Positions 1 through 64,000 of a DNA stretch of 64,000 nucleotides are shown here, piece by piece. Positions within the stretch are counted from its first letter, which is position 1. Each line of letters starts with the position of its first letter. The stretch is from Clostridiales bacterium. GTDB lineage: Bacteria; Bacillota; Clostridia; Oscillospirales; CAG-272. A model generated the notes under the pieces. The model was not told the origin of the DNA, ran no database searches, and saw only the letters and a program-made list of their open reading frames with translations. A program made the translations under genes and the position numbers. The stretch is from assembly GCA_012514145.1 (NCBI GenBank), contig JAAZAV010000044.1, positions 18,674-82,673 on the forward strand, read 5' to 3'.

Positions 1-277
1 CGCCGAGCAGTGTGCCGAGTATAAACAACAGTACCCTCATCGGCGTGTAAACCATCGCGGTGTCCAATTTAGGCGCGAGAACGCTCCAAACGAAGTTGCA
101 GAGCAGCGTAATTACGAATCCTATTATCGGTACCGCAAAACCCGGCAGGAAATTTACTGCCTCTCCGCCGCTCCACTGTACCGCCGCTATGTCTGGCAGG
201 AGAAAGAAGCTGGTCGCGCAGACGCAGGCGGAAATACAGATAAGAACAATCGAAACCTTTTGCCTCAGCGCTCTCAA
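1..277 (-). CDS. DUF1648-like membrane protein, C-terminus beyond window edge
   Basis: This reading frame runs off the left edge. It starts at a TTG preceded by GGAGG about 10 nt upstream, 73 nt after the stop of the glycosidase gene at 351. The first 90 or so residues show a short basic start, a hydrophobic segment (about residues 8-26), a Leu-Pro-Asp-Ile stretch followed by Trp-Ser-Gly-Gly, then two further hydrophobic segments. The helix, then LPD and a turn, then helices resembles the N-terminal DUF1648 domain found in SdpI-type immunity membrane proteins. It is a small integral membrane protein, probably co-transcribed with the two upstream glycan genes. Family assignment is by pattern only; the function is unknown and the TTG start is inferred from the ribosome binding site. 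Confidence 0.5.
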   Translation of the reverse strand, partial: MRALRQKVSIVLICISACVCATSFFLLPDIAAVQWSGGEAVNFLPGFAVPIIGFVITLLCNFVWSVLAPKLDTAMVYTPMRVLLFILGTLLG

Positions 278-350
278 AGCGTTCTTACCTCCGATCAACA
301 GCAGCCTGCTTGAGGATATCGAATGTCGCGGATACTTCGTTAACGTAATT

Positions 351-2072
351 TTATGCTTTTTTGTAACCGCGAATGAGTTTGTCGGTTACAAAACGAATCA
401 GCGCGTCATAATCTGCGGGATCGGTGGAGCAAAGCTCATCAAGCGGCACCGAGGCGCACTTTGTAATGTCGCGCTCGCGCATGACCAGCCCAAAGGCGTG
501 GTTAAGCCACTGTGCATCGGCGGCGCGGAGGGTTTCCAGCAGCTCATAGATGGTTATCGCGCGCTTGAGAGCCTTCCAGCGCAGGGTGAGCAGCGGCCGG
601 CCGTTTTTCTGCGGATATACAAGACAGGTGTCGCCCGCTCTCCAGGAGCCGTAACGGAGGTCGGCGCGGGGATCGTCGTTCCAGACGGTGTAGGACCAGC
701 GAAGCAGACCGTCAAACTGGGCGTATGACGCCATCACACCGAGGTAAAGACTCTCAGTCAGGTCGCTGTCTAAAAAGTTGTTGGGGAAAGATGGACCGCA
801 GCAGATGTAATAAAGGAAACGCTTCCCCTTCATGGTACGGCGGTAATTGTCAAGCTCGTTGAATTTGGTGCAGAGTGAGCCGTAGGATGGAGCGAAGTCG
901 TAAACCTCCTCGCCGAATTCGGACACAAACTCGGGATGATTTATGGCAGCCTTGAAGCGGAATTCGGGAGCGATTTCGCCCAGATGCGCCAGAATCGCCC
1001 GGTATGCCTCTATGTCAGCCGGTTCATCTGCGGCAATACGCACCCTGTCGATCTGTCCGGTTGTGACGAAATACTGCTCAAGTGCGGCGATGTAGCCGTC
1101 GATTTCGGCGGCGGTGCGCATATACTTATAGCAGCCGTCGGCTCTGTCAAGGTAGCGGATTCGCAGGGCGTCGGGATAGTCGGGCGCAAGCCGTCCGAAG
1201 CCCTCATCCTCAGCCTTCCAGGTGCCGCATATGCCGTAGACCGACAGCTCGCGGTCGATGCCGTAAGCCGCGCAGAGGTCGATATAGCGCTGCATTATCG
1301 AATAATCGTATTCAAAGCTGCCGTCGGCATTGCGGCAGACCGGCACTATCGAATATTCAAAAAGATTGCCCGGGAATTCCTTCTCGCGGAAGCAGCCCTG
1401 ACCCGCCCATGGTGCGTCGGTTACAATGAGGGTGACAGCCTTCTGTCCCAGTTCGCCGAGAGAGCGGACATAGCCCTCTATCACGGTGAAATGCTCATCG
1501 CTCCAGAGGGGAACCTCCGCCTTGCGGGCGATATTCGAGAGATGCTGCCACAGGTCGAGATGGAACTTGTTGAATTTCGTGTCGTGCAGAATATAGTCCA
1601 GCACCTCGATTTCGGCACATGCTTCGCCAAGCAGCCTTTCGTCTTCGAACAGCTTGCCGCCGAAAAGCCGCAATTTTAGCGGATAGCTGCCCGCCTCGGC
1701 AGAAGCCGGAATGGCTGCCTCAATGTAAACGGCTGTGGGGGTGTCGGCAGGTATCTCAAGGGTATCGGTTGAAAGCAGGGCATCGGCGTATTTCACCTCG
1801 CCGCCGTCGCCGGTGTGCATGTCGACGATGTTGAGTTTTACATCAAAATTGCAATCGGCGCTGATGCGCAAAGCAGCCATTGGGTTATCCTTTGAGAACC
1901 AGTTGCTGCGCCCGGTGAGCAGAGCAAATGGCTCGTCCGAGGTGACAATTAACTGCAGCGCCGTACTGTCGTTGCGCAGAGCCACTGCCGATAGTTTATT
2001 GGTGCAGTCATCGACGGAATAGTTTGAGTTGAGCTTGAAAAGCGCGGGTTTAAGTGTATATTTTATGTTCAT
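351..2072 (-). CDS. DUF4091 / GH123-like glycoside hydrolase
   Basis: 573 residues. An N-terminal beta-sandwich region (about 1-150) is followed by a TIM-barrel-like region with the Asp-Glu-Pro motif (AADEPAD) that in GH123 N-acetylgalactosaminidases carries the catalytic acid and the neighbouring Asp. The C-terminal third has the classic DUF4091 signature: a Pro-Asn pair, an aromatic DGLLRWSYTVWNDDP stretch, then YP..GRP.LTLRW.ALK and Y.LLE. There is no signal peptide, so the enzyme is probably cytoplasmic and acts on imported oligosaccharides. The ATG at 2072 was chosen over a GTG 21 nt upstream because a GAGG lies at an acceptable distance from the ATG and the protein then begins MNIKYTLKP. 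It lies 33 nt after the beta-helix gene, in the same transcription unit. Substrate specificity cannot be read from the sequence. Confidence 0.8.
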   Translation of the reverse strand: MNIKYTLKPALFKLNSNYSVDDCTNKLSAVALRNDSTALQLIVTSDEPFALLTGRSNWFSKDNPMAALRISADCNFDVKLNIVDMHTGDGGEVKYADALLSTDTLEIPADTPTAVYIEAAIPASAEAGSYPLKLRLFGGKLFEDERLLGEACAEIEVLDYILHDTKFNKFHLDLWQHLSNIARKAEVPLWSDEHFTVIEGYVRSLGELGQKAVTLIVTDAPWAGQGCFREKEFPGNLFEYSIVPVCRNADGSFEYDYSIMQRYIDLCAAYGIDRELSVYGICGTWKAEDEGFGRLAPDYPDALRIRYLDRADGCYKYMRTAAEIDGYIAALEQYFVTTGQIDRVRIAADEPADIEAYRAILAHLGEIAPEFRFKAAINHPEFVSEFGEEVYDFAPSYGSLCTKFNELDNYRRTMKGKRFLYYICCGPSFPNNFLDSDLTESLYLGVMASYAQFDGLLRWSYTVWNDDPRADLRYGSWRAGDTCLVYPQKNGRPLLTLRWKALKRAITIYELLETLRAADAQWLNHAFGLVMRERDITKCASVPLDELCSTDPADYDALIRFVTDKLIRGYKKA

Positions 2073-2105
2073 AGGTAAATGTGCCTCTTTCACTTGATAT
2101 ATATG

Positions 2106-4088
2106 TCAGTTCCTGATTCCCACGTCGCTCAGATCAATCGGTATAAAGTCGATGTCAAAGGCGGGACTGTCGGGAGCCAGCGTGAAGTCACCGTTCTCGG
2201 GATCGGCAAAAAGCGGGTCGGCAATCTTGGCGCCGCGGTATAGTCCGCCTGCCCGCATCTGTTCGGGTGTGCGCCGGTTCTCTTCCGGGAAGGAATACTC
2301 GCGGGTCATGACATTGAAGTTCATCGAGCCGGATACCGCCTCTCCGTCATAGTTCCAAAGCAGATTGCCGCTGTCGGCGATATGCAGACCTTCTGCCGGC
2401 TTGGCGTAGAGTGCGGTACCCTTCGATACAAGTATATTGCGCTCGAGTATTATAGACAGATGCTGCTCGTAACGGGTTACAATCATCTGACCGCCCTCGC
2501 CGAAGGCGAAGATATTATTGCGGACAAGGTTGCCCTGACCGTAGTGCTGATGGAAGGGCTGCGCCGTGCAGCGGTAGCAGACGTTGTTTTCTATGAGCAT
2601 ATCCGAACTGCCCTCGTCGGGATATATGCACCAGCCGCCGTAGCTGTCCATCTCCACGTCGTGGATGAGGTTGCCGCTGATGACCGTGCCCGGCTGCCGG
2701 CCGAGAGTGTATATACCGCCCATGTCGGAAAGCAGGGTCTGACCGATGTTGTATATGTGGTTCTTCTCGATTCGGATATGATGGGTTTCACTGTGAGTGT
2801 AGCCCCAGATCCATCCGACGCTGATGCCGGTATAATAGCCGTCGCTGATTTCGTTGTGGCTTATCTCGCAGTGGTGCGCATAGCGCAGCAGTATGCCGCA
2901 GGCGTTGAAGAAAACCCGCCCGTAACTGCGAATAAGGCAGTCGGTGATCTTAACGTCATGGATAATGCCGAACTTATCATCGTTTGGATTGCCCCAGTGC
3001 TTGTAATCGCGGTTGTTCCACTCGGGATAAAGGTGGTTTGTATGTGGGTCGCCGTTGTTGCCGGCAATGTTTATCGCGTTGCCGCCTATGTCGGTGAACG
3101 AACAGTGGTCAAATGTGACACATGCCGCGCCGGTATCAATGCAGATCGCCGAAAATCCGATGTTGCGGAATGCGCAGCCCCTGAATATGACATGCTTGCT
3201 GTCGGCAACATAGATCGAAGAGGGCGTATCGGAAGCCGACTGGGAATGGAGCCGCTCGCGATACTCCCAGTCGGAGCAGGCGAAGGCGATGTTCTCGACT
3301 TCCAGAGCCGGCAGTTCTTCGCTTCCCATGGCACCGCGAACTTCAAGCAGCGATGTCAGGGCAGGCAGGCAGAGCGAGAAGCTGTCAATGTCATCCTCCG
3401 GCGTGGGAACATAGTAGATCAGAGCCTCCGCGCGGTCAAGGTAGTACTGTCCCTCAGCCTGTCCCAGCGCCTCAAAGACATTGTCGGCGTACCAGCGTGC
3501 GCCGTGAGTTTCGCTGTTCTCGCAGCGCATAGAGGATATTGACGGGTCGACAAAGGTTATGACATGGGCATCATAGTCTATCTCGCGGATTTTTAACAGC
3601 TCGTCCGTCCACCAGTGGAAGGCGCGGATATCCACATCCTGCGGGTAGCGCAGTTTCGGAAGCTCACCGTCGAGGAAATTGATGCCGGGCGAACGGGTGT
3701 TGCGGTCGGTCTTAAAGGGCTCGTCAAAGCCGGGAATGCCGCTGACAAGGTAGAAGCCATCCTTCGGCAGCCTGGGACGGGGCACACGCCTCCCGTCAGG
3801 AGTAAATGCCTGATTTGCACCGAGACACTCCTCGGGAACGGGTGCAACCCAGACGGTAACACCGTTTACGCTATGGCTCGAGAATCCGCGTATCTCCCTC
3901 GCTGCGGAAATAACGGGAGAGACTCCCTCAGCAGCAGTCAGCTTAACGGGAACACCGCTGATTTTCAGAGGTTCTACCAGTTCGTGCATGCCGTCGGAGA
4001 GCACAAATTCTGCTCCGCCCATGACAGCCGCCAGCGTTGGGATATCGTTTACCTTCAGGTTTATACCGTCGATATAAAATTGCTTCAT
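2106..4088 (-). CDS. Right-handed parallel beta-helix protein, likely glycan-active
   Basis: 660 residues. The central half (about 250-600) is a run of short coils such as IYVADSKHVIFRGC, CVTFDHCSFTDIGG and HHIRIEKNHIYNIG, the repeating pattern of a parallel beta-helix of the pectate-lyase or GH141 type. Acidic and aromatic clusters (SDMGGIYTLG, GGWCIYPDEGSSD, QHYGQGN) could form an active site. No signal peptide is visible, so it is probably intracellular. The start at MKQFYIDG has AAAGGAG 8 nt upstream; an in-frame start 18 nt further upstream lacks one. It is the first gene of an operon with the GH123-like enzyme, read from the promoter at 4129-4157, which suggests both act on the same glycan. 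A GH141-type fucosidase or xylanase role is possible but unproven. Confidence 0.7.
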   Translation of the reverse strand: MKQFYIDGINLKVNDIPTLAAVMGGAEFVLSDGMHELVEPLKISGVPVKLTAAEGVSPVISAAREIRGFSSHSVNGVTVWVAPVPEECLGANQAFTPDGRRVPRPRLPKDGFYLVSGIPGFDEPFKTDRNTRSPGINFLDGELPKLRYPQDVDIRAFHWWTDELLKIREIDYDAHVITFVDPSISSMRCENSETHGARWYADNVFEALGQAEGQYYLDRAEALIYYVPTPEDDIDSFSLCLPALTSLLEVRGAMGSEELPALEVENIAFACSDWEYRERLHSQSASDTPSSIYVADSKHVIFRGCAFRNIGFSAICIDTGAACVTFDHCSFTDIGGNAINIAGNNGDPHTNHLYPEWNNRDYKHWGNPNDDKFGIIHDVKITDCLIRSYGRVFFNACGILLRYAHHCEISHNEISDGYYTGISVGWIWGYTHSETHHIRIEKNHIYNIGQTLLSDMGGIYTLGRQPGTVISGNLIHDVEMDSYGGWCIYPDEGSSDMLIENNVCYRCTAQPFHQHYGQGNLVRNNIFAFGEGGQMIVTRYEQHLSIILERNILVSKGTALYAKPAEGLHIADSGNLLWNYDGEAVSGSMNFNVMTREYSFPEENRRTPEQMRAGGLYRGAKIADPLFADPENGDFTLAPDSPAFDIDFIPIDLSDVGIRN

Positions 4089-4128
4089 GTTATAATCTCC
4101 TTTCAATCGAATCTCTTTGGCTGTCTTT

Positions 4129-4157
4129 ATTATATTCCCGGCGGCGTTCTATGTCAA
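4129..4157 (-). promoter_or_regulatory. Sigma-A promoter of the beta-helix/GH123-like operon
   Basis: On the minus strand a perfect TTGACA (4152-4157) and a perfect TATAAT (4129-4134) are separated by 17 nt. The promoter lies about 40 nt upstream of the beta-helix start codon and should drive both glycan genes and the edge membrane gene. Confidence 0.85.
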
Positions 4158-4299
4158 GCGCGGTTTGCGCAAGATTGCCTGTCTGTATTTCGAAGAATAC
4201 GGAGTTTCCACGACGGTTCGTGACGAGCGCAGCGATGTATACGGAATCTTATGTGTAAGTACGAAAACCGCCTGCTTACGCAATATAAAATAAAAGGTA

Positions 4300-4328
4300 T
4301 TTACAAATCGCTTTATTCGTGGTAAAAT
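4300..4328 (+). promoter_or_regulatory. Sigma-A promoter of the CBM9-like gene
   Basis: TTTACA (4300-4305), 17 nt spacer, TAAAAT (4323-4328). It implies a leader of roughly 115 nt before the start at 4449. Together with the minus-strand promoter at 4129-4157 it accounts for the 360-nt gap between the divergent genes; nothing else is recognised there. Confidence 0.7.
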
Positions 4329-4448
4329 AATAGTGTAAGCGGACATAGAATCGGGCGATTCGGCCTGATTCTGCCCTCACTGTCCGCCGGATATGCCGAA
4401 CGCGCCATATAGCGTGCGGCGGAAGTCAATTTTAAAGGAGAATGTCCT

Positions 4449-5231
4449 ATGAAAAAAATCATCGTCAGCATCGTTCTCGCTGCAATGCTTCTCGCACTCG
4501 CTATGCCGTTCAGCGTTTCGGCTGTCGACATCGAGGCACTTAAGGGTACCCCGGTAATCGACGGTAAGCTCGAAGATTTCTGGAAGCAGTCCGGAAAGAT
4601 CGAGACCGGAGGCGCTCCGTTCTATACCGCTGGCGGCGCTACCGCTACCGACAGCAAGGCATCCGCAGTAACATATTTCCTCTACGACGACAACTATTTC
4701 TATCTTGCCACCGTAGTTTCGGGTGACACGACCATGTCCAAGAAGGGCGAAGGCAAGCAGTGGAAGCAGGATGCCGCCGAGTATTGGATCAACATTACCA
4801 CAGGTAAGATGAAGTTTGCCAACGACGCCTTCAATCAGGGTATCTACGGGGACAACTCCACAGACGCCAAACTCCTCGAAGGCTGTAAGTCAGCAACGAG
4901 CCAGACTAAAGACGGTTACATAGTAGAGTTCGCGGTTCCGATCTCGGGCAAGAAAGCCGGCGACAGCATCATGGTTTCTTGCCAGTTCAACGACCTCCTC
5001 GACCCACCCGAGAAGATCGTTGCCTTTGGCAAGCAGTCCTGCGACGACAAGGTAACCCTTTCAAGCAAAGCTGTTGAGCTGCCTGTCGAGACCACCGCTG
5101 CCGCTACCAAAGCTGCGGCTGAGAAGGCTCCGGCCGCTGCAGCTCAGACTGCCGATATCACCGCCGTAATGGCTATCGTTTCGATGGCTGTGTCCGCCGG
5201 TGCTGTTCTCTCTGTGAAGAAGAGAAAATAA
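4449..5231 (+). CDS. Secreted, membrane-anchored CBM9-like sugar-binding protein
   Basis: 260 residues with an AAAGGAG ribosome binding site. Residues 1-25 are a Sec signal peptide (KK, then a hydrophobic core ending FSVSA). Residues 30-190 match the CBM9-like/DOMON pattern that begins TPVIDGKLEDFWKQ and continues with beta-strands carrying aromatic residues (YFLYDDNYFYLA, AEYWINI). Then follow an Ala/Thr/Lys-rich linker (about 215-235) and a hydrophobic C-terminal helix ending VKKRK, which would hold the protein in the membrane; no LPXTG motif is present. It probably binds sugars at the cell surface. It is monocistronic between its own promoter and a hairpin at 5264-5289. The family assignment is moderately sure; the ligand is unknown. 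Confidence 0.75.
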   Translation: MKKIIVSIVLAAMLLALAMPFSVSAVDIEALKGTPVIDGKLEDFWKQSGKIETGGAPFYTAGGATATDSKASAVTYFLYDDNYFYLATVVSGDTTMSKKGEGKQWKQDAAEYWINITTGKMKFANDAFNQGIYGDNSTDAKLLEGCKSATSQTKDGYIVEFAVPISGKKAGDSIMVSCQFNDLLDPPEKIVAFGKQSCDDKVTLSSKAVELPVETTAAATKAAAEKAPAAAAQTADITAVMAIVSMAVSAGAVLSVKKRK

Positions 5232-5263
5232 GCGTATTAGCTAAAAACCTGTAGGGCAGGAGC

Positions 5264-5292
5264 GTCTCCCGTGATATGGCACGGGAGACTTA
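5264..5292 (+). terminator. Hairpin after the CBM9-like gene
   Basis: A perfect 10-bp stem (5264-5273 with 5280-5289) closes a 6-nt loop. The following T-run is weak (TTACTCATT), so termination may be inefficient. Confidence 0.5.
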
Positions 5293-5387
5293 CTCATTAG
5301 CCCATTCTGAACAGGCACCGCCGCGGAATGTATATAGTGCACAATAACATTACCTCAATATTGTGCCATGTGACGGATTAATTGCTC

Positions 5388-5416
5388 TTGCAAAATCCCT
5401 CAATATGTGGTATAAT
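5388..5416 (+). promoter_or_regulatory. Promoter of tRNA-Trp
   Basis: TTGCAA (5388-5393), 17 nt, then a perfect TATAAT (5411-5416), placed about 35 nt upstream of the tRNA 5' end. Confidence 0.8.
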
Positions 5417-5451
5417 TTTAAGGCGGTTGAAGAAGCCGTGACAAATCATAT

Positions 5452-5527
5452 AGGGGCATAGCTCAGCTGGTAGAGCAGCGGTCTCCAAAACCGCGTGTCG
5501 AGAGTTCGAATCTTTCTACCCCTGCCA
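5452..5527 (+). tRNA. tRNA-Trp (anticodon CCA)
   Basis: A 76-nt cloverleaf. The D arm contains GCTCAGCTGGTAGAGC, the anticodon stem GCGGT/ACCGC closes the loop CTCCAAA with anticodon CCA, the T arm has the TTCGAAT loop, and the 3' CCA is encoded. The acceptor stem (AGGGGCA with TACCCCT) has one mismatch, C6 opposite A67, where a G would normally restore pairing. A promoter with a perfect -10 and a strong terminator flank it as a single-gene unit. Confidence 0.95.
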
Positions 5528-5560
5528 GAATCCGCTTTCATCAGTGAAGGCGGATTCTTT
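5528..5560 (+). terminator. Terminator of tRNA-Trp
   Basis: The encoded CCA runs into a 14-bp hairpin (arms 5527-5540 and 5545-5558, TCAG loop, one G-T pair), followed by TTTCGTATT. Confidence 0.85.
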
Positions 5561-5627
5561 CGTATTATTGTACCTTTATGTCTTATATCAGCACAATGCA
5601 GAGTATTGAATGTGGAGTATATGAGTG

Positions 5628-7520
5628 ATGCAAAGACATAGATATATTGCGATCCTTCTGTCGCTGCTGCTCTGCGCATGGATGTTTGCCGGCTGCGCAC
5701 AAGGCGACCTCGGCAGCGAGAATAACGCCTCGGAACTTGTAACGGTTGAGAGTATAAGCGCTCTGATGCCGCCAGGAACCGAAATTAATACAGCCGTCAA
5801 GCCGGGTAAGCCTTCCGACAGGGCGGTGCGTATTATTTTAAACGGAAGTTCCGCATCATCGGAGGCTTCCGGTATCAGTATAACCGATTCCCGGGTAACC
5901 ATAACTTCGGGCGGTATATATGAGCTTACCGGCAGTTTCAGCGGCTGCATTGAGGTTGATGCCGGCAAGAATGACGATGTTGTGCTGATACTGAACGGAG
6001 TGAATATCTCCTGCCCCGATTACTCCGCCATAAACATTGTCAAAGCGGGCAAGGCAGCGATCGAGACAACCTATGATTCTGTAAATATCCTGTCGGACGG
6101 AAAAGTTTACAGCTTTGCAGACCCGACCGACGACGAGCCGGATGCTACGATTTTCAGCAAGACAGACCTTGAGATTCGCGGCAGCGGTGAACTGACGGTT
6201 ATCGGAAACTATGAGTGCGGAATACGTTCAAAGGACGATTTGTTACTGAACATTGATGGCATACTCACGGTTATTTCTGTCGGTGACGGCATCAAGGGCA
6301 AAGACTGCGTTATTGTGGACGGCAAAGGAAAACTGTCTGTGACCGCCGACGGTGATGGCATTCGGTCAAACAATACCGAGGATGAGGATCGCGGCTATAT
6401 TGCTTTCAAAGGCTGCAGTACATCGATTTCATCTGAACTTGACGGCGTACAGGCGGAATCGCTTCTGACCGTAAGCGGGGGTCTGTTAAACATTAAGTCC
6501 GGCGGCGGTTCGGCTGATTCGATGAACGTTTCCTCGGGAAAAACAGACAGCTGCAAAGGATTAAAGTGCGCCGGCGACATAATAATCAAAGGCGGCAAGG
6601 TCAGCATCGATTCAAAGGATGACTCGCTGCATGCCGGCGGCTCGCTTGCCATAAACGACGGCACTCTGACCGTCTCCTCAAGTGACGACGGCATTCACGC
6701 CGACCGAGATGTTTCCATATCCGGCGGAGTTATAAAAGTGCTGAAATCTTTCGAAGGAATCGAAGGGCAGAACATTTTTATCTCGGGCGGCACGATCAGT
6801 GTGCGTGCCGCGGATGATGGCATAAATTGCGCGGGAGGCAGCGACACGAGCTATACCGGCAGCCGCGGCTTTATGGGTAAAGTTGAGGACTGCACAATAG
6901 ACATAAGCGGCGGACTGATATATGTAAACGCCGACGGCGACGGCATAGACAGCAATAATGATATAAACGTATCGGGCGGCACTCTGCTGGTCAGCGGTCC
7001 CACAGACAGCAGGAACGGCGCGCTAGACTATGAAACAGAGTTAAATGTTACCGGCGGCACCATACTTGCGGCAGGAGCTTCGGGTATGGCGAAGCAGGCA
7101 ACATCGGTCAGCGGCTGCCGATCGGTAATGTATACATTTGACAGGACAATGAACGGCGAAATCCTAATTTCCGTCTGTGACGGAGAAGGCAGGCTGCTTC
7201 TTGCCTTCGCCCCGGAGAAGGATTTTCAGTGTCTGGCTGTCTGCTCAGATCTGCTCGGAGCGGAAGAGAGCAAAACCATACGCATATGCAGAGGCGGTAT
7301 TATCACCGGCGGAGGTGAACCGGCGTTCGGAGTATATTATACATCGGGTGAACTGAACGATGAGACGCTTCTCTCGGAATTGACTTTGACCTCACCCATA
7401 TCGTTGTTCACGTCAGACGGCGAACAGCCGGAAGGCGGCAATAATTTCGGCGGTCCGGTCGGGGGCATGTTTCCTCCAAGCGGTCCGGTCGGCTTTCCGG
7501 GCGGCGGCAGAAATAGGTAA
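5628..7520 (+). CDS. Cthe_2159-type carbohydrate-binding lipoprotein
   Basis: 630 residues. Residues 1-23 form a lipoprotein signal ending in the lipobox FAGC, so the mature protein is lipid-anchored outside the membrane. The rest is a long run of beta-helix-like turns with recurring motifs (ITSGGIYELTGSFSG, DGDGI, SGG.I.V, KDDSLHAGG, DDGIHAD), the pattern of the Cthe_2159 family, a Ca-rich beta-helix that binds acidic polysaccharides. The last 40 residues are a Gly/Pro/Phe-rich tail. ATG at 5628 is chosen; a GTG directly before it (5625) is equally compatible with the GGAG at 5614-5617. It is monocistronic and convergent with mutS2, sharing a hairpin. It likely captures polysaccharide at the cell surface; the ligand is unknown. 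Confidence 0.8.
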   Translation: MQRHRYIAILLSLLLCAWMFAGCAQGDLGSENNASELVTVESISALMPPGTEINTAVKPGKPSDRAVRIILNGSSASSEASGISITDSRVTITSGGIYELTGSFSGCIEVDAGKNDDVVLILNGVNISCPDYSAINIVKAGKAAIETTYDSVNILSDGKVYSFADPTDDEPDATIFSKTDLEIRGSGELTVIGNYECGIRSKDDLLLNIDGILTVISVGDGIKGKDCVIVDGKGKLSVTADGDGIRSNNTEDEDRGYIAFKGCSTSISSELDGVQAESLLTVSGGLLNIKSGGGSADSMNVSSGKTDSCKGLKCAGDIIIKGGKVSIDSKDDSLHAGGSLAINDGTLTVSSSDDGIHADRDVSISGGVIKVLKSFEGIEGQNIFISGGTISVRAADDGINCAGGSDTSYTGSRGFMGKVEDCTIDISGGLIYVNADGDGIDSNNDINVSGGTLLVSGPTDSRNGALDYETELNVTGGTILAAGASGMAKQATSVSGCRSVMYTFDRTMNGEILISVCDGEGRLLLAFAPEKDFQCLAVCSDLLGAEESKTIRICRGGIITGGGEPAFGVYYTSGELNDETLLSELTLTSPISLFTSDGEQPEGGNNFGGPVGGMFPPSGPVGFPGGGRNR

Positions 7521-7533
7521 AGAATCATGAAAA

Positions 7534-7590
7534 AACAGGCAACCGAATGCCCCGCATGAACACGGGATACTCGGCTGCCTGTTATTTATT
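7534..7590. terminator. Bidirectional terminator between the lipoprotein gene and mutS2
   Basis: A long imperfect hairpin with arms AACAGGCA..CCGA and TCGG..TGCCTGTT. It is flanked by an A-run on the left and TTATTTATT on the right, so it can stop transcription from both convergent genes. Confidence 0.75.
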
Positions 7591-7596
7591 TGAGTG

Positions 7597-10023
7597 TTAT
7601 TTAAGTTCGACCACTGTGACGCCCGAATCTCCCTCGCCGTAGACACCGGCTCTATGACTCTTGACCCGGGGATCGGACTTGAGATAACGCTGAATAGCGG
7701 CCCGCAGCGCCCCGGTGCCCTTGCCATGAATGAGGGTGACCGAACGAATGCCAGACATCCTGGCATCGTCGAGATATTTATCCACCATAAACCATGCATC
7801 ATCGCCGTTCATACCGCGCAGGTCAATCTCAGGCTTAAAAGTTTTCACGGTTGCCTGCTGGCGGTTCGCATACTGACGGGCAGGAATAGTCTTTCTCGTT
7901 TTGGCATCGGTGAAGGATGTCATGGCATCCTCGGCGAGCATAAGGTTGTCTATATTTGTTCTGGTACTGATGATACCGCTGGTTATCGTCACGTTCCCCT
8001 TGGCATCCGGGTCATCGGCGACAGTGCCGTGAGTGCCGAGGTTTATGAGCACAACCTCATCGCCCTTTTTAAGCGGACGGGGGAGTACATAACCATCAGC
8101 GGCGGGATTCTCAAGCACTGTATCCACATTCTCGCCGGCTTCCCGCAGCGTGCGGCGTATAGAGCGGCGCGCCGCGTCCAGCTCATCGGCAAAGCGGGAG
8201 GACTCCTGCTTCTTTTTGACCTCCTCAAGCTGGCGCAGAGCGAATTCCGCCGATGCTCTGGCTCCCTCAACGGTGCGCACTGCCTGAGCTCTGGCACGGT
8301 CAAGTTCCTTCTCTGTAGCTTTAATCTTTGCGTCAAGCTCACGCTCTGCATTGACCCGATAGGATTCGTATTCGCGGCGCATTTTCGCGGCGGCATCCCG
8401 CTCGGTTTCCATCTCGGCGCGGCGGCGTTCAAGTTCCTCGATTACATATTCAAAACGCTTGCTGTCTTTTGAAATAAGCGCGTTAGCCGACTCGATTATC
8501 TTCTCGTCAAGCCCCAGTTTCTGTGATATTGCGAAGGCATTGGATTTGCCGGGTGTGCCTATTATCAGCCGGTAGGTGGGACGCAGGGTCTCAACATTGA
8601 ATTCGCATGCTGCGTTCATAACTCCGGGGGTCTCCAGCGCAAAAGCCTTCAGCTCGGCATAGTGGGTTGTTGCGGCGCAGAGCGAACCGCGCTCAAGAAT
8701 GTTCATAAGTATCGCTTCGGCAAGCGCCGCGCCTTCCACCGGGTCGGTGCCGGCACCCAACTCATCAAAGAGCACAAGGCTGCGCTCATTTGCCGACGAG
8801 AGTATGGAGACGATGTTGACCATGTGGGCAGAGAAAGTTGAAAGCGACTGTTCTATCGACTGTTCATCGCCGATGTCAGCGAGGATTTCGTCGAACACAC
8901 AGACCTCGGAGATATCGTCGGCGGGTATATGCAGCCCCGATTGAACCATCAGTGAGAAAAGCCCCAGGGTTTTAAGCGCCACTGTCTTGCCGCCGGTGTT
9001 GGGACCGGTGATAACCAGCATACTGTAGCTGCCGCCCAGTGAGATATTGATTGGCACAACCTTTTCGGTTCGCAGGAGAGGATGCCGAGCATTGAACAGC
9101 TCGATGCGCCGGGGAGTGTTTGCTCTTTCTTCATTGTTGACAACAGGTTCCGCAGCCTTCATGCGATATGAAAGCTCTGCCTTTGCGAATATGAACGCCA
9201 GCTCGGTAACATTGCGGTAGTTTAGATCCAGCTCATCCGAGTAGTCGGCGCATGCACCCGAAAGTTCGGTCAATATGCGCTCGATTTCGTGGCGTTCGCG
9301 GCTCTCAAGCTCTTTAAGCTCGTTGTTTGTCTCAACTACAGCCAGCGGCTCTATGAAAACCGTTGCGCCGGAAGCCGAGGTGTCATGAATCAGACCTTTG
9401 AACTCGTTCTTGTATTCCTGTTTTACCGGAACCACATATCTGCCGTTCCTCATGGTGACGATGTTTTCCTGCAGATACTTAGTCTGGGGACCGCCGCCGG
9501 TGTATTTCTGCAATATATCGCGGATTCTGTTGGTAGCTGTGCGGATCTTGCGGCGTATGGAGGCAAGCTCCGGGGAGGCTTCGTCGGCGACAAGATCATC
9601 TGCCAGAATGGAACGGGTGATTCTGTCCTCCAGCGGGCGGTTGACAAAAAGCCTTTCAAAGATGACATCAAGTGAGGTTTTCCGCTGATGCTCGGTGTTG
9701 AGGTAATCAAGCAGCCGACGCGCGGTCTGCAGCACACCCGCGATATCCAGCAGTTCGCGGCAGGAGAGTGCGGCGCCCTTTAAAGCGCGATCAACAGAAG
9801 CAATGATATCCCGCGACGAACCGAATGAGGGAGTTCCCTTCAGCGCTATTAAATGCTTTGCGTCGGAGGTCTGGTTTAAAAGCAGACAGATTCGGGGAAT
9901 GCTGTCGGTAGGACGCAGTGACCTTGCCAGCTCCCTGGCGCCGTCGGTTGTGGCGCAATCGGCAAGCATTTCGAGTATTTTATGATATTCGAGTGTATTT
10001 AATGCCTTATCAAAATTAGCCAT
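7597..10023 (-). CDS. mutS2: Endonuclease MutS2
   Basis: 808 residues, the usual length. MutS2 is a MutS homologue without the mismatch-recognition domain; it acts on branched DNA and, in Bacillus, on collided ribosomes. Seen here: Walker A GPNTGGKT (340-347), Walker B LVLFDE (about 416-421) followed by LGAGTDP, a coiled-coil region (about 510-620), and a C-terminal Smr nuclease domain (731-808) with IDLRG and LIHGKGTGALR. The start at MANFDKALN lies 4 nt after the recO stop and has no clear ribosome binding site, which suggests translational coupling; a GTG 33 nt upstream would add an atypical extension. It is the last gene of the phoH-ybeY-era-recO-mutS2 unit. Confidence 0.95.
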   Translation of the reverse strand: MANFDKALNTLEYHKILEMLADCATTDGARELARSLRPTDSIPRICLLLNQTSDAKHLIALKGTPSFGSSRDIIASVDRALKGAALSCRELLDIAGVLQTARRLLDYLNTEHQRKTSLDVIFERLFVNRPLEDRITRSILADDLVADEASPELASIRRKIRTATNRIRDILQKYTGGGPQTKYLQENIVTMRNGRYVVPVKQEYKNEFKGLIHDTSASGATVFIEPLAVVETNNELKELESRERHEIERILTELSGACADYSDELDLNYRNVTELAFIFAKAELSYRMKAAEPVVNNEERANTPRRIELFNARHPLLRTEKVVPINISLGGSYSMLVITGPNTGGKTVALKTLGLFSLMVQSGLHIPADDISEVCVFDEILADIGDEQSIEQSLSTFSAHMVNIVSILSSANERSLVLFDELGAGTDPVEGAALAEAILMNILERGSLCAATTHYAELKAFALETPGVMNAACEFNVETLRPTYRLIIGTPGKSNAFAISQKLGLDEKIIESANALISKDSKRFEYVIEELERRRAEMETERDAAAKMRREYESYRVNAERELDAKIKATEKELDRARAQAVRTVEGARASAEFALRQLEEVKKKQESSRFADELDAARRSIRRTLREAGENVDTVLENPAADGYVLPRPLKKGDEVVLINLGTHGTVADDPDAKGNVTITSGIISTRTNIDNLMLAEDAMTSFTDAKTRKTIPARQYANRQQATVKTFKPEIDLRGMNGDDAWFMVDKYLDDARMSGIRSVTLIHGKGTGALRAAIQRYLKSDPRVKSHRAGVYGEGDSGVTVVELK

Positions 10024-10027
10024 GTTA

Positions 10028-10870
10028 TTATTTGTTTGTATCTTCGTTCTGAGCACTGTCCGCTGACGCCTTCAATGTCTGCAGCCTGTTTATGAAATTG
10101 AGAGATTTGTAGCTGTGTTCGAGATGCGTTGTCAGATACAGCTCGCAAAGCTCCGACAGCATTTTCCCGGTCTCATCGTCCGTGCGGAAGGCAAGCTGTT
10201 TGCCGTCCGGAGCGGAGATTATATAGCGCAGAGCACTGAGCAGCGGCGGACTCAGCCTGAACATACGCCGCATGGTACCGTTTTCGTAGTACAGAGCTTC
10301 GACCGGCAGCCGGCTGTGACAGTCGGAACAAAGGAGAGAGCCGTCGCTTATGTCGAAAATGCCGGCGTTCTGACCTGCATCATTATCTCCGCACCCGCAC
10401 CCGCATTTTCTGCAGGCGACGAGATCTGGCATAAAACCGCTTATACAGGCGGTACGCATTTCAAATACAGCTTTTATCTGAAACATTCTCAAAGGATCGT
10501 GCGCCAGTGCCCAGAGGCTGTTGAGAGTGTGGCGCAGCATGTTTTCCGCAGGCTCGTTCTCAAGGGTGACATCGTCCGATACCTCGCAGAAATACTGACC
10601 GACAGCCATCGACAGAGCGTCAAGGCGCAGTTCGCGGAAATCCTCGATAACTGCAGCCTCGGATATCGTTACCCTTCCCCGCTTTTCGCTCAGATGCAGC
10701 TCACAGTAATTCATCATTTGCAGTGAGGCGGACAGGGGATTTTTCAGACTCCTTGCTCCGTATGCCCCGGCGGAGATTTTGCCGTATTCTGCGGTTAGCA
10801 GGGTAAATATCCGGTGATTCTCCCCGTAGTCGGCTGCCCGGATGATGAGACCGTTGACCGAACTTGTCAT
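10028..10870 (-). CDS. recO: DNA repair protein RecO
   Basis: 280 residues. RecO loads RecA on SSB-coated DNA in the RecFOR pathway. The N-terminal OB fold opens VNGLIIRAADYGENHRIFTLLT, interrupted here only as a description of about residues 5-26, with the family pattern GLVL...Y.E...I...LT. A zinc site is visible in the C-terminal half: CRKCGCGC, then LCSDC about 20 residues later. The start overlaps the era stop by 4 nt (ATGA) with AAAGGA upstream, so the two are coupled. The extra CGCG stretch within the zinc finger is a small local variation. Confidence 0.92.
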   Translation of the reverse strand: MTSSVNGLIIRAADYGENHRIFTLLTAEYGKISAGAYGARSLKNPLSASLQMMNYCELHLSEKRGRVTISEAAVIEDFRELRLDALSMAVGQYFCEVSDDVTLENEPAENMLRHTLNSLWALAHDPLRMFQIKAVFEMRTACISGFMPDLVACRKCGCGCGDNDAGQNAGIFDISDGSLLCSDCHSRLPVEALYYENGTMRRMFRLSPPLLSALRYIISAPDGKQLAFRTDDETGKMLSELCELYLTTHLEHSYKSLNFINRLQTLKASADSAQNEDTNK

Positions 10871-11760
10871 ATATCCTTTTCGTCGTACCCGAAATTATGC
10901 AGATAAGCGGGGCTGTCTCGCCATTTGACCTTTACCTTGACCCATAAGTCAAGGTAAACTTTTGCATCGAAGAATCGCTCCAGATCCTCGCGGGCGCGGG
11001 AGCCTATCATTTTGAGGGTCTCGCCGTGCTTGCCGATGATGATACCCTTGTGTGATTCTTTCTCACAGAAAATCTCAGCGCGGATTTTGATAATCCGCGA
11101 CGATTCTTCAAACGCTTCGATGACTACCGCGATTCCGTGTGGTACTTCCTCATTAAGCGAACGGAGCAGTTTTTCGCGGATTATCTCGGAGGCGATCTGA
11201 CGCTCCGGCTGATCGGTAAACTCGTCTTCGTCAAAGTACCATTCGCCTTCGTCAAGGAACTGTTCAACCTCATCAAGCACAATGTCGACACCGTCGTTCT
11301 TTGCCGCCGATATCGGGATAACCGAAGCGTAGTCCTTGTACTCGGCGGCATATGCAGTGATGGTCTCGGCTACCTTCGCGGCGTTGCCCATATCGATCTT
11401 ATTGATGATGAGTATAACCGGCAAACCGAGCTGGTCGAAGCGCTGTAGAAAATTACGCTCCACCGAGGTCGGACGGCTGCCGCATTCAACAACGAGCAGA
11501 GCCGCGTCCACATCACCAATGGCGGAGGACACGGTTTTAATCATATATTCGCCCAAACGGTTTCTGGGATTGTGCATACCGGGGGTGTCAAGAAACACAA
11601 ACTGGTTCTCGCCCTTGGTGAGAATGCCCGTGATACGGGTGCGGGTGGTCTGGGGCTTGTTTGAGACTATGGCAACCTTTTCGCCCAAGAGAGCGTTCAG
11701 CAGTGTGGACTTGCCCACATTCGGGCGTCCGACTATGGCAATAAAGCCTGTCTTTTTCAT
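10867..11760 (-). CDS. era: GTPase Era
   Basis: 297 residues. Era binds the 3' end of 16S rRNA and assists 30S maturation. Visible GTPase motifs: G1 GRPNVGKS (10-17), TTR in switch I, G3 DTPGMH, and G4 NKID. The C-terminal KH domain contains IIGKHGETLKMIGSRAR. It follows ybeY by 34 nt and overlaps recO by 4 nt, matching the usual clostridial ribosome-maturation/repair cluster. Confidence 0.97.
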   Translation of the reverse strand: MKKTGFIAIVGRPNVGKSTLLNALLGEKVAIVSNKPQTTRTRITGILTKGENQFVFLDTPGMHNPRNRLGEYMIKTVSSAIGDVDAALLVVECGSRPTSVERNFLQRFDQLGLPVILIINKIDMGNAAKVAETITAYAAEYKDYASVIPISAAKNDGVDIVLDEVEQFLDEGEWYFDEDEFTDQPERQIASEIIREKLLRSLNEEVPHGIAVVIEAFEESSRIIKIRAEIFCEKESHKGIIIGKHGETLKMIGSRAREDLERFFDAKVYLDLWVKVKVKWRDSPAYLHNFGYDEKDI

Positions 11761-11794
11761 AATATATAAACCTGAAGTGTTAAAATCTTATATA

Positions 11795-12310
11795 TCAGCG
11801 TCTCAGCAGCAGGCGCAGGCTCGGCCGTACATGACAGATAAGGGTTTCCATAATCATTTCCTGCCTGTTGAACATTATCTTCTCGTCTTCAGGCGAGGTT
11901 TCGTGATCGTAACCCATAAGATGGAGCATAGAATGAACACAAAGAAAAGCCATTTCACGCTCGAAGGAATGACCGAGCCGTTCTGCCTGCTCGGCAGCAC
12001 GTTCGGCTGATATAACAATATCGCCTAACGGAACGCGCTGATTGCCGGCAAGCTCCTCATAATCGCTGAACAGCGGGAAGGAGAGCACATCGGTGGGACG
12101 GTCAACCGTGCGGTAGTCGCGGTTCAGTTCGCGGATTGACGCGTCATCGGTTAGGGTAATCGACACCTCGCAAAGGCGTGGCATGTAACCCTCCATGACA
12201 CATGTCAGGCGCACAGCCTCACGCATAAGGGTGCGTGTAAGGTAGCTGATACGGCGGCGGTCCTGTTCGTTTTTAATATAAACGGCGCAGACGCTTCGGA
12301 GTTTCTTCAT
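11795..12310 (-). CDS. ybeY: Endoribonuclease YbeY
   Basis: 171 residues. YbeY is a single-strand-specific RNase needed for 16S rRNA 3'-end processing and ribosome quality control. The zinc-binding H-x3-H-x5-H signature is present as H126, H130 and H136 (HSMLHLMGYDH), preceded by the family motif RPTDVLSFP. The chosen ATG (MKKLRSV) lies inside the end of phoH, a 38-nt overlap; longer in-frame extensions upstream run antiparallel to no known domain and lie wholly in phoH. Coupling with phoH is expected. Confidence 0.93.
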   Translation of the reverse strand: MKKLRSVCAVYIKNEQDRRRISYLTRTLMREAVRLTCVMEGYMPRLCEVSITLTDDASIRELNRDYRTVDRPTDVLSFPLFSDYEELAGNQRVPLGDIVISAERAAEQAERLGHSFEREMAFLCVHSMLHLMGYDHETSPEDEKIMFNRQEMIMETLICHVRPSLRLLLRR

Positions 12311-13307
12311 TGCGTTTATCTCTGTCCTTAAAATTATCTTTTTCGTATTTCTCGTATGCGAGTATGATCCGCTGAACCAGCCTGTGGCGCACCACATCAC
12401 GGTCGGTGAGATTATGTACCGCAATTCCTTCAATATTGCGCAGAACCTTAGTGGCTTCAATAAGACCGGATTTTTTGCCGAAAGGCAGGTCGGTCTGTGT
12501 AATATCGCCGGTTACCACTGCCTTCGAGTTGAATCCGAGACGGGTGAGGAACATCTTCATCTGCTCGGGAGTGGTATTCTGTGCCTCATCGAGTATTATG
12601 AATGAGTCGTTGAGTGTCCGGCCGCGCATATATGCGAGAGGGGCAATCTCTATTGTCCCCTTCTCGAAGTGTTTCTGGTAGCTCTCAAAGCCCAGCATCT
12701 CATGCAGCGCATCGTAAAGCGGGCGCAGATAAGGGGAGATTTTGCTCTGCAGATCGCCGGGCAGGTAACCTAAATGCTCTCCGGCTTCGACTGCCGGACG
12801 TGTCAGTATTATTCGCTGAACCTCGCGTCTGCGCAGTGCGTTTACAGCCATTGCAACAGCCAGGAAGGTCTTGCCGGTACCCGCAGGTCCAACGCCCAGG
12901 ATTATCGTGTTCTTTTCGATGAGCTCTATGTATTTGCGCTGACCGACTGTCTTAGCCTTGATAGGTTTGCCGCGGGCAGTTATACAAATGCAGTCGTCGT
13001 CGAAGCTGTTAAGTTCACTGTCCCGGTTGTCGGTTACCATCCGGATGACATAATCCACATTCTGCTCGGTTATGCTTTCGCTGTATTCCGACATGCGCTT
13101 GAGAGCCGTGAGGACTCTGCCCGCCTGTTCAGCCTTTTCGGCATCCTCACCGCAGACAATAAGTGCGCTGCCGCCCGAAGCGCCGTCGTTGCGGTTTACC
13201 ACCGATACATTGAAATACCGCTCGATTATTCTGATATTAACGTCAAAGCTGCCGAAAATCATTGCGGTCTGCTCTGCCGAATCGGTAATTACCGTGATTT
13301 CTGTCAT
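12273..13307 (-). CDS. phoH: PhoH family ATPase
   Basis: 344 residues. A cytoplasmic P-loop ATPase with an SF1-helicase-like core, commonly next to ybeY and thought to take part in RNA metabolism. Walker A is GPAGTGKT and Walker B IILDEAQN, followed by TGDITQTD. The ATG at 13307 has GGAG 12 nt upstream; a TTG 18 nt further upstream is possible but less likely. The gene heads the five-gene operon and has a promoter at 13439-13467, leaving a leader of about 125 nt with one hairpin. Confidence 0.93.
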   Translation of the reverse strand: MTEITVITDSAEQTAMIFGSFDVNIRIIERYFNVSVVNRNDGASGGSALIVCGEDAEKAEQAGRVLTALKRMSEYSESITEQNVDYVIRMVTDNRDSELNSFDDDCICITARGKPIKAKTVGQRKYIELIEKNTIILGVGPAGTGKTFLAVAMAVNALRRREVQRIILTRPAVEAGEHLGYLPGDLQSKISPYLRPLYDALHEMLGFESYQKHFEKGTIEIAPLAYMRGRTLNDSFIILDEAQNTTPEQMKMFLTRLGFNSKAVVTGDITQTDLPFGKKSGLIEATKVLRNIEGIAVHNLTDRDVVRHRLVQRIILAYEKYEKDNFKDRDKRNEETPKRLRRLY

Positions 13308-13392
13308 TTTGACATTCTGCTCCAAAACTGTATAAATAATAAAATAGTTATGCTGATTCGCGGCTCAGCGCCGGAACCCCACAGGCATTGTA

Positions 13393-13413
13393 ATCTGCCG
13401 CGCTTCGGCAGAT
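13393..13413 (-). promoter_or_regulatory. Hairpin in the phoH leader
   Basis: A perfect 8-bp stem (13393-13400 with 13406-13413) and 5-nt loop, about 85 nt upstream of the phoH start and just after the predicted transcription start. No T-run follows, so it is not a terminator; it may stabilise the mRNA or be a protein site. Confidence 0.4.
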
Positions 13414-13438
13414 ATTATGCACACAACACCTCTCAGGA

Positions 13439-13467
13439 ATTATAGCACATATTGTCTTCGATGTCAT
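13439..13467 (-). promoter_or_regulatory. Promoter of the phoH-ybeY-era-recO-mutS2 operon
   Basis: Minus strand: ATGACA (13462-13467, one mismatch to consensus), 17 nt, perfect TATAAT (13439-13444). Confidence 0.8.
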
Positions 13468-13494
13468 CAGATTATTGTAAAGTTTTTGATTATT

Positions 13495-13730
13495 AAACAA
13501 ACGGTTTGGCAGAGAATTTGTTTAGGCGGGTTCCAGTTATACGGATGTATGGGAAAATTGTTGTATTTACGGAGATATACAGCCATTGAGCCTTAAAATC
13601 ATGGAATGAATAAAGGGGTATGGATAGCATGGAAGTATTCGTTATCCTTAAGGTGCGAGTGTTCCGCCTTGCTGTTATGTCGAGGAGTAAACGGTCGGAT
13701 CAGCTTATGTTCAATCTTACAGGGGCTGTA
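13495..13730 (-). pseudogene. Decayed DDE transposase (IS481/IS3-like), C-terminal remnant
   Basis: The minus strand reads, in three successive frames, the end of a retroviral-integrase-type transposase. Frame one (about 13709-13602) gives HKLIRPFTPRHNSKAEHSH followed by LKDNEYFHA, the conserved stretch around the catalytic Glu of IS481/IS3 relatives (usual form RPYTPRHNGKVERSHR.DNE.FY). A stop then interrupts it. The next frame gives HDFKAQ, and a further shift gives AVYLRKYNNFP followed by NWNPPKQIL, the usual C-terminus. At least two frameshifts and the loss of the N-terminal two thirds make it non-functional. No terminal inverted repeats were seen. It ends about 30 nt upstream of the phoH promoter -35 box. 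Confidence 0.8.
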
Positions 13731-14003
13731 TTAAAACAAAAATATTGATACAGCTACTTGCAATCGGGAACCTTCCATTGTTGCCTTGTTGCTTTTTTGT
13801 GTGGCAGCTTAACTATAACACATATGGCTCTCAATTGCTGTTCTTTTTCTCGATATGTAACACATGTATTGTAATCCTACATTCCTTGTACACGCAAGCG
13901 AACACCCCGGATGTCCTGTTGCTCAAATAAAGTAAATTCAATTTCCTGACTTAACCTCAATTGTTTTATTATTTCTTTGGTCTCACATCATTTGCGAATG
14001 CAC
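13731..14003. other. AT-rich gap without recognisable gene
   Basis: Between the transposase remnant and the terminator of the lipoprotein gene the sequence is AT-rich. A 61-codon open frame (13745-13930, plus) has no ribosome binding site and no recognisable content. The region may hold unrecognisable transposon debris. Confidence 0.5.
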
Positions 14004-14043
14004 ACAAATTAAAGCTCCGCCATGTGACGGAGCTTTAATTTGT
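14004..14043 (-). terminator. Terminator of the sugar-binding lipoprotein gene
   Basis: A perfect 16-bp hairpin (14004-14019 with 14028-14043) and 8-nt loop just after the stop at 14053. Its AT-rich lower stem provides A/T runs on both sides, so it could act in both directions. Confidence 0.85.
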
Positions 14044-14052
14044 ATATTATCG

Positions 14053-15534
14053 TCAGCCTAACTTCATGTCTTCAAGCGTGGCGGCGATAGCTGTCTCGGC
14101 AGCCGTCTGCAGCGCCGCGTATTTGGAAGCAAAATCAGTGCTTGCCGAAGTTACCATGTTGCCGAATATGCCGTAGATACCGCCCCAGTTGTAAAGCGAC
14201 ATGAGGTCGTATACACGGGTGTCGAGTATAATCTCCAGCATCTCACGGCTTTCCTCGTCGCGCATGTATTTGCGCTCCAGCGCAGTCTCGTAATATGCGG
14301 GAGTAAGGGTGTCCGCCGAACCGTATGCCAGCGCCTCGAGAATGAGGGAAGTGGCATCAGGGTCGGGATTGGTGATCGGAATGTTCACGGTGCTCAGGTT
14401 GCTGTAATTGAGAGAGGTATAATACTCCGACTGGCTCTCGTCCAGCTTGGGCATCGGAACCATACCGTATGCCGATTCCATGTCTCTCAGAAGCGTGAAT
14501 GTAAGCAGACCCGCAATGTAGAAGAGAGCCTGATCCTTCTTGAAGTTGCCGCGGATAAGGTCGTTGAAAACGCTGGCGTATTTGGAAGCGTAATCGTGTG
14601 CGTTTATGACCCGCTCTTTGTCGGTCATGACCCTGATGATCTTCTCAACCGCCTGTACTGCGCGGGAATCCGGGGGATCCAGCACCGGCAGATCGTCAGT
14701 GTCCTTGACGGTAAGGCGCTCACCGGCGGCGATATAGAGCATAAATGCGTTGTAAGACTCGCCCACCATAGCCCACAGGTCATGTTCGTCGCTCATGACG
14801 CCGTCACCGTCCAGGTCGCGCGCAATTGCCGTACAGTACTCATACAGGCGGTCTATTGTCCACTTGTTGACCGATACATCGTCATATGGCGACACAAGAC
14901 CGTAGTTGTTAATCAATTCCTTGTTGAAAAACACTGCCCAGGTGGCGTTGTTATCCATTATATTTATATCGCCCATGGCGTAGTAAAGGCGGTTGCCGAT
15001 GGACAGCTCGTCTGCCATGACCGAGTCCCACCAGGGCTTGTCAAGATCGATATACGCCGTATCGCTGAGGTCGTATAACATTCCCTGTTTTACAAGCGGG
15101 GTGCTGTCAATCAGATTGAGCATAGTGACCTGATACACATCATCGCCCGCCAGCACTAGGCTCTGAACATCTGCGCTCATAGTACCCGCGGTGGACTGGG
15201 TCTCCGAGATGACGAAATTGTATTTCTCCTGCATCAGCGAGTTGCGGCGGTATACCGCGTCATTTATGGGATCGCCGTTTTCCGACTCGGCGTAAATCTC
15301 AACCGAGTAGTTGGCGGCGTTGCGTTTGGGGCCCATAACGTAGAAATGCAACTCCTTGCCGCCAAGGTCTGTGTCGGGAATGTCTGGGGTGAGAGCCGTC
15401 TCGGCAGTAGTGGTTTCGACCTCGGTAATGGTATCGGCATCGGTGACCGCCATGTTCTCACTACCCCCACCGCCGCAGGCTGCAAGCATCCCGATAAGCA
15501 GGGTCAGCGCAAGGATCAGTGCCGTTATTTTCAT
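14053..15534 (-). CDS. Extracellular solute-binding lipoprotein (sugar ABC type)
   Basis: 493 residues. Residues 1-20 are a lipoprotein signal ending LAAC, followed by a Gly-rich linker and a Thr/Glu-rich stretch. The mature part begins TDLGGKELHFYVMGP and has the length and pattern of family 1 solute-binding proteins from Clostridia (INDAVYRRNSLMQEKYNF, YAMGDINIMDNNATWAVFFNKEL, YGMVPMPKLDESQ). It should bind a sugar or oligosaccharide outside the membrane. No permease or ATPase gene adjoins it, so it must borrow a transporter encoded elsewhere. It sits downstream of the fucosidase operon, separated by a hairpin at 15611-15643; no clear promoter of its own was found. The ligand is unknown. 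Confidence 0.8.
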   Translation of the reverse strand: MKITALILALTLLIGMLAACGGGGSENMAVTDADTITEVETTTAETALTPDIPDTDLGGKELHFYVMGPKRNAANYSVEIYAESENGDPINDAVYRRNSLMQEKYNFVISETQSTAGTMSADVQSLVLAGDDVYQVTMLNLIDSTPLVKQGMLYDLSDTAYIDLDKPWWDSVMADELSIGNRLYYAMGDINIMDNNATWAVFFNKELINNYGLVSPYDDVSVNKWTIDRLYEYCTAIARDLDGDGVMSDEHDLWAMVGESYNAFMLYIAAGERLTVKDTDDLPVLDPPDSRAVQAVEKIIRVMTDKERVINAHDYASKYASVFNDLIRGNFKKDQALFYIAGLLTFTLLRDMESAYGMVPMPKLDESQSEYYTSLNYSNLSTVNIPITNPDPDATSLILEALAYGSADTLTPAYYETALERKYMRDEESREMLEIILDTRVYDLMSLYNWGGIYGIFGNMVTSASTDFASKYAALQTAAETAIAATLEDMKLG

Positions 15535-15610
15535 AAAAACCGTTTCCTTTCATGTTAATACTGCCCCGTTTTCAGAAGATTTAAATTTTGGGGCTTGTAT
15601 TTCTATAAAC

Positions 15611-15643
15611 AAGGGGTGTCACGCATTGTAAGCGGCACCCCTT
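15611..15643 (-). terminator. Terminator after the GH29 gene
   Basis: Stem built from AAGGGGTG (15611-15618) and CACCCCTT (15636-15643), with an imperfect inner extension. On the minus strand it is followed by TTGTTTATAG. Read-through could supply the downstream lipoprotein gene. Confidence 0.65.
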
Positions 15644-15653
15644 TTATAAAATG

Positions 15654-16619
15654 TCAGGCTCTTCCGACCTCTCTGAGCATATCGCAGCTCGGGCCGGGAA
15701 TGCGTCCAAGGTAGTCGGGACCCACATTAAGCAGATAGTTCACACCGCGGTCATTGAGATTTTTCTTGATCTCTCTCAGGCGCTCGGCACTCTTCCAGTT
15801 CTGATCGAACGCCTTGTAGCCCCATGTGTCGTTAAGCGTTGCGGGGCACTCGATGAGCTGATCACCGGCGGTGAAGTCGATAGTGACCTGATTGTCGCCC
15901 AGGGAACGATAGTCGCCCATACCGTTGCCGATACGAGAGTTGACGAGGCAGTCGGGCTGGTAGAATTTAACCAGATCGAACAGCTCTTTGCTCTGCTCGG
16001 GGGAAATGGTACATGGGGTATCGAACCAGATGAGACAGAGATCGCCGTACTTGGTGAGCAGTTCCTTGACCTGAGGTTTGGATTTGCTCTCGAAATACTG
16101 AGTGAAATCCTTTTTGTCGTCGTCCGGGAAGTCCCAGTTGTTAACCCAGTAGGCACTGCCGCCGCCCCATGTCTTGCCGCGAGGCCAGCCGCCGCCGTTG
16201 GGCTCCGACCAGTCAAGGTCCTGCGAATAGTAAACGCCGAAACGCAGACCGCGCTTTTTGCAGCACTCGGCAAGCTCGCCGATAACGTCGCGTCCGAAGG
16301 GGGTCGCGTCGACTATGTTGAATGGCGAAACCTCCGATTTGAACATTGCGAAACCGTCGTGATGCTTGGATGTAACTACCATGTACTTCATACCGGCGTC
16401 CTGAGCCAGTTTTACCCACTCCTCCGGGTCGAAGAGTATGGGGTTGAAGACCTTTGCCAGCTTGTGGTATTCCTCATTGGGAATACGGAAGTACTGTTGT
16501 ACCCACTCGCCGATGCCGGACATTCTCTTGCCCTTCCATTCACCGGCCGGCAGGCAGTAAAGCCCCCAGTGTACCATAAGACCGAATTTCGCGTCTCTGA
16601 ACCAATTTCCGACAGCCAT
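15654..16619 (-). CDS. Alpha-L-fucosidase, GH29
   Basis: 321 residues. It hydrolyses terminal alpha-L-fucose with retention. The N-terminus shows the family motif KFGLMVHWG (HWG at 17-19), then YMVVTSKHHDGFAMF (about 79-93), and the catalytic nucleophile is D200 in LIWFDTP. The protein stops just after the catalytic barrel motif NYLLNVGPD..G.IP, so the C-terminal beta-sandwich usual in 450-residue family members is absent. No signal peptide: a cytoplasmic enzyme. GGGAGG lies upstream of the ATG. It follows the dehydroquinase-like gene by 21 nt, in the same transcription unit. Confidence 0.93.
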   Translation of the reverse strand: MAVGNWFRDAKFGLMVHWGLYCLPAGEWKGKRMSGIGEWVQQYFRIPNEEYHKLAKVFNPILFDPEEWVKLAQDAGMKYMVVTSKHHDGFAMFKSEVSPFNIVDATPFGRDVIGELAECCKKRGLRFGVYYSQDLDWSEPNGGGWPRGKTWGGGSAYWVNNWDFPDDDKKDFTQYFESKSKPQVKELLTKYGDLCLIWFDTPCTISPEQSKELFDLVKFYQPDCLVNSRIGNGMGDYRSLGDNQVTIDFTAGDQLIECPATLNDTWGYKAFDQNWKSAERLREIKKNLNDRGVNYLLNVGPDYLGRIPGPSCDMLREVGRA

Positions 16620-16640
16620 TTTATTCCTCCCAGGTTTTAT

Positions 16641-17420
16641 TCAGAATATTCCGTTCGTGTTGAGTCCGTCCATGACCTTGCGCATACCGGCGAGACGGGG
16701 CTGTGCAGGTGTGGTGCCGGGCTGATGGTTGTAGACGGTGAGTGCCAGTGAACAGCCGAAGTAGATGCCCAACTGACGGTGCAGCTTGTTGTGGCTGCCG
16801 CCCGACAGGAAGAGGAAGGGCGCCTTGACCTGCTGCTTCATCAGCATTGTGGTGCGCAGATTCTCGAACTCCTCCTCTTCGGAGTTGGCGGCGGTGACTA
16901 TTTTGACAACGTCGGCGCCGCGTTCGATCTGCTTGTTGGCGATCTCGATAACCTCCTCGGCAGGGATGAACTTCATCACATGGGATGACATCAGCACTTC
17001 TCCGCCCGCGTCATGTATGCGTGCGATGAGATCCTTCTGACGATCAACAGCGGTGGGGTCATCGGTCATCTGTATCGGATGCGGACAGTAGTAGTCTCCC
17101 ATTACATCCAGCAGCGTGGCGCCGTTTTTCAGCATCCAGAAGAGGCCTTCCGAGAGCTGCTCATCGGTGTCGCCGCCGTTCTTTCCTCCGCGGTAGTTTG
17201 TGACATAAATCGGCTTTCGCCCCATGGCACCGAAGATTCTGCGGATGTTCTCGTCGGTGCGCTCCTCCTTAGCCAGGCACTCAAGCTGATAGGCGTAGGC
17301 ATCGGGACACTCATATGAGGCGTTAATTGCGATGTTGACCGCATCCGCCACCGAGCTGTTCTGTATAAGGCAGGTGAGCAGCGGTCTCGATTGATTAAGG
17401 AAGGTAGGCTTGCTTGTCAT
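16641..17420 (-). CDS. Type I 3-dehydroquinate dehydratase-like (aldolase-fold) enzyme
   Basis: 259 residues with a TIM-barrel pattern of the type I dehydroquinase (AroD) family. Residues that align with the known catalytic set are visible: E48 in QLECL, H147 in SSHVMKF (usually SYHDF), and the Schiff-base lysine K173 in ADVVKIV. Otherwise the protein is divergent, with an unusual MGDYYCPHPIQ segment (107-117) and an SGGSHNKLHRQ loop near the C-terminus. It lies 21 nt upstream of a GH29 fucosidase and far from any shikimate gene, so a role in sugar or sugar-acid breakdown is more likely than aromatic synthesis; this is inference. AAAGGA precedes the ATG. Confidence 0.7.
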   Translation of the reverse strand: MTSKPTFLNQSRPLLTCLIQNSSVADAVNIAINASYECPDAYAYQLECLAKEERTDENIRRIFGAMGRKPIYVTNYRGGKNGGDTDEQLSEGLFWMLKNGATLLDVMGDYYCPHPIQMTDDPTAVDRQKDLIARIHDAGGEVLMSSHVMKFIPAEEVIEIANKQIERGADVVKIVTAANSEEEEFENLRTTMLMKQQVKAPFLFLSGGSHNKLHRQLGIYFGCSLALTVYNHQPGTTPAQPRLAGMRKVMDGLNTNGIF

Positions 17421-17482
17421 ATGTTTTCCTTTCCGCGCCGGAATGGCGGCACTTATGGATATGCGTCAAAACTTCGCTTATA

Positions 17483-18919
17483 TCAGAATCTGAAATACAG
17501 GAAGGGGTTGAAAGACGAGTCAACCAGGTACGCAACACCCAGCACTAAAATTCCGAAGGAAGCGCATGCAAAGCAGGTTCTGGCGGCTGCAGACTTTTCG
17601 TACAGACGGTAGAAGAAGTTCCTCGGATGGGGGGTAGCCGCTATGCACATAATGGCGATAAACACAAGGTTTCTGAGTATGTCGTAAACATTTGCCATTG
17701 AGATGAAGGCAACCGTGTTGACGCCGAACATATTTGTCAGCCATACCCAGCCGGCAGCCGAATCTTCAAAGACGAATATCAGCCAGCCGAAAAACACAAA
17801 GAAGAGGGTGTATACATGCTGCATCCACGCCGGAGCCTTTTGCAGCCGCTTAAGCAGGAACGTCTTCTCGATCACCAGCAGAACAAAGTAGTAGAGACCC
17901 CAGATGATATAGTTCCAGCTTGCGCCGTGCCAGAAACCGGTGCAGAACCATACAATGAAAAGGTTGCGGTAGGTCTTTAAGGTAGTTGTGCGGCTGCCGC
18001 CCAGCGGAAAATAGATATACTCGCGGAACCAGGTGGACAGCGACATGTGCCAGCGGCGCCAGAAGTCGGTTATTGACTTGGCAATATAGGGATAATTGAA
18101 GTTCTCAAGGAATTTGAAGCCGAACACCTTACCGAGTCCTATTGCCATATCAGAATATGCCGAGAAGTCGAAGTAAATCTGGAAGGTATAGAAGACTATT
18201 CCCAGCCAGCAACCCACAACAGTGCGCTCGTCCGCGGGAACGTTCTTGAAGGAATCCCAAAGAGCTCCGGCGGTGTTGGCAAGCAGTATCTTCTTTCCGA
18301 ATCCGGCTATAAATGTGCGCAGACCCGACGCCATAAGCGCCACATTTTCGTTGCGCTCGCGAAGCATGTCGTCGACGTCCTGATAGCGGACAATCGGACC
18401 TGCGATAAGCTGCGGGAAAAGCGTGACATAAGCGCCGAAGGAGGCGATGTTGTACTGAACCTTTGCGTTACCCATGTAGAGATCCAGGTCGTAGGACAGA
18501 ATCTGGAAGGTATAGAAGGAGATACCGATAGGCAGCGACAGTCCCAGAAGCGGCAGATTCTGCAGCCCGGGTATAAGCCGGAGATTGGTGACGAAGAAGT
18601 CGTAATACTTGAAAAATCCGAGAATGGATATGTTGATTACGACCGCCAGAATCATGTAGAATTTCGCCAATCGCCGGGTTCTGTCTGTCTGCTCGGGACA
18701 GTTCTTGTATTTGTCTATGCCGAGACCGCAAAGATAGGAAAGAATTATAGACCCCAGCATGAGCCAGACATATATTCGCTCGCCCCAGCCGTAGAAGATG
18801 AGAGACACGACAAACAGTACGACATTGCGCCACTTCAGGTACTTGGGAGGCACCGCAAAGTAAGCGATAAGCGTTACCGGCAGATATAAGAACAGAAACT
18901 CAAGACTCGAAAATACCAT
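17483..18919 (-). CDS. MBOAT family O-acyltransferase (AlgI-like)
   Basis: 478 residues and about ten membrane helices. The opening VFSSLEFLFLYLP and the central WHGASWNY, with the catalytic His, are typical of AlgI/DltB-type MBOAT enzymes that pass acyl groups across the membrane to extracellular polymers. YAKSITDFWRRWHMSLS, with the second conserved His (RRWHMSLSTWF), is also visible. These proteins usually have a co-encoded SGNH/DHHW-type partner that completes transfer; none is seen nearby. The gene starts 29 nt after metA and probably shares its promoter. The acceptor is unknown, perhaps an exopolysaccharide or cell-wall glycan. Confidence 0.9.
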   Translation of the reverse strand: MVFSSLEFLFLYLPVTLIAYFAVPPKYLKWRNVVLFVVSLIFYGWGERIYVWLMLGSIILSYLCGLGIDKYKNCPEQTDRTRRLAKFYMILAVVINISILGFFKYYDFFVTNLRLIPGLQNLPLLGLSLPIGISFYTFQILSYDLDLYMGNAKVQYNIASFGAYVTLFPQLIAGPIVRYQDVDDMLRERNENVALMASGLRTFIAGFGKKILLANTAGALWDSFKNVPADERTVVGCWLGIVFYTFQIYFDFSAYSDMAIGLGKVFGFKFLENFNYPYIAKSITDFWRRWHMSLSTWFREYIYFPLGGSRTTTLKTYRNLFIVWFCTGFWHGASWNYIIWGLYYFVLLVIEKTFLLKRLQKAPAWMQHVYTLFFVFFGWLIFVFEDSAAGWVWLTNMFGVNTVAFISMANVYDILRNLVFIAIMCIAATPHPRNFFYRLYEKSAAARTCFACASFGILVLGVAYLVDSSFNPFLYFRF

Positions 18920-18947
18920 ATTATTATCCTATACCGTGATTCGGCGG

Positions 18948-19862
18948 TCAGATCATACTGAGATCGTACGGAGTTGCCTGATATACAAAATAGTTAAGCC
19001 AGTTTGAAAACAAAAGATGGGCATGTCCGCGCCACAGGTTAAGCGGGCGGCGTTCGGGGTCATCATCCGGGAAGTAGTTCACCGGTATTGCAATATCAAG
19101 GCCCTTGTTGAGGTCGCGGAAATACTCCTTGGAAAGCGTGTCCCAGTCATATTCCGAATGACCGGTGATGAAGAACATGCGGGAATTTTCCTCCGCTATA
19201 AGATACGGACCCGCCACCGGAGATTCTGCAAGTATGCTCAGCTGCGGTTGCGCCTCAAGCTCGGCGCGGCATATCTCGGTATGGCGGGAATGCGGCGCGT
19301 AGAATTCCTCATCAAACCCCCTAACAAGGGGGTGACGGGGATCATTTACATGGTGGAGAAAAACACCAAATTGCTTAGCATTAAGAGGCTGCTTATGGAC
19401 ACCATAGTGGTGGTAAAGCCCTGCCTGCGCCGCCCAACAGATATGCAGTGTGGAGAATACATTCGTTTTTGACCACTCCATGACCGAGCAGAGCTCATCC
19501 CAGTAGTCCACATCCTCGAACTCTATGTTCTCAACCGGCGCACCGGTGATAACCAGACCGTCAAAACGCTCGTCGCGGACATTCTCCCAGCTCTTGTAGA
19601 AGGTTGACATATGTTCCGCCGAAGTGTGTTTCGGAGTATGTGATGCGGTGCTCAGCAGAGTGAGTTCAATCTGCAGCGGTGTGTTTGAAAGAAGTCGGAT
19701 CAACTGAGTCTCGGTAGTAATTTTGGTCGGCATCAGATTGAGCACGGCAATCCGCAGAGGACGGATGTCCTGGTGGATCGCCCGCAGCTCATCCATTACG
19801 AATATGTTTTCCTGCTCCAGCGTTTCACGCGCCGGCAGTGCTGAAGGAATTTTAATCGGCAT
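18948..19862 (-). CDS. metA: Homoserine O-acyltransferase MetA, probably acetyl-CoA type
   Basis: 304 residues. It activates homoserine for methionine synthesis in the cytoplasm. The nucleophile is C142 in LHICWAAQ. The residue that sets acyl-donor choice is E111 (in GAPVEN), where E. coli has Gly; family studies link Glu here with acetyl-CoA use, so the product is probably O-acetylhomoserine despite the usual succinyltransferase name. Its own promoter lies at 19925-19953. The short leader can fold a hairpin that includes the ribosome binding site. No SAM riboswitch pattern was found. The MBOAT gene follows closely. Confidence 0.93.
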
Positions 19863-19924
19863 TCGGATTTCACCTCTCCGTCGGTTTCTAACGAAGGAGA
19901 TTTTCCTTTGATTTATTTCGGGTC

Positions 19925-19953
19925 ATTATAACATACGGCAGACTATTTTGCAA
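19925..19953 (-). promoter_or_regulatory. Promoter of metA and probably the genes down to the fucosidase
   Basis: Minus strand: TTGCAA (19948-19953), 17 nt, perfect TATAAT (19925-19930); leader of about 55 nt. Confidence 0.8.
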
Positions 19954-20022
19954 TAGCCAAATTTCCCGAATCACATTCTCTGCCGACATATACCACCCGA
20001 ATGTGTGTCTTGTCGGATAATC

Positions 20023-20066
20023 AAAAAAAGACAGCCGGGCTGCCCTTTTCGGACCGTCCGGCTGTT
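20023..20066 (-). terminator. Terminator of rimO-pgsA-LCP
   Basis: Outer stem AACAGCCGG with CCGGCTGT around an imperfect inner stem, followed on the minus strand by seven T residues (20029-20023). Confidence 0.85.
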
Positions 20067-20106
20067 TCTGAAAACCTAAGTTAAGGTGCCTGCGCACCTG
20101 CCTGTG

Positions 20107-21390
20107 TCATGGCTCGTTCAAAAGCTTGCTTTCAGCTGTATCAGCCTCTCTGCCTGCTTCGCTTGCAGGTTTGTTATACACATCATCGATGTAGCTCTGC
20201 GAGGTGTTGGTAAAAATTCTGTTGCTGTCGAATATCGAATTGGTGATGTTCTTGTCATAAAGATTTACATACTTGTTTATGACGCCGATTGCATCGGCAC
20301 GCAGCACAACTTCATACCAAGCTGATGTTGTCATGGACTGTACGCTTTCGGTCGGAAGATTAACGAAAGTTACATCCGATAAATCGACACCATATACAGC
20401 CTTGACGAAGTAGAGCATATCCCGGGCTTCTATGGAGGTCAGGAGGTTTTCGGAAACTTCGCTTATCAATCCCGACAGATTGGAAATTGAAATGTTGGTT
20501 TTCAACGTGCGGAGCAGCGCCGACAGGAAAATTTTCTGAGCATCCATGCGTCCTTTGTCCGCCGTGGCATAGCCCTCACGGAAACGCACAAACTGCTCCG
20601 CCTGGGAACCGTTCAAAGTCTGAAGCCCCTTTCGCAGGTGAATATACAGTTCCTGCTCCGGATCTTCATAGTCCATATCAATCGGCACATCAACTTCGAC
20701 TCCGCCGAGGATATCGACTATGCTGCGGAAACCCTTGAGATTGACCATAACCCAGTAGTCAATCTTTATGTTCATGTTCTTCTCGACCAGAGATGCCAGA
20801 GACGCCATTGCGGAACGGCGCGCTTCGTCGCCTCTTTTGGAAACATCCTTCTTGACTGTGCTGTTATACTCGCCGGTGAAGTAGGAGTTCAGCTTATAGA
20901 AGTTCCTGCCGACATTTATATAGGTGTCGCGGGGTATCGACATGACCGATACCTTTTTGTTTGCCACATCAAAGCTGACTACCATCATTGTGTCGGTATG
21001 GTTTTCGTTTACCTCATCAAGACCGGCAACCATGAAATTATATACATCGGGTCGGCGCGTGTAAACATTTGAAGGCGTCTTGTCGTCCTTCTCATAGGGT
21101 ATATTATCGCCGACTTCGGGCTTATATCCGTGATCTTGTTTTACCGGCTCTCCGCCGGTATTAAACGGGACGCTGCTGTCAACTTCCGGCTGGTAAAATT
21201 TAATATATGCAACTACAAGCAGGGTCATTGAGAACAGAATTATGATTATCGCCGCAACACCCAGCAGATACCTTATATTATTCGATTTGCGCTTGGCAAG
21301 CGAGCTGCTTTTCTTATAATTATAGCTATAATTACCGTTCATTATTTGATAACTACCGTTCATTATTTGAATATTTCCTGTTGTTTGCAT
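20107..21390 (-). CDS. LytR-CpsA-Psr (LCP) family cell-wall glycopolymer ligase
   Basis: 427 residues. LCP enzymes attach teichoic acids or capsular glycans to peptidoglycan outside the membrane. A cytoplasmic N-terminus is followed by one membrane helix (about 41-62) and an extracellular LCP domain (about 105-340) with MVAGLDE, HTDTMMVVSFD, the Arg-rich SIPRDTYI, GFRSIVDILGGVEVDVP, and VRFREGY..AD.GRM..Q. The first 25 residues hold a duplicated heptapeptide (IQIMNGS then YQIMNGN) encoded by a 21-bp DNA repeat. AAAGGAG lies ahead of the ATG, which starts 1 nt after the pgsA stop; the pair is coupled. Confidence 0.92.
   Translation of the reverse strand: MQTTGNIQIMNGSYQIMNGNYSYNYKKSSSLAKRKSNNIRYLLGVAAIIIILFSMTLLVVAYIKFYQPEVDSSVPFNTGGEPVKQDHGYKPEVGDNIPYEKDDKTPSNVYTRRPDVYNFMVAGLDEVNENHTDTMMVVSFDVANKKVSVMSIPRDTYINVGRNFYKLNSYFTGEYNSTVKKDVSKRGDEARRSAMASLASLVEKNMNIKIDYWVMVNLKGFRSIVDILGGVEVDVPIDMDYEDPEQELYIHLRKGLQTLNGSQAEQFVRFREGYATADKGRMDAQKIFLSALLRTLKTNISISNLSGLISEVSENLLTSIEARDMLYFVKAVYGVDLSDVTFVNLPTESVQSMTTSAWYEVVLRADAIGVINKYVNLYDKNITNSIFDSNRIFTNTSQSYIDDVYNKPASEAGREADTAESKLLNEP
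21333..21370 (-). repeat. 21-bp tandem duplication in the 5' end of the LCP gene
   Basis: Two identical 17-bp copies at 21333-21349 and 21354-21370, period 21 bp, encode the repeated IMNG heptads in the cytoplasmic tail. Being in frame, copy-number changes would not break the gene. Confidence 0.85.
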
Positions 21391-21391
21391 G

Positions 21392-22033
21392 TCAATCTCC
21401 TTTGTTACCTTTCACCGGGAGGGTAACCGATGTTTCATTAGTACCGAGTTCCGCGTTCGGATCAATATGCTTCCAGTATGCCTTAAAATAGCTAAGCCCG
21501 CTGAGTAGGGTCAACAGGGTCATCAGTATGATCAGGCAGTAGGAGACTATAAGCTTTGAATCCGGTATAATTACCGGCTCAAGAATTACCGCCACCATGC
21601 ATATCATCTGGGAGATGGTTTTCAACTTGCCGAGGAAGCTGGCCGGGATAACCACATTAGCCTTGCCTGACACAACAAGACGTAACGAGGTCACCGCAAG
21701 CTCACGAAATATGACCACAAAGAACGACCACACAAACACACGGGTAAATACAGCATCCGAACTGTTCATTACCATAATTCCAAGCATCGCGCCGAAGATA
21801 AGCAGTTTATCCGCAAGCGGGTCGAGGAATATACCGAAGTCCGTAATCATATTCAGACGGCGGGCAAGAAAGCCGTCGAGAAAATCGGTAAATGCAGTGA
21901 TGATAAAGAGCGCCGCGCCGGCAATCCGCGACCAGGTGTCGGGAAGTATGGGAAATATCAGGAAAAACATGATAAACGGGATGAGTATCAGCCTCAGCAG
22001 GGTTAGTCTGTTGGGAAGATTCAGCTTTTTCAT
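21392..22033 (-). CDS. pgsA: CDP-diacylglycerol-glycerol-3-phosphate 3-phosphatidyltransferase
   Basis: 213 residues. It makes phosphatidylglycerol phosphate at the membrane. The CDP-alcohol phosphotransferase signature D-G-x2-A-R-x8-G-x3-D-x3-D is complete, in a segment running from DGFLARR to FLDPLADK. Several hydrophobic helices surround it. GGAGAG precedes the ATG. It sits 38 nt after rimO and 1 nt before the LCP gene; the rimO-pgsA order is common in Firmicutes. Confidence 0.94.
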   Translation of the reverse strand: MKKLNLPNRLTLLRLILIPFIMFFLIFPILPDTWSRIAGAALFIITAFTDFLDGFLARRLNMITDFGIFLDPLADKLLIFGAMLGIMVMNSSDAVFTRVFVWSFFVVIFRELAVTSLRLVVSGKANVVIPASFLGKLKTISQMICMVAVILEPVIIPDSKLIVSYCLIILMTLLTLLSGLSYFKAYWKHIDPNAELGTNETSVTLPVKGNKGD

Positions 22034-22071
22034 ATTTCTCTCCGTAAAATAGTCATCTGTTTCACTACGTC

Positions 22072-23478
22072 TCAGAATGCGACTTCCTCGCCTATAAGGT
22101 CGTAGTCGAGTGCTTCGGTGATCTTCACGCTGAGGAACTCTCCGGGGGTTGGTTTTCGTATAGTTGTAAAATACACTTTGCCGTCAATTTCGGGGGCATC
22201 GTCAGCAGAGCGTCCGAACCATGTTTCGGACACCGCATCGTAGCCTTCGTTGAGCACGGTAATGACCTTGCCCAGCTTTTTTTCACACAGCTCTGCCGAT
22301 ATATCCGCCTGAATGGACATAATGCAGTCACTCCGGTCGTTTTTTGTCTGCTCGTCAATCTGACCGTCGAATCCGGCTGCCGGGGTTCCCTCCTCTTCCG
22401 AGTAGGCAAAAGCGCCCAGCCTTTCGAATTTCGTCTCGCGCACAAACTCGCAAAGACGGCTGAACTGCTCTTCGGTCTCGCCCGGAAAGCCGGTTATAAC
22501 CGTTGTGCGAAGGATGATGCCCGGAACCGCCTCGCGCAGACATCTGACAGCCGAACGCACCGCCTCCTCGCCGCCGTGACGGTTCATACGGGTGAGCACC
22601 TCGTTGTCTACATGCTGAATCGGTATATCGATGTACTTCAGTACACGCGGATTGTTCGCTATCTCGGACAGCAGTTCATCTGTGAGTTTGTCGGGATAAC
22701 AGTAGAGCAGTCGTATCCAGGGAATTGAAGTCGCGTCGGTAATAGCTCGTATCAGCGTATGAAGCCGGTACTCGCCGTAGATATCGATGCCGTAACGGGT
22801 GGTATCCTGCGCCACCAGCACAAGCTCTTTAACGCCGGAAGCCTCAAGGGTCTTCGCCTCCCCGACGATATCCTCAATTGTGCGCGAACGAAAACGACCG
22901 CGTATTCCCGGGATTGCGCAGTAGGTACAGCGATTGTCACAGCCCTCGGCGATTTTTAAGTAGGCGTAGTAGTCCGGGGTTGTCAGCACCCGGGCGCCGC
23001 CGAGTTCAACCTCCTCCACAGGCTTGAATGAGGAGTAAATCAGTGAACCGGTTTTTTTGCTGCCCTTTTTCCTTGAACCCGATCCGCAATTGCTTCCGCT
23101 GCTGCCCCCGGTTTTTTCGTCAACCGTTTTAACCGCCTCGACTATGTCGTGGATTGAGCCGCAGCCCAGCAGGGCGTCCACCTCCGGCAGCTCTTTGGCT
23201 ACCTCATCCCGGTAACGCTCTGCAAGGCAGCCGGTGACAATGATACCGCGGAGCCTGCGGTGCTCCTTGAGCCATGCCACATCCAGTATGCTGTCGATTG
23301 ACTCCTGTTTCGCACTGGTTATGAAAGCACAGGTGTTTATTATTACAATATCCGCTTCGATATCCTCGCCCGTAAGCTCATAACCTGCCTCCGCCAGATC
23401 GTGGAGCATTACCTCGGCGTCAATCTGGTTTTTGGGGCATCCGAGAGACACGAAGCCGATCTTAACGGCTTTTCCCAT
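22072..23478 (-). CDS. rimO: Ribosomal protein uS12 methylthiotransferase RimO
   Basis: 468 residues. A radical-SAM enzyme that methylthiolates an Asp of ribosomal protein S12. The N-terminal UPF0004 domain has the three auxiliary-cluster cysteines C14 (SLGCPKN), C50 (NTCAF) and C84 (TGCLAERY). The radical-SAM cluster is C180, C184, C187 (CDNRCTYC), and a TRAM domain ends the protein. Between these domains, residues 122-144 are a low-complexity Gly/Ser/Lys insert that most relatives lack. The start MGKAVKIGF is the natural one; the upstream in-frame extension has no family content. The ribosome binding site is weak. Confidence 0.94.
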   Translation of the reverse strand: MGKAVKIGFVSLGCPKNQIDAEVMLHDLAEAGYELTGEDIEADIVIINTCAFITSAKQESIDSILDVAWLKEHRRLRGIIVTGCLAERYRDEVAKELPEVDALLGCGSIHDIVEAVKTVDEKTGGSSGSNCGSGSRKKGSKKTGSLIYSSFKPVEEVELGGARVLTTPDYYAYLKIAEGCDNRCTYCAIPGIRGRFRSRTIEDIVGEAKTLEASGVKELVLVAQDTTRYGIDIYGEYRLHTLIRAITDATSIPWIRLLYCYPDKLTDELLSEIANNPRVLKYIDIPIQHVDNEVLTRMNRHGGEEAVRSAVRCLREAVPGIILRTTVITGFPGETEEQFSRLCEFVRETKFERLGAFAYSEEEGTPAAGFDGQIDEQTKNDRSDCIMSIQADISAELCEKKLGKVITVLNEGYDAVSETWFGRSADDAPEIDGKVYFTTIRKPTPGEFLSVKITEALDYDLIGEEVAF

Positions 23479-23606
23479 ATTATATCTATCCATCTTTGTT
23501 AGTCGGTGTGAGTACAACCGATAGAATGATATCACACGATGTTTGTTTAGATATGACTATATTATTAACTTTTTATGCATTCCGACGAACCAAGACGGGA
23601 AACTGC

Positions 23607-23642
23607 CAAAAGCAACGCCCCGACAGACTGCCGGGGCGTGCT
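23607..23642 (-). terminator. Terminator of the amino acid ABC operon
   Basis: GC-rich stem, AACGCCCCG (23614-23622) with CGGGGCGT (23632-23639), extended by AGC/GCT, and GCTTTTGG following on the minus strand. Confidence 0.75.
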
Positions 23643-23682
23643 CTTGTATTCAATAATACATATAGCTATCCTGTCGTAAGAC

Positions 23683-24438
23683 TTACAGTACCTTGCTGAG
23701 AAATTCGATGGTTCGCTTCTGCCTGGGATTGGCGAAAAATTCTTTGGGCGTGTTCTGCTCGAGTATGATACCCTCATCCATGAAGAGTATACGGGTTCCC
23801 ACCTCCCGGGCAAAGCCCATCTCATGGGTAACCACCACCATTGTCATACCCTCGTTGGCAAGCTCCTTCATAACATCGAGGACCTCACCCACCATTTCCG
23901 GGTCAAGAGCCGAGGTCGGCTCGTCGAAGAGCATCACCTTCGGGTTCATAGCCAGAGAGCGGACTATGGCAATACGCTGCTTCTGACCGCCTGAGAGCTG
24001 TCCCGGGTAGGACTCGGCTTTTTCCAGCAGTCCTACTCTTATCAGAAGACGGTCGGCGTTGGCGTTGGCAGCCTCCTCGTCCATAAGTCCCAGCTTTACC
24101 GGAGCAAGAGTGATGTTGCGCCGTATTGTAAGGTGCGGGAAAAGATTGAAGTGCTGGAACACCATACCCATTTTGGTGCGAACCCTGTCAACATTGCATT
24201 TGCGGTCGGTTATGCACTCGCCATCGAACCATATCTCACCGGCGGACGGCTCCTCAAGCAGATTAAGGGAACGCAGGAAGGTGGATTTGCCGCTGCCCGA
24301 CGGGCCGATTATTACAACCTTTTCGCCCTTGAGAATCTCTTCATCGATTCCCTTTAGCACATGGTTGCTGCCGAAGGATTTGTGCAGCCCTATTGTTTTG
24401 ATGAGAACCTCACCGTTTGTTATGTTATCGGTTTTCAC
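23683..24438 (-). CDS. Polar amino acid ABC transporter, ATP-binding protein
   Basis: 251 residues. It powers amino acid uptake at the inner face of the membrane. Walker [10 protein letters not shown], signature LSGGQKQR, and Walker [13 protein letters not shown] are complete, and the spacing fits the GlnQ/HisP group. A GTG start at 24438 is chosen because GGAGG lies 10 nt upstream; it overlaps the permease end by 14 nt. A longer frame upstream would lie inside the permease gene and has no family content. Confidence 0.94.
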
Positions 24439-25144
24439 TGCGGCGAAGCCTCCTTTCCAGCATGCTGAACAGCCTGGCAAGCCCGAGCACCAGCACAAGA
24501 TAAATACCGGCGACAATAAGCAGCGCCGTGAAGGGGTCGTAAGTTGAATACCTTATACGGTCGCCCGCCTTTGTAAGATCGCTGATGGCGACGTAACCGG
24601 CAATTGAGGTCTCCTTCAGAAGTGTGATGAACTCGTTTGCCAATGCGGGAAGGATGTTCTTGATTGCCTGCGGGAGGACAATTTCTTTCATTGTGACGAG
24701 GCTGCTGAGCCCAAGTGAACGGCCCGCCTCTGTCTGCCCTTTGTCCACAGCCTGAATGCCGGCTCGCATTATCTCCGCCACATAGGCGCCCGAGTTGAGA
24801 CCGAAAGAAATAATAGCCACAAGTACGGAGTTGGTTGTCGATACCAGTATAACATAATACATTATCATAAGCTGAACGACCACAGGTGTTCCTCTTATCA
24901 GGTTAATATATATGTTGCTTAAAAAGTCAAGAACCGCAAGTATCTTCGACTTTTTGTTCATTGACGCAGCAACCTTGATGACCGCGACAATGATACCGAG
25001 AATCACGCCTATGATGAGCGCGAAGAAAGCAATCACCAGTGTATTGCCGAGACCTCCGAGGAGCATCTTCCATCGTCCCTCGACAATCAGGGCTGTGTTC
25101 AGCTTATCGATTATGTCTTTAAATATATCTTTCAAAAAATCCAT
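24425..25144 (-). CDS. Polar amino acid ABC transporter, permease
   Basis: 239 residues with about five membrane helices. It contains the HisM/GlnP EAA-like loop [22 protein letters not shown], described here by its ends EAGRS at about residue 140 and LPQA at about 160, and GTPVVVQL. It forms the membrane channel for the solute delivered by the lipoprotein at 25305-26075. It lies between that gene and the ATPase and overlaps the latter. Confidence 0.93.
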
Positions 25145-25188
25145 TTCCCGGCCTCAACAAAGACTTGCGCTGAGTTTCACTAATAAGC

Positions 25189-25217
25189 GAGGCTGCCGCA
25201 AGTGCTGCGGCAGCCCC
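25189..25217 (-). terminator. Intercistronic hairpin between binding protein and permease
   Basis: Perfect 10-bp stem (25191-25200 with 25206-25215), 5-nt loop, no strong T-run. It probably terminates only partially or protects the upstream message, giving more binding protein than permease. Confidence 0.65.
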
Positions 25218-25304
25218 ACGTTCTTATATATCCGATATAAAATGTGATTTATCGCAAGCTGAGTCAGATTTACGCTGTCAGCCGCGAATAGCATTGGTTG
25301 CGGA

Positions 25305-26075
25305 TTACTCGCCGGATGCCATATGGTTGGCGATGTATTCGTCGATCTTACCCTCGGCGAGGAGACGGTTGAGTACGGTGTTTACAACCTCCTGCAGGGA
25401 TTCGTTGCCTTTTCTCATGCAGATAGCGTACTGCTCGGTAGATAGAACCTCCTCAAGCATAACGATATCCTTGTTGACTGCAAGTATCTCGTTGGCAGTC
25501 ATCTCGTCAACAACAACGGCGTCGCACTTGCCCGACTTCATGGCGGTAGCTGCGTCAAGGAAGGTCTTGTAACGAAGAATCTCGGCGCCGTCAACACCGG
25601 TAGCGATAACGTCGGAAGTTGTTCCCGACTGAACACCTATCTTTTTGCCGGACAGAGTATCGGCGCCGGTAATCTCGGTATTGCCGTCCTTAACGAGAAT
25701 GACGAGCTTGGAGTCTACATAGTTGACCGAGAAGTCAACGTTCTTCAGACGCTCCTCGGTAACCGACATGCCGGCGATACCCAGGTCGCCCTTGCCGGAC
25801 TTGATAGCGCCGATGATGCCGTCGAAATCCATATCCTGGATTTCCAGCTCAACACCGAGCTCTGCCGCGATTTCTCTTGCGATGTCCACGTCAACGCCGC
25901 ATACAGCTCCCTCGGATACATATTCGAAGGGCGGGAAGCCTGCGTTGGTAAGCATAACGAGTTTGCCTCTGCTCTTTATGACATCAACCGTGGGGGTGCT
26001 TGCACAACCTGCGAACAGAATGGTCGCGAGAAGCAGTGCCAGAACAAGGGCGGCAATTCGCATGATGCGTTTCAT
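25305..26075 (-). CDS. Polar amino acid ABC transporter, substrate-binding lipoprotein
   Basis: 256 residues. Lipoprotein signal with lipobox LFAGC (C24). The mature SBP_bac_3 domain shows GKLVMLTNAGFPPFEY, GVDVDIAREIA, FDGIIGAIKSGKGDLGIAG and the SGKKIGVQSGTTSD hinge region. The pattern fits polar amino acid binders (Arg, Gln or Cys types); the ligand is not evident. GGAGG lies before the ATG. A promoter at 26139-26167 drives this gene and the permease and ATPase genes. Confidence 0.93.
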   Translation of the reverse strand: MKRIMRIAALVLALLLATILFAGCASTPTVDVIKSRGKLVMLTNAGFPPFEYVSEGAVCGVDVDIAREIAAELGVELEIQDMDFDGIIGAIKSGKGDLGIAGMSVTEERLKNVDFSVNYVDSKLVILVKDGNTEITGADTLSGKKIGVQSGTTSDVIATGVDGAEILRYKTFLDAATAMKSGKCDAVVVDEMTANEILAVNKDIVMLEEVLSTEQYAICMRKGNESLQEVVNTVLNRLLAEGKIDEYIANHMASGE

Positions 26076-26138
26076 AATATTTCCTCCAATAAATTATGTG
26101 GTGGCAGGTATGCGGATATTATCCCGCATCCTCTGACT

Positions 26139-26167
26139 ATTTTAACACAATATTCATTAAAATGCAA
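26139..26167 (-). promoter_or_regulatory. Promoter of the amino acid ABC operon
   Basis: Minus strand: TTGCAT (26162-26167), 17 nt, TAAAAT (26139-26144). A 6-bp hairpin (ATGCGG with CCGCAT, about 26110-26130) lies in the leader. Confidence 0.75.
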
Positions 26168-26330
26168 TAGGTAAATCGCGCTTTTATTATTATTTACAGA
26201 CAAATATACAATATTCTGATACAATTTGTATAAAAATACTCTGCGCCGCATGGTGTTACATGGTATACACTTATAAATCAACATGGCAATACCGGAACCG
26301 GACGTTCCGGCTGCCCGAAAGGAAAAAACT

Positions 26331-28346
26331 ATGAAAGTCAGAATTGTCAAGCGCGGCGGTTTGTCGTATTTCGATATTGACGGCGCGCTTTACGCGCCCG
26401 CTATGTTCCGTTCCTTCCGACCCCGTCCCGACAACGTCAGTCTCTTCGCCAGAAACGGCGTTAAGCTCTTCCAATTTCTCATATCGGGACGCGACTGCGG
26501 AATGCAGATTCCCTACTCGCTGTACCCGCCGGTGTGGCTGGACTACGGCAAGTACGATTTCAAAGCTTTTGACTGTCAGATGGAGATGTTCCTGCGCTGG
26601 GCTCCCGACGGTCTGTTTTGTCCTTTTATTCAGCTGGACACACCGGCAGCGAGGGTGACCGACAACCCCGAGGATATCGACTCCTTCTACAAACTGGACA
26701 CCGCAATGTTCGATGAGGAATGGAAACGGGAAGCCTCGGACTATGCCAACGCTCTCATTGCATATGCTGAGGAAAAATACGGCGACCGCATCTTTGCCTA
26801 TGCCTTCACTGCCGGCCGCTCCTGCGAGTGGTTCATGCGCGACTGGCAGGTCAACTCCTCACCCGACAAACTGGCGGCATACCGCAGGTACACCGGAAAT
26901 CCCGAAGCGGAATTGCCCGACGCTGCTCTATTTAAGGAGAAGTCAGACTCGCTCTATCGCTCCCCGTCTTCCCCCGAGATGACCTATGCCACCTTCATGG
27001 CGGATACCTCCGCTGACCTTGTATGTTATTTCTCCGCCAAACTGCAGAAAACCCTTAAGCATAGAAAACCCATCGGCACCTTCTACGGTTACACAATATT
27101 CAGCGACTGCGGTCAGACCTTCAACTGCCATAACTCACACCGCCGCGTATTCGAATGTGCCGACCTTGACATGATATTCTCCCCCGCTGCCTATGGCGAC
27201 TTCCGACGCGAGCATAATACCTGCGGCTGGCAGCTGGAGGTGGATTCCCTGGCGCACTGCGGCAAGCTTTATGTGCATGAAATCGACCATCGCACACCCC
27301 TCGCCTACTACCCGCTTGAAAAGCCTACAAACGACCGTCATATATACCTTGGCATCGGCTACCGCCACATCGGCGACTGTCTGCATTCGATGGAGGAGAC
27401 CGTGCGTGTTCTGCGCCGTGAGGTTGCAGCCTCAATCTGCCGCGGCACCGCACTCTGGTGGTTCGACTTCTTCGGCGGCTACTACGGTCATCCCGTGCTG
27501 GAAAACGAAATCCGTCTCTGCAGCGATATATTCGAGATGCTGAAAACCCGGGAAAGTCGCTGCGAAAACACAAGCATTGCCGAGATAGCCTTCTTCACCG
27601 ATTCCGATTCCTTTGCGGTTACGAGAGAAGCGTACGGCATTCACCGCGATCTGGTAACAAAGAATCTCATGTCACTTGGGCTCTGCGGCGCGCCCTTCGA
27701 CATACTTTCGGTTGACGACCTTCCCAGCCTCGACTGCTCACGCTACAAGCTGGCTGTATTGCCCTATTCCTTCGCACCCAAAGCCGAAACCCTCGCATTT
27801 ATAGCCGACAAGCTTGGCTCTGCTTTAAAGGTATGGCTCATGGCGCCGGGCTGGGAGCCCGATGAATCCACCGACGCGGTTGAGGCTGTCTGCGGCATTA
27901 AAACCGAGATTATACCGGACTCCGAGGGCGGTGCGGCCGAGCTCTTCGGCACCGACTGTGCCCTGAGCGGACCGATTACCCCGGTGCTTGCGATATGCGA
28001 CCCTGACGCCCGGGTTATCGGACGCTACAAAAGCTCGGGCAAGCCCGCCGCGGCGGTCAAGGGCGATAATCTCCTCTGTGAAGTATCTCCTTTGTCATGG
28101 CAGGCTTGGCACGAAATCGCAGGAATTGCAGGTGTAAACATAATGACCGAGGGCGGTTCTTCACTCTTCTGTTCATCCTGTTTCTTCACCTTCCAGAGTC
28201 CGCGCGAAGGTGAATTTACAATTAATCTTCCCCGTTCGGGCAGGGCGATCGAGCTTTTCAGCGGCAGAACCTATGAAGTCAATGACAATACGCTGACCGT
28301 TGATGCGATTAAATACGACACATTACTATTCATGTGGGAAGACTGA
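26331..28346 (+). CDS. Divergent GH42-like glycoside hydrolase (barrel plus trimerisation-type domain)
   Basis: 671 residues. Residues 1-400 look like a TIM barrel; candidate catalytic acids are E166 (GRSCEWF) and E317 (YVHEIDHRT). After the barrel, GTALWWFDFFGGYY resembles the end of GH42-like barrels. Residues about 420-600 fit the Rossmann-like beta-galactosidase trimerisation domain (IAEIAFFTDSDS, YKLAVLPYSFAPKAE), and a small beta domain closes the protein. No signal peptide: cytoplasmic. The ATG at 26331 has AAAGGA upstream; an earlier in-frame ATG at 26283 has none. It shares its plan and the two Glu motifs with the protein at 29745. The sugar specificity is unknown. Confidence 0.7.
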   Translation: MKVRIVKRGGLSYFDIDGALYAPAMFRSFRPRPDNVSLFARNGVKLFQFLISGRDCGMQIPYSLYPPVWLDYGKYDFKAFDCQMEMFLRWAPDGLFCPFIQLDTPAARVTDNPEDIDSFYKLDTAMFDEEWKREASDYANALIAYAEEKYGDRIFAYAFTAGRSCEWFMRDWQVNSSPDKLAAYRRYTGNPEAELPDAALFKEKSDSLYRSPSSPEMTYATFMADTSADLVCYFSAKLQKTLKHRKPIGTFYGYTIFSDCGQTFNCHNSHRRVFECADLDMIFSPAAYGDFRREHNTCGWQLEVDSLAHCGKLYVHEIDHRTPLAYYPLEKPTNDRHIYLGIGYRHIGDCLHSMEETVRVLRREVAASICRGTALWWFDFFGGYYGHPVLENEIRLCSDIFEMLKTRESRCENTSIAEIAFFTDSDSFAVTREAYGIHRDLVTKNLMSLGLCGAPFDILSVDDLPSLDCSRYKLAVLPYSFAPKAETLAFIADKLGSALKVWLMAPGWEPDESTDAVEAVCGIKTEIIPDSEGGAAELFGTDCALSGPITPVLAICDPDARVIGRYKSSGKPAAAVKGDNLLCEVSPLSWQAWHEIAGIAGVNIMTEGGSSLFCSSCFFTFQSPREGEFTINLPRSGRAIELFSGRTYEVNDNTLTVDAIKYDTLLFMWED

Positions 28347-28381
28347 CACGCAAGCAGCGGAATTAACCGATATATAAATGT

Positions 28382-28427
28382 ACCGATCCGGGTGAACGGC
28401 GTTCCCATGCAGTCCGCCCGGATCGGT
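28382..28427 (+). terminator. Terminator-like hairpin at the symporter breakpoint
   Basis: A perfect 11-bp inverted repeat (28382-28392 with 28417-28427) with a 24-nt loop, about 35 nt after the GH42-like gene. The T-run is poor (GTATTAATG). The truncated symporter frame begins directly after it. Confidence 0.6.
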
Positions 28428-28433
28428 GTATTA

Positions 28434-29108
28434 ATGATCTTTACCAATGCATTCACCGTCAGGGCTGCTTTTGGAGGTGCTGTCGGCGTAACCATCCTTA
28501 CGACCATACAGAAGGGTGTGGGGCGCGGCGTTTTCTCTAATGAAGCCGGGCTCGGTTCCGCCCCTATGGCTCATGCCGCAACCTCCGAAACCGACCCGGT
28601 AAAGCAGGGCATTTACGGGATTTTCGAGGTGTTCGTAGACACTATGATTATCTGTTCGCTTACCGCTTTTGTACTCCTGACCTCGGCTGCGCGTGGCGGC
28701 ATTACTCCGGATTGGGGCGGCGAGGGGGGAACAGATCTGATATCCGCTGCTTTCGGCTCTGTCATAGGCAACAAGCCGGGCGCGCTGGTTATTGCGGCGG
28801 CTATCCTGCTCTTCGCCCTCTCGACCGTTCTCAGCTGGTCGCTTTACGGCACCCGCTGTTTTGAGTATCTCTTCGGCACTAAACTAAGCATTGTCTATAA
28901 GATACTCTTTATTGCCGCAGTTGTCGTGGGCTCCACTCTGTCGATGCAGCTGGTATGGGATATTGCCGACACCCTCAACGGCTTTATGGCAATCCCCAAC
29001 CTTATCGCTCTCCTTGCCCTCTCGGGTACCGTAACCAAAGTGACAAAGGATTTCACCGATTGGAAGAGAAAGAAGCCTTCGGCAAATGACGGTAAGGGTT
29101 CAAAATAG
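28434..29108 (+). pseudogene. 5'-truncated sodium:alanine symporter (AGCS family)
   Basis: About 225 codons remain of a family that usually has 450-490 residues. The surviving frame starts IFTNAFTVRAAFGGAVG and contains the AGCS signature GVGRGVFSNEAGLGSAPMA, then about five membrane helices and a Lys-rich tail. The N-terminal half with the first helices and much of the substrate site is absent, and no ribosome binding site precedes the ATG at 28434. The frame could be read from 28392, but that segment is the hairpin arm and loop. The intact remaining frame suggests recent truncation. It is unlikely to transport. Confidence 0.8.
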
Positions 29109-29130
29109 AAGAAAACAATATAAGCAACTC

Positions 29131-29162
29131 AGGTCTGCCACAATCTCTGCGGCAGACCTTTA
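29131..29162 (+). terminator. Terminator after the symporter remnant
   Basis: Nine-bp stem AGGTCTGCC (29131-29139) with GGCAGACCT (29151-29159), then TTTATAA. Confidence 0.75.
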
Positions 29163-29173
29163 TAATTCAACGC

Positions 29174-29202
29174 TTGAAATGTCTTTGTGAAACGGTTATA
29201 AT
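29174..29202 (+). promoter_or_regulatory. Promoter of the flavodoxin/GH42-like operon
   Basis: TTGAAA (29174-29179), 17 nt, perfect TATAAT (29197-29202), about 45 nt ahead of the flavodoxin start. Confidence 0.8.
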
Positions 29203-29246
29203 TACTTTAAAGACAAACACTTATGCAAGGACAAGGAGGTTATTAC

Positions 29247-29741
29247 ATGGGAAAGATACTTGTGACATATTTTTCGGCAAGCGGAAATACCGCGGCCGCA
29301 GCCAAACGCCTGGCCGGGCTTATGGACGCGGATATGTTTGAAATCACCCCCGCGGTTCCCTACACCGCCGCAGACCTGGACTGGCGCAATAAGCAGTCCC
29401 GCAGCTCACTTGAGATGTCAGATCCAAACTCGCGCCCCGAAATCAACGGCAGGTGTGACAATATCGGCTATTACGACACTCTGTTCATTGGCTTCCCCAT
29501 ATGGTGGTATGTGGTGCCTACTGTTGTCAACACCTTTCTCGAAAGCTGCTGCCTTTCCGGAAAGACCGTGATTCCCTTCGCTACATCGGGCAGCAGCGGC
29601 ATGGGCAAAACCAATGAACGACTGGCGCCCAGCTGTCCCGGCGCCAATTTAAGGGAAGGAAAGGTTATTCGCCGTAATACATCGGATGACGAGCTGAAAC
29701 AGTGGATCCGGGAGCTCGGAATTCATGATTTGAAAGGATAA
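29247..29741 (+). CDS. Flavodoxin family protein
   Basis: 164 residues. A small FMN-binding electron carrier or NAD(P)H-flavin type protein in the cytoplasm. The phosphate-binding loop YFSASGNTAAAA (about 7-18) and the second loop IGFPIWWYVVPT are visible, typical of the Flavodoxin_4 group seen in anaerobes. AAGGAGG precedes the ATG at 29247; an in-frame ATG 24 nt upstream is rejected for lack of a site. The following GH42-like gene begins 3 nt after its stop, so the two are co-translated; a functional link is not obvious. Confidence 0.88.
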   Translation: MGKILVTYFSASGNTAAAAKRLAGLMDADMFEITPAVPYTAADLDWRNKQSRSSLEMSDPNSRPEINGRCDNIGYYDTLFIGFPIWWYVVPTVVNTFLESCCLSGKTVIPFATSGSSGMGKTNERLAPSCPGANLREGKVIRRNTSDDELKQWIRELGIHDLKG

Positions 29742-29744
29742 CAC

Positions 29745-31892
29745 ATGAATGATTTCATAAAAAACCTGCGAGACACCCCCTTTTTCTGGTCACGGCTCGG
29801 TTTCTGCTACGATCCTCCGAGACGCGACGCCGAGGGGAGGCCAATAATTTTCTCGCGCGATTACGATGAGTATAACAAAGTTCACCGCGATTTCGCGGAT
29901 GCGGGGGTTAAGTACCACACCACCATACTTCACAGCGGCTGGGTTGCCGACGGTGAATATGACTATTCGCTCACCGACGAGATTCTCGACGCGCTCTTTG
30001 AGGGCAATCCCGATATTTATTATATGCCCCGCGTCAAGTTAAATGTTCCGCCCGACTGGTGCCGCAATCATCCTGAAGATACTTTCCTATACTACTACAG
30101 TCCCCGCCACCCGCAGGTCATAGCGTCGCTGGCAGAAACGCCGCGCCACGACTACTTCGGCTCGGACATGGCGGGTTACGGCGTCAACGGCGGCAAGGGT
30201 GTGTATAGAGATGACCGGGTCAACTACGGCGGGCTCATCGGGCTCCAGTCCCACAGCTCGCGCAAATGGGTTGAGGATGCCTCCGAGACACTGACGCGGC
30301 TGCTTAAACATCTCAGCGAAAGCAGATATTCCGACCGAATAATCGGAATACACGTGGCGTACAGCATGTGCGGCGAGACCAACATGTGGGGCTCCTGGGC
30401 ACCGCTGGGTGAGGGTCGGAGAGGCGACTTCGGCATCAATGCCTGCCGTAGATTCGTTGAATACGGAGTAAACAAGTACGGCAGCGAGGAAGCGGCGCGT
30501 GAAGCCTGGGGAGGCAGTCTCGAGCCGCCGCCGCCGATAAACCGGCAGAATCCCGGCGACACGGTTGAAAGTCTGTTCTTCGCCGCCGACAGCCGGGAAT
30601 CGGATTACTTCGATTTTCTGTCCGAGACCAATGTGGACGCAATTGAAGCCTTTTGCAAGGTGGTAAAGGACGCGTCCTCCATGTTCGGCCGCGAGCTTGC
30701 CGCCGGCGTCTTCTACGGTTACATGTATCTGCCTCAGTCGCCCAACGCGGGGCATCTGGCTATACAGCGGGTAATTGACTCGCCATATATCGATTTTGTC
30801 TCGTCACCCAAGGGTTATTACCGCTGTCTTGCCGGCGATCCCGGCGGAGAACAGGGACCCTCCGAATCAATCGCCCGCAAAAAGGCATGGCTCGACGAGA
30901 TCGATAATCACACCCATCTTGACCGCAGACCTGACGGGCGCGCGGCAAATATGGAGGAGTCAAAAACTCTGCTCTGGCGCGAAGGCATCAAGAACCTGAC
31001 CCACGGTCAGGGCTTCTGGTGGATGGATCTGGGCGAAGGCTGGTTCGCCGATCCGGAGCTGATGGCGCAGATTACCGCCATGTCGGAGCTGCAGAAGCGC
31101 ATTAACCGCGTCGAACGTGTATCGGCTGCTCAGATTCTGCTTGTAGTGGACGATTCATCGCTTGCCCGCACGAAAATCAGCTATGGATTAAACCACGGTC
31201 TCATGTACAATCTCCACAGCGAGTTAAAGCTCACCGGCGCGCCGGTAGATACCCTGCGGCTGTCTGATTTGGATGAGTGCGATGTCTCGCAGTACAAACT
31301 GGTGGTCTTTACGAACTGCTTTCTCATCGAGCCGGAGCGGCGCGAGCGTCTGAAGGCTGCTCTCGAGGGCAAATTGGCGGTATGGCATCTTGCTGCGGGC
31401 ATACTTGCGCCCGATTATGACCCCGATAACTTCACGGCACTGACCGGATTTACCTTCCGTGAGCTGCCTCGCCCAAACGATGTGTATGACGGCTATCCCG
31501 AAGACATCGGGCGCCGCTACTGCCGCAATCACAGGCACATTTCCGGCGATTTCCCCCTCTTTACGCCGGAAATCGAAGGCGGCGAGGTGCTGCTGCGCTA
31601 TCCCGATGAGCTTGAAGGTATAGGCGGTCTGCCGAACTGTGTCATCAAGGATAATGTATGCGTCTGCTGCGCGCCGGCACTGCAGGCGGCTGAACTGCGC
31701 AGTTTAGCCAAACGCGCCGGAGTCGATATTCTCTGCGATGCCGACTGCACGGTATTTGCCGATAACCGCGTCGTCGGTTACTTCACGAAGGATGCCTTCA
31801 GCGGCAAGATAATGCTCCCCTGGGAAAAGGACGGAAGCAGGCTGCTCAATGTCGATATACCCGCCCACGGAAGACTTGTTATAGAGAGATAA
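29745..31892 (+). CDS. Divergent GH42-like glycoside hydrolase with trimerisation-type domain
   Basis: 715 residues. A TIM barrel spans about 20-450, with candidate catalytic acids E211 (SMCGETNMWGSW) and E385 (WLDEIDNHT). The barrel ends HGQGFWWMDLGEGWF. Residues about 455-640 match the beta-galactosidase trimerisation domain (AAQILLVVDDSSLA, YKLVVFTNCFLIEPE), and a short beta domain follows. No signal peptide is seen. AAAGGA precedes the ATG, 3 nt after the flavodoxin stop. It shares architecture and motif order with the protein at 26331 but is clearly diverged, so the two may act on different linkages. GH42 or a neighbouring family such as GH164 are the candidates. Confidence 0.72.
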   Translation: MNDFIKNLRDTPFFWSRLGFCYDPPRRDAEGRPIIFSRDYDEYNKVHRDFADAGVKYHTTILHSGWVADGEYDYSLTDEILDALFEGNPDIYYMPRVKLNVPPDWCRNHPEDTFLYYYSPRHPQVIASLAETPRHDYFGSDMAGYGVNGGKGVYRDDRVNYGGLIGLQSHSSRKWVEDASETLTRLLKHLSESRYSDRIIGIHVAYSMCGETNMWGSWAPLGEGRRGDFGINACRRFVEYGVNKYGSEEAAREAWGGSLEPPPPINRQNPGDTVESLFFAADSRESDYFDFLSETNVDAIEAFCKVVKDASSMFGRELAAGVFYGYMYLPQSPNAGHLAIQRVIDSPYIDFVSSPKGYYRCLAGDPGGEQGPSESIARKKAWLDEIDNHTHLDRRPDGRAANMEESKTLLWREGIKNLTHGQGFWWMDLGEGWFADPELMAQITAMSELQKRINRVERVSAAQILLVVDDSSLARTKISYGLNHGLMYNLHSELKLTGAPVDTLRLSDLDECDVSQYKLVVFTNCFLIEPERRERLKAALEGKLAVWHLAAGILAPDYDPDNFTALTGFTFRELPRPNDVYDGYPEDIGRRYCRNHRHISGDFPLFTPEIEGGEVLLRYPDELEGIGGLPNCVIKDNVCVCCAPALQAAELRSLAKRAGVDILCDADCTVFADNRVVGYFTKDAFSGKIMLPWEKDGSRLLNVDIPAHGRLVIER

Positions 31893-31934
31893 ACAAAACT
31901 GCGCAATAGAGATATCCGTAATAACGCATACAAA

Positions 31935-31968
31935 TTCCCCGCGGGTTATTTGCTCGACCCGCGGGGAA
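31935..31968. terminator. Bidirectional terminator between GH42-like gene and pepF
   Basis: Perfect 12-bp stem (31935-31946 with 31957-31968) and 10-nt loop between convergent genes, with short A/T runs on both sides. Confidence 0.85.
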
Positions 31969-31971
31969 AAG

Positions 31972-33666
31972 TCATTTGTTGTCGCTTATCCATTTTTCGG
32001 CGGCTTTGACGGCTGAAAGCAGGCTGCCCTCGTCAAAGGGGGTAGGCAGTCCGGCGGCGCGGCAGAGTTCGGTGAAGGTTTCGGTTCCTCCGAGGCTGAC
32101 GAAACTCATGTACCGCTTCCATGCCGAGTCGAAGTCGCACTGTGTCTCCGCCCAGAACATGAGCGCCACCGTCTGGGCAAGACAGTAGTCTATGTAGTAG
32201 AAGGGCAGTTCGTATATATGAGCCTGGCGCTGCCAGTAACGCCCCTGCGAATAGAAGGGCAGATCACCGTAGTCGAGATAGTGGCGGTACTGCGTTTCGA
32301 GATCACTCCATACCTTGTGGCGCTCCGCCGGGGTAAGGTGGGGTTTATCGTACATGATATGCTGGAATTCATCCACCATGCAGCCGTAGGGCAGGAAGAC
32401 CAGCGCGTCCTCAAGATGGCGGAATTTTGCTTTCGGCGCGTCCTCGCCATAGAAAAGCTCCAGCCAGCGCCAGCAGATAAACTCCATCGACATGGAATGC
32501 ACTTCACAGGCTTCAATGGTCGGCTGTGCGTTTTCCAACAGTTCCCTGCCGCAGTTCATGTAGTCGGCAAAGGCGTGACCCGCTTCGTGGGTAAGCACGT
32601 CCACATCTCCCGATGTGCCGTTGAAGTTTGAGAAGATGAAGGGCGCCTGATATGACGGTATTCCGGTGCAGTAGCCGCCCACCTGCTTGCCGGGCTTTGC
32701 CATGACATCCATCAGTTCGCATCGGTACATGAAATCTATGAATTCGGCGGTCTCTGGTGACATCTCAGTATACATTCGCCGTCCCGCTTCAAGCAGTTCC
32801 TCTGCGGTGCCGCGGGGCATGGGGTTGCCTTCGGGATAGCTGTAGAGGTCGTCCCAGAACTTCATATCATCTATGCCGATGCGCTTCGACTGCAGCTCCT
32901 TGAGCCGACATACCAGCGGCACAATATCCGACTTCACCTGATCCCTGAATGCCTTGACCTCCGCCGGACCGTAGCAGTTGCGTCTCCGCCGCAGATATGC
33001 CACCGGTGTGAAGCTGTCATAACCCAGTTTCCGGGCGATCCCGGTGCGGATTTTCACAAGTTTGTCATAGTAATCGTCGAGCTTGTCTCCGATGGACTCA
33101 TAATATCTGCCGGTAGCCTCACAGGATGCCCGGCGGATTTCGCGGTCGGGCGACTCGCGGTACACATTCATCTGCGAGATATTGAGGACTTTGCCGTCGA
33201 ATTCGATCTCAGCCGATGCCAGCAGGTCGGCGTAGGCGGTGGTGATTTTGTTCTCCTCCTGCAGTTCGGGAATGATCTCGGGGCTGAAGCACTTAAGGCT
33301 CATCTCGGCATTGTCAAGCCAAAGGGAGCCGAAACGTTTTTCCAGCGCCGGACGGAATTCTGATTCTATTAACGCCCTCATGAACTCGTGCACCGCTTCC
33401 TCAATGAGCGGACCCGCATTGTCGCAAAACTCGACTTCGGCGGTGTAAAACTCGTCTCGGGTATCTATGGTGTGGCGGATCATGGCGAGAGCCGACGAGG
33501 TCTCGGTATCTCGCAGAAGCTCCTCATGGGCGAGCACCGCCTCAATTACCGCGCCGGCGGTTTTAGCGTTCTTTGCCTTTTCAGTCAGCGCGGCATAGGC
33601 TGCCTTAAGCGCCTCCACATCTGTGCGGACATATTTCATGTCAGCGAACTTTATGTAATCTCTCAA
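31972..33666 (-). CDS. M3 family oligoendopeptidase (PepF-like)
   Basis: 564 residues. A cytoplasmic zinc metallopeptidase that degrades short peptides. The zinc motif HEAGH is at 360-364 (DVLTHEAGHAFADY), with the third ligand Glu expected in TIEACEVHSMSMEF downstream. Length and order fit the M3B subgroup. The start is a TTG with GGAGG 9 nt upstream; the next ATG (MKYVRTD) would remove nine residues. It has its own promoter at 33696-33724, divergent from transketolase. Confidence 0.92.
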   Translation of the reverse strand: MRDYIKFADMKYVRTDVEALKAAYAALTEKAKNAKTAGAVIEAVLAHEELLRDTETSSALAMIRHTIDTRDEFYTAEVEFCDNAGPLIEEAVHEFMRALIESEFRPALEKRFGSLWLDNAEMSLKCFSPEIIPELQEENKITTAYADLLASAEIEFDGKVLNISQMNVYRESPDREIRRASCEATGRYYESIGDKLDDYYDKLVKIRTGIARKLGYDSFTPVAYLRRRRNCYGPAEVKAFRDQVKSDIVPLVCRLKELQSKRIGIDDMKFWDDLYSYPEGNPMPRGTAEELLEAGRRMYTEMSPETAEFIDFMYRCELMDVMAKPGKQVGGYCTGIPSYQAPFIFSNFNGTSGDVDVLTHEAGHAFADYMNCGRELLENAQPTIEACEVHSMSMEFICWRWLELFYGEDAPKAKFRHLEDALVFLPYGCMVDEFQHIMYDKPHLTPAERHKVWSDLETQYRHYLDYGDLPFYSQGRYWQRQAHIYELPFYYIDYCLAQTVALMFWAETQCDFDSAWKRYMSFVSLGGTETFTELCRAAGLPTPFDEGSLLSAVKAAEKWISDNK

Positions 33667-33695
33667 GAAAGCGTACCTCCGGAATGATTTATGAC

Positions 33696-33724
33696 AGTAT
33701 AATATGTCTGCGCATGCAAAACAA
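33696..33724 (-). promoter_or_regulatory. Promoter of the M3 peptidase
   Basis: Minus strand: TTGTTT (33719-33724), 17 nt, TATACT (33696-33701). A weaker match than its neighbours. Confidence 0.55.
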
Positions 33725-33775
33725 TAGACATCGATATAAGTTTACATTTTAGAGCTCCAAATATCCGAAAAACAT

Positions 33776-33804
33776 TTGACAAATCGACGCTTTTAGTGTA
33801 TCAT
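33776..33804 (+). promoter_or_regulatory. Promoter of the transketolase operon
   Basis: Perfect TTGACA (33776-33781), 17 nt, TATCAT (33799-33804), about 70 nt before the start. Confidence 0.8.
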
Positions 33805-33876
33805 ATTTTAAGTATGCAATATTCGGGGACAGGTCTGCCGACAGCGGACGTACTCCCGGAATTCTAAGGAGGATAT

Positions 33877-34716
33877 ATGGATCAGGCAAAAATCAAGGAA
33901 CTCAAAAGGCTGTCAGCCGAGATAAAGCTCGGTGCGCTTGAGGCTGTCTGGAGCGCCAGCTCCGGTCATCCGGGCGGATCGCTGTCAATCTCCGACATTC
34001 TCGCTTACCTCTATTTTGTCGAGATGAAAATTGACCCTAAGAACCCGAATTGGGAGGACCGCGACCGCTTCGTGCTCTCAAAGGGACACACGGCACCCGC
34101 TTACTATGCGGCGCTCGCTCTCAGGGGTTACTTCCCCCGCGAGGATCTCAAGACCTTCCGTCAGGTTGATTCATACCTGCAGGGTCACCCGGATATGAAG
34201 GGGACTCCCGGTGTCGATATGACCACCGGTTCCCTCGGTCTCGGTATCTCCGCGGCTGCGGGTATGGCTATGTCGGGAAAGATATATAATAAGGATTATC
34301 GCGTTTACGCCATGCTGGGCGACGGTGAGCTGGGTGAAGGTCAGGTCTGGGAGGCCGCAATGTTCTCCGCCCATTACAAGCTGGACAACCTCTGCGCCTT
34401 TGTTGACTGGAACGGCCTTCAGATAGACGGTCCCATAACAGAAGTCATGGACTCCACTCCCATCGACAAGAAGTTCGAAGCCTTCGGCTGGCATGTTATC
34501 AGCATCGACGCTCACGACTTCGAGCAGATCGCCGCGGCTCTCGAAGAGGCTAAGACCGTGAAGGGTCAGCCAACAGTCATAATTGCGAAATCCATCAAGG
34601 GCAAGGGCGTTTCCTACATGGAGAATCAGGTATCCTGGCACGGCGCGGCTCCGAACAACGAGCAGTATGAGCAGGGTGTCAAAGAAATCAACACCTACAT
34701 TGCGTCCCTTAACTGA
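33877..34716 (+). CDS. Transketolase, N-terminal (thiamine diphosphate) subunit
   Basis: 279 residues, the usual size of the N-terminal half when transketolase is split. It binds thiamine diphosphate: LSKGHTAPAYY, the GSLGLGISAAAGMA loop, and the motif GDGELGEGQVWEAAM ending near NGLQ. It works with the downstream subunit in the non-oxidative pentose phosphate pathway. AAGGAGG lies just ahead of the ATG. The gap to the second subunit is 20 nt. Confidence 0.95.
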   Translation: MDQAKIKELKRLSAEIKLGALEAVWSASSGHPGGSLSISDILAYLYFVEMKIDPKNPNWEDRDRFVLSKGHTAPAYYAALALRGYFPREDLKTFRQVDSYLQGHPDMKGTPGVDMTTGSLGLGISAAAGMAMSGKIYNKDYRVYAMLGDGELGEGQVWEAAMFSAHYKLDNLCAFVDWNGLQIDGPITEVMDSTPIDKKFEAFGWHVISIDAHDFEQIAAALEEAKTVKGQPTVIIAKSIKGKGVSYMENQVSWHGAAPNNEQYEQGVKEINTYIASLN

Positions 34717-34736
34717 ACGGAGGTTTTATTATTACT

Positions 34737-35678
34737 ATGGCAGACAAGATAGCAACAAGAGAAGCCTACGGTATGGCGCTTGCCGAGCTGGGCGATAAAT
34801 ATGATTTCGTGGTGTTTGACGCCGATCTGGCATCCGCCACAAAGACAGGGATTTTCAAGAAGAAGTTCCCCGACAGGCATTTCGACTGCGGTATAGCCGA
34901 GGGCAATATGATGTCCATGGCTGCCGGTGTCGCATCCACCGGCAGGATCCCCTTTGTCTCCACATTTGCAATGTTCGCTGCCGGCCGCGCTTTTGAGCCG
35001 ATCCGCAACTCCATCGGCTACCCTCATCTTAACGTAAAGATCGGCGCCACCCATGCGGGTATCTCGGTCGGTGAGGACGGCGCTACCCATCAGTGCTGCG
35101 AGGATCTGGCAACCATGCGTTCCATCCCTGGCATGACCATAATAAATCCGGCTGACGCCATTGAGACCTTCGCCGCTGTTGAGGCAGCCATCAACTTCTA
35201 CGGTCCCGTTTACATGCGTTTCGGCCGTCTTGCAATTCCAACTATCTACGACAAAGCCACATACAAGTTTGAGATCGGCAAGGGTGTTGTTCTTGCAGAC
35301 GGCAAGGACTGTGCAATTTTCGCCACCGGTCTTTTAGTGGGTTTCGCGCTGGAAGCACGGGAGCTTCTCAAAGCCGACGGCATCGATGCTGCGGTTATTA
35401 ATATTCATACCGTTAAGCCGCTTGACAATGAGCTGGTCTGCTCCTATGCCGCAAAGTGCGGCGCGGTCGTCACCGCGGAGGAGCACAACATAATCGGCGG
35501 TCTGGGCAGCGCTGTCTGCGAGACTCTGGCTGAGAACTGCCCTACACCCGTGCGCCGCATCGGTGTCAGGGATGTATTCGGTCGTTCCGGCAAGGTTCCG
35601 CCGCTGCTTGAGATGTATGGTCTGACCGCCGGTCATATCGCCGCCGCTGTAAGAGAGTCGGTCGCTGCAAAGAAGTAA
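34737..35678 (+). CDS. Transketolase, C-terminal subunit
   Basis: 313 residues carrying the pyrimidine-binding and C-terminal domains. Visible: FDCGIAEGNMMSMAAGVA, which holds the catalytic Glu that activates thiamine, then KIGATHAGISVGEDGATHQ and the C-terminal AEEHNIIGGLGSAV. The pair makes a complete transketolase, supplying ribose phosphate and linking pentoses to glycolysis. A hairpin follows at 35693-35726. Confidence 0.95.
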   Translation: MADKIATREAYGMALAELGDKYDFVVFDADLASATKTGIFKKKFPDRHFDCGIAEGNMMSMAAGVASTGRIPFVSTFAMFAAGRAFEPIRNSIGYPHLNVKIGATHAGISVGEDGATHQCCEDLATMRSIPGMTIINPADAIETFAAVEAAINFYGPVYMRFGRLAIPTIYDKATYKFEIGKGVVLADGKDCAIFATGLLVGFALEARELLKADGIDAAVINIHTVKPLDNELVCSYAAKCGAVVTAEEHNIIGGLGSAVCETLAENCPTPVRRIGVRDVFGRSGKVPPLLEMYGLTAGHIAAAVRESVAAKK

Positions 35679-35692
35679 AAGAGTCATTGAAC

Positions 35693-35726
35693 TACCGGAG
35701 GATAGCATTGCTGCGTTCCTCCGGTA
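35693..35726 (+). terminator. Hairpin after the transketolase genes
   Basis: Perfect 10-bp stem (35693-35702 with 35717-35726) and 14-nt loop, without a T-run. It may only partially reduce read-through into the esterase gene, for which no separate promoter was found. Confidence 0.55.
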
Positions 35727-35753
35727 TGTTGATATTGACATAAAGGTGTCTGT

Positions 35754-36947
35754 ATGAACAACTACTTTATCGGTTCGTCGCAGAAAAATCCAACCGAATA
35801 TCTCTGCGGCGAGAACATGCATTTCATCCTGACATATGTGGACGAAAGCCGCAATACTCTTTCCTGCCCGATCTTTAAGTGGAAGATAATGGGCGACGAC
35901 GGTGTCCAGAGCGAGGGGCGCTGCTCGGGCGAGAGCGGTGTTATTGAGCTTGACGCATCGATATCTCTTCCCGGCTTTGTGCGGGTCATGGTCTATGCCT
36001 GCGACGCTGATGGCAACCAACTTCCCGACAGCGATATGTTCGAGGGCGGCGCCGGCGCCGAACTTGATAAAATCACCCGTGGCGAGGATGAGCCCGCCGA
36101 TTTTGACGCGGTATGGTCTGCCATGCTGGCTGAACTTGACGCTGTTCCCGTTGAACTGCTTGAAAAAATCGAGGTCGCGTCGGACAATGAGCGTTTCTTT
36201 ACATATGATGTCAAGATAAAGGCTCCCGGCAGTATGCCCGCCTCGGGTTATCTGACTATTCCGAAAAACGAGGGCAAATATGCTCTGCGCCTGTCCTTCA
36301 GCGGTTACGGCTACGCATCCGCACCAAAGGTCTACGCCGAGAACCGCATTTCACTGCATGTAAATCCCCATGGCTATGAAAACGGCAGGGAGCCTGAGTA
36401 TTACGAAAACATGCAGAAAAATGTAATCCCCGCCTTCGGTTTCAGCGACAGCGAGAACCAGAGCGTCGACACCTGTTACTTCAAGTATATGATGCTCCGC
36501 GACCTTGCGGCTCTGCGCTGGGCGAGGACTCTGCCTCAGTGGAACGGCAGCGAGACCTATATTGTCGGCGGCAGCATGGGCGCCATGCAGACCGTCAACG
36601 TGGCGGCTCACTCGGACGACATCACCGCCATCGAGATAAATGTACCCTGGTTCTGCGACCTCGGCGGCATAACAAAGGGGCGTATTCGCGGCTGGCGTCC
36701 GAATCTGACCCCGGCTGTTCGTTATTTCGACACTGCTAATAATGCGGCTCACCTGCGCTGTCCCGTGACGGTGGTCAACGCAGGTCTTGGCGACTATGTC
36801 TGCCCGCCCTCAGGCATCACCGCCATGTATAACAGTATTAAAACACCCAAAAAAATCGAATACGGTCAGAACCGCAAGCACGGGTACACTCCGCCCACAT
36901 ACGAATACTACCGCCGCTCTCACGGACTTGAATGGCAGAACGCATAA
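35754..36947 (+). CDS. Acetyl xylan esterase / cephalosporin-C deacetylase-like hydrolase (CE7 type)
   Basis: 397 residues. An N-terminal beta-sandwich (1-110) precedes an alpha/beta hydrolase domain. Candidate triad: S274 in VGGSMGAMQ, D347 in GLGDYVCPP and H376 in RKHGYTP. This order and the PASGYLTIP opening resemble AXE1/CE7 deacetylases, although the nucleophile elbow GGSMGA differs from the usual GxSQG. No signal peptide: it would remove acetyl groups from imported oligosaccharides. The ribosome binding site is weak. Its last 16 nt overlap the start of rnmV. Confidence 0.78.
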   Translation: MNNYFIGSSQKNPTEYLCGENMHFILTYVDESRNTLSCPIFKWKIMGDDGVQSEGRCSGESGVIELDASISLPGFVRVMVYACDADGNQLPDSDMFEGGAGAELDKITRGEDEPADFDAVWSAMLAELDAVPVELLEKIEVASDNERFFTYDVKIKAPGSMPASGYLTIPKNEGKYALRLSFSGYGYASAPKVYAENRISLHVNPHGYENGREPEYYENMQKNVIPAFGFSDSENQSVDTCYFKYMMLRDLAALRWARTLPQWNGSETYIVGGSMGAMQTVNVAAHSDDITAIEINVPWFCDLGGITKGRIRGWRPNLTPAVRYFDTANNAAHLRCPVTVVNAGLGDYVCPPSGITAMYNSIKTPKKIEYGQNRKHGYTPPTYEYYRRSHGLEWQNA

Positions 36948-37561
36948 AGCTTGATCGACCCGTTATTGTGGAGGGCAGATACGATAAAATCAAACTCGCT
37001 TCTATAATCGATACTGAAATTATCACCACCGACGGCTTCGGCGTCTTCCGCAAAAATGAAAAAACCGCGCTTGTGCGCCGTATCGCCGAAAAGCATGGTG
37101 TATTCGTCCTGACCGACAGCGACGGCGCCGGACGGGTTATCCGCAACTACTTCAACTCGATACTCCCGCCGGACAAGGTGACGCACCTTTATACTCCCGA
37201 GATATCAGGCAAGGAAAGCCGCAAGAAAACTCCATCCAAAGCCGGTTATCTCGGTGTTGAGGGTATGGAAACGGGACTGCTCAGAAAGCTGTTTGAACCC
37301 TTTGCGGTAAACGCCGATCTTCCCTGCCAAAAGCGGACCGGACGCGTGATTACTAAGACCGACATGTATGAGGCGGGACTTTCGGGAAAACCTGACAGCT
37401 CGGCGCTTCGAGAGGAACTGGCGCTGCTGCTTGGGTTGCCACATGATGTTACGGCAAACGCTCTTTTAGCCGCCATAAACCTCCTTGGAGAATCGGATCG
37501 ATTTGACGAATTCGCCGCCTCAAAGCGTGCCGACGGGGACGAAAAAAAGGAGGGAGAGTAA
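36932..37561 (+). CDS. rnmV: Ribonuclease M5
   Basis: 209 residues. It matures 5S rRNA, using ribosomal protein uL18 as cofactor. The Toprim domain is visible: the catalytic Glu in PVIVEGRYDK and the Asp pair in VLTDSDGAGR. A C-terminal DUF4093-type region follows with GYLGVEGM. The start overlaps the esterase gene by 16 nt and lacks a good site, so translation is probably coupled. The last codons overlap a hairpin that serves as terminator for the opposing gene. Confidence 0.93.
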   Translation: MAERIKLDRPVIVEGRYDKIKLASIIDTEIITTDGFGVFRKNEKTALVRRIAEKHGVFVLTDSDGAGRVIRNYFNSILPPDKVTHLYTPEISGKESRKKTPSKAGYLGVEGMETGLLRKLFEPFAVNADLPCQKRTGRVITKTDMYEAGLSGKPDSSALREELALLLGLPHDVTANALLAAINLLGESDRFDEFAASKRADGDEKKEGE

Positions 37562-37569
37562 ACTCTCCC
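37542..37569 (-). terminator. Terminator of the isomerase gene, lying inside the end of rnmV
   Basis: Minus strand: GGGAGAG, TTTA loop, CTCTCCC (37552-37569), then a run of seven T residues formed by the A-run at 37542-37548 of rnmV. The rnmV stop codon is in the loop. Confidence 0.75.
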
Positions 37570-37592
37570 CCGGTTCGTTAATGTTTTACTGC

Positions 37593-38369
37593 TTACAGGC
37601 TGAGGATGTAGTCCATGTCGTCCGCGATGCCCTTGATGCCGCGCTCATCGGCGCCAAGCTCAGCGCAGAGGTAACCGTTGAAGCCGATGTTTCTGAGTGC
37701 CTTCATAACAGCCTTCCAGTCGATGTCTCCCTCAAGCAGGTTGACCCAGAGAAGCTGCTCATTGGCGCGCTTGAAGCCCTTGATGTGAACCTTGACTATG
37801 CGGCTGCCAAGCTCGTTGATCCAGTGCTGCGGATAACCGTAAAGCAGGATGTTGCCTACATCGAAGTATGCCTTGACCCACTCGGAGTTGAAGCTATCGA
37901 TGTACTGAGCCATCTCGCGGGAAGAAAGCAGGAACTTATTCCAGACGTTTTCTATGCCGAGGTAAATCTTGTGCTCCGCCGCAAAGGGGATAACCGACTC
38001 GATAACCTCGCGGGAGTTCTTCCAGGCATCCACATAGGAGGTCTCGGGGTTGACAGCGCCCGGAACTACAAGCAAGGTGTCGGCGCCGAGAGCCTTGGCG
38101 GTGAGAATACCGTCGCGGAAAAACTTCGCGCTGCGTGCACGAACTTCCGGATCGTTGGAGGTCGCGGGGTTCTGCCAAGCGCCGGTGCCCATAATAGAGG
38201 GGCTTACCAGACCATACTTTTTGTAGAGAGCAGCGGCTGCGGCGCGCTCTTCATCGGTGGGAAGGCTGTGCATCTCGACCGCGGCGAAACCGGCGGCCTT
38301 AGCGTTGGCTAACTTCTCCTCAAGATTGGCGCCCGGGCAGTTACCGATGCAGATACATTTTCTGTTCAT
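37593..38369 (-). CDS. Sugar phosphate isomerase/epimerase (xylose isomerase-like barrel)
   Basis: 258 residues of the AP-endonuclease-2/IolE-like TIM-barrel family. Metal ligands are suggested by the Glu of IYLGIENVW, the Asp of KAYFDVGN, the His of VKVHIKGF and a Glu near the C-terminus (YLCAELG). It probably epimerises or isomerises a keto-sugar in the cytoplasm. AAAGGAG precedes the ATG, and a TTGACA/TAAAAT promoter lies just upstream. The substrate is unknown; the neighbouring glycan enzymes suggest a released monosaccharide. Confidence 0.85.
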   Translation of the reverse strand: MNRKCICIGNCPGANLEEKLANAKAAGFAAVEMHSLPTDEERAAAAALYKKYGLVSPSIMGTGAWQNPATSNDPEVRARSAKFFRDGILTAKALGADTLLVVPGAVNPETSYVDAWKNSREVIESVIPFAAEHKIYLGIENVWNKFLLSSREMAQYIDSFNSEWVKAYFDVGNILLYGYPQHWINELGSRIVKVHIKGFKRANEQLLWVNLLEGDIDWKAVMKALRNIGFNGYLCAELGADERGIKGIADDMDYILSL

Positions 38370-38394
38370 AATAATCTCCTTTCAGGCATTTGCC

Positions 38395-38424
38395 TTGTTA
38401 CATTTATTTTAAACCATATATAAT
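38395..38424 (+). promoter_or_regulatory. Promoter of the PPK2-type gene
   Basis: TTGTTA (38395-38400), 18 nt, perfect TATAAT (38419-38424). The leader would be only about 15 nt. It overlaps the minus-strand promoter at 38406-38434. Confidence 0.65.
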
Positions 38425-38434
38425 GTTTTGTCAA
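38406..38434 (-). promoter_or_regulatory. Promoter of the sugar isomerase gene
   Basis: Minus strand: perfect TTGACA (38429-38434), 17 nt, TAAAAT (38406-38411). Both boxes lie within the footprint of the divergent plus-strand promoter. Confidence 0.75.
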
Positions 38435-38444
38435 GGGGTAGAAT

Positions 38445-40022
38445 ATGGAAAATAACGAAGTACTGAAAAACACCGAGATCGTCTCTGACGACGATCTGAC
38501 CGAAGACGAAGTGACGGTCGATGAAGACGACCTGACCGAAAACGACGAACTCACCGAACCTGTGGAGCTCACCGACAAACAGCGCATAAAGGAATATACC
38601 AGACGCCTCGGCAACCTTCAGCAGCGGCTCAAGGCGGTCAAACTGCCGGTCATCGTGGTCTTTGAAGGCTGGGGCGCCTCGGGTAAGGGCTATATCATCG
38701 GCAAACTCATCAACAGGCTTGACCCCCGTAATTTCAAGGTATACGCCATCAGCGCGGCAACCGCCGACGAGAAGCGCTATCCCATAATGAAGCGTTTCTG
38801 GGCGAAGCTGCCCGAATACGGCAAAGCCGCTTTCTTCGTCCGCAGCTGGTACCGCGAAGTTTCGCTTTCCCGTGTTGAGGATGAAATCAGCATTGAAGAA
38901 CTTGACCTGCGCTTCCGCGAAATACTCGACTTTGAGTCTCAGCTCAGCGACGACGGCTATCTTATAATCAAGATATTCCTTCATCTCTCAAAAGACGAGC
39001 AGAGAAAGCGTTTCAAGAAGCTTGAATCCAACAAGTCTACAAAATGGCGCGTCACAAAGGATGACTGGAAGCATCACGCCGATTACGACAAGTATCAGCA
39101 TGCATTCAGCGAGATGTTCGAGCGTACCAACCGTGAGTCGGCACCCTGGTTCCTCATCGACGCCGAAGACAGAAACCATGCAACTGCCGCCGCCCTCGAA
39201 TGTATCACAAACTGCGTCGAATCAACTCTGGAAAAGCGGGAGGCGGGTATCGGCGTGCCCACGCAGGCGTTGGAGATCCGCACCAGTGAGAGCATTCGTC
39301 TGCTGCCGCAGAAACAACTCTTTGAAATCGACCCCAATGGCGGTCCGTTCGATGAAGAGAACTATAAAGCCGACCTGAAACGCTGCCAGAAACGGCTTTT
39401 TGAGCTTCACAACATACTGTATAAGAAACGCGTGCCCTGTGTCATCGTATATGAGGGCTGGGATGCCGCAGGTAAGGGCAGCAATATTAAACGGCTCACT
39501 GACGGTCTTGATCCCCGCGGATATGAGGTTATCCCTATCGCCGCGCCCACCGCGCCGGAAATCAATCGTCAGTACCTATGGCGCTTCTGGACAAGTCTGC
39601 CCCGCGACGGGCATATAGCTATATATGACCGCTCCTGGTACGGGCGTGTCATGGTAGAGCGAATCGAGGGCTTTTGCACCGAGGCTCAGTGGAAACGCGC
39701 CTTCGACGAGATCAACCGCTTTGAACGTTCGCTTGCCGCACGCGGAACGATAGTCATAAAGTTCTGGCTCCAGATTGATCCGGATGAGCAGCTCCGCCGT
39801 TTCGAGAGGCGTCAGAATACCCCCGAGAAGCAGTGGAAAATCACCGCCGAGGACTGGCGCAACCGCGAAAAGTGGGCGCAATATGAGGTCTCTGTCAACG
39901 ACATGCTGCGCTACACTACCACCGAAATCGCTCCCTGGGTTATTGTGGAGTCAAACAACAAGAAATACGCACATCTCAAGGCGATAAAGGAAGTTATCCG
40001 CCGCCTTGAAGAGGAACTGTAA
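38445..40022 (+). CDS. Two-domain PPK2 polyphosphate kinase (polyphosphate:AMP phosphotransferase type)
   Basis: 525 residues. Class II PPK2 proteins phosphorylate AMP with polyphosphate. Two tandem domains are visible. The second (about 310-525) is complete: Walker A EGWDAAGKG (337-345) and lid motif DRSWYGR (395-401). The first (about 50-270) is degenerate: EGWGASGKG (74-82) lacks the usual Asp and the lid reads FVRSWYREV (131-139) without the leading Asp, so it is probably non-catalytic, as reported for other class II members. A very acidic tail (about 14-45) repeats DLTE-like units. The gene is monocistronic with a strong terminator. Confidence 0.9.
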   Translation: MENNEVLKNTEIVSDDDLTEDEVTVDEDDLTENDELTEPVELTDKQRIKEYTRRLGNLQQRLKAVKLPVIVVFEGWGASGKGYIIGKLINRLDPRNFKVYAISAATADEKRYPIMKRFWAKLPEYGKAAFFVRSWYREVSLSRVEDEISIEELDLRFREILDFESQLSDDGYLIIKIFLHLSKDEQRKRFKKLESNKSTKWRVTKDDWKHHADYDKYQHAFSEMFERTNRESAPWFLIDAEDRNHATAAALECITNCVESTLEKREAGIGVPTQALEIRTSESIRLLPQKQLFEIDPNGGPFDEENYKADLKRCQKRLFELHNILYKKRVPCVIVYEGWDAAGKGSNIKRLTDGLDPRGYEVIPIAAPTAPEINRQYLWRFWTSLPRDGHIAIYDRSWYGRVMVERIEGFCTEAQWKRAFDEINRFERSLAARGTIVIKFWLQIDPDEQLRRFERRQNTPEKQWKITAEDWRNREKWAQYEVSVNDMLRYTTTEIAPWVIVESNNKKYAHLKAIKEVIRRLEEEL

Positions 40023-40041
40023 ACATAACACAAAAATATAT

Positions 40042-40079
40042 GGCGGGCACCGTCTTAAACGAACGGTGCCCGCCTTTTT
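40042..40079. terminator. Strong terminator after the PPK2 gene, usable in both directions
   Basis: Perfect 12-bp GC-rich stem (40042-40053 with 40063-40074), 9-nt loop and five T residues on the plus strand. On the minus strand it is followed by ATATATTTTTG, serving the cupin operon. Confidence 0.92.
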
Positions 40080-40107
40080 GTATGCAGTTATTGTCTTTGT
40101 CTGTTTG

Positions 40108-40488
40108 TTAATCAGGCAGCTTTGCCGGCATATAGTCGGTATTGTCGCGGCAGGTATCGCTGTTCTCAACCACAATAAGCCGGGTTTCGGTTCGCTCGCG
40201 GTCGACTATTACATGGTGCCAGCCGCCGGCGGAGATGTTATATACCTTTCCCTTCTCCATGGGAACCAGTCTGCACTCCTCGCCAACTACTAATGTTGCC
40301 TCGCCGTCAAGCAGGATGAAAACCTCATCGGTTTCGTTATGGCGTTCAAGGCGCTCGAAGTTGGCGCGGTCGAAGCGTTCCGCCCAGTTTATCACGGCAA
40401 CCCGCCAGGTCTTGAAGTCAACCAAAGGCTTGTAGCCATCGCCGGTATACTCGTATACCGCACATTCTTTTGTAAGCTGTTTCATCAT
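40108..40488 (-). CDS. Cupin-domain protein
   Basis: 126 residues forming one small beta-barrel. Cupin motif 1 is approximated by RHNETDEVFILLDGEATL and motif 2 by ISAGGWHHVIV, where the His pair and the Glu could hold a metal. It starts 5 nt after the GH38 stop, third in an operon with the methyltransferase and alpha-mannosidase. It may bind or isomerise a sugar, or sense one; nothing in the sequence decides this. Confidence 0.8.
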   Translation of the reverse strand: MMKQLTKECAVYEYTGDGYKPLVDFKTWRVAVINWAERFDRANFERLERHNETDEVFILLDGEATLVVGEECRLVPMEKGKVYNISAGGWHHVIVDRERTETRLIVVENSDTCRDNTDYMPAKLPD

Positions 40489-40493
40489 GTGCT

Positions 40494-43340
40494 TCAGAAG
40501 GTGAGCTTTACGCCGGCAATCGCGTGGGGAGCAAGCCTGAAGCTGACCTTGCCGCCGTCAACGGCTGCTTCACCGACCACATTTTCCATGAGATCGATAA
40601 GACAAGCTGACTTGACATCGCGGGCAAAATTAAGAACAATGTCCGCTCCGTCGCCTGCAACGTCATGAATACGAACCGCAAACGCGCCGTCTGACAGCAG
40701 CTCCACCGAGGATATAACCGCGCCGCAGTCGTTCATCGACAGGAATGAGAACTCTGTCGGGAGACAGCCCTTGTGGGGGTTGACCGGTATGGCAATGGGT
40801 GAACGGTTGAACTTGTCGGAGATGCTCTTTAGCAGTCTCGGGTCGGCGTCGGCAACCGTGATATTGAGGGTGATGTCGTGAATGCCTCTCTCCGGGAACG
40901 GATCGGGGTTTCTGGCGGTGTTAATAAGTGTGGCAATCAGATTGTTGTTATGACAGCGGTAGCCGTACTTGCAGTCAGCCATAAGAGCTATCGACTTGCC
41001 GTCGGGATTGATAGCCGCACAGTACTGGAGAGCCGGGATATCGTGGGCATCGCAGCTGCGCTTCACCGCACCGGCCGGCACATCACAGAGACAGCTTGTC
41101 GGATTGTATGCCAGCGGAATACGGTAAATAAGCAGCGGCAGGAATTCGCCGGAAGCCTCGTTCCAGGTGATATTGAGCTTGACCTGGAGAGAGCGGGAAC
41201 CCTTTGACAGCGAAACATCGCAGTGGATTGTTGAGCCGCGGATGGATGCATCAAATGCCACTCCCTGACGCATGCCACCCCAGATATACATGTTGCGGCG
41301 GGTGATGTTCTCAACCTTGTGCTCCGCCATGTATTTGCCTATCGCCCAAGCGGTCATGCCGTTCATCTCGCTGTCGACAAGGTACAGCCCTCCCTGACCG
41401 TTCAGCAGTTCAGTACCGGTCTCACGGTCGATAATCGAGATAATCGAACAGGTTTGCATGTCGAATTCCGCACGGATATACTCGTTTTGGATGACATATG
41501 CGTTGTTGTAGTCGAGACGGTTGTGGGTGTTGTGCAGATAAATCGGAACGGTCTCCATTGCCTTCTCGCGCACGACAACAGTAGTGTAGCCAAGGGGCGG
41601 GAGTGTTACATTTACTATAGGCTTTAAGAACTGATGCGACCAGTATCCGCCGGGTGAAGCGTTGGGGAGAATGAACTCAACGGGATTGCCGTCGACATCC
41701 TCTATCGTCATACGGCGGGTGTCACCCGGCCAGTCCCAGATTGTGAGCTCAACCTGTTCGGTGCGGGTCTCGGGCAGAGTGTTGAAGATATGATATACTC
41801 TGGTCTTGCCGACGCCGCGCTCAGGGTTCGGCACACCCTTGAAGCTGAGATATCCGTAGCCTGCGCCGCCGCCCTCGGAAAGTGAATCGACATAAATTCG
41901 GTCTTCAAGATCGGTCTTGATGGCGGATGTGTCGATGTTCGCCGCTATGGCATACATGGCATTCTGGGTGCTGACGGTTGCAGCCGCGTTTGCCTCCTGA
42001 TAGAGACCCATGGCGTGTTCACGGGTGTCCTGTACACAGGAGCCGGTGAGAATATCGTGGAAATGAGTGAAGAGCACATTGACCCAGGCATCTCTCAGCT
42101 TTTCGCCCTGGTACTTTGAGCCTGTAAGGGTATTAGAAACGGCAGCCAGCGACATTGCGTCGACCAGCGCGTTCTCGTTCATGCGGTTGCCTCTCTTGAT
42201 ACGGCTCTGTGTGGTGTAGCAGCCGTCGAAGATAAAGTTCAGTTCGCCCTCGATGACCTCGAGCTTATCACGGACGCTCTCCGCCTCCTTGAAGAACTGA
42301 CGGAAGGTGCCGAAGGTGATAACCGGCCAGACAGGCCAGCTCTGCATGGCGATAGCCTTCTCGACATCGCGTCTGGTGGGTCCTCCGCCGTGGTCGCCGA
42401 TACCGTAGACAATGAGTCCGGTCTTGAGACCGCCCTGACGTCTTACTATGTCGGGCAGACAGAATGCGATCTGTGGGGTTATGCCGCTGTTATACCAGAA
42501 CTGTTCGCGATATACCATAATTTCGCGTCCCGAAGGCGCTCTCCAGCGGTAGAGGGCGGTCTTGCGGTTGTCGCCGCGGCAGTGGTAGTAGTACTTCACA
42601 TTTCCGTAGCTGTCGATTTCGGGTATGTTCTCGCTGTGGCCGAAGGTATCCGGAGAGAAGTCAACCTCCAGTGTCTGCGGATCGATACCCCAGTGCTTTT
42701 CAAGGTAGTTGCGGGTATACTTGATGTGACGGAGCAGCGACTCTGTGGAGGGCATGTTCTTGTCGGTCTCAACCCAATTAGTCGCGGTACACTCCCAGCG
42801 TCCCTCGGCGATGCGGGCTTTGATACGCTCCATCATATCGGGATCGAAGTCCTCAACGATTTTGTAAACCGAAGCCTGTGACTGGGAATAGCAGAAGTCG
42901 GGATACTCATCCATAAGGTCGAGCATTGTCTGGAATGTGGCTAAAGTTATGGCAACCGTCTCGTTCCAGCTCCACATCCAGTTCATGTCGATGTGGGCAT
43001 GTGCCGCTAAAATGAGTTTGTACTCCTTGGCGACGTCCTTTATCGGCATAATAAGCTGCTCTGCCGCATATGCCGCGGAATTGGTGACCACACCCTCGGA
43101 TTTCACCGCCAGAAGCAGTGAATCGAGAGCGTCATTAATGCACTCGTCGAATTCTCCTCCGCGATCCGCTGAAAGCTGAGCTGCGAATTCGATCTCCGCC
43201 AGTATGCGCTCGCATGCCGCCGAAAGACGGGTAATGCCGTTCTGCTCCTCGCGGGTTGCGCCGAAGCCGTATTCAAAGCCCTTGACCTCACGGCAACCGG
43301 GGATTTTGTTCTTCAGACGTGAAAGCTTTTCGGCTATCAT
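40494..43340 (-). CDS. Alpha-mannosidase, GH38
   Basis: 948 residues. It removes alpha-mannose with retention using a zinc-bound site. Zinc ligands H116 and D118 lie in HAHIDMNW, and the nucleophile is D231 in FSPDTFGHS. The helical bundle and large beta-sandwich regions follow at the usual positions, ending with a beta domain. No signal peptide: it should act on imported oligomannosides, as in intracellular bacterial GH38 enzymes. GGGAGG precedes the ATG, which starts 1 nt after the methyltransferase stop. Confidence 0.94.
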   Translation of the reverse strand: MIAEKLSRLKNKIPGCREVKGFEYGFGATREEQNGITRLSAACERILAEIEFAAQLSADRGGEFDECINDALDSLLLAVKSEGVVTNSAAYAAEQLIMPIKDVAKEYKLILAAHAHIDMNWMWSWNETVAITLATFQTMLDLMDEYPDFCYSQSQASVYKIVEDFDPDMMERIKARIAEGRWECTATNWVETDKNMPSTESLLRHIKYTRNYLEKHWGIDPQTLEVDFSPDTFGHSENIPEIDSYGNVKYYYHCRGDNRKTALYRWRAPSGREIMVYREQFWYNSGITPQIAFCLPDIVRRQGGLKTGLIVYGIGDHGGGPTRRDVEKAIAMQSWPVWPVITFGTFRQFFKEAESVRDKLEVIEGELNFIFDGCYTTQSRIKRGNRMNENALVDAMSLAAVSNTLTGSKYQGEKLRDAWVNVLFTHFHDILTGSCVQDTREHAMGLYQEANAAATVSTQNAMYAIAANIDTSAIKTDLEDRIYVDSLSEGGGAGYGYLSFKGVPNPERGVGKTRVYHIFNTLPETRTEQVELTIWDWPGDTRRMTIEDVDGNPVEFILPNASPGGYWSHQFLKPIVNVTLPPLGYTTVVVREKAMETVPIYLHNTHNRLDYNNAYVIQNEYIRAEFDMQTCSIISIIDRETGTELLNGQGGLYLVDSEMNGMTAWAIGKYMAEHKVENITRRNMYIWGGMRQGVAFDASIRGSTIHCDVSLSKGSRSLQVKLNITWNEASGEFLPLLIYRIPLAYNPTSCLCDVPAGAVKRSCDAHDIPALQYCAAINPDGKSIALMADCKYGYRCHNNNLIATLINTARNPDPFPERGIHDITLNITVADADPRLLKSISDKFNRSPIAIPVNPHKGCLPTEFSFLSMNDCGAVISSVELLSDGAFAVRIHDVAGDGADIVLNFARDVKSACLIDLMENVVGEAAVDGGKVSFRLAPHAIAGVKLTF

Positions 43341-43341
43341 G

Positions 43342-44487
43342 TTAAGTCCTCCCTTGCTTGTTTTGGTTTTTAAAATATTGATAGTAACTGCATTTTATCA
43401 TACCGTTGTACAGCTTGCGGACTTTATCCGCCTTTCTGCCGTATAATCGTTCAAACTCCTCGTTTGACGTGATAATGTATATCTGCCAGGGAGCCAGCTT
43501 CGCAAAGCACTTCCCCATATCGACATACAGTTTCTCGGTCTGCTCCGGAGTGAAGATACGCTCGCCGTAAGGCGGGTTGCAGACTATGGTGGCGCGCCGT
43601 CCGTCGTTTATCAGGGTAAGCGCGTCCTTCACATAACAATCGATGTATTTCGTCATACCCGCGCGTTCTATGTTATCTTTTGCTATCTTAACAGCCTCCG
43701 GGTCGATATCGGTCGCCGTGGCGCGGAAGGCGGTGCCCGGGATTATGGCGGCATACGCTTCGGCTCTTGCATTTCCCCATACATCCTTGGGTATGGCAGA
43801 GAATTTCTCCGAAGCGAAAGAGCGCCGCAGTCCGGGAGCGGTGTTTGTCATCATCAGCGCCGCTTCGATGGCTATGGTGCCCGAACCGCAGAACGGGTCA
43901 ATAAGCTCCACATTCTCACGCGGACGGGACAGGCTGACCAACGCCGCCGCAAGCGTCTCACGCAGCGGCGCGTCGACCGACTCGGGACGATAACCCCGCT
44001 TATGCAGCGGGGTTCCGGAGGTGTCAATCATCAGCGATGCCATGTCATTGAGTATGAAAAACTCGATCTGATACAGTGTACCCGTTTCCTCGAAACGCTC
44101 TATGCCGTATATTGACTCAAGGCGCTTGCAGACAGCCTTTTTGACTATCTTCTGGCAATCGGGGATGCTGGTAAGCGCGCTTTTTATGCTGTGGCCCTTC
44201 ACGGGGAAAGCGTCGGTTTTGCCGATCCAGCGTTCCCAGGGCAGGGCGCGGACTCCCTCAAACAGGTTGTTGAAACTGTCGGCGCGGAATGTACCCAGCC
44301 GGATATATACCCGCTCGGCAAATCTCAGGTTGATATTGCAGCGCGCTATACCCGCCAGATCTGCGGCGAATATCACTCTGCCGTCAATAGTCTCGATGCG
44401 CTTATAGCCCAGCGCTTCAATCTCCTCGCCCAGCAGCCGCTCGAGTCCGAAGAGGCAGGTCGCCACCAGTTCCGTCGTTTCGTTCAT
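43342..44487 (-). CDS. THUMP-domain class I RNA methyltransferase (RlmL/YpsC-like)
   Basis: 381 residues. It probably methylates guanosine (N2) in 23S rRNA. An N-terminal THUMP region (about 50-160) is followed by a SAM-binding Rossmann domain with DPFCGSGTIAIEAA and the catalytic motif VCNPPYGERI. Length and order match the YpsC group of Firmicutes. No clear ribosome binding site precedes the ATG. It heads the methyltransferase, GH38 and cupin genes; such links with glycosidases are usually incidental. Confidence 0.9.
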   Translation of the reverse strand: MNETTELVATCLFGLERLLGEEIEALGYKRIETIDGRVIFAADLAGIARCNINLRFAERVYIRLGTFRADSFNNLFEGVRALPWERWIGKTDAFPVKGHSIKSALTSIPDCQKIVKKAVCKRLESIYGIERFEETGTLYQIEFFILNDMASLMIDTSGTPLHKRGYRPESVDAPLRETLAAALVSLSRPRENVELIDPFCGSGTIAIEAALMMTNTAPGLRRSFASEKFSAIPKDVWGNARAEAYAAIIPGTAFRATATDIDPEAVKIAKDNIERAGMTKYIDCYVKDALTLINDGRRATIVCNPPYGERIFTPEQTEKLYVDMGKCFAKLAPWQIYIITSNEEFERLYGRKADKVRKLYNGMIKCSYYQYFKNQNKQGRT

Positions 44488-44521
44488 AGTGTTATTAAAT
44501 CGAATTATGTCATATCATGAA

Positions 44522-44551
44522 TATAGGGATTTCGCTGTCGAAACCCCTATA
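44522..44551 (-). terminator. Terminator of the zinc-repeat surface protein gene
   Basis: Thirteen-pair stem with one G-T pair (44522-44534 with 44539-44551), 4-nt loop, weak T-run on the minus strand. Confidence 0.65.
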
Positions 44552-44570
44552 CTCTATTTTAATAAATTGC

Positions 44571-46649
44571 TTACGGATTAACACCCAGAACCGCACCGAT
44601 CGCGTAGGCGAGATAAGCTCTCTCTGCGCCGGCAGCGGGATCAATTGTGACCGAGAACAGCGCGTTGTTCTCAAGGAAGGAGAGGAATGCTGCCTTGTAG
44701 ATATAAGCCGCCTTAATATTTGCATAGTAAGGAAGCACCTCAAGAGTAGCTTCATCTGTCTTCGGGGAAGCAATCAGTTCATAAGTTCTGAATGCTTTGT
44801 ATAGGATGTATACCATATCGTTGGCGGAAAGCTCGTCCACATCCTTGAAGGATTCGATATCAACATTGATGGCGTTCATGTCAATACCAACGCGGGTAAG
44901 AGCATCGGCAAGGTCGGTATAACTTACGGCACCCTTCGGCTCAAACTTCGCGCCATCCTCGAAAATGCCGAGAGCCACTAGTCTGGAGAGGATGATGCTC
45001 AGGTTACCGTAGCCGGCTACATCGGTGTAGCTTGCGTTATTGCTTACGGCGTAATAGAGAACCGCGATGGGACTGATGCTTGCGCCGGGCTTGACAGCTA
45101 TTACCTTAAGCACCGTGTCGGCGGTAAGAGTAATCGGCCCTTTATACGGTATGGAATATGCGGTCGGGATTGTACCGTCGGTAGTATAGAACAGCGATGT
45201 ACCTGCGGTTGGGCAGCTTAACTGCAGCTTGGTTCCGTAGGGAACGGTTGTTCCGCTGGGAATCGAAGCCGACGGAGTGGGTAGCTTCTCGGTCGCTCCG
45301 TTGTAATAGGTCAGACCGTAGCCGGGGATATAATAGCCGAAGTTGACACCGTTATAGAACGGGTAGCCGACATGCCCATAGTAGCTGCTGAATCCGTACC
45401 CCAGTCCGAGTGAGCCGAAGCCCGTGTAATACGGATAGATATATGAGCCATATGTGGAACCGAAAGGAGTCTTGACCTGTGACGGATGAGTATGCTTGTC
45501 ACAGCCTTCGCAGTAAAGAACCTGGCAGATGGGGCAGAAGGACTTTGGTGCCATGTGCTTCAGACAGTAGTAGGTTACATTGTAGCCGTAATACTTGACG
45601 CACGGGCACTCCGGGCAATGCCAGTAGTCGCACTTCGGACAGAGAACCTTCTGGTTGCCATGATCCTGGCATACATCGGTTACATTGTGTCCGCACTTAG
45701 CGCAATGATAGTCGCCGCAGTATGCGCAGAAGGAAATCTTTTGTGCTTTGTGTATGGGGCAGTAGTAGGTTGTTGTGCCCTTATAGTGAGTACATTCGGG
45801 ACAGTGGTAAGCGCAGCAGCTTGCACAGAACGCTATTTTCGTGGTGGGATGCTTGGCACAGAAACCCATGCCGCAGCCGGGACCGCTTGTACCGCCGCCC
45901 GGGTAGTATACGCCGCCCAGATATACGGGAATGCCCGTACCGGTATAGCCGGGAGCAAAATGGCTGCCTGCTATAACACCGGGAGTCTTTCCGCCGAAGC
46001 AGGGATCAAGCGGACAGTGGGTGGAGGAACAGCCTGCACAGTAGCTGTAAGGCTGACCGTGGGTGGTGCAGTAGGTCTTATAGATGAGTGATCCGCAGCC
46101 GCAAACCGGGCAGTGGGACACGCCGCACTTGTAGCAGTAAACAACCTTGATAAGCGGGTGCTTATAGCAGTTGGTGCCGGGGGTGCTGACTACGGGAGCG
46201 ATATGGCTGCAGCCCGGGCAGTGGTATCCGCCGCAGGAGGTGCAGTTGATTTTGCTGCAGTAATGGATCCCGCAGAAGCTGTCGCCGTAGGGATAGAAAC
46301 TTCCGGAGTAGGGATAATAGCCGCCCGGATAGTAGGGATAATAGCCGCCCGGATAGGGGTAATAGGCGCCGCCAACGAAGCCCGCATAGGGAACGCCGCC
46401 GCCGAAGCCGATTCCGGTAGCCGGAACGCCCGTATCGGGAGTGGGTCTTGAATACCAGGGGTGAGACGGGTCGGTAATCGTGCCGCCGAACGGTGGTTTA
46501 TAAGCATCTTCGGTTTCTCCGATAAACTCAGCTGCTTCTGATGCCGAATGGTCATGATCCCCATCTGCAACCACCGCGCTTACGGTAACGCCGAAAGAGG
46601 AAATTATCATGAGAGCGGTCAGCAGAAGCGCAAGAATTTTAGTCTTCAT
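44571..46649 (-). CDS. Secreted Cys/His-rich protein with seven zinc-finger-like repeats and SLH-like end
   Basis: 692 residues; AAGGAG before the ATG. Residues 1-25 are a Sec signal peptide. Residues 80-125 are rich in Tyr, Gly and Pro (PGGYYPY units). Residues 126-388 contain 40 cysteines in seven units of the form C-x2-H, 6-8 residues, C-x2-C, about 4 residues with His or Tyr, C-x2-C, with an extra His or Cys after most units; the pattern recalls B-box zinc fingers. Residues 391-450 are again Tyr/Gly-rich. Residues 457-535 match a chitobiase-C/Fn3-associated domain (YGTKLQLSCPT, FYTTDGTIPT), and about 540-620 resemble S-layer homology repeats. It is probably exported and wall-associated, binding metal or forming disulphides. 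No known function; own consensus promoter. Confidence 0.75.
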   Translation of the reverse strand: MKTKILALLLTALMIISSFGVTVSAVVADGDHDHSASEAAEFIGETEDAYKPPFGGTITDPSHPWYSRPTPDTGVPATGIGFGGGVPYAGFVGGAYYPYPGGYYPYYPGGYYPYSGSFYPYGDSFCGIHYCSKINCTSCGGYHCPGCSHIAPVVSTPGTNCYKHPLIKVVYCYKCGVSHCPVCGCGSLIYKTYCTTHGQPYSYCAGCSSTHCPLDPCFGGKTPGVIAGSHFAPGYTGTGIPVYLGGVYYPGGGTSGPGCGMGFCAKHPTTKIAFCASCCAYHCPECTHYKGTTTYYCPIHKAQKISFCAYCGDYHCAKCGHNVTDVCQDHGNQKVLCPKCDYWHCPECPCVKYYGYNVTYYCLKHMAPKSFCPICQVLYCEGCDKHTHPSQVKTPFGSTYGSYIYPYYTGFGSLGLGYGFSSYYGHVGYPFYNGVNFGYYIPGYGLTYYNGATEKLPTPSASIPSGTTVPYGTKLQLSCPTAGTSLFYTTDGTIPTAYSIPYKGPITLTADTVLKVIAVKPGASISPIAVLYYAVSNNASYTDVAGYGNLSIILSRLVALGIFEDGAKFEPKGAVSYTDLADALTRVGIDMNAINVDIESFKDVDELSANDMVYILYKAFRTYELIASPKTDEATLEVLPYYANIKAAYIYKAAFLSFLENNALFSVTIDPAAGAERAYLAYAIGAVLGVNP
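45486..46274 (-). repeat. Seven tandem B-box-like Cys/His repeats (protein level)
   Basis: Units at residues 126-150, 161-185, 194-217, 264-288, 297-321, 327-350 and 362-388 of the protein above. All seven keep C-x2-H at the start and two C-x2-C-like pairs after it (unit 3 has a one-residue insertion). A 46-residue Gly/Pro/Tyr insert separates units 3 and 4. Confidence 0.85.
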
Positions 46650-46740
46650 GATTCTTCTCCTTATAACAGGATTTTATCGGTAAACAGCCCCTCCGCTGTG
46701 AGGGATTCGCATCGGGACACAATTACCATTCGTACTTTGG

Positions 46741-46769
46741 ATTATAGCACAAAAGACAATGCTTGTCAA
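46741..46769 (-). promoter_or_regulatory. Consensus promoter of the zinc-repeat protein gene
   Basis: Minus strand: perfect TTGACA (46764-46769), 17 nt, perfect TATAAT (46741-46746). Leader of about 85 nt with a possible short hairpin. Confidence 0.9.
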
Positions 46770-46963
46770 GCAGATTTTTATGTATTATTCAACTCATTTC
46801 ATATTTGGCGGCGGTTTCATACAGGATGGAAAACACATGGAAACAATTGCGAAAATCACCGACAGAACATCGGTTCAATTCCATGGCAGCGGCAGCATCA
46901 GGTAACACCCGGGCCGATATCCGCCACAATTGTGACGGTTCTATGATTTTTGACCGGTCGGTA
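46770..46963. other. Divergent intergenic region without recognisable gene
   Basis: Between the two divergent promoters no gene is recognised. A 22-codon frame at 46837-46905 (plus) has a purine-rich stretch ahead of it but no recognisable content and lies upstream of the plus promoter. Confidence 0.5.
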
Positions 46964-46993
46964 TTGACTGTCTGCGGTGCGGCATGTTATAAT
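46964..46993 (+). promoter_or_regulatory. Promoter of the MutS-like pair
   Basis: TTGACT (46964-46969), 18 nt, perfect TATAAT (46988-46993), about 30 nt ahead of the start. Confidence 0.75.
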
Positions 46994-47029
46994 ATGGTCT
47001 CATAATCAACAACAGAAGGTACCTTCCAG

Positions 47030-48526
47030 ATGAATTGTCCCAGCATACTGTATTCCGGCAAACGTCCGGAAGCAGCTTTAGACAAGCATGTATTCGAAGA
47101 TATAAAACTCAACGCCTTTCTGACCGACGAGGCGATTGAGGCTGTGGCGCCCGTTTGTTCCCGAGAGGACGTTCTGGCACGCCGAGCATTGTTCATCGTT
47201 CTCGGTTCTTCGCCCGAGCTGCGCGGCAGACTCAGCAGACTCTACGACTGCATTATGCGTATCCGCGGGCTTGATGAACTCTACCGCACGGCGCGTTCCG
47301 ACGAAGAGCGGTCGGTTATTTATATTTCTATCGCCCGTGAGACCTCGTCATTCGTATCCAAGGCGGTCTCCCTATGCGAAGGCATGGAGGAGCGCCCGCT
47401 GCTGCTGAAGAATTTTTCCGACGCCTTTGCCGCCACCGCCACATCGCCCGGGTTCATCGCCATGACCGGTGCTCTCGAAACTGTCCTTCCGATACTTGAG
47501 CGTTTCCGCGCTGTGGGCACCCGAATACTCGGCGAACAGCTCACTCTGACCGAGGCTTCCGGAGAGAACTATGTGAGCAGAATCGCCGACTGTGCCGCCC
47601 GTCTCGGGCTGTCGGTAGCCGATGCCCTGCGCCAGGCTAATAGCGGGATAAGCGGCGCTGTTGACGGCGCTACCCGTCTGTCAGCAGAGATAATTGCGGG
47701 GATTGCGCGAAAGAACCCCAGTGTTTTCGGTCAGTTCGCTGAATTTCATAAGATCCATGGCGATATATACGACCGTGCGCTGCTCACATATGCGGGTGAG
47801 ATAGCCTTTTACACCGGTTTTACCGAAATGTTTGATCGGGTAAGTGCTGCCGGGATTCCGCTGACATACTGCGATCTCTGCGACGAACCGCGTATCGACG
47901 CGAAGGAGGTATACGACATCACACTGCTTACCAAGGATGAGAAGAAAATAGTTCCCAACGACGCCTTATTTACACCCGAGGATCCCTTCTGGTATCTCAC
48001 CGGCGCGAACGGCGGCGGAAAGACCACCTATCTGCGCGCGGTGGGTATAGCGGTTGTTATGAACATGCTTGGTGCACCGACAGCCTGTTCAAGCGGCACC
48101 ATGTTCCTGCCCGATCGGGTTTTTACACACTTCCCCAGGGACGATCGCTTTGAAAAAAGCGGACGTTTTTTAGACGAGCATAGACGTGTTGAGAAAATAC
48201 TCGCCGACAAAACGAATCGCTCTGTCGTGCTGCTGAACGAGACCTACTCGGGCACCGATGAGGACACTGCTCAGCGCATGACAGGCTTGCTTGCCGAAAA
48301 GCTGCACGCCTCGTGTACCATCGGCATATATATAACCCATCAGCACGGACTCTCCGAAACCGAAATCCCCTATCTCAATGTCGTGGTTGACCGGGAAGAC
48401 AACAACCGCCGCACATACAAGGTGGAGCAGCGGCGCGGCACCTTCGGCTCCTTCGCTCATGACATACTGCTGCGCTATTCGCTTACCCGCGAGCAGCTTC
48501 GTGAAAGGTTCGGTGACAACCGATGA
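47030..48526 (+). CDS. MutS-like ATPase without mismatch-binding domain (first of a pair)
   Basis: 498 residues. A helical MutS core/lever-like region (about 30-300) precedes a MutS domain V ATPase: Walker A TGANGGGKTT (324-333) and a Walker B-like LLNETYSGT (401-409), then the switch ITHQH (435-439). The usual Walker B Asp is Asn (N403), while the catalytic Glu (E404) is kept. No domain I (mismatch recognition), clamp or Smr nuclease is present. Its last 4 nt overlap the start of the next gene, a paralogue, which suggests a fixed-ratio heterodimer. Processing of unusual DNA or RNA structures is plausible; the role is unknown. Confidence 0.8.
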   Translation: MNCPSILYSGKRPEAALDKHVFEDIKLNAFLTDEAIEAVAPVCSREDVLARRALFIVLGSSPELRGRLSRLYDCIMRIRGLDELYRTARSDEERSVIYISIARETSSFVSKAVSLCEGMEERPLLLKNFSDAFAATATSPGFIAMTGALETVLPILERFRAVGTRILGEQLTLTEASGENYVSRIADCAARLGLSVADALRQANSGISGAVDGATRLSAEIIAGIARKNPSVFGQFAEFHKIHGDIYDRALLTYAGEIAFYTGFTEMFDRVSAAGIPLTYCDLCDEPRIDAKEVYDITLLTKDEKKIVPNDALFTPEDPFWYLTGANGGGKTTYLRAVGIAVVMNMLGAPTACSSGTMFLPDRVFTHFPRDDRFEKSGRFLDEHRRVEKILADKTNRSVVLLNETYSGTDEDTAQRMTGLLAEKLHASCTIGIYITHQHGLSETEIPYLNVVVDREDNNRRTYKVEQRRGTFGSFAHDILLRYSLTREQLRERFGDNR

Positions 48527-50016
48527 AATACAGCCTGCTGTACAGAAACGGCACTCCCGAAACCGAGGAGAGCTTTGATATAACCTATGACCTGTCGGTG
48601 GATCGCCTTGTGAGGCTTACGGTAGCCGATGCCCGTCGTGCGGACTATTTTCTCGCCATACTCATGAAACCGCTGACATCTGTGGAAGATATCGTCTACC
48701 GACAGGAACAGCTCATCGACTATCTGACCATCCCGGGTCTTTATGAGGAGCTGCGGACTGTATTCAACCGCTACGACAAAGTAAAGTCCGACTGGCGTGA
48801 GATGCGCTCTGTGGCATATCCGGGAAGCACCGGCGCCAACAGCCGCGCGCTTGTTGAATATACTTTTGCGTCACTCAAGGTAACCGCCCTGTTCCCCAAA
48901 ACCATTATTTCATATTTCAGCGCCATCGCAGACATCATTAACCGCTATCCGGTAAAGTCGAGCGCGCTGCGCGGAATCGGCAGCTACTGTTCGGAAATGC
49001 TTGAAAACGAATCGCTGAATGAGCTGTCGAATATCGCCGATCTGTTCCGCTATAAGGCTGCCGAGAATTACGAGTTTTCGGTCACCGCCTGTCTTGACGA
49101 TACACTTCGAATGATAAGCTGTGACCTGACCGGTCTTGAGGATGTCACGGCACGTCCGAAGGAGAATGTACTGTTTAAATTCGTCGGCGAACTCATCGGA
49201 AAGAAGAGGGTGAGCGATGATATCATCCTTGAACAGGATGACTCCACGGTTGACAACACCCTCGCCATGCTCAATGAGGCATTGCGTCGAATCGATTCGG
49301 CACTGACCGCGGTAACAGGCGATGTTTACGAAATCTTCTGCGGAATATCGAGCGAGCTTGCCTTCTTTGATGCCGCGCTGGCTCTTATCGAGCGTCTCGA
49401 CGAGGCGGGAATAAAGCGCTGCTTCCCCGTGATGCTGCCCCCTGAAGCCGACCTTTATGAGGCGGAGGAGTTGGCTAACCCCATGCTGCTCTGCGAGGGG
49501 CTGGACGGCAGCACAATACGCACAAATTCGTTTTCAAGTTCTGCGCCGGCGGCCGGGGCACTTATTCACGGCGATAACAATACCGGCAAAACAACATATC
49601 TTCGCTCCATCGGCACCGCGCAGCTTATGGCACAGGCAGGACTTCCGGTCTGCGCCGGTTCGGCGCGCATAAGCATACGCCGAGGCATATATTCTCACTT
49701 CTCATCCGCCGAGGAGGAATTCCGCGCGGGCGACACCGCCGGCCGCTTCGAAGGCGAGGTGCAGTGCGTGGCGAAGATAATCGACGGGCTTGAGAGCCAT
49801 CCTTATTCACTTGTGCTGCTCAACGAGACCTTCCAGACCACCGCTTACAGCGAAGGCGCACAGGGTATGCTTGCCATACTTGAAACATTGCCTGCCGCAA
49901 AGGCGCGCTTCGTCTTTGTCACCCGCATGACAAGACTTGTGGAGCTGGTCACACCCAACCCCACCCTCTTTCCCGTCTCGCATATGACTGCCGGCTTCAA
50001 AGCCGAGCGAGTCTAA
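48523..50016 (+). CDS. MutS-like ATPase without mismatch-binding domain (second of a pair)
   Basis: 497 residues, matching the first partner in length and plan. Walker A is HGDNNTGKTT (349-358) and the Walker B-like motif LLNETFQTT (432-440), again with Asn in place of Asp and Glu kept. The switch reads VTRMTRL near residue 467, so the His usual there is missing, another sign of specialised ATPase use. The N-terminal 300 residues are helical and include a basic DKVKSDWREMR segment. It overlaps the upstream gene by ATGA and has no other neighbour in the unit. Confidence 0.78.
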   Translation: MKYSLLYRNGTPETEESFDITYDLSVDRLVRLTVADARRADYFLAILMKPLTSVEDIVYRQEQLIDYLTIPGLYEELRTVFNRYDKVKSDWREMRSVAYPGSTGANSRALVEYTFASLKVTALFPKTIISYFSAIADIINRYPVKSSALRGIGSYCSEMLENESLNELSNIADLFRYKAAENYEFSVTACLDDTLRMISCDLTGLEDVTARPKENVLFKFVGELIGKKRVSDDIILEQDDSTVDNTLAMLNEALRRIDSALTAVTGDVYEIFCGISSELAFFDAALALIERLDEAGIKRCFPVMLPPEADLYEAEELANPMLLCEGLDGSTIRTNSFSSSAPAAGALIHGDNNTGKTTYLRSIGTAQLMAQAGLPVCAGSARISIRRGIYSHFSSAEEEFRAGDTAGRFEGEVQCVAKIIDGLESHPYSLVLLNETFQTTAYSEGAQGMLAILETLPAAKARFVFVTRMTRLVELVTPNPTLFPVSHMTAGFKAERV

Positions 50017-50025
50017 GGTTATATA

Positions 50026-50056
50026 AAACAAAAGATGCCGCACAGAATACGGCATC
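50026..50056 (-). terminator. Terminator of the DivIVA-like/fumarase-beta operon
   Basis: Seven-bp stem GATGCCG with CGGCATC (50034-50040, 50050-50056), followed on the minus strand by TTTTGTTTTA. It can also act weakly on the plus strand. Confidence 0.7.
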
Positions 50057-50072
50057 CCTTGATTCGGGTTAT

Positions 50073-50606
50073 TCATTCAAACAGCGAACCGCCGCGGCAG
50101 TCTATGCCCACATACAGCGGGAAGCGCTCAAATACAACGCGTTTCACCGATTCGCAGCCCAGATCATCGTATGCGATGACCTCCAGCGACTTCACGGCTT
50201 TCGCCGCAAGGGCGCCCGCTCCGCCAATGGCGCAGAGGTAAACGGCACGGTTACTAATAATAGCGTCGCACACCTGTCGGCTGCGGGGTCCCTTCCCTAT
50301 CATTCCGCATAACCCCGCATCAAGCATAGCCGGCGTGTAGGGATCCATGCGGGAAGAGGTAGTCGGTCCGAAGGAGCCCACCGGCAGTCCCCGCTGTCCG
50401 GGGGTGGGACCGGCGTAGTATATAACCGCCCCGTCAAGCTTAAACGGCAGTTCCTTTCCGGCAGCCATGGCTTCGGCAAAGCGTTTGTGCGCGGCGTCAC
50501 GGGCTGTATATACCGTGCCGCTGAGCAGAATCTCATCGCCGGCTGAAACCGTTTCAGCCCATTCCCTGATGTCTGCGGCATAATACTCGGCTGCGGTCTT
50601 ATACAT
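50073..50606 (-). CDS. Class I fumarase / tartrate dehydratase beta-type subunit
   Basis: 177 residues. The C-terminal (beta) half of iron-sulphur hydro-lyases that interconvert fumarate and malate or act on tartrate. Family motifs: LSGTVYTARDAAHKR, the YYAGPTPG loop, SFGPTTSSRMD and IGKGPRS. The alpha subunit, which carries the 4Fe-4S cluster, is not encoded beside it, although the pair is normally adjacent. The ATG at 50606 gives an 8-nt overlap with the DivIVA-like gene; longer starts lie inside that gene. Expression must be tied to the upstream gene. Confidence 0.88.
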   Translation of the reverse strand: MYKTAAEYYAADIREWAETVSAGDEILLSGTVYTARDAAHKRFAEAMAAGKELPFKLDGAVIYYAGPTPGQRGLPVGSFGPTTSSRMDPYTPAMLDAGLCGMIGKGPRSRQVCDAIISNRAVYLCAIGGAGALAAKAVKSLEVIAYDDLGCESVKRVVFERFPLYVGIDCRGGSLFE

Positions 50607-51402
50607 TGTCGTTTCCACCGCACGGGTTTTCGACATCGTCGGCATTGCTGTCCTGCGGCACCGGTTCGGTCAACAGCGGTGTTGTTTCGGTCTGCGTCTC
50701 CTCCGGCTTTTCGGTCACATCCCTGCCGGTCATAACCGCGCGTATCGCATCCATACCGCCTATGATCCTGTCGCGTTTGCCGCGGAACCCTTCTATCGTT
50801 TCGCCGGCTGCGATTTTTAACTGTCCGGTCAGTGTATCAAGTTCACCTTTCAGCTTCTGCAGCGCCGCGGCGTAACCGGCGGTTCCGGCATCAATAGCCT
50901 CCGACAGTCTGCGCTCGGCGTCTCCCGCGCTTTCGCTTAACACGGTCTTTGCAGCCTCGAGAGCGTTTTCCCGCTCCACGGCCGCCGACTCGGTTATGCG
51001 CTTCGCGTCATCTTTTGCGTCGGAGATAATTTTATCAGCCTGTTCACCGGCACGCAGAAGTATATCGCCAAGCTGACCGCTTATGCGGTCGTACAGCTCG
51101 GCGCGTTCCTCTGCGTCAGAGAGCGACTCCAGACGCTTATTCAGTTTGCTGACGGTAGTCTCCGACTCGGCAAGCGCCTTTGCCAGACGCTCGTTTTCAG
51201 CAGCAATGCGGTTCTTCTCTGCGCAGACTTTTACATACTCCTGACGGAGAGCATGCAGCTCGTCCGACGGCATGGCTGCCTTTTCTTCCGCCTGAGCCAG
51301 ACGGTCGCTCAGTGCAAGTATGTATTTATTGACATCGTCGCGATTATAGCCCTTCATTGAACCGCGGAATACCGGTTTATTTCTGTTATCATTATCAGCC
51401 AT
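50599..51402 (-). CDS. DivIVA-domain coiled-coil protein
   Basis: 267 residues. The N-terminus FRGSMKGYNRDDVNKYI is the DivIVA membrane-curvature-binding motif, followed by a long heptad-rich coiled coil (about 30-190) and an acidic, Thr/Pro-rich tail. Such proteins mark poles or septa and organise wall synthesis or sporulation. The short DivIVA motif plus long variable coil is typical of secondary DivIVA-like proteins in Clostridia rather than true DivIVA/GpsB. GAGGG precedes the ATG; own promoter at 51453-51481. Confidence 0.83.
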   Translation of the reverse strand: MADNDNRNKPVFRGSMKGYNRDDVNKYILALSDRLAQAEEKAAMPSDELHALRQEYVKVCAEKNRIAAENERLAKALAESETTVSKLNKRLESLSDAEERAELYDRISGQLGDILLRAGEQADKIISDAKDDAKRITESAAVERENALEAAKTVLSESAGDAERRLSEAIDAGTAGYAAALQKLKGELDTLTGQLKIAAGETIEGFRGKRDRIIGGMDAIRAVMTGRDVTEKPEETQTETTPLLTEPVPQDSNADDVENPCGGNDNV

Positions 51403-51452
51403 AGTATTACCCTCTTAAACAGATAGAACATGTCGAAAATACCAACTACCGC

Positions 51453-51481
51453 ATTATACCACATCCGGTATTTTTTAGCAA
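51453..51481 (-). promoter_or_regulatory. Promoter of the DivIVA-like operon
   Basis: Minus strand: TTGCTA (51476-51481), 17 nt, perfect TATAAT (51453-51458). Confidence 0.75.
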
Positions 51482-51506
51482 TGCTTTTTTGAACGGAGGT
51501 ACCGAA

Positions 51507-52424
51507 ATGCGCCGCAGAACCCTGATATCGTTTGTTTCCCTTGCCGCGTCTGTCCTTCTCACACTGTCGGCGGCAGGGATGCCCTTCATTGTTTATTCTG
51601 CAGGCGAGGCAGCTGACGGCAACGCCGATGCCGCCGCAGCCGAACCGGCACAGGAGCCGGCGTTGAAGGCGGAGGAACAACCTGTCGATCCGGAACCGGT
51701 CATAGGCATAGACGCGCCGCCTCTGCCCGCCACCCGTGATGAGCTGTTCAGCTATCCCTCCACCTTCACCGGGAAGGAAATCAAGCATGTCACCTCCGGC
51801 GATGTGGACGGTCTGCGTTATCTTGTTTCCGAGGACGGCAGCTACGCAATAATCTGCGGTTACGCCGGCTATCTGCCGGATGTACAGATTCCCGGGGAGC
51901 TGGACGGTCTGCCGGTGCTGCTTATTGCCGCCGCGGCTTTCGAGAACAAGGAAATCTTATCGGTAACCATACCCGACTCGGTACAAGCTGTAGGTGTGGA
52001 TGCCTTTGCCGGCTGCGGGCTGCTACAGTCTGTTGCCCTGGGGGGCGGACTGGCCGCCATCGGCGACGGCGCTTTCTCCGGTTGTTCAATGCTGAGGAAG
52101 ATCTCCCTTAACGAGGGCTTGGTTTCAATCGGAACCGAGGCATTCTCGGGCTGTTCCATGCTGCGAAGGCTAAAGCTGCCCTCCACGCTTGTCACTATGG
52201 GATATGACTGCTTCAACAACTGTGAGAATCTGCAGCTCGATGTATCCGACTGCCCTGCCGGAGCCGAATATGCCGCGCAGTATTCAATCCCAACCTCATT
52301 CGCTGACGCCTACGGACCTTACATACTTGCGGCAGTGCTCACAGGCGCGGCGGCAGCCGCTGCCGCCCTGGTGCTGCATGTTATGAAAAAGCGCGATGCC
52401 GGCCGCGAAACGGGGAGTAAATAA
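51507..52424 (+). CDS. BspA-type leucine-rich repeat surface protein
   Basis: 305 residues. A Sec signal (residues 1-34) is followed by an Ala/Pro/Glu-rich stretch, then four to five LRR_5 repeats (about 130-255) of the form I....F.GC..L..V.L...L..IG..AF, and a C-terminal membrane helix (about 273-293) ending KKRDAGRE. It should be exported and held in the membrane by its tail; BspA-like repeats often bind host or matrix proteins. GGAGG lies ahead of the ATG at 51507; an in-frame TTG 18 nt upstream is not needed. A terminator follows. Confidence 0.85.
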   Translation: MRRRTLISFVSLAASVLLTLSAAGMPFIVYSAGEAADGNADAAAAEPAQEPALKAEEQPVDPEPVIGIDAPPLPATRDELFSYPSTFTGKEIKHVTSGDVDGLRYLVSEDGSYAIICGYAGYLPDVQIPGELDGLPVLLIAAAAFENKEILSVTIPDSVQAVGVDAFAGCGLLQSVALGGGLAAIGDGAFSGCSMLRKISLNEGLVSIGTEAFSGCSMLRRLKLPSTLVTMGYDCFNNCENLQLDVSDCPAGAEYAAQYSIPTSFADAYGPYILAAVLTGAAAAAAALVLHVMKKRDAGRETGSK

Positions 52425-52442
52425 ACAATATGATCAATGAGG

Positions 52443-52469
52443 ATGCCGCTTAAGGGCGGCATTTTCTTT
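52443..52469 (+). terminator. Terminator of the LRR gene
   Basis: Stem ATGCCGC (52443-52449) with GCGGCAT (52456-52462), then TTTTCTTT. Confidence 0.85.
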
Positions 52470-52533
52470 CCCATAGGCGCTGTGTTTCCGGGGTGTATTT
52501 CATTATTATTTACAAATAACAGGTTAAATATAA

Positions 52534-52562
52534 TTGATAAAACCCCATGTTTATGTTATAAT
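52534..52562 (+). promoter_or_regulatory. Promoter of lon-ysxC
   Basis: TTGATA (52534-52539), 17 nt, perfect TATAAT (52557-52562). No CIRCE or other heat-shock operator is visible beside it. Confidence 0.8.
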
Positions 52563-52647
52563 GCAACGAATTACCAGAACTGGGAGTTTTATCCCGCAGC
52601 AGGTCTGCATAAGACCGCGATTAAGGTTTATCAGGAGTAAAATATAA

Positions 52648-55071
52648 ATGCCCCGTTTTATAGAGAAGCTTGACCAGGTGACACTGCCGGTAATACCGCT
52701 TCGCGGTATAGTGGTTTTCCCCGTCATCCCGATAAGCATCGAGATATCCGACGAAAAGCAGGCGGCGCTGTGTTCGGCAGCCGGTAAGGACGGCAGCCAA
52801 CTTTTCTTTGTTATGCAGAAAGACGCGAGTAAACCGCATCCCTCCGCCGACGATCTTTACACCGTAGGCTGCTGTGCCAGGATCAAACAGTATATCAAGC
52901 TCCCGGACGGCAGTTCAAGAATCGTCGTCGAGGGAGTTACCCGCGGAACCGCATCCTATATCGAAAAAGACGGTGTTCTGACAGCCGATATTATGTGCAA
53001 AACCATACTTGTCGAAGGTACCGGCGATATACGCGGCGAGGCGCTTATGCGCGAGGTTCATGTAGTATTCGACAATTTCCGCGCCTTCCTTCCGAAAATT
53101 TCTCCCGAGATACTCACCACGATCAAGGGCATCAAGACCCCGGAGATACTGTCAGACTTCATCGCCTGCAACCTTCTTATAAGTGCGGACGACAAGCAGC
53201 AGGTTCTGGAGGAGTTTGATCCGCTGCGGCGCCTTGAGCGTCTGGCGCTGATTATGGAGCGCGAGACCGAGATACTGCGCACCGAACAGGATATTCACCG
53301 CAAGGTGCGCTCACGAATTGAGCATAACCAGCGGGAGTATTACCTTCGCGAACAGCTGCGCACCATCCAGAACGAGCTGGGTATGAACGGGCAGGGTCAC
53401 CCCGGTACCGGCGAATCCACCGGCGACGAAGAGATCGACGAATACATTAAACGCATCAAAAACGCCAAGCTGCCCGAAGAGGTAAACGAGCGCTGCCACC
53501 GGGAAATCCGCCGTCTTCTCAAAACCCAGCCCACATCCCCCGAAGCAGCGGTCATCAAAACCTATCTGGACACCATACTTGATATCCCCTGGACAAAGCG
53601 TTCGAATGACCGCACCGATGTGGCAGAAGCAAAGCGCATACTGGATCGCGACCACGACGGCCTTGAGAAGGTAAAAGAGCGCATACTCGAATTCATCGCG
53701 GTGCGCCAGCTCAATCCCGAACTGAAAAATCAGATACTCTGCCTTGTGGGTCCTCCCGGCACCGGAAAGACCTCTATCGGCGCGTCGATTGCCAAAGCCA
53801 TGCGGCGCAAGTATGTGCGTGTGTCTCTGGGCGGAGTGCGCGACGAGGCGGACATCCGCGGTCACCGCAAAACCTACATCGCATCTATGCCGGGGCGCAT
53901 CATTGAGGCGCTTATCCGCGCCGGTACGCGCAATCCCCTCATTCTGCTGGATGAGGTGGATAAACTCACCAGCGACGCCCGCGGCGACCCCGCATCCGCG
54001 CTGCTGGAGGTACTTGACAGCGAGCAGAACAAGGCATTCCGTGACCATTACTGCGAACTTCCGGTGGATCTGTCCGAGTGTCTTTTCATCTGTACCGCCA
54101 ATACTCTCGACACGGTACCCCGGCCGCTTGTCGACCGCATGGAGATAATCGAGCTTAAAACCTACACACGGTACGAGAAGCTCTCAATAGCAAAGAATCA
54201 TCTGCTGCCAAAGCAGATCAAGCGCCACGGTTTGAGCAAACGTCAACTTAAGCTCACCGACGAGGCTATACTTGAGATTATCGACCATTATACACTTGAA
54301 GCGGGGGTTCGCAATCTCGAACGCGAACTGGCAGCCGTCTGTCGCAAGGCTGCCAAAGAGATCGTCGAGGATTCAAAGAAGAAATTCAACATCACCCCCG
54401 ATCAGGTGTCGAAGTTCCTCGGTCATCGCAAGGTGAAGCCCGACAAGCCACAGGAGGGTTCCGAGGTGGGCGTGGTCAACGGTCTTGCCTATACCCCTAT
54501 GGGCGGCGACATGCTCAAAATCGAATGCGCTGCCCTTCCCGGCACCGGAAAACTGGAGCTCACCGGCTCACTGGGCGAGGTGATGAAGGAGTCCGCACAT
54601 GCTGCGGTCAGCTATATACGCTCCCGCGCTTCGGATTTCGGCATCGACCCGGATTTTTATAAAACTAAAGATATACACATTCATGTTCCCGAAGGCGCGG
54701 TGCCCAAGGACGGCCCCTCTGCCGGCGTCACACTGGTTACGTCAATAACCAGCGAGCTGAGCGGACGCCCCGTTCTGCGCGAGGTCGCCATGACCGGCGA
54801 AATCACCCTGCGCGGGCGGGTTCTGGCTGTCGGAGGTCTGCGTGAAAAGACCATGGCGGCATATAAAGCCGGAGTCAAAACGGTTCTCATCCCTGAGGAC
54901 AACATAGACGACCTTGAAGATATCGACGCCACGGTGCGCGGGACGCTCAAATTCATTCCATGTTCCGATGTGTCGCAGGTTCTCGATGCCGCTCTCGTTC
55001 CCACGGAAGAAATCAACGTTTGTCCTTCGGAAGTGGGTAAAGAAGCTGCGGCTCAGGTGGTTGCAAAATGA
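52648..55071 (+). CDS. lon: ATP-dependent protease Lon
   Basis: 807 residues, standard length. Cytoplasmic AAA+ serine protease that removes damaged and regulatory proteins. LonN substrate domain (about 10-205) and coiled coil (about 210-300) precede the ATPase with Walker A GPPGTGKT (about 367-374) and Walker B ILLDEVDK. The protease domain has the catalytic Ser at about 691 in PKDGPSAGVT and the Lys in YKAGVKTVL. AGGAG sits 11 nt before the ATG. It overlaps ysxC by 4 nt, the order known from Bacillus. Confidence 0.97.
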   Translation: MPRFIEKLDQVTLPVIPLRGIVVFPVIPISIEISDEKQAALCSAAGKDGSQLFFVMQKDASKPHPSADDLYTVGCCARIKQYIKLPDGSSRIVVEGVTRGTASYIEKDGVLTADIMCKTILVEGTGDIRGEALMREVHVVFDNFRAFLPKISPEILTTIKGIKTPEILSDFIACNLLISADDKQQVLEEFDPLRRLERLALIMERETEILRTEQDIHRKVRSRIEHNQREYYLREQLRTIQNELGMNGQGHPGTGESTGDEEIDEYIKRIKNAKLPEEVNERCHREIRRLLKTQPTSPEAAVIKTYLDTILDIPWTKRSNDRTDVAEAKRILDRDHDGLEKVKERILEFIAVRQLNPELKNQILCLVGPPGTGKTSIGASIAKAMRRKYVRVSLGGVRDEADIRGHRKTYIASMPGRIIEALIRAGTRNPLILLDEVDKLTSDARGDPASALLEVLDSEQNKAFRDHYCELPVDLSECLFICTANTLDTVPRPLVDRMEIIELKTYTRYEKLSIAKNHLLPKQIKRHGLSKRQLKLTDEAILEIIDHYTLEAGVRNLERELAAVCRKAAKEIVEDSKKKFNITPDQVSKFLGHRKVKPDKPQEGSEVGVVNGLAYTPMGGDMLKIECAALPGTGKLELTGSLGEVMKESAHAAVSYIRSRASDFGIDPDFYKTKDIHIHVPEGAVPKDGPSAGVTLVTSITSELSGRPVLREVAMTGEITLRGRVLAVGGLREKTMAAYKAGVKTVLIPEDNIDDLEDIDATVRGTLKFIPCSDVSQVLDAALVPTEEINVCPSEVGKEAAAQVVAK

Positions 55072-55658
55072 AGTTAAATACTGCAAAAACAGAGCTTAGA
55101 ATCACCGCGGGTCTGCCAAATCAGCTGCCGCGTGATTCTAAGCCCCAGGTCGCCCTGAGCGGGCGCTCCAATGTTGGCAAAAGCTCACTGCTCAACACCC
55201 TCATCGGCCGCAAATCGTTGGCAAGGGTCTCGGGGCAGCCCGGCAAAACCATAACCGTAAATTTTTATGATATCGACGGGCAGGTGTATTTCGTCGACCT
55301 GCCGGGTTACGGTTACGCGCGCCGATCGGACGAGGAGCGCAGACGCTGGTCTGAACTGACCGACGGCTATCTCACCTCCACCCTCTCCGACGGGCGGCTG
55401 AAACTTATCGTGCAGCTTATTGATCTGCGCACAGGTCCCTCTCAGGACGACCTCATGATGCTGGACTGGATGACCCATAACGGTGTGCCCTTCATTATCG
55501 CCGCGACAAAGGCAGACAAGCCTAACAAAACAGATCGCCGCGCCATGCTTGATGAACTGGCAAAACACTGTGACACGGTGATTCCCTTCTCCGCGCTTAA
55601 CGGCGAGGGAAAGGATGAACTGCTGCGGGCTATTGAAGGTGCGTTGTCCAACTGCTGA
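55068..55658 (+). CDS. ysxC: Ribosome biogenesis GTPase YsxC/EngB
   Basis: 196 residues. Assists late 50S assembly. GTPase motifs: G1 GRSNVGKSS, a G2-like T in PGKTITVNFY, G3 DLPGYGYA, and G4 in ATKADK. It starts within the lon stop codon (ATGA), so the two are translationally coupled. Confidence 0.96.
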   Translation: MKLNTAKTELRITAGLPNQLPRDSKPQVALSGRSNVGKSSLLNTLIGRKSLARVSGQPGKTITVNFYDIDGQVYFVDLPGYGYARRSDEERRRWSELTDGYLTSTLSDGRLKLIVQLIDLRTGPSQDDLMMLDWMTHNGVPFIIAATKADKPNKTDRRAMLDELAKHCDTVIPFSALNGEGKDELLRAIEGALSNC

Positions 55659-55742
55659 ACGAACTTTGACAGGCAGGCAGCTGGATGCGCTTTGATAACC
55701 GGAAAACACCCGAAAACGATATTCCGGAGAAGGAACAAAAAC

Positions 55743-57041
55743 ATGTTTATTCATGACTGTCTCGGCGTAAACTCCGCCGGACATCTCACAATAGGCGGCT
55801 GCGACACAATTGAACTTGCTGCCGAATTCGGCACTCCCGCATATATTATGGACGAGGCGACAATACGCGCCCGCTGTACCGCATACCGCAACACTCTGCG
55901 TGAGTGCTTCGGCGAGGGCAGTATGGCTCATTATGCCGGCAAGGCGCTTTCCATGCGGCGAATCTATGATATTGTCGGAGAAGAGGGTCTTGGCATTGAT
56001 GTCGTCTCGTCGGGTGAGCTCTATACCGCACTTGCCGCAGGATTTCCGGTTGAGCGTATATGCTTCCACGGAAACAACAAGACGGACGCCGATATAGAAT
56101 ACGCCGTAAAGAACCGTGTCGGACGCTTTGCCGCGGACAACCGCGAGGAGTTAGACGCAATCAGCCGTATCGCGGGCAAAGCGGGGATCACCCAGAAGAT
56201 TATTCTGCGCATAACTCCAGGTATCGACCCGCACACCCACAAAGCCATAACCACCGGCGATATTGATTCAAAATTCGGTTCCCCCATCGCCACCGGTCAA
56301 GCTGAGGAAATTGTTAAATACGCCATCAGTCTGCCGAATATTGCGCTCTGCGGTCTGCACTGCCACATAGGCTCTCAGATTTTTGATGTTCAGCCTTTTG
56401 CCGGCGCGGCGCGGATCATGCTGAAGTTCATAGCCGACATGGAGGCAAAAACCGGCTGGCTGGCGGATGAGCTGGATCTGGGCGGCGGTTTCGGCGTAAG
56501 GTATGTCAAAGAGGACAAGGGCATCGACATTGCCTCTGCCATCCGTGAACTTGCGGGGGTTATCAATGCGGAATGTACCGAACTCGGCATCCAGCGTCCG
56601 CGCATTATGCTGGAACCCGGACGCTCCATCGTCGCCGACGCCGGCATAACACTCTACACTGTAGGCTCGGTGAAGACAATCCCGGGTTTCCGCACCTATG
56701 TTTCGGTGGACGGCGGTATGCCCGACAATCCTCGCTACGCTCTCTACCAATCGCGTTACGAAGCCGTCATTGCCAACCGCGCCGCCGAACCGAAGACTAT
56801 TCACTGCACCATCGCCGGACGCTGCTGTGAGAGCGGCGACCTCATCGGCGAGAATATGCCCCTGCAGGAGACCTCCCGCGGCGATATTCTGGCTGTTTTT
56901 GTCACCGGCGCTTACAATTATTCAATGGCATCCAACTACAACAGACTCACCCGTCCCCCGATCATTATGGTAAAGGACGGCAAGTCTTATACCGCGGTTC
57001 GCCGTGAGTCCTTTGAGGATCTTACCCGAAACGATCTCTGA
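55743..57041 (+). CDS. lysA: Diaminopimelate decarboxylase
   Basis: 432 residues. A PLP enzyme for the last step of lysine synthesis. The PLP lysine is K67 in HYAGKALS, HGNNK and GSQI..V.PF stretches follow, EPGRSIV binds the phosphate, and CCESGDLIGE carries the substrate-contacting Cys and Glu from the partner subunit. GGAGAAGGA precedes the ATG at 55743; an in-frame start 51 nt upstream is rejected. No lysine riboswitch was found in the short upstream gap. Confidence 0.96.
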   Translation: MFIHDCLGVNSAGHLTIGGCDTIELAAEFGTPAYIMDEATIRARCTAYRNTLRECFGEGSMAHYAGKALSMRRIYDIVGEEGLGIDVVSSGELYTALAAGFPVERICFHGNNKTDADIEYAVKNRVGRFAADNREELDAISRIAGKAGITQKIILRITPGIDPHTHKAITTGDIDSKFGSPIATGQAEEIVKYAISLPNIALCGLHCHIGSQIFDVQPFAGAARIMLKFIADMEAKTGWLADELDLGGGFGVRYVKEDKGIDIASAIRELAGVINAECTELGIQRPRIMLEPGRSIVADAGITLYTVGSVKTIPGFRTYVSVDGGMPDNPRYALYQSRYEAVIANRAAEPKTIHCTIAGRCCESGDLIGENMPLQETSRGDILAVFVTGAYNYSMASNYNRLTRPPIIMVKDGKSYTAVRRESFEDLTRNDL

Positions 57042-57098
57042 ACAAAAGGAGCATGAAACCGCAAAGGCGGCATAAAACGCCTCTTATCGATTAACACT

Positions 57099-57758
57099 AT
57101 GTTCAGTTCACTTTTCAATACCATGCAGCTGGTCGTCATGCTGCTGCGAATTCCGGCGCTGCTGCTTGCGATTACCGTTCACGAGTCGGCACACGGGCTT
57201 ATGGCAAGCAAACTGGGCGATCCGACGGCGCGCGCGTTGGGACGGATCTCACTGAATCCGCTCAGGCATCTAGACCCGGTGGGTACAATCTGTCTTATAC
57301 TTTTCGGCTTCGGCTGGGCGCGCCCCGTGCCGGTAAACACACGGTATTTCAAGAATCCCAAGCGGGATATGGCGCTGACCGCTCTTGCCGGTCCGGCGGC
57401 AAACCTCCTGCTGGGTTTTATCGGCATGTTCTTCTACATGCTCATCGGCACGAGATTAGCCGCCATGAAAGGATATGTACCCTATCTGCTGAGTCTGTTT
57501 CTCTATATTTTCTATATTCTCAATATCTCACTCGCGGTTTTCAATCTTCTGCCGATCCCCCCTCTTGACGGTTCTCGGCTGCTGCTGATATTCCTGCCGG
57601 ACCACCTGTATTTCAAAGTCATGAGGTATGAGCGAACCATCCAGATAGTAATGCTTATACTGCTCTGGGTAGGAGTGTTTAATGTTCCGCTGCAGTTCGG
57701 AATCTCGCTGGTGGAAAACGGTATGAAGTGGCTGCTGTCGCTGCTGCCCTTCATCTGA
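57099..57758 (+). CDS. Site-2 protease family (M50) membrane protein
   Basis: 219 residues with about five membrane helices. Zinc motif HESAH at 28-32 in the first helix and the third ligand Asp in LLPIPPLDGSRLL. It belongs to the short Rip-like M50 group without PDZ domain, conserved next to scpAB in Firmicutes; the substrate is unknown. No ribosome binding site lies directly before the ATG; a 13-codon frame with AAAGGAG upstream ends 4 nt ahead of it (57053-57094), which may couple translation. Confidence 0.9.
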   Translation: MFSSLFNTMQLVVMLLRIPALLLAITVHESAHGLMASKLGDPTARALGRISLNPLRHLDPVGTICLILFGFGWARPVPVNTRYFKNPKRDMALTALAGPAANLLLGFIGMFFYMLIGTRLAAMKGYVPYLLSLFLYIFYILNISLAVFNLLPIPPLDGSRLLLIFLPDHLYFKVMRYERTIQIVMLILLWVGVFNVPLQFGISLVENGMKWLLSLLPFI

Positions 57759-57763
57759 TAGCG

Positions 57764-58540
57764 ATGGATGAATTGAAGTTTTCACTGGAAGCCTTCGAAG
57801 GTCCGCTTGACCTGCTGCTTAGTCTCATCAACAAAAACAAGGTTTCCATATACGACATCCCCATAGCACTTATTTTCGAGCAGTATACTGCGCATCTCGA
57901 CGAGATGCGCGCCATGGATATGGAGGTTGCCGGCGAGTTTATCGTCATGGCGGCAGAGCTGATGCTCATTAAAAGCCGTATGCTGCTTCCGAAGTCACCC
58001 GAAGCAGAGGAAGAGGAGGATCCGCGGGCGGCACTCGCCGCGGCGCTTGCCGAATACCAGCGCATTAAGTCGAAAGCCGCGCTGCTTGGCGGACTGTATG
58101 ATGTCTACAACGGTCGGGTAGCCAAGGAACCGGAGGACATCGGCCGCGAAATTGAACTGCTTCCACACGCCCCGGAACAGCTGATCAAAGCCTTTCGCAG
58201 AATTCTTGACCGTACATTTGAGGCAGATACGCGGTCTATTGCTCCGGCGCGTACAATCAAAAATCTATATTCTGCCAAGGTTGTGCCGGTCAGTGCTAAA
58301 ATACTCGGCCTTATGCGCATGCTCAGACGCCGGGGCGAATGCAGTTTCGACGAACTTATGCTCACATCAAAGACCCGCTCCGAGCTGGTGGCTGCCTTCA
58401 TGGCGCTGCTGGAGCTGCTGAGGGTGCGGCGTGTGAACATGGAGGAGCGCGGCGGAGAGCTGTTCTTCACTCTCAGCCTCGAAAAACACACCGGAGAAAA
58501 CGATTTATTACCGTCCGAAGAGGTCGGATTCAATGCATAA
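57764..58540 (+). CDS. scpA: Segregation and condensation protein ScpA
   Basis: 258 residues. Kleisin subunit of the SMC-ScpAB condensin. It opens with the family signature FEGPLDLLLSLINKNKVSIYDIPI (described by its ends, residues 10 to 33), continues with the SMC-binding helix and MAAELMLIKSRMLLP, and ends with a winged-helix region (about 180-245). It starts 5 nt after the protease stop and overlaps scpB by 8 nt. An in-frame upstream extension lies inside the protease gene. Confidence 0.95.
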   Translation: MDELKFSLEAFEGPLDLLLSLINKNKVSIYDIPIALIFEQYTAHLDEMRAMDMEVAGEFIVMAAELMLIKSRMLLPKSPEAEEEEDPRAALAAALAEYQRIKSKAALLGGLYDVYNGRVAKEPEDIGREIELLPHAPEQLIKAFRRILDRTFEADTRSIAPARTIKNLYSAKVVPVSAKILGLMRMLRRRGECSFDELMLTSKTRSELVAAFMALLELLRVRRVNMEERGGELFFTLSLEKHTGENDLLPSEEVGFNA

Positions 58541-59219
58541 TGATCAACCCATACAAATCGAGCTTGACATCAATACCGAAGGCGGGATACACGATCCCGA
58601 TCTTTCGAAACGCATAATCGACGCCATACTGTTCGCCGCCGGTTATCCGGTTGAATACACCAAACTTGCATCGGCGCTCGGCATAGACCTCAGTCAGGTT
58701 CGCATGCTCTGCGACGAGATGGCCGAGGATTTCTACTCGGGGCGCGGCGTGCGCATGATGCTCTATGAAAACACATGCCAGCTTTGCAGTCGTGAGGAAT
58801 ACGGCAATATTGTGCGTGAAGCGCTCGGACTGCGGCGCGGCGTAAACCTTTCGCCCTCGTCACTCGAAGTGCTGGCGGTGGTGGCATATCATCAGCCGGT
58901 GACACGGGCATATATCGAACAGATACGGGGCTGCGACAGCTCCTATGCCATCGGTGTTTTGGTCGACCGTGAAATGATTGTATCCGTGGGACAGCTCGAT
59001 GTGCCGGGACGGCCGAAACTCTATGCCACGACAGAGAATTTTCTGCGGCTCTTCGGCATAAGCTCACTCGACGAACTGCCGAAGGCGGCGCTTTCCCCCG
59101 ACAAAGGAGAATCGGCTGACAACCTGTCACACGGAACCGGAGAACAGCCGGACGCAGACACAGCGGACAGCGCACTCGAACCGTCTGCTTCGGCGGACAA
59201 AACCGAACAGGAAGATTAG
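58533..59219 (+). CDS. scpB: Segregation and condensation protein ScpB
   Basis: 228 residues. Two winged-helix domains are visible (about 18-95 and 100-170), including LSPSSLEVLAVVAYHQPVTRA and IRGCDSSYAIGVLVDREMI, which are the family hallmarks, described here in shortened form. The C-terminal 45 residues are an acidic, Ser/Ala-rich tail. It acts as a dimer on the ScpA kleisin. Confidence 0.95.
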   Translation: MHNDQPIQIELDINTEGGIHDPDLSKRIIDAILFAAGYPVEYTKLASALGIDLSQVRMLCDEMAEDFYSGRGVRMMLYENTCQLCSREEYGNIVREALGLRRGVNLSPSSLEVLAVVAYHQPVTRAYIEQIRGCDSSYAIGVLVDREMIVSVGQLDVPGRPKLYATTENFLRLFGISSLDELPKAALSPDKGESADNLSHGTGEQPDADTADSALEPSASADKTEQED

Positions 59220-59232
59220 AGGACACAAGACA

Positions 59233-59949
59233 ATGGCGGTAGTTACGACAATATTATCCGTTATCGGAATAATACTCGCCTCTCTGCTTGCTCTCATTGT
59301 CCTCATAATGCTGGTACCGCTGAGTGTGCGTTTCATTTACGGCGATACACTGTCGGTGACGGTGCGGGCGGCATATATCCCGATTTTCCGAATACCCAAA
59401 CCAAAGCCGAAATTCAGACAATGGCGCTATTCGCCGCGTATGATACGCATGCGGGAGAAACGGGAGGCAAAAAAGGCTGAGCGCAAACGAATCAAAGATG
59501 AAAAAAAAGCTGCCAAAAAAGCTTCAGCCGATAAACAGAAGGAACAGGAAACCGAGAAGGTCAAAAAGCCTCTGCGCGAAAAAATACGCGGTGTGCTCGA
59601 CCTTATCGATCTCATAACCGATATAGTGAAGGCGACCGTTCCGCGGCTTGGGCGATTCTCAAGGTTTTACATACGAAAACTGCACATAACAGCCGCTAAG
59701 GGCGATGCGGCGGACACCGCCGTGGAATACGGCAAAATATCGCAGGCGCTGGCATATCTGCTTGAACTGCTCAATCAAAGCGATGTTCGGCTGAAATACG
59801 GCGAGGGTTATCCGGTCTCGGTCAATATCGATTACATCGCCGAAAAAACGACTGCCGACATAGACATAGAATACATAATGCACGTCTGGCAGTTGGCATA
59901 TATCGGACTTCGCGCACTGTTGGTGTTTCTTAAGAGCAAACTAAAGTGA
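59233..59949 (+). CDS. DUF2953 membrane protein
   Basis: 238 residues. One N-terminal membrane helix (about 8-32), a Lys/Glu-rich coiled segment (about 68-118), and a C-terminal beta-rich region with a second hydrophobic patch (about 215-234). The position between scpB and ytfJ is the conserved place of DUF2953 proteins in spore-forming Clostridia, where they are thought to accompany YtfJ. Biochemical role unknown. Confidence 0.85.
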   Translation: MAVVTTILSVIGIILASLLALIVLIMLVPLSVRFIYGDTLSVTVRAAYIPIFRIPKPKPKFRQWRYSPRMIRMREKREAKKAERKRIKDEKKAAKKASADKQKEQETEKVKKPLREKIRGVLDLIDLITDIVKATVPRLGRFSRFYIRKLHITAAKGDAADTAVEYGKISQALAYLLELLNQSDVRLKYGEGYPVSVNIDYIAEKTTADIDIEYIMHVWQLAYIGLRALLVFLKSKLK

Positions 59950-60001
59950 TTTTCACTTCCACTATATACTTTATGACAAGTCCCGAAAGGCAGGAACTTC
60001 A

Positions 60002-60580
60002 ATGAACAACGAGAAGAACAACGAGAGAAGCAATGGTTCCCGCAGCGAATTGCGTATAAGCGAAATAATACGCGCTTCGCTGGACAGCATCCGCAGCATG
60101 GCGGGCGTTGACACGGTAATCGGAAATCCCATAAACTGTCCCGGCGGCACTACCGTAATTCCGGTCTGTAAGGTCTCCCTCGGGCTTGCGTCCGGCGGTC
60201 TTGACTACTACAGCCGCGACAAAGGCGTTGCCAATGCAAATACCGGCGCATCAGGCAAGGCGTATCCCTCATTCGGCGGCGGAGGCGGTACCGGTTTGTC
60301 GGTTACCCCGCTTGCGTTCCTTGTGATAAGCTCGGAAGGCGAAGTTGAACTGCTGTCGATCTCCAATCCCACCAGTCCCGGTCCCACGCCCGATAAGCTG
60401 GAAGCCATCGGCGACCTTGCCGAGCGCGTACCCGATATAGTTGATAACTTCAAGTCGGTGTTCAGCAAGGGCAGCGGCAAAGGCATATCGGATAAGTCTG
60501 CTGTAAAGGCGGATACCGCCGGCAAGCCGGCTTCCGACGATCCGAATACGAGTTCGGAGAAAGATAAAAACACAAAGTAA
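60002..60580 (+). CDS. ytfJ: Sporulation protein YtfJ/GerW
   Basis: 192 residues. The GerW family is needed for normal spore germination in Bacillus. The core (about 15-130) shows NPINCPGGTTVIPVCKVSLG and a Gly-rich GGGGGTGLSVTPLAFLV stretch, followed by a Lys/Ser-rich disordered tail. It is the main sign in this window that the organism may sporulate. It lies 1 nt ahead of rluB and after the DUF2953 gene. Confidence 0.92.
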   Translation: MNNEKNNERSNGSRSELRISEIIRASLDSIRSMAGVDTVIGNPINCPGGTTVIPVCKVSLGLASGGLDYYSRDKGVANANTGASGKAYPSFGGGGGTGLSVTPLAFLVISSEGEVELLSISNPTSPGPTPDKLEAIGDLAERVPDIVDNFKSVFSKGSGKGISDKSAVKADTAGKPASDDPNTSSEKDKNTK

Positions 60581-60581
60581 C

Positions 60582-61319
60582 ATGCAGGAACGTTTACAGA
60601 AGTTCATTTCCGACAGCGGTGTCATGTCCCGCCGTGCAGCCGAACGCGAAATAATGGCGGGCAGAGTCACTGTCAACGGCGTGCCGGCGGTTATCGGTCA
60701 GAAAGTTGACCCGGCTAAGGATCATGTTGCCATAAACGGCAAGCCGGTTCAGCCCCGCCGTGCCGCAGTGGGCTATACATACATCATGCTCAACAAGCCC
60801 GCCGGCTATGTCACGACCATGTCTGACGATAAGGGGCGCCGCTGCGTCGCCGAACTCGTTGAGGATGTGGGCTGTCGGGTCTACCCCGTTGGAAGGTTGG
60901 ACTACGATTCGGAAGGACTGCTGCTGCTCACCGACGACGGCGAGCTTACAAACCGTCTTACCCATCCCAGCCACGGTATTGCTAAGATATACCATGTCAA
61001 AATCAGAGGCGAGATTACCCCCGGGGAGCTTGCCGCGCTTCGTGCGCCCATGACCATCGACGGTTACGAGATCAAACCTGTCTCTACCGAGATTGTCAAA
61101 CGCGCCGAGGGCTTTACCACCCTGCGCATGGAACTTAGCGAGGGACGCAACCGACAGATTCGAAAGATGTGCGAACAGTGCGAGCTTGAAGTGCTCAAGC
61201 TCCGCCGTATTGCCGTTGGAGAGTTGACCCTTGGGGACATCCGCCCCGGCAAGTGGCGTCACCTGACCCGTTCGCAGGTCAAGTATCTTAAACGCGCCTG
61301 CGGAATGGAAGACAGGTAA
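60582..61319 (+). CDS. rluB: 23S rRNA pseudouridine synthase RluB
   Basis: 245 residues. An S4 RNA-binding domain (1-60) precedes the RsuA/RluB catalytic domain with the Asp in GRLDYDSEGLLLLT. C-terminal EGRNRQIRKM is typical. It makes pseudouridine in 23S rRNA near the peptidyl transferase centre. It follows ytfJ directly, the usual order after scpAB. Confidence 0.95.
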   Translation: MQERLQKFISDSGVMSRRAAEREIMAGRVTVNGVPAVIGQKVDPAKDHVAINGKPVQPRRAAVGYTYIMLNKPAGYVTTMSDDKGRRCVAELVEDVGCRVYPVGRLDYDSEGLLLLTDDGELTNRLTHPSHGIAKIYHVKIRGEITPGELAALRAPMTIDGYEIKPVSTEIVKRAEGFTTLRMELSEGRNRQIRKMCEQCELEVLKLRRIAVGELTLGDIRPGKWRHLTRSQVKYLKRACGMEDR

Positions 61320-61346
61320 AACAGATTACTGCGAGGATTAATTTTC

Positions 61347-61793
61347 ATGCTTGAAGTTCTGCCCATTCAGTCAAAAGGAATTCAAAAGGAAATCTGCACC
61401 GCCTGCGGTCTGGAATATGATGCCGATGCACTTGCTTACTCTGTGCGCGACACCGACACAGGGACACTAATCGGCGCGGCTCAGTTCCTGCTTGCCGATG
61501 ATGCCGGCATACTAACCGGGCTGAGCAACGCCGCGGGAGTGGATGACGCAGATGCCCTTTTCATGGCAGGGCGGGCTGTGTTAAATTTCCTTGACCTTCA
61601 CGGCTTCAAGGCCGCTTATTGTCTCCCTCGCGCCTGCGTCTGTGCAAGCGATCCGCACCTGTCGCTTCGTATCGGTTTTATACCTCAGGACGACGGACGG
61701 GGTAAGGCTGAACTGAAGGGTTTCTTCACCGAACCCTGCAAGCATCATCCAATGTATCCGGATAAATCAATCAGCGATAAGATTAAAGAATAG
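61347..61793 (+). CDS. Conserved hypothetical, possible GNAT-like protein
   Basis: 148 residues. An early C-x2-C (ICTACGL), then strands such as TGTLIGAAQFLL, and a helix carrying CLPRACVCAS. The order strand, strand, helix and the IGAAQF strand recall the central part of a GNAT acetyltransferase, but no clear acetyl-CoA loop is visible. Five cysteines (two early, three late) could bind metal. It begins 27 nt after rluB and ends the scpA-to-rluB run before a strong terminator. Function unknown. Confidence 0.6.
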   Translation: MLEVLPIQSKGIQKEICTACGLEYDADALAYSVRDTDTGTLIGAAQFLLADDAGILTGLSNAAGVDDADALFMAGRAVLNFLDLHGFKAAYCLPRACVCASDPHLSLRIGFIPQDDGRGKAELKGFFTEPCKHHPMYPDKSISDKIKE

Positions 61794-61831
61794 CAGCAGT
61801 TGCTTTTTGTGAATAATATAGAATGACAACA

Positions 61832-61867
61832 AACACGGCGCCCCCGTTTGCACGGGGGCGCCGTGTT
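61832..61867 (+). terminator. Strong hairpin ending the lysA-to-rluB gene run
   Basis: Perfect 16-bp GC-rich stem (61832-61847 with 61852-61867) and 4-nt loop. The T-run is short. Confidence 0.8.
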
Positions 61868-62013
61868 ACAATATTAGCTTATATTTTGCAAGTGTTTTCG
61901 TGAATTTGTAATATAACTATAATATTAATGGTATTTTGTAACATTTAATATTATACAAGGTTGCTATTAACATAAATAATGCCTGTCTATTATACAATTA
62001 TCGTATCAAATAT
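61868..62013. other. AT-rich intergenic stretch, no gene seen
   Basis: Very AT-rich sequence between the two convergent terminators; no reading frame, RNA gene or promoter could be supported. Confidence 0.6.
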
Positions 62014-62058
62014 AAAAACAACAAACTCCGATGCGACAGGATAACCGCTTCGGAGTTT
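62014..62058 (-). terminator. Terminator of the F420 ligase-like gene
   Basis: Nine-bp stem AAACTCCGA (62023-62031) with TCGGAGTTT (62050-62058), followed on the minus strand by a T-rich run ending near 62014. Confidence 0.75.
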
Positions 62059-62120
62059 ATGAACTTATATGTCGCTGTCACTTGAACTGCCTGTGCCAGG
62101 TGTTCGGTCGCCTGAGCCGT

Positions 62121-63314
62121 TTACTCATCGGCGTAGTTCGAGAAGTAACCCTGAATCAGGACGATGGGGGTACCCTTGTCGCCCGAGCCGGAGGTCAGGT
62201 CGGAAAGAGAACCGATAAGGTCTGTAAGGCGGCGGGGGGTGGTGCCGAGAGTCATCGCGGTGCCCTTAAGACTATCGTCTTTGGTTTTAATCATCTTGCG
62301 GATAGCCTCTTTCAGTTCATCGCCGGCGAGGTTTTTATAATCGTTGTCGGCAAGGTACTTGAGCTTTAACTCGTTGGGAGTGCCCTCGAGACCGGGAGTG
62401 TATGCCGGAGAGACAACCGGGTCAGCCAGCTCCCAGATTTTACCTACCGGATCCTTAAAGGCGCCGTCGCCGTAGATCATGCACTCGATGTGCTTGCCTG
62501 TACCGCTGATGAGGTGAGCCTGAAGTCGGGCAATAAAGTCCTCGCAGTCACGCGGGAAGAGTTTGACCTTGTCATCGGTGGCTTTGTTCGAGCCCAGCAG
62601 ACCGTAATCCTTATTATATCCGCTGCCGTTAACCGGTTTGGTCATGATATCATCCAGACCGAGAACCAGATCTGCACCGGCGGCTTTGAGAATCCGCTTG
62701 GTGCGCTGGCGGCTGTGAACATCGCAGCAGAGCACATCCTTTGTATAATTGAGTATGTCTCTGGCATTATTGGCGAAGATAATCTCCGCCTCGCAGCCCT
62801 CGGCCTCTATGAGATTTTTATACAGTTCAACATAGTCAACGCCGGTAAAGGTATGCTCCACTTTGCCGAAAATAGCCCGGAACTCTGCCAGACTGAGAAC
62901 CTGTCTTCCAGGCTCCACTCCGGCTTCATCCAATTGATCAAGGCTTACAAGATGGTTGCCTACTTCATCCGAGGGATAGCTGAGCATCAGTGTAATCTTT
63001 TTAGCTCCCCGGGCGATACCGCTCAGGCATATGGAAAAGCGGTTGCGGCTGAGTATCGGGAATATGACGCCGATATGACCCAACGGAAATTTCGCGCGGA
63101 CATCGCAGGCAATATCGTCAATTGTGGCATAGTTGCCCTGTGCCCGCGCCACGACCGCTTCGGTTACGGCTACAACATCGCGGTCATGAAACTCAAAGCC
63201 CTCTTCTATGCTCGCTGCGATTACCGATTCGGCGGTTATAAGCGCAACATCATCGCCCTCGCGGATAATGGGGGCGCGAATTCCTCTTGCTATGGTACCT
63301 ACTGTCTTTGACAT
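62121..63314 (-). CDS. Coenzyme F420-0:L-glutamate ligase-like protein
   Basis: 397 residues. The N-terminal half matches the CofE fold: IREGDDVALITAESVIAA, FHDRDVVAVTEAVVARAQGN and a long loop ending in SRNRF.ICLSGIARG. The C-terminal half contains GLDDIMTKPVNGSGYNKDYG and IYGDGAFKDPVGKIWELADP. True CofE adds glutamate to the F420 side chain; Clostridia of this type are not known to make F420, so a related ligase on another cofactor or metabolite is more likely. ATG at 63314 is chosen (GAGAG upstream). Own promoter at 63382-63410. Confidence 0.75.
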   Translation of the reverse strand: MSKTVGTIARGIRAPIIREGDDVALITAESVIAASIEEGFEFHDRDVVAVTEAVVARAQGNYATIDDIACDVRAKFPLGHIGVIFPILSRNRFSICLSGIARGAKKITLMLSYPSDEVGNHLVSLDQLDEAGVEPGRQVLSLAEFRAIFGKVEHTFTGVDYVELYKNLIEAEGCEAEIIFANNARDILNYTKDVLCCDVHSRQRTKRILKAAGADLVLGLDDIMTKPVNGSGYNKDYGLLGSNKATDDKVKLFPRDCEDFIARLQAHLISGTGKHIECMIYGDGAFKDPVGKIWELADPVVSPAYTPGLEGTPNELKLKYLADNDYKNLAGDELKEAIRKMIKTKDDSLKGTAMTLGTTPRRLTDLIGSLSDLTSGSGDKGTPIVLIQGYFSNYADE

Positions 63315-63381
63315 GTCAAAACTCTCTTTCAGATTCAATCCTTTAACATCTTAAAATGCTCGGACACCCGATCTCGCCTAT

Positions 63382-63410
63382 ATTATACCATAGTTTTTGC
63401 CATATGTAAA
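63382..63410 (-). promoter_or_regulatory. Promoter of the F420 ligase-like gene
   Basis: Minus strand: TTTACA (63405-63410), 17 nt, perfect TATAAT (63382-63387). Confidence 0.8.
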
Positions 63411-63495
63411 GGTAATAAATCGTATGCCAGTTATAATTTCGGCTTATATCTTATATCGGCTCCCGGTCATCATTCGCATTTAACCGAAAGCGTGC

Positions 63496-63524
63496 TTGAC
63501 AAGCCGGTACCCGTATGCTAAAAT
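63496..63524 (+). promoter_or_regulatory. Promoter of the medium-chain dehydrogenase gene
   Basis: Perfect TTGACA (63496-63501), 17 nt, TAAAAT (63519-63524), about 50 nt before the TTG start. Confidence 0.8.
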
Positions 63525-63574
63525 CGAATTTGTTAATGAGAATCGATAACCCTTCGGTCGGGAGGTGCGGAATT

Positions 63575-64000
63575 TTGGTAAATATATATTTGAATTTCAC
63601 CGGTCGTCAGACTATTGAAATTGCCCGTGAAGAGGTGTGGACCTCTCCCGTAGGCGCGGAAGAGCTGAGAGGGCACACACTCTATACCCTCATAAGCGCC
63701 GGTACCGAGTTGAATGCCTCCTTCCTGGATGTGTTCGACTGGGGCTACCCGAAGAAATCGGGTTATACGGCTGTCTTCCGTGTGGATGAGGTCGGCGAGT
63801 CGGTAAAGGGGTATAAACCCGGCGACCTGGTGTTCTGCATGGGCGCTCACCAGTCCTGTCAGTCGGCACACCATACCGGTGCTATAAAAATACCCGATAA
63901 TGTCGCCCCCGAAGACGCGCTCTATATCCGCATGGCAGGCGTCTCGATGGCGACTTTCAGCCGCACGCGCGTTCCGACAGGCGAAAAGCTGATGGTAATG
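63575..64000 (+). CDS. Zinc-type alcohol dehydrogenase-like (MDR) protein, C-terminus beyond window edge
   Basis: 142 codons are in the window; the frame runs off the right edge. A TTG start has GGGAGG about 9 nt upstream. The visible part is the GroES-like catalytic domain of medium-chain dehydrogenase/reductases: LISAGTELN (where family members have SGTE), GYTAVFRVDEVG, and YKPGDLVFCMGAH, then VAPEDALYIRMAGVSM. The classical zinc-ligand Cys in the SAGTE position is not present, as in sugar-alcohol or bacteriochlorophyllide-like MDR subgroups. It likely oxidises a polyol or sugar with NAD(P); the substrate is unknown. Confidence 0.8.
   Translation, partial: MVNIYLNFTGRQTIEIAREEVWTSPVGAEELRGHTLYTLISAGTELNASFLDVFDWGYPKKSGYTAVFRVDEVGESVKGYKPGDLVFCMGAHQSCQSAHHTGAIKIPDNVAPEDALYIRMAGVSMATFSRTRVPTGEKLMVM

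Follow-up and report, generated by a model that had tools for sequence, protein, structure and literature searches.

What does a bacterium do with a string of cysteine-rich fingers on a protein that it likely exports? The question is raised by a gene in the window, i.e., the whole 64,000-nucleotide stretch of Clostridiales DNA that was analysed. An initial annotation had seen in its product a secreted protein with seven tandem B-box-like zinc fingers and had offered a metal store, a disulphide-locked stalk or an adhesin as roles. The answer that we favour, with moderate confidence, is an exported, wall-attached display stalk composed of seven zinc-folded B-box-like units, an Fn3-like domain and an SLH-type anchor. 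With about two zinc ions predicted to brace each unit, one molecule would carry as many as about 14, and the fingers would be small metal-stiffened beads along Tyr/Gly/Pro-rich strings. Zinc outside the cell would stabilise the protein in the way that disulphides do under oxidising conditions. On the cell surface, the array may serve to hold something or to display it, be it as a structural stalk or as a binding array; zinc buffering would be a possible side effect.

Layout and predicted anchoring of the protein

The features of the gene are compiled in Table 1; the CHB_HEX_C_1 domain, the SLH-like tail, the spacer between units 3 and 4 and the strong promoter had been missing from the annotation. 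As had been claimed, residues 126-388 correspond exactly to positions 45486-46274; they contain 40 of the 41 Cys of the protein and form seven near-regular units, each opened by a CxxH at its first residue. The unit pattern is C-x2-H, x6-7, C-x2-C-x4-C-x2-C, followed by nearby His or Cys. The CxxC-x4-CxxC core is complete in six of the seven units; in unit 3, Asp replaces the last Cys. Also present, as described, are a His or Tyr ahead of the third pair and His/Cys trailing behind it, and a spacer of 46 residues separates units 3 and 4. When the 270-residue region was shuffled 20,000 times at constant composition, 0, 1 and 2 units were obtained in 19,874, 123 and 3 cases, respectively, against the seven observed.

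Table 1. Features of the array gene and its product; positions are those of the window.
Feature	Position	Strand	Basis or remark
Whole array gene, 692 aa	44571-46649	-	single ORF
Predicted signal peptide, residues 1-25	46575..46649	-	pattern, judged by eye
Linker, residues 26-122; Tyr/Gly/Pro-rich second half with octapeptide repeats	46284..46574	-	sequence
Finger unit 1, residues 126-149	46203..46274	-	sequence
Finger unit 2, residues 161-185	46095..46169	-	sequence
Finger unit 3, residues 194-217, Asp as sixth ligand	45999..46070	-	sequence
Finger unit 4, residues 264-288	45786..45860	-	zf-B_box E 0.0029 (single unit)
Finger unit 5, residues 297-321	45687..45761	-	zf-B_box E 0.0059 (single unit)
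Finger unit 6, residues 327-350	45600..45671	-	sequence
Finger unit 7, residues 362-388; eight potential ligands, B-box order	45486..45566	-	ANCHR-like_BBOX E 3.6e-4 (single unit)
Tyr/Gly-rich linker, residues 389-457	45279..45485	-	sequence
CHB_HEX_C_1 / Fn3_assoc domain, residues 464-529	45063..45260	-	Pfam match
Degenerate triple-SLH-like tail, residues about 540-692; Arg677 in TRAE-like motif, third repeat	44574..45032	-	model match
Extended -10 promoter, TTGACA-17-TATAAT + TG, 12/12 consensus letters	46741..46769	-	91 bases 5' of start codon

The Sec-type signal region can be recognised by eye from a Lys-rich start, a hydrophobic run and V-S-A at residues 23-25; the N-termini of eight relatives aligned with the window protein are hydrophobic as well. 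Export of the protein is thus likely. In the linker that follows, a 24-bp tandem repeat (46307-46370) encodes an octapeptide of the GGYYPYYP type. The near-identical protein P0001 (98%) has one octapeptide less, and the length of the linker may therefore vary between close strains.

Behind the array, CHB_HEX_C_1 is matched with 53.9 bits (E 1.8e-14; curated cut-off 22 bits). The model of this domain matches 8ayr and 6q63, and nothing notable distinguishes it from CHB_HEX_C_1 / Fn3_assoc (PF13290/PF13287). Matches to this part of the protein are common across the order.

The tail is predicted to adopt the three-repeat SLH fold and to serve as a cell-wall anchor. SLH trimers account for 13 of the best 15 structural matches of its model, including all that span the tail; they stem from only two proteins, Sap (3pyw) and SpaA (6cwn). 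From these trimers the tail differs by its position after CHB_HEX and by its score: Pfam SLH (PF00395, cut-off 20.8 bits) finds no match in the window protein and reaches 15.0 bits in P0012 and 13.0 bits in L025. The genome itself carries SLH domains over the cut-off on five contigs. The annotation had placed the array outside the cell by its signal peptide; the SLH-like model of the tail adds support to this location.

Alternatively, the SLH trimer may have decayed and lost its binding to the wall polymer, so that the protein is shed; we regard this as a doubtful but serious alternative. It draws on the loss of Arg from two of the three TRAE-like motifs (SYTD and SAND in the first two repeats, Arg677 in the third) and on the GIIxG motif of the first repeat, where the last Gly has become Asp (GIFED; motif roles according to PMC6081394). 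Against it stand the third Arg, which is invariant in all 15 aligned sequences, and the match of the best tail model to SLH trimers. According to the same paper, SpaA also has one repeat without the TRAE Arg.

Relatives, promoters and the number of units

Among 395 genomes from the same family, 32 match the protein at E 1e-6. The match reaches residue 684 or further in 10 genomes, own included; in the remainder it covers mainly the CHB_HEX domain and ends by residue 615. The tenth genome, G153, offers pieces only and was left out of the counts. The relatives carry one core unit (L002, L021, L022), three (L028), four (L025), five (P0012) or six (P0045). Three others (L024, L026, L027) have zero fingers on the same platform of CHB_HEX domain and SLH-like tail, with Tyr/Pro-rich linkers. 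Four of the seven relatives compared by their surroundings (L082, L083, L084, L086) have rlmL as the next gene downstream; GH38 comes after it in L082, L083 and L084, as in the window, while the neighbourhood deviates in L085, L087 and L088. Because relatives share rlmL and, in part, GH38 as neighbours, the number of units evidently varies from one to seven between genera at one chromosomal site.

At the N-terminus of the one-unit relatives (L002:937-1400, L021, L022) lies a stretch (..TVIPKDVTISL..LTVNGKLNINGWLYM..) that looks beta-rich and is absent from the window protein. Outside the SLH-type family, a 159-aa open frame from another family of the order (L048) contains one zf-B_box over the cut-off.

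The promoter sequence is conserved as well. The upstream regions of nine family genes, that of the window included, were searched over up to 300 bases; 12 of 12 consensus letters were found in five cases and 11 of 12 in four, always with a 17-base spacing and the TG. The region of L025 comprised only 229 bases, and L024 has an uncertain start. Single-base shuffles of these upstream regions scored equally in 0-4 of 200 trials each. The array gene and its finger-less relatives, all three with 11/12 promoters, would accordingly seem to be strongly expressed, and since the strong promoter also precedes the finger-less genes, the CHB_HEX and tail platform is probably abundant in its own right. In the 2.82-Mb genome G000, extended promoters close to the consensus are common: 61 perfect extended sites compare with 0 for the reversed-pattern control. 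Back to back with the array promoter, another 11/12 promoter with extended TG (46964-46993, plus strand) precedes a divergent MutS-like gene; two adjacent, overlapping genes (47030-48526 and 48523-50016, plus strand), each with a MutS domain V, are oriented divergently from the array gene.

The chief rival to the display stalk is an array that mainly stores or traps zinc, or some other thiophilic metal, at the surface, which would be useful where sulphide makes zinc scarce. That 40 Cys and 19 His are crowded into 270 residues, that the relatives differ in the number of units, and that the strong promoter suggests abundance would all suit such a store. However, the potential ligands per unit are kept near eight, as in folded fingers, the similarity to B-boxes extends to non-ligand letters (see below), and the platform is kept without fingers in three relatives. 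Nor was any inverted repeat (arms of at least 12, not more than 30 apart) found in 46600-47080, and there is therefore no sign of a metal-repressor site in this region. We consider the store unlikely as the main function.

Resemblance to B-box fingers

The B-box likeness had been proposed from the ligand pattern. Its evaluation is based on 31 units from 11 proteins, the near-duplicates P0001, P0004, P0005 and P0007 being excluded; 3 units whose first pair went unrecognised were omitted from the 28-unit set. With the curated gathering score of Pfam zf-B_box (PF00643) at 24.1 bits, the whole proteins P0012 (29.1 bits) and P0045 (28.4 bits) exceed the cut-off, as does the array fragment of L025 (28.6 bits; 20.1 for whole L025, which is under it). 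The remaining finger-bearing relatives score from 11.6 to 21.5 bits. The window protein, scanned whole, does not match zf-B_box at E 10; its best single unit reaches 18.2 bits, under the cut-off, and units 1, 2 and 6 scanned singly give no B-box match.

In profile searches of the PDB, eight units placed TRIM54 first (E 0.026), with rubredoxin and ribosomal proteins at 0.13. The 28-unit profile is led by TRIM28 (E 0.022) and TRIM2 (E 0.026), both marginal; ribosomal and other zinc proteins follow from 0.14, CONSTANS and Midline-1 at 3.6-8.8. In one control set of 28 units with the non-Cys/His letters shuffled, no B-box appeared among the five matches, the best being the RBR ligase ARIH2 at 0.18. 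Against three TRIM B-box stretches, hhalign yielded a probability of 90.8, compared with 69.1 for the shuffled control, from which it appears that ligand spacing accounts for part, not all, of the likeness.

The closest known system is the B-box of type 2 (PF00643; TRIM proteins, plant CONSTANS/BBX). The ligands of the array follow the same order (CxxH, CxxC/D, CxxC, trailing His pair), the CxxC-x4-CxxC core spacing agrees with the consensus given in PMC5533445, and the 28-unit profile shows residue-level similarity beyond the ligands. The loop before the third ligand has 7-9 residues in type 2, whereas it has 6 in 20 of the 28 family units. The trailing pair of the array is H-x-H or similar, or else a His before ligand 5 plus one His or Cys. 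Finally, the array is tandem and sits in a likely exported bacterial protein in which no RING was found. None of the 28 units strictly fits the spacing of TRIM B-box 1 or 2 as published in PMC5533445; 6 of 28 agree with type 2 in how its first six ligands are spaced. Since the window protein stays under the cut-off, a zinc ribbon ties on one fragment and no unit fits strictly, the units should be called B-box-like, while B-box proper goes beyond the evidence. The original proposal thus stands in part, strengthened by similarity in residues between the ligands and weakened at the level of the window protein itself.

Zinc-ribbon or rubredoxin-like knuckles, perhaps with iron, could mimic the B-box order. 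The units are of the CPxC type, Zn_ribbon_8 equals ANCHR-like_BBOX on the fragment of units 5-7 (both E 0.0027), and rubredoxin turned up with the eight-unit profile. Yet Zn_ribbon_8 there reaches 18.1 bits, under its curated cut-off of 34.4 bits, rubredoxin is absent from the PDB matches of the 28-unit profile with its TRIM B-boxes on top, and zf-B_box is the best zinc-finger family in all 10 distinct finger-bearing relatives scanned whole (P0001 gives ANCHR-like_BBOX only, E 0.018; the window protein none). This mimicry therefore appears quite improbable to us, and a B-box-like fold is predicted.

Potential ligands of the units

The units were selected by their second and third pairs, and these two pairs are hence givens. 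Counting Asp/Glu at position 6, there are eight potential ligands in four pairs, as in a B-box/RING-like treble clef. Of the 31 units, 28 have a recognisable first pair and 21 a trailing pair; the other 10 have a single trailing ligand and a His preceding ligand 5. In total, 11 of 31 units carry a His immediately before ligand 5. One trailing His/Cys within 11 residues is seen in 10 of these, two in 1, and all 20 units lacking that His have two or more. The association is significant (Fisher p 2.5e-7; 4.7e-4 without the window protein; 0.018 when collapsed by lineage with the single exception set aside). Both types of unit coexist in single proteins (window, L028, P0012, P0045).

In B-boxes, according to PMC5533445, site I is built from pairs 1 and 3, site II from pairs 2 and 4. 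The simplest reading is that the His before ligand 5 substitutes for one trailing ligand of site II, so that each unit would retain some eight ligands and two metals. With a best pLDDT of 67.6, the structure model of units 5-7 leaves too much uncertainty for such a swap to be seen in it.

Among the 28 units, 23 have His at position 2 and 5 have Cys there; position 6 is Cys in 22, Glu in 5 and Asp in 1. Because His, Asp or Glu replace Cys, with other Cys remaining, and the number of Cys is odd in 15 of 28 units, metal ligands fit better than disulphides. The disulphide-locked stalk considered in the annotation, or an adhesin locked in the same way, is thereby weakened. Of course, the predicted extracellular location would suit disulphides, and PMC12453122 reports functional DsbA and VKOR enzymes in some Clostridia, yet the own genome showed no match to the DSBA or VKOR families (85% complete; DsbA-like enzymes of the SdbA type lie outside this search). 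PMC12453122 also states that obligate anaerobes tend to keep Cys out of exported proteins. Those of the own genome are not free of Cys, since three of five other SLH proteins carry 5-6 (0, 5, 5, 3 and 6 in stop-to-stop stretches, two of them partial). On balance, disulphides are very unlikely.

The finger, SLH and CHB_HEX kinds are already known, and so are single B-box matches in bacteria, e.g., L048 and mycobacterial rhomboids. For the latter, a table footnote in PMC2989971 gives a B-box zinc finger as an extra domain; they are membrane proteases, and no array is described for them there. PMC5533445 calls B-box fingers unique to TRIM proteins. What appears to be new is the tandem array in a likely exported protein, together with the ligand-swapped unit; among the literature matches listed, no title or abstract opening describes such an exported tandem-finger protein.

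The host is presumed to be an anaerobe because one relative comes from a Clostridiales MAG. We give an even chance to the view that, in a lineage of presumed anaerobes, a B-box finger became a wall-anchored tandem two-zinc block that replaces disulphides, grew from one to seven units at one site and acquired a ligand-swapped version, in which a His directly precedes the third pair instead of following it. If true, this would suggest that surface proteins can be stiffened by zinc in place of disulphides where the latter are difficult to form. Metal-stiffened fingers familiar from the cell interior would also be worn on the bacterial exterior, and B-box-type fingers would extend to exported bacterial proteins. 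With 0 to 7 units on a common platform, the family provides a natural series for testing what repeated fingers do.
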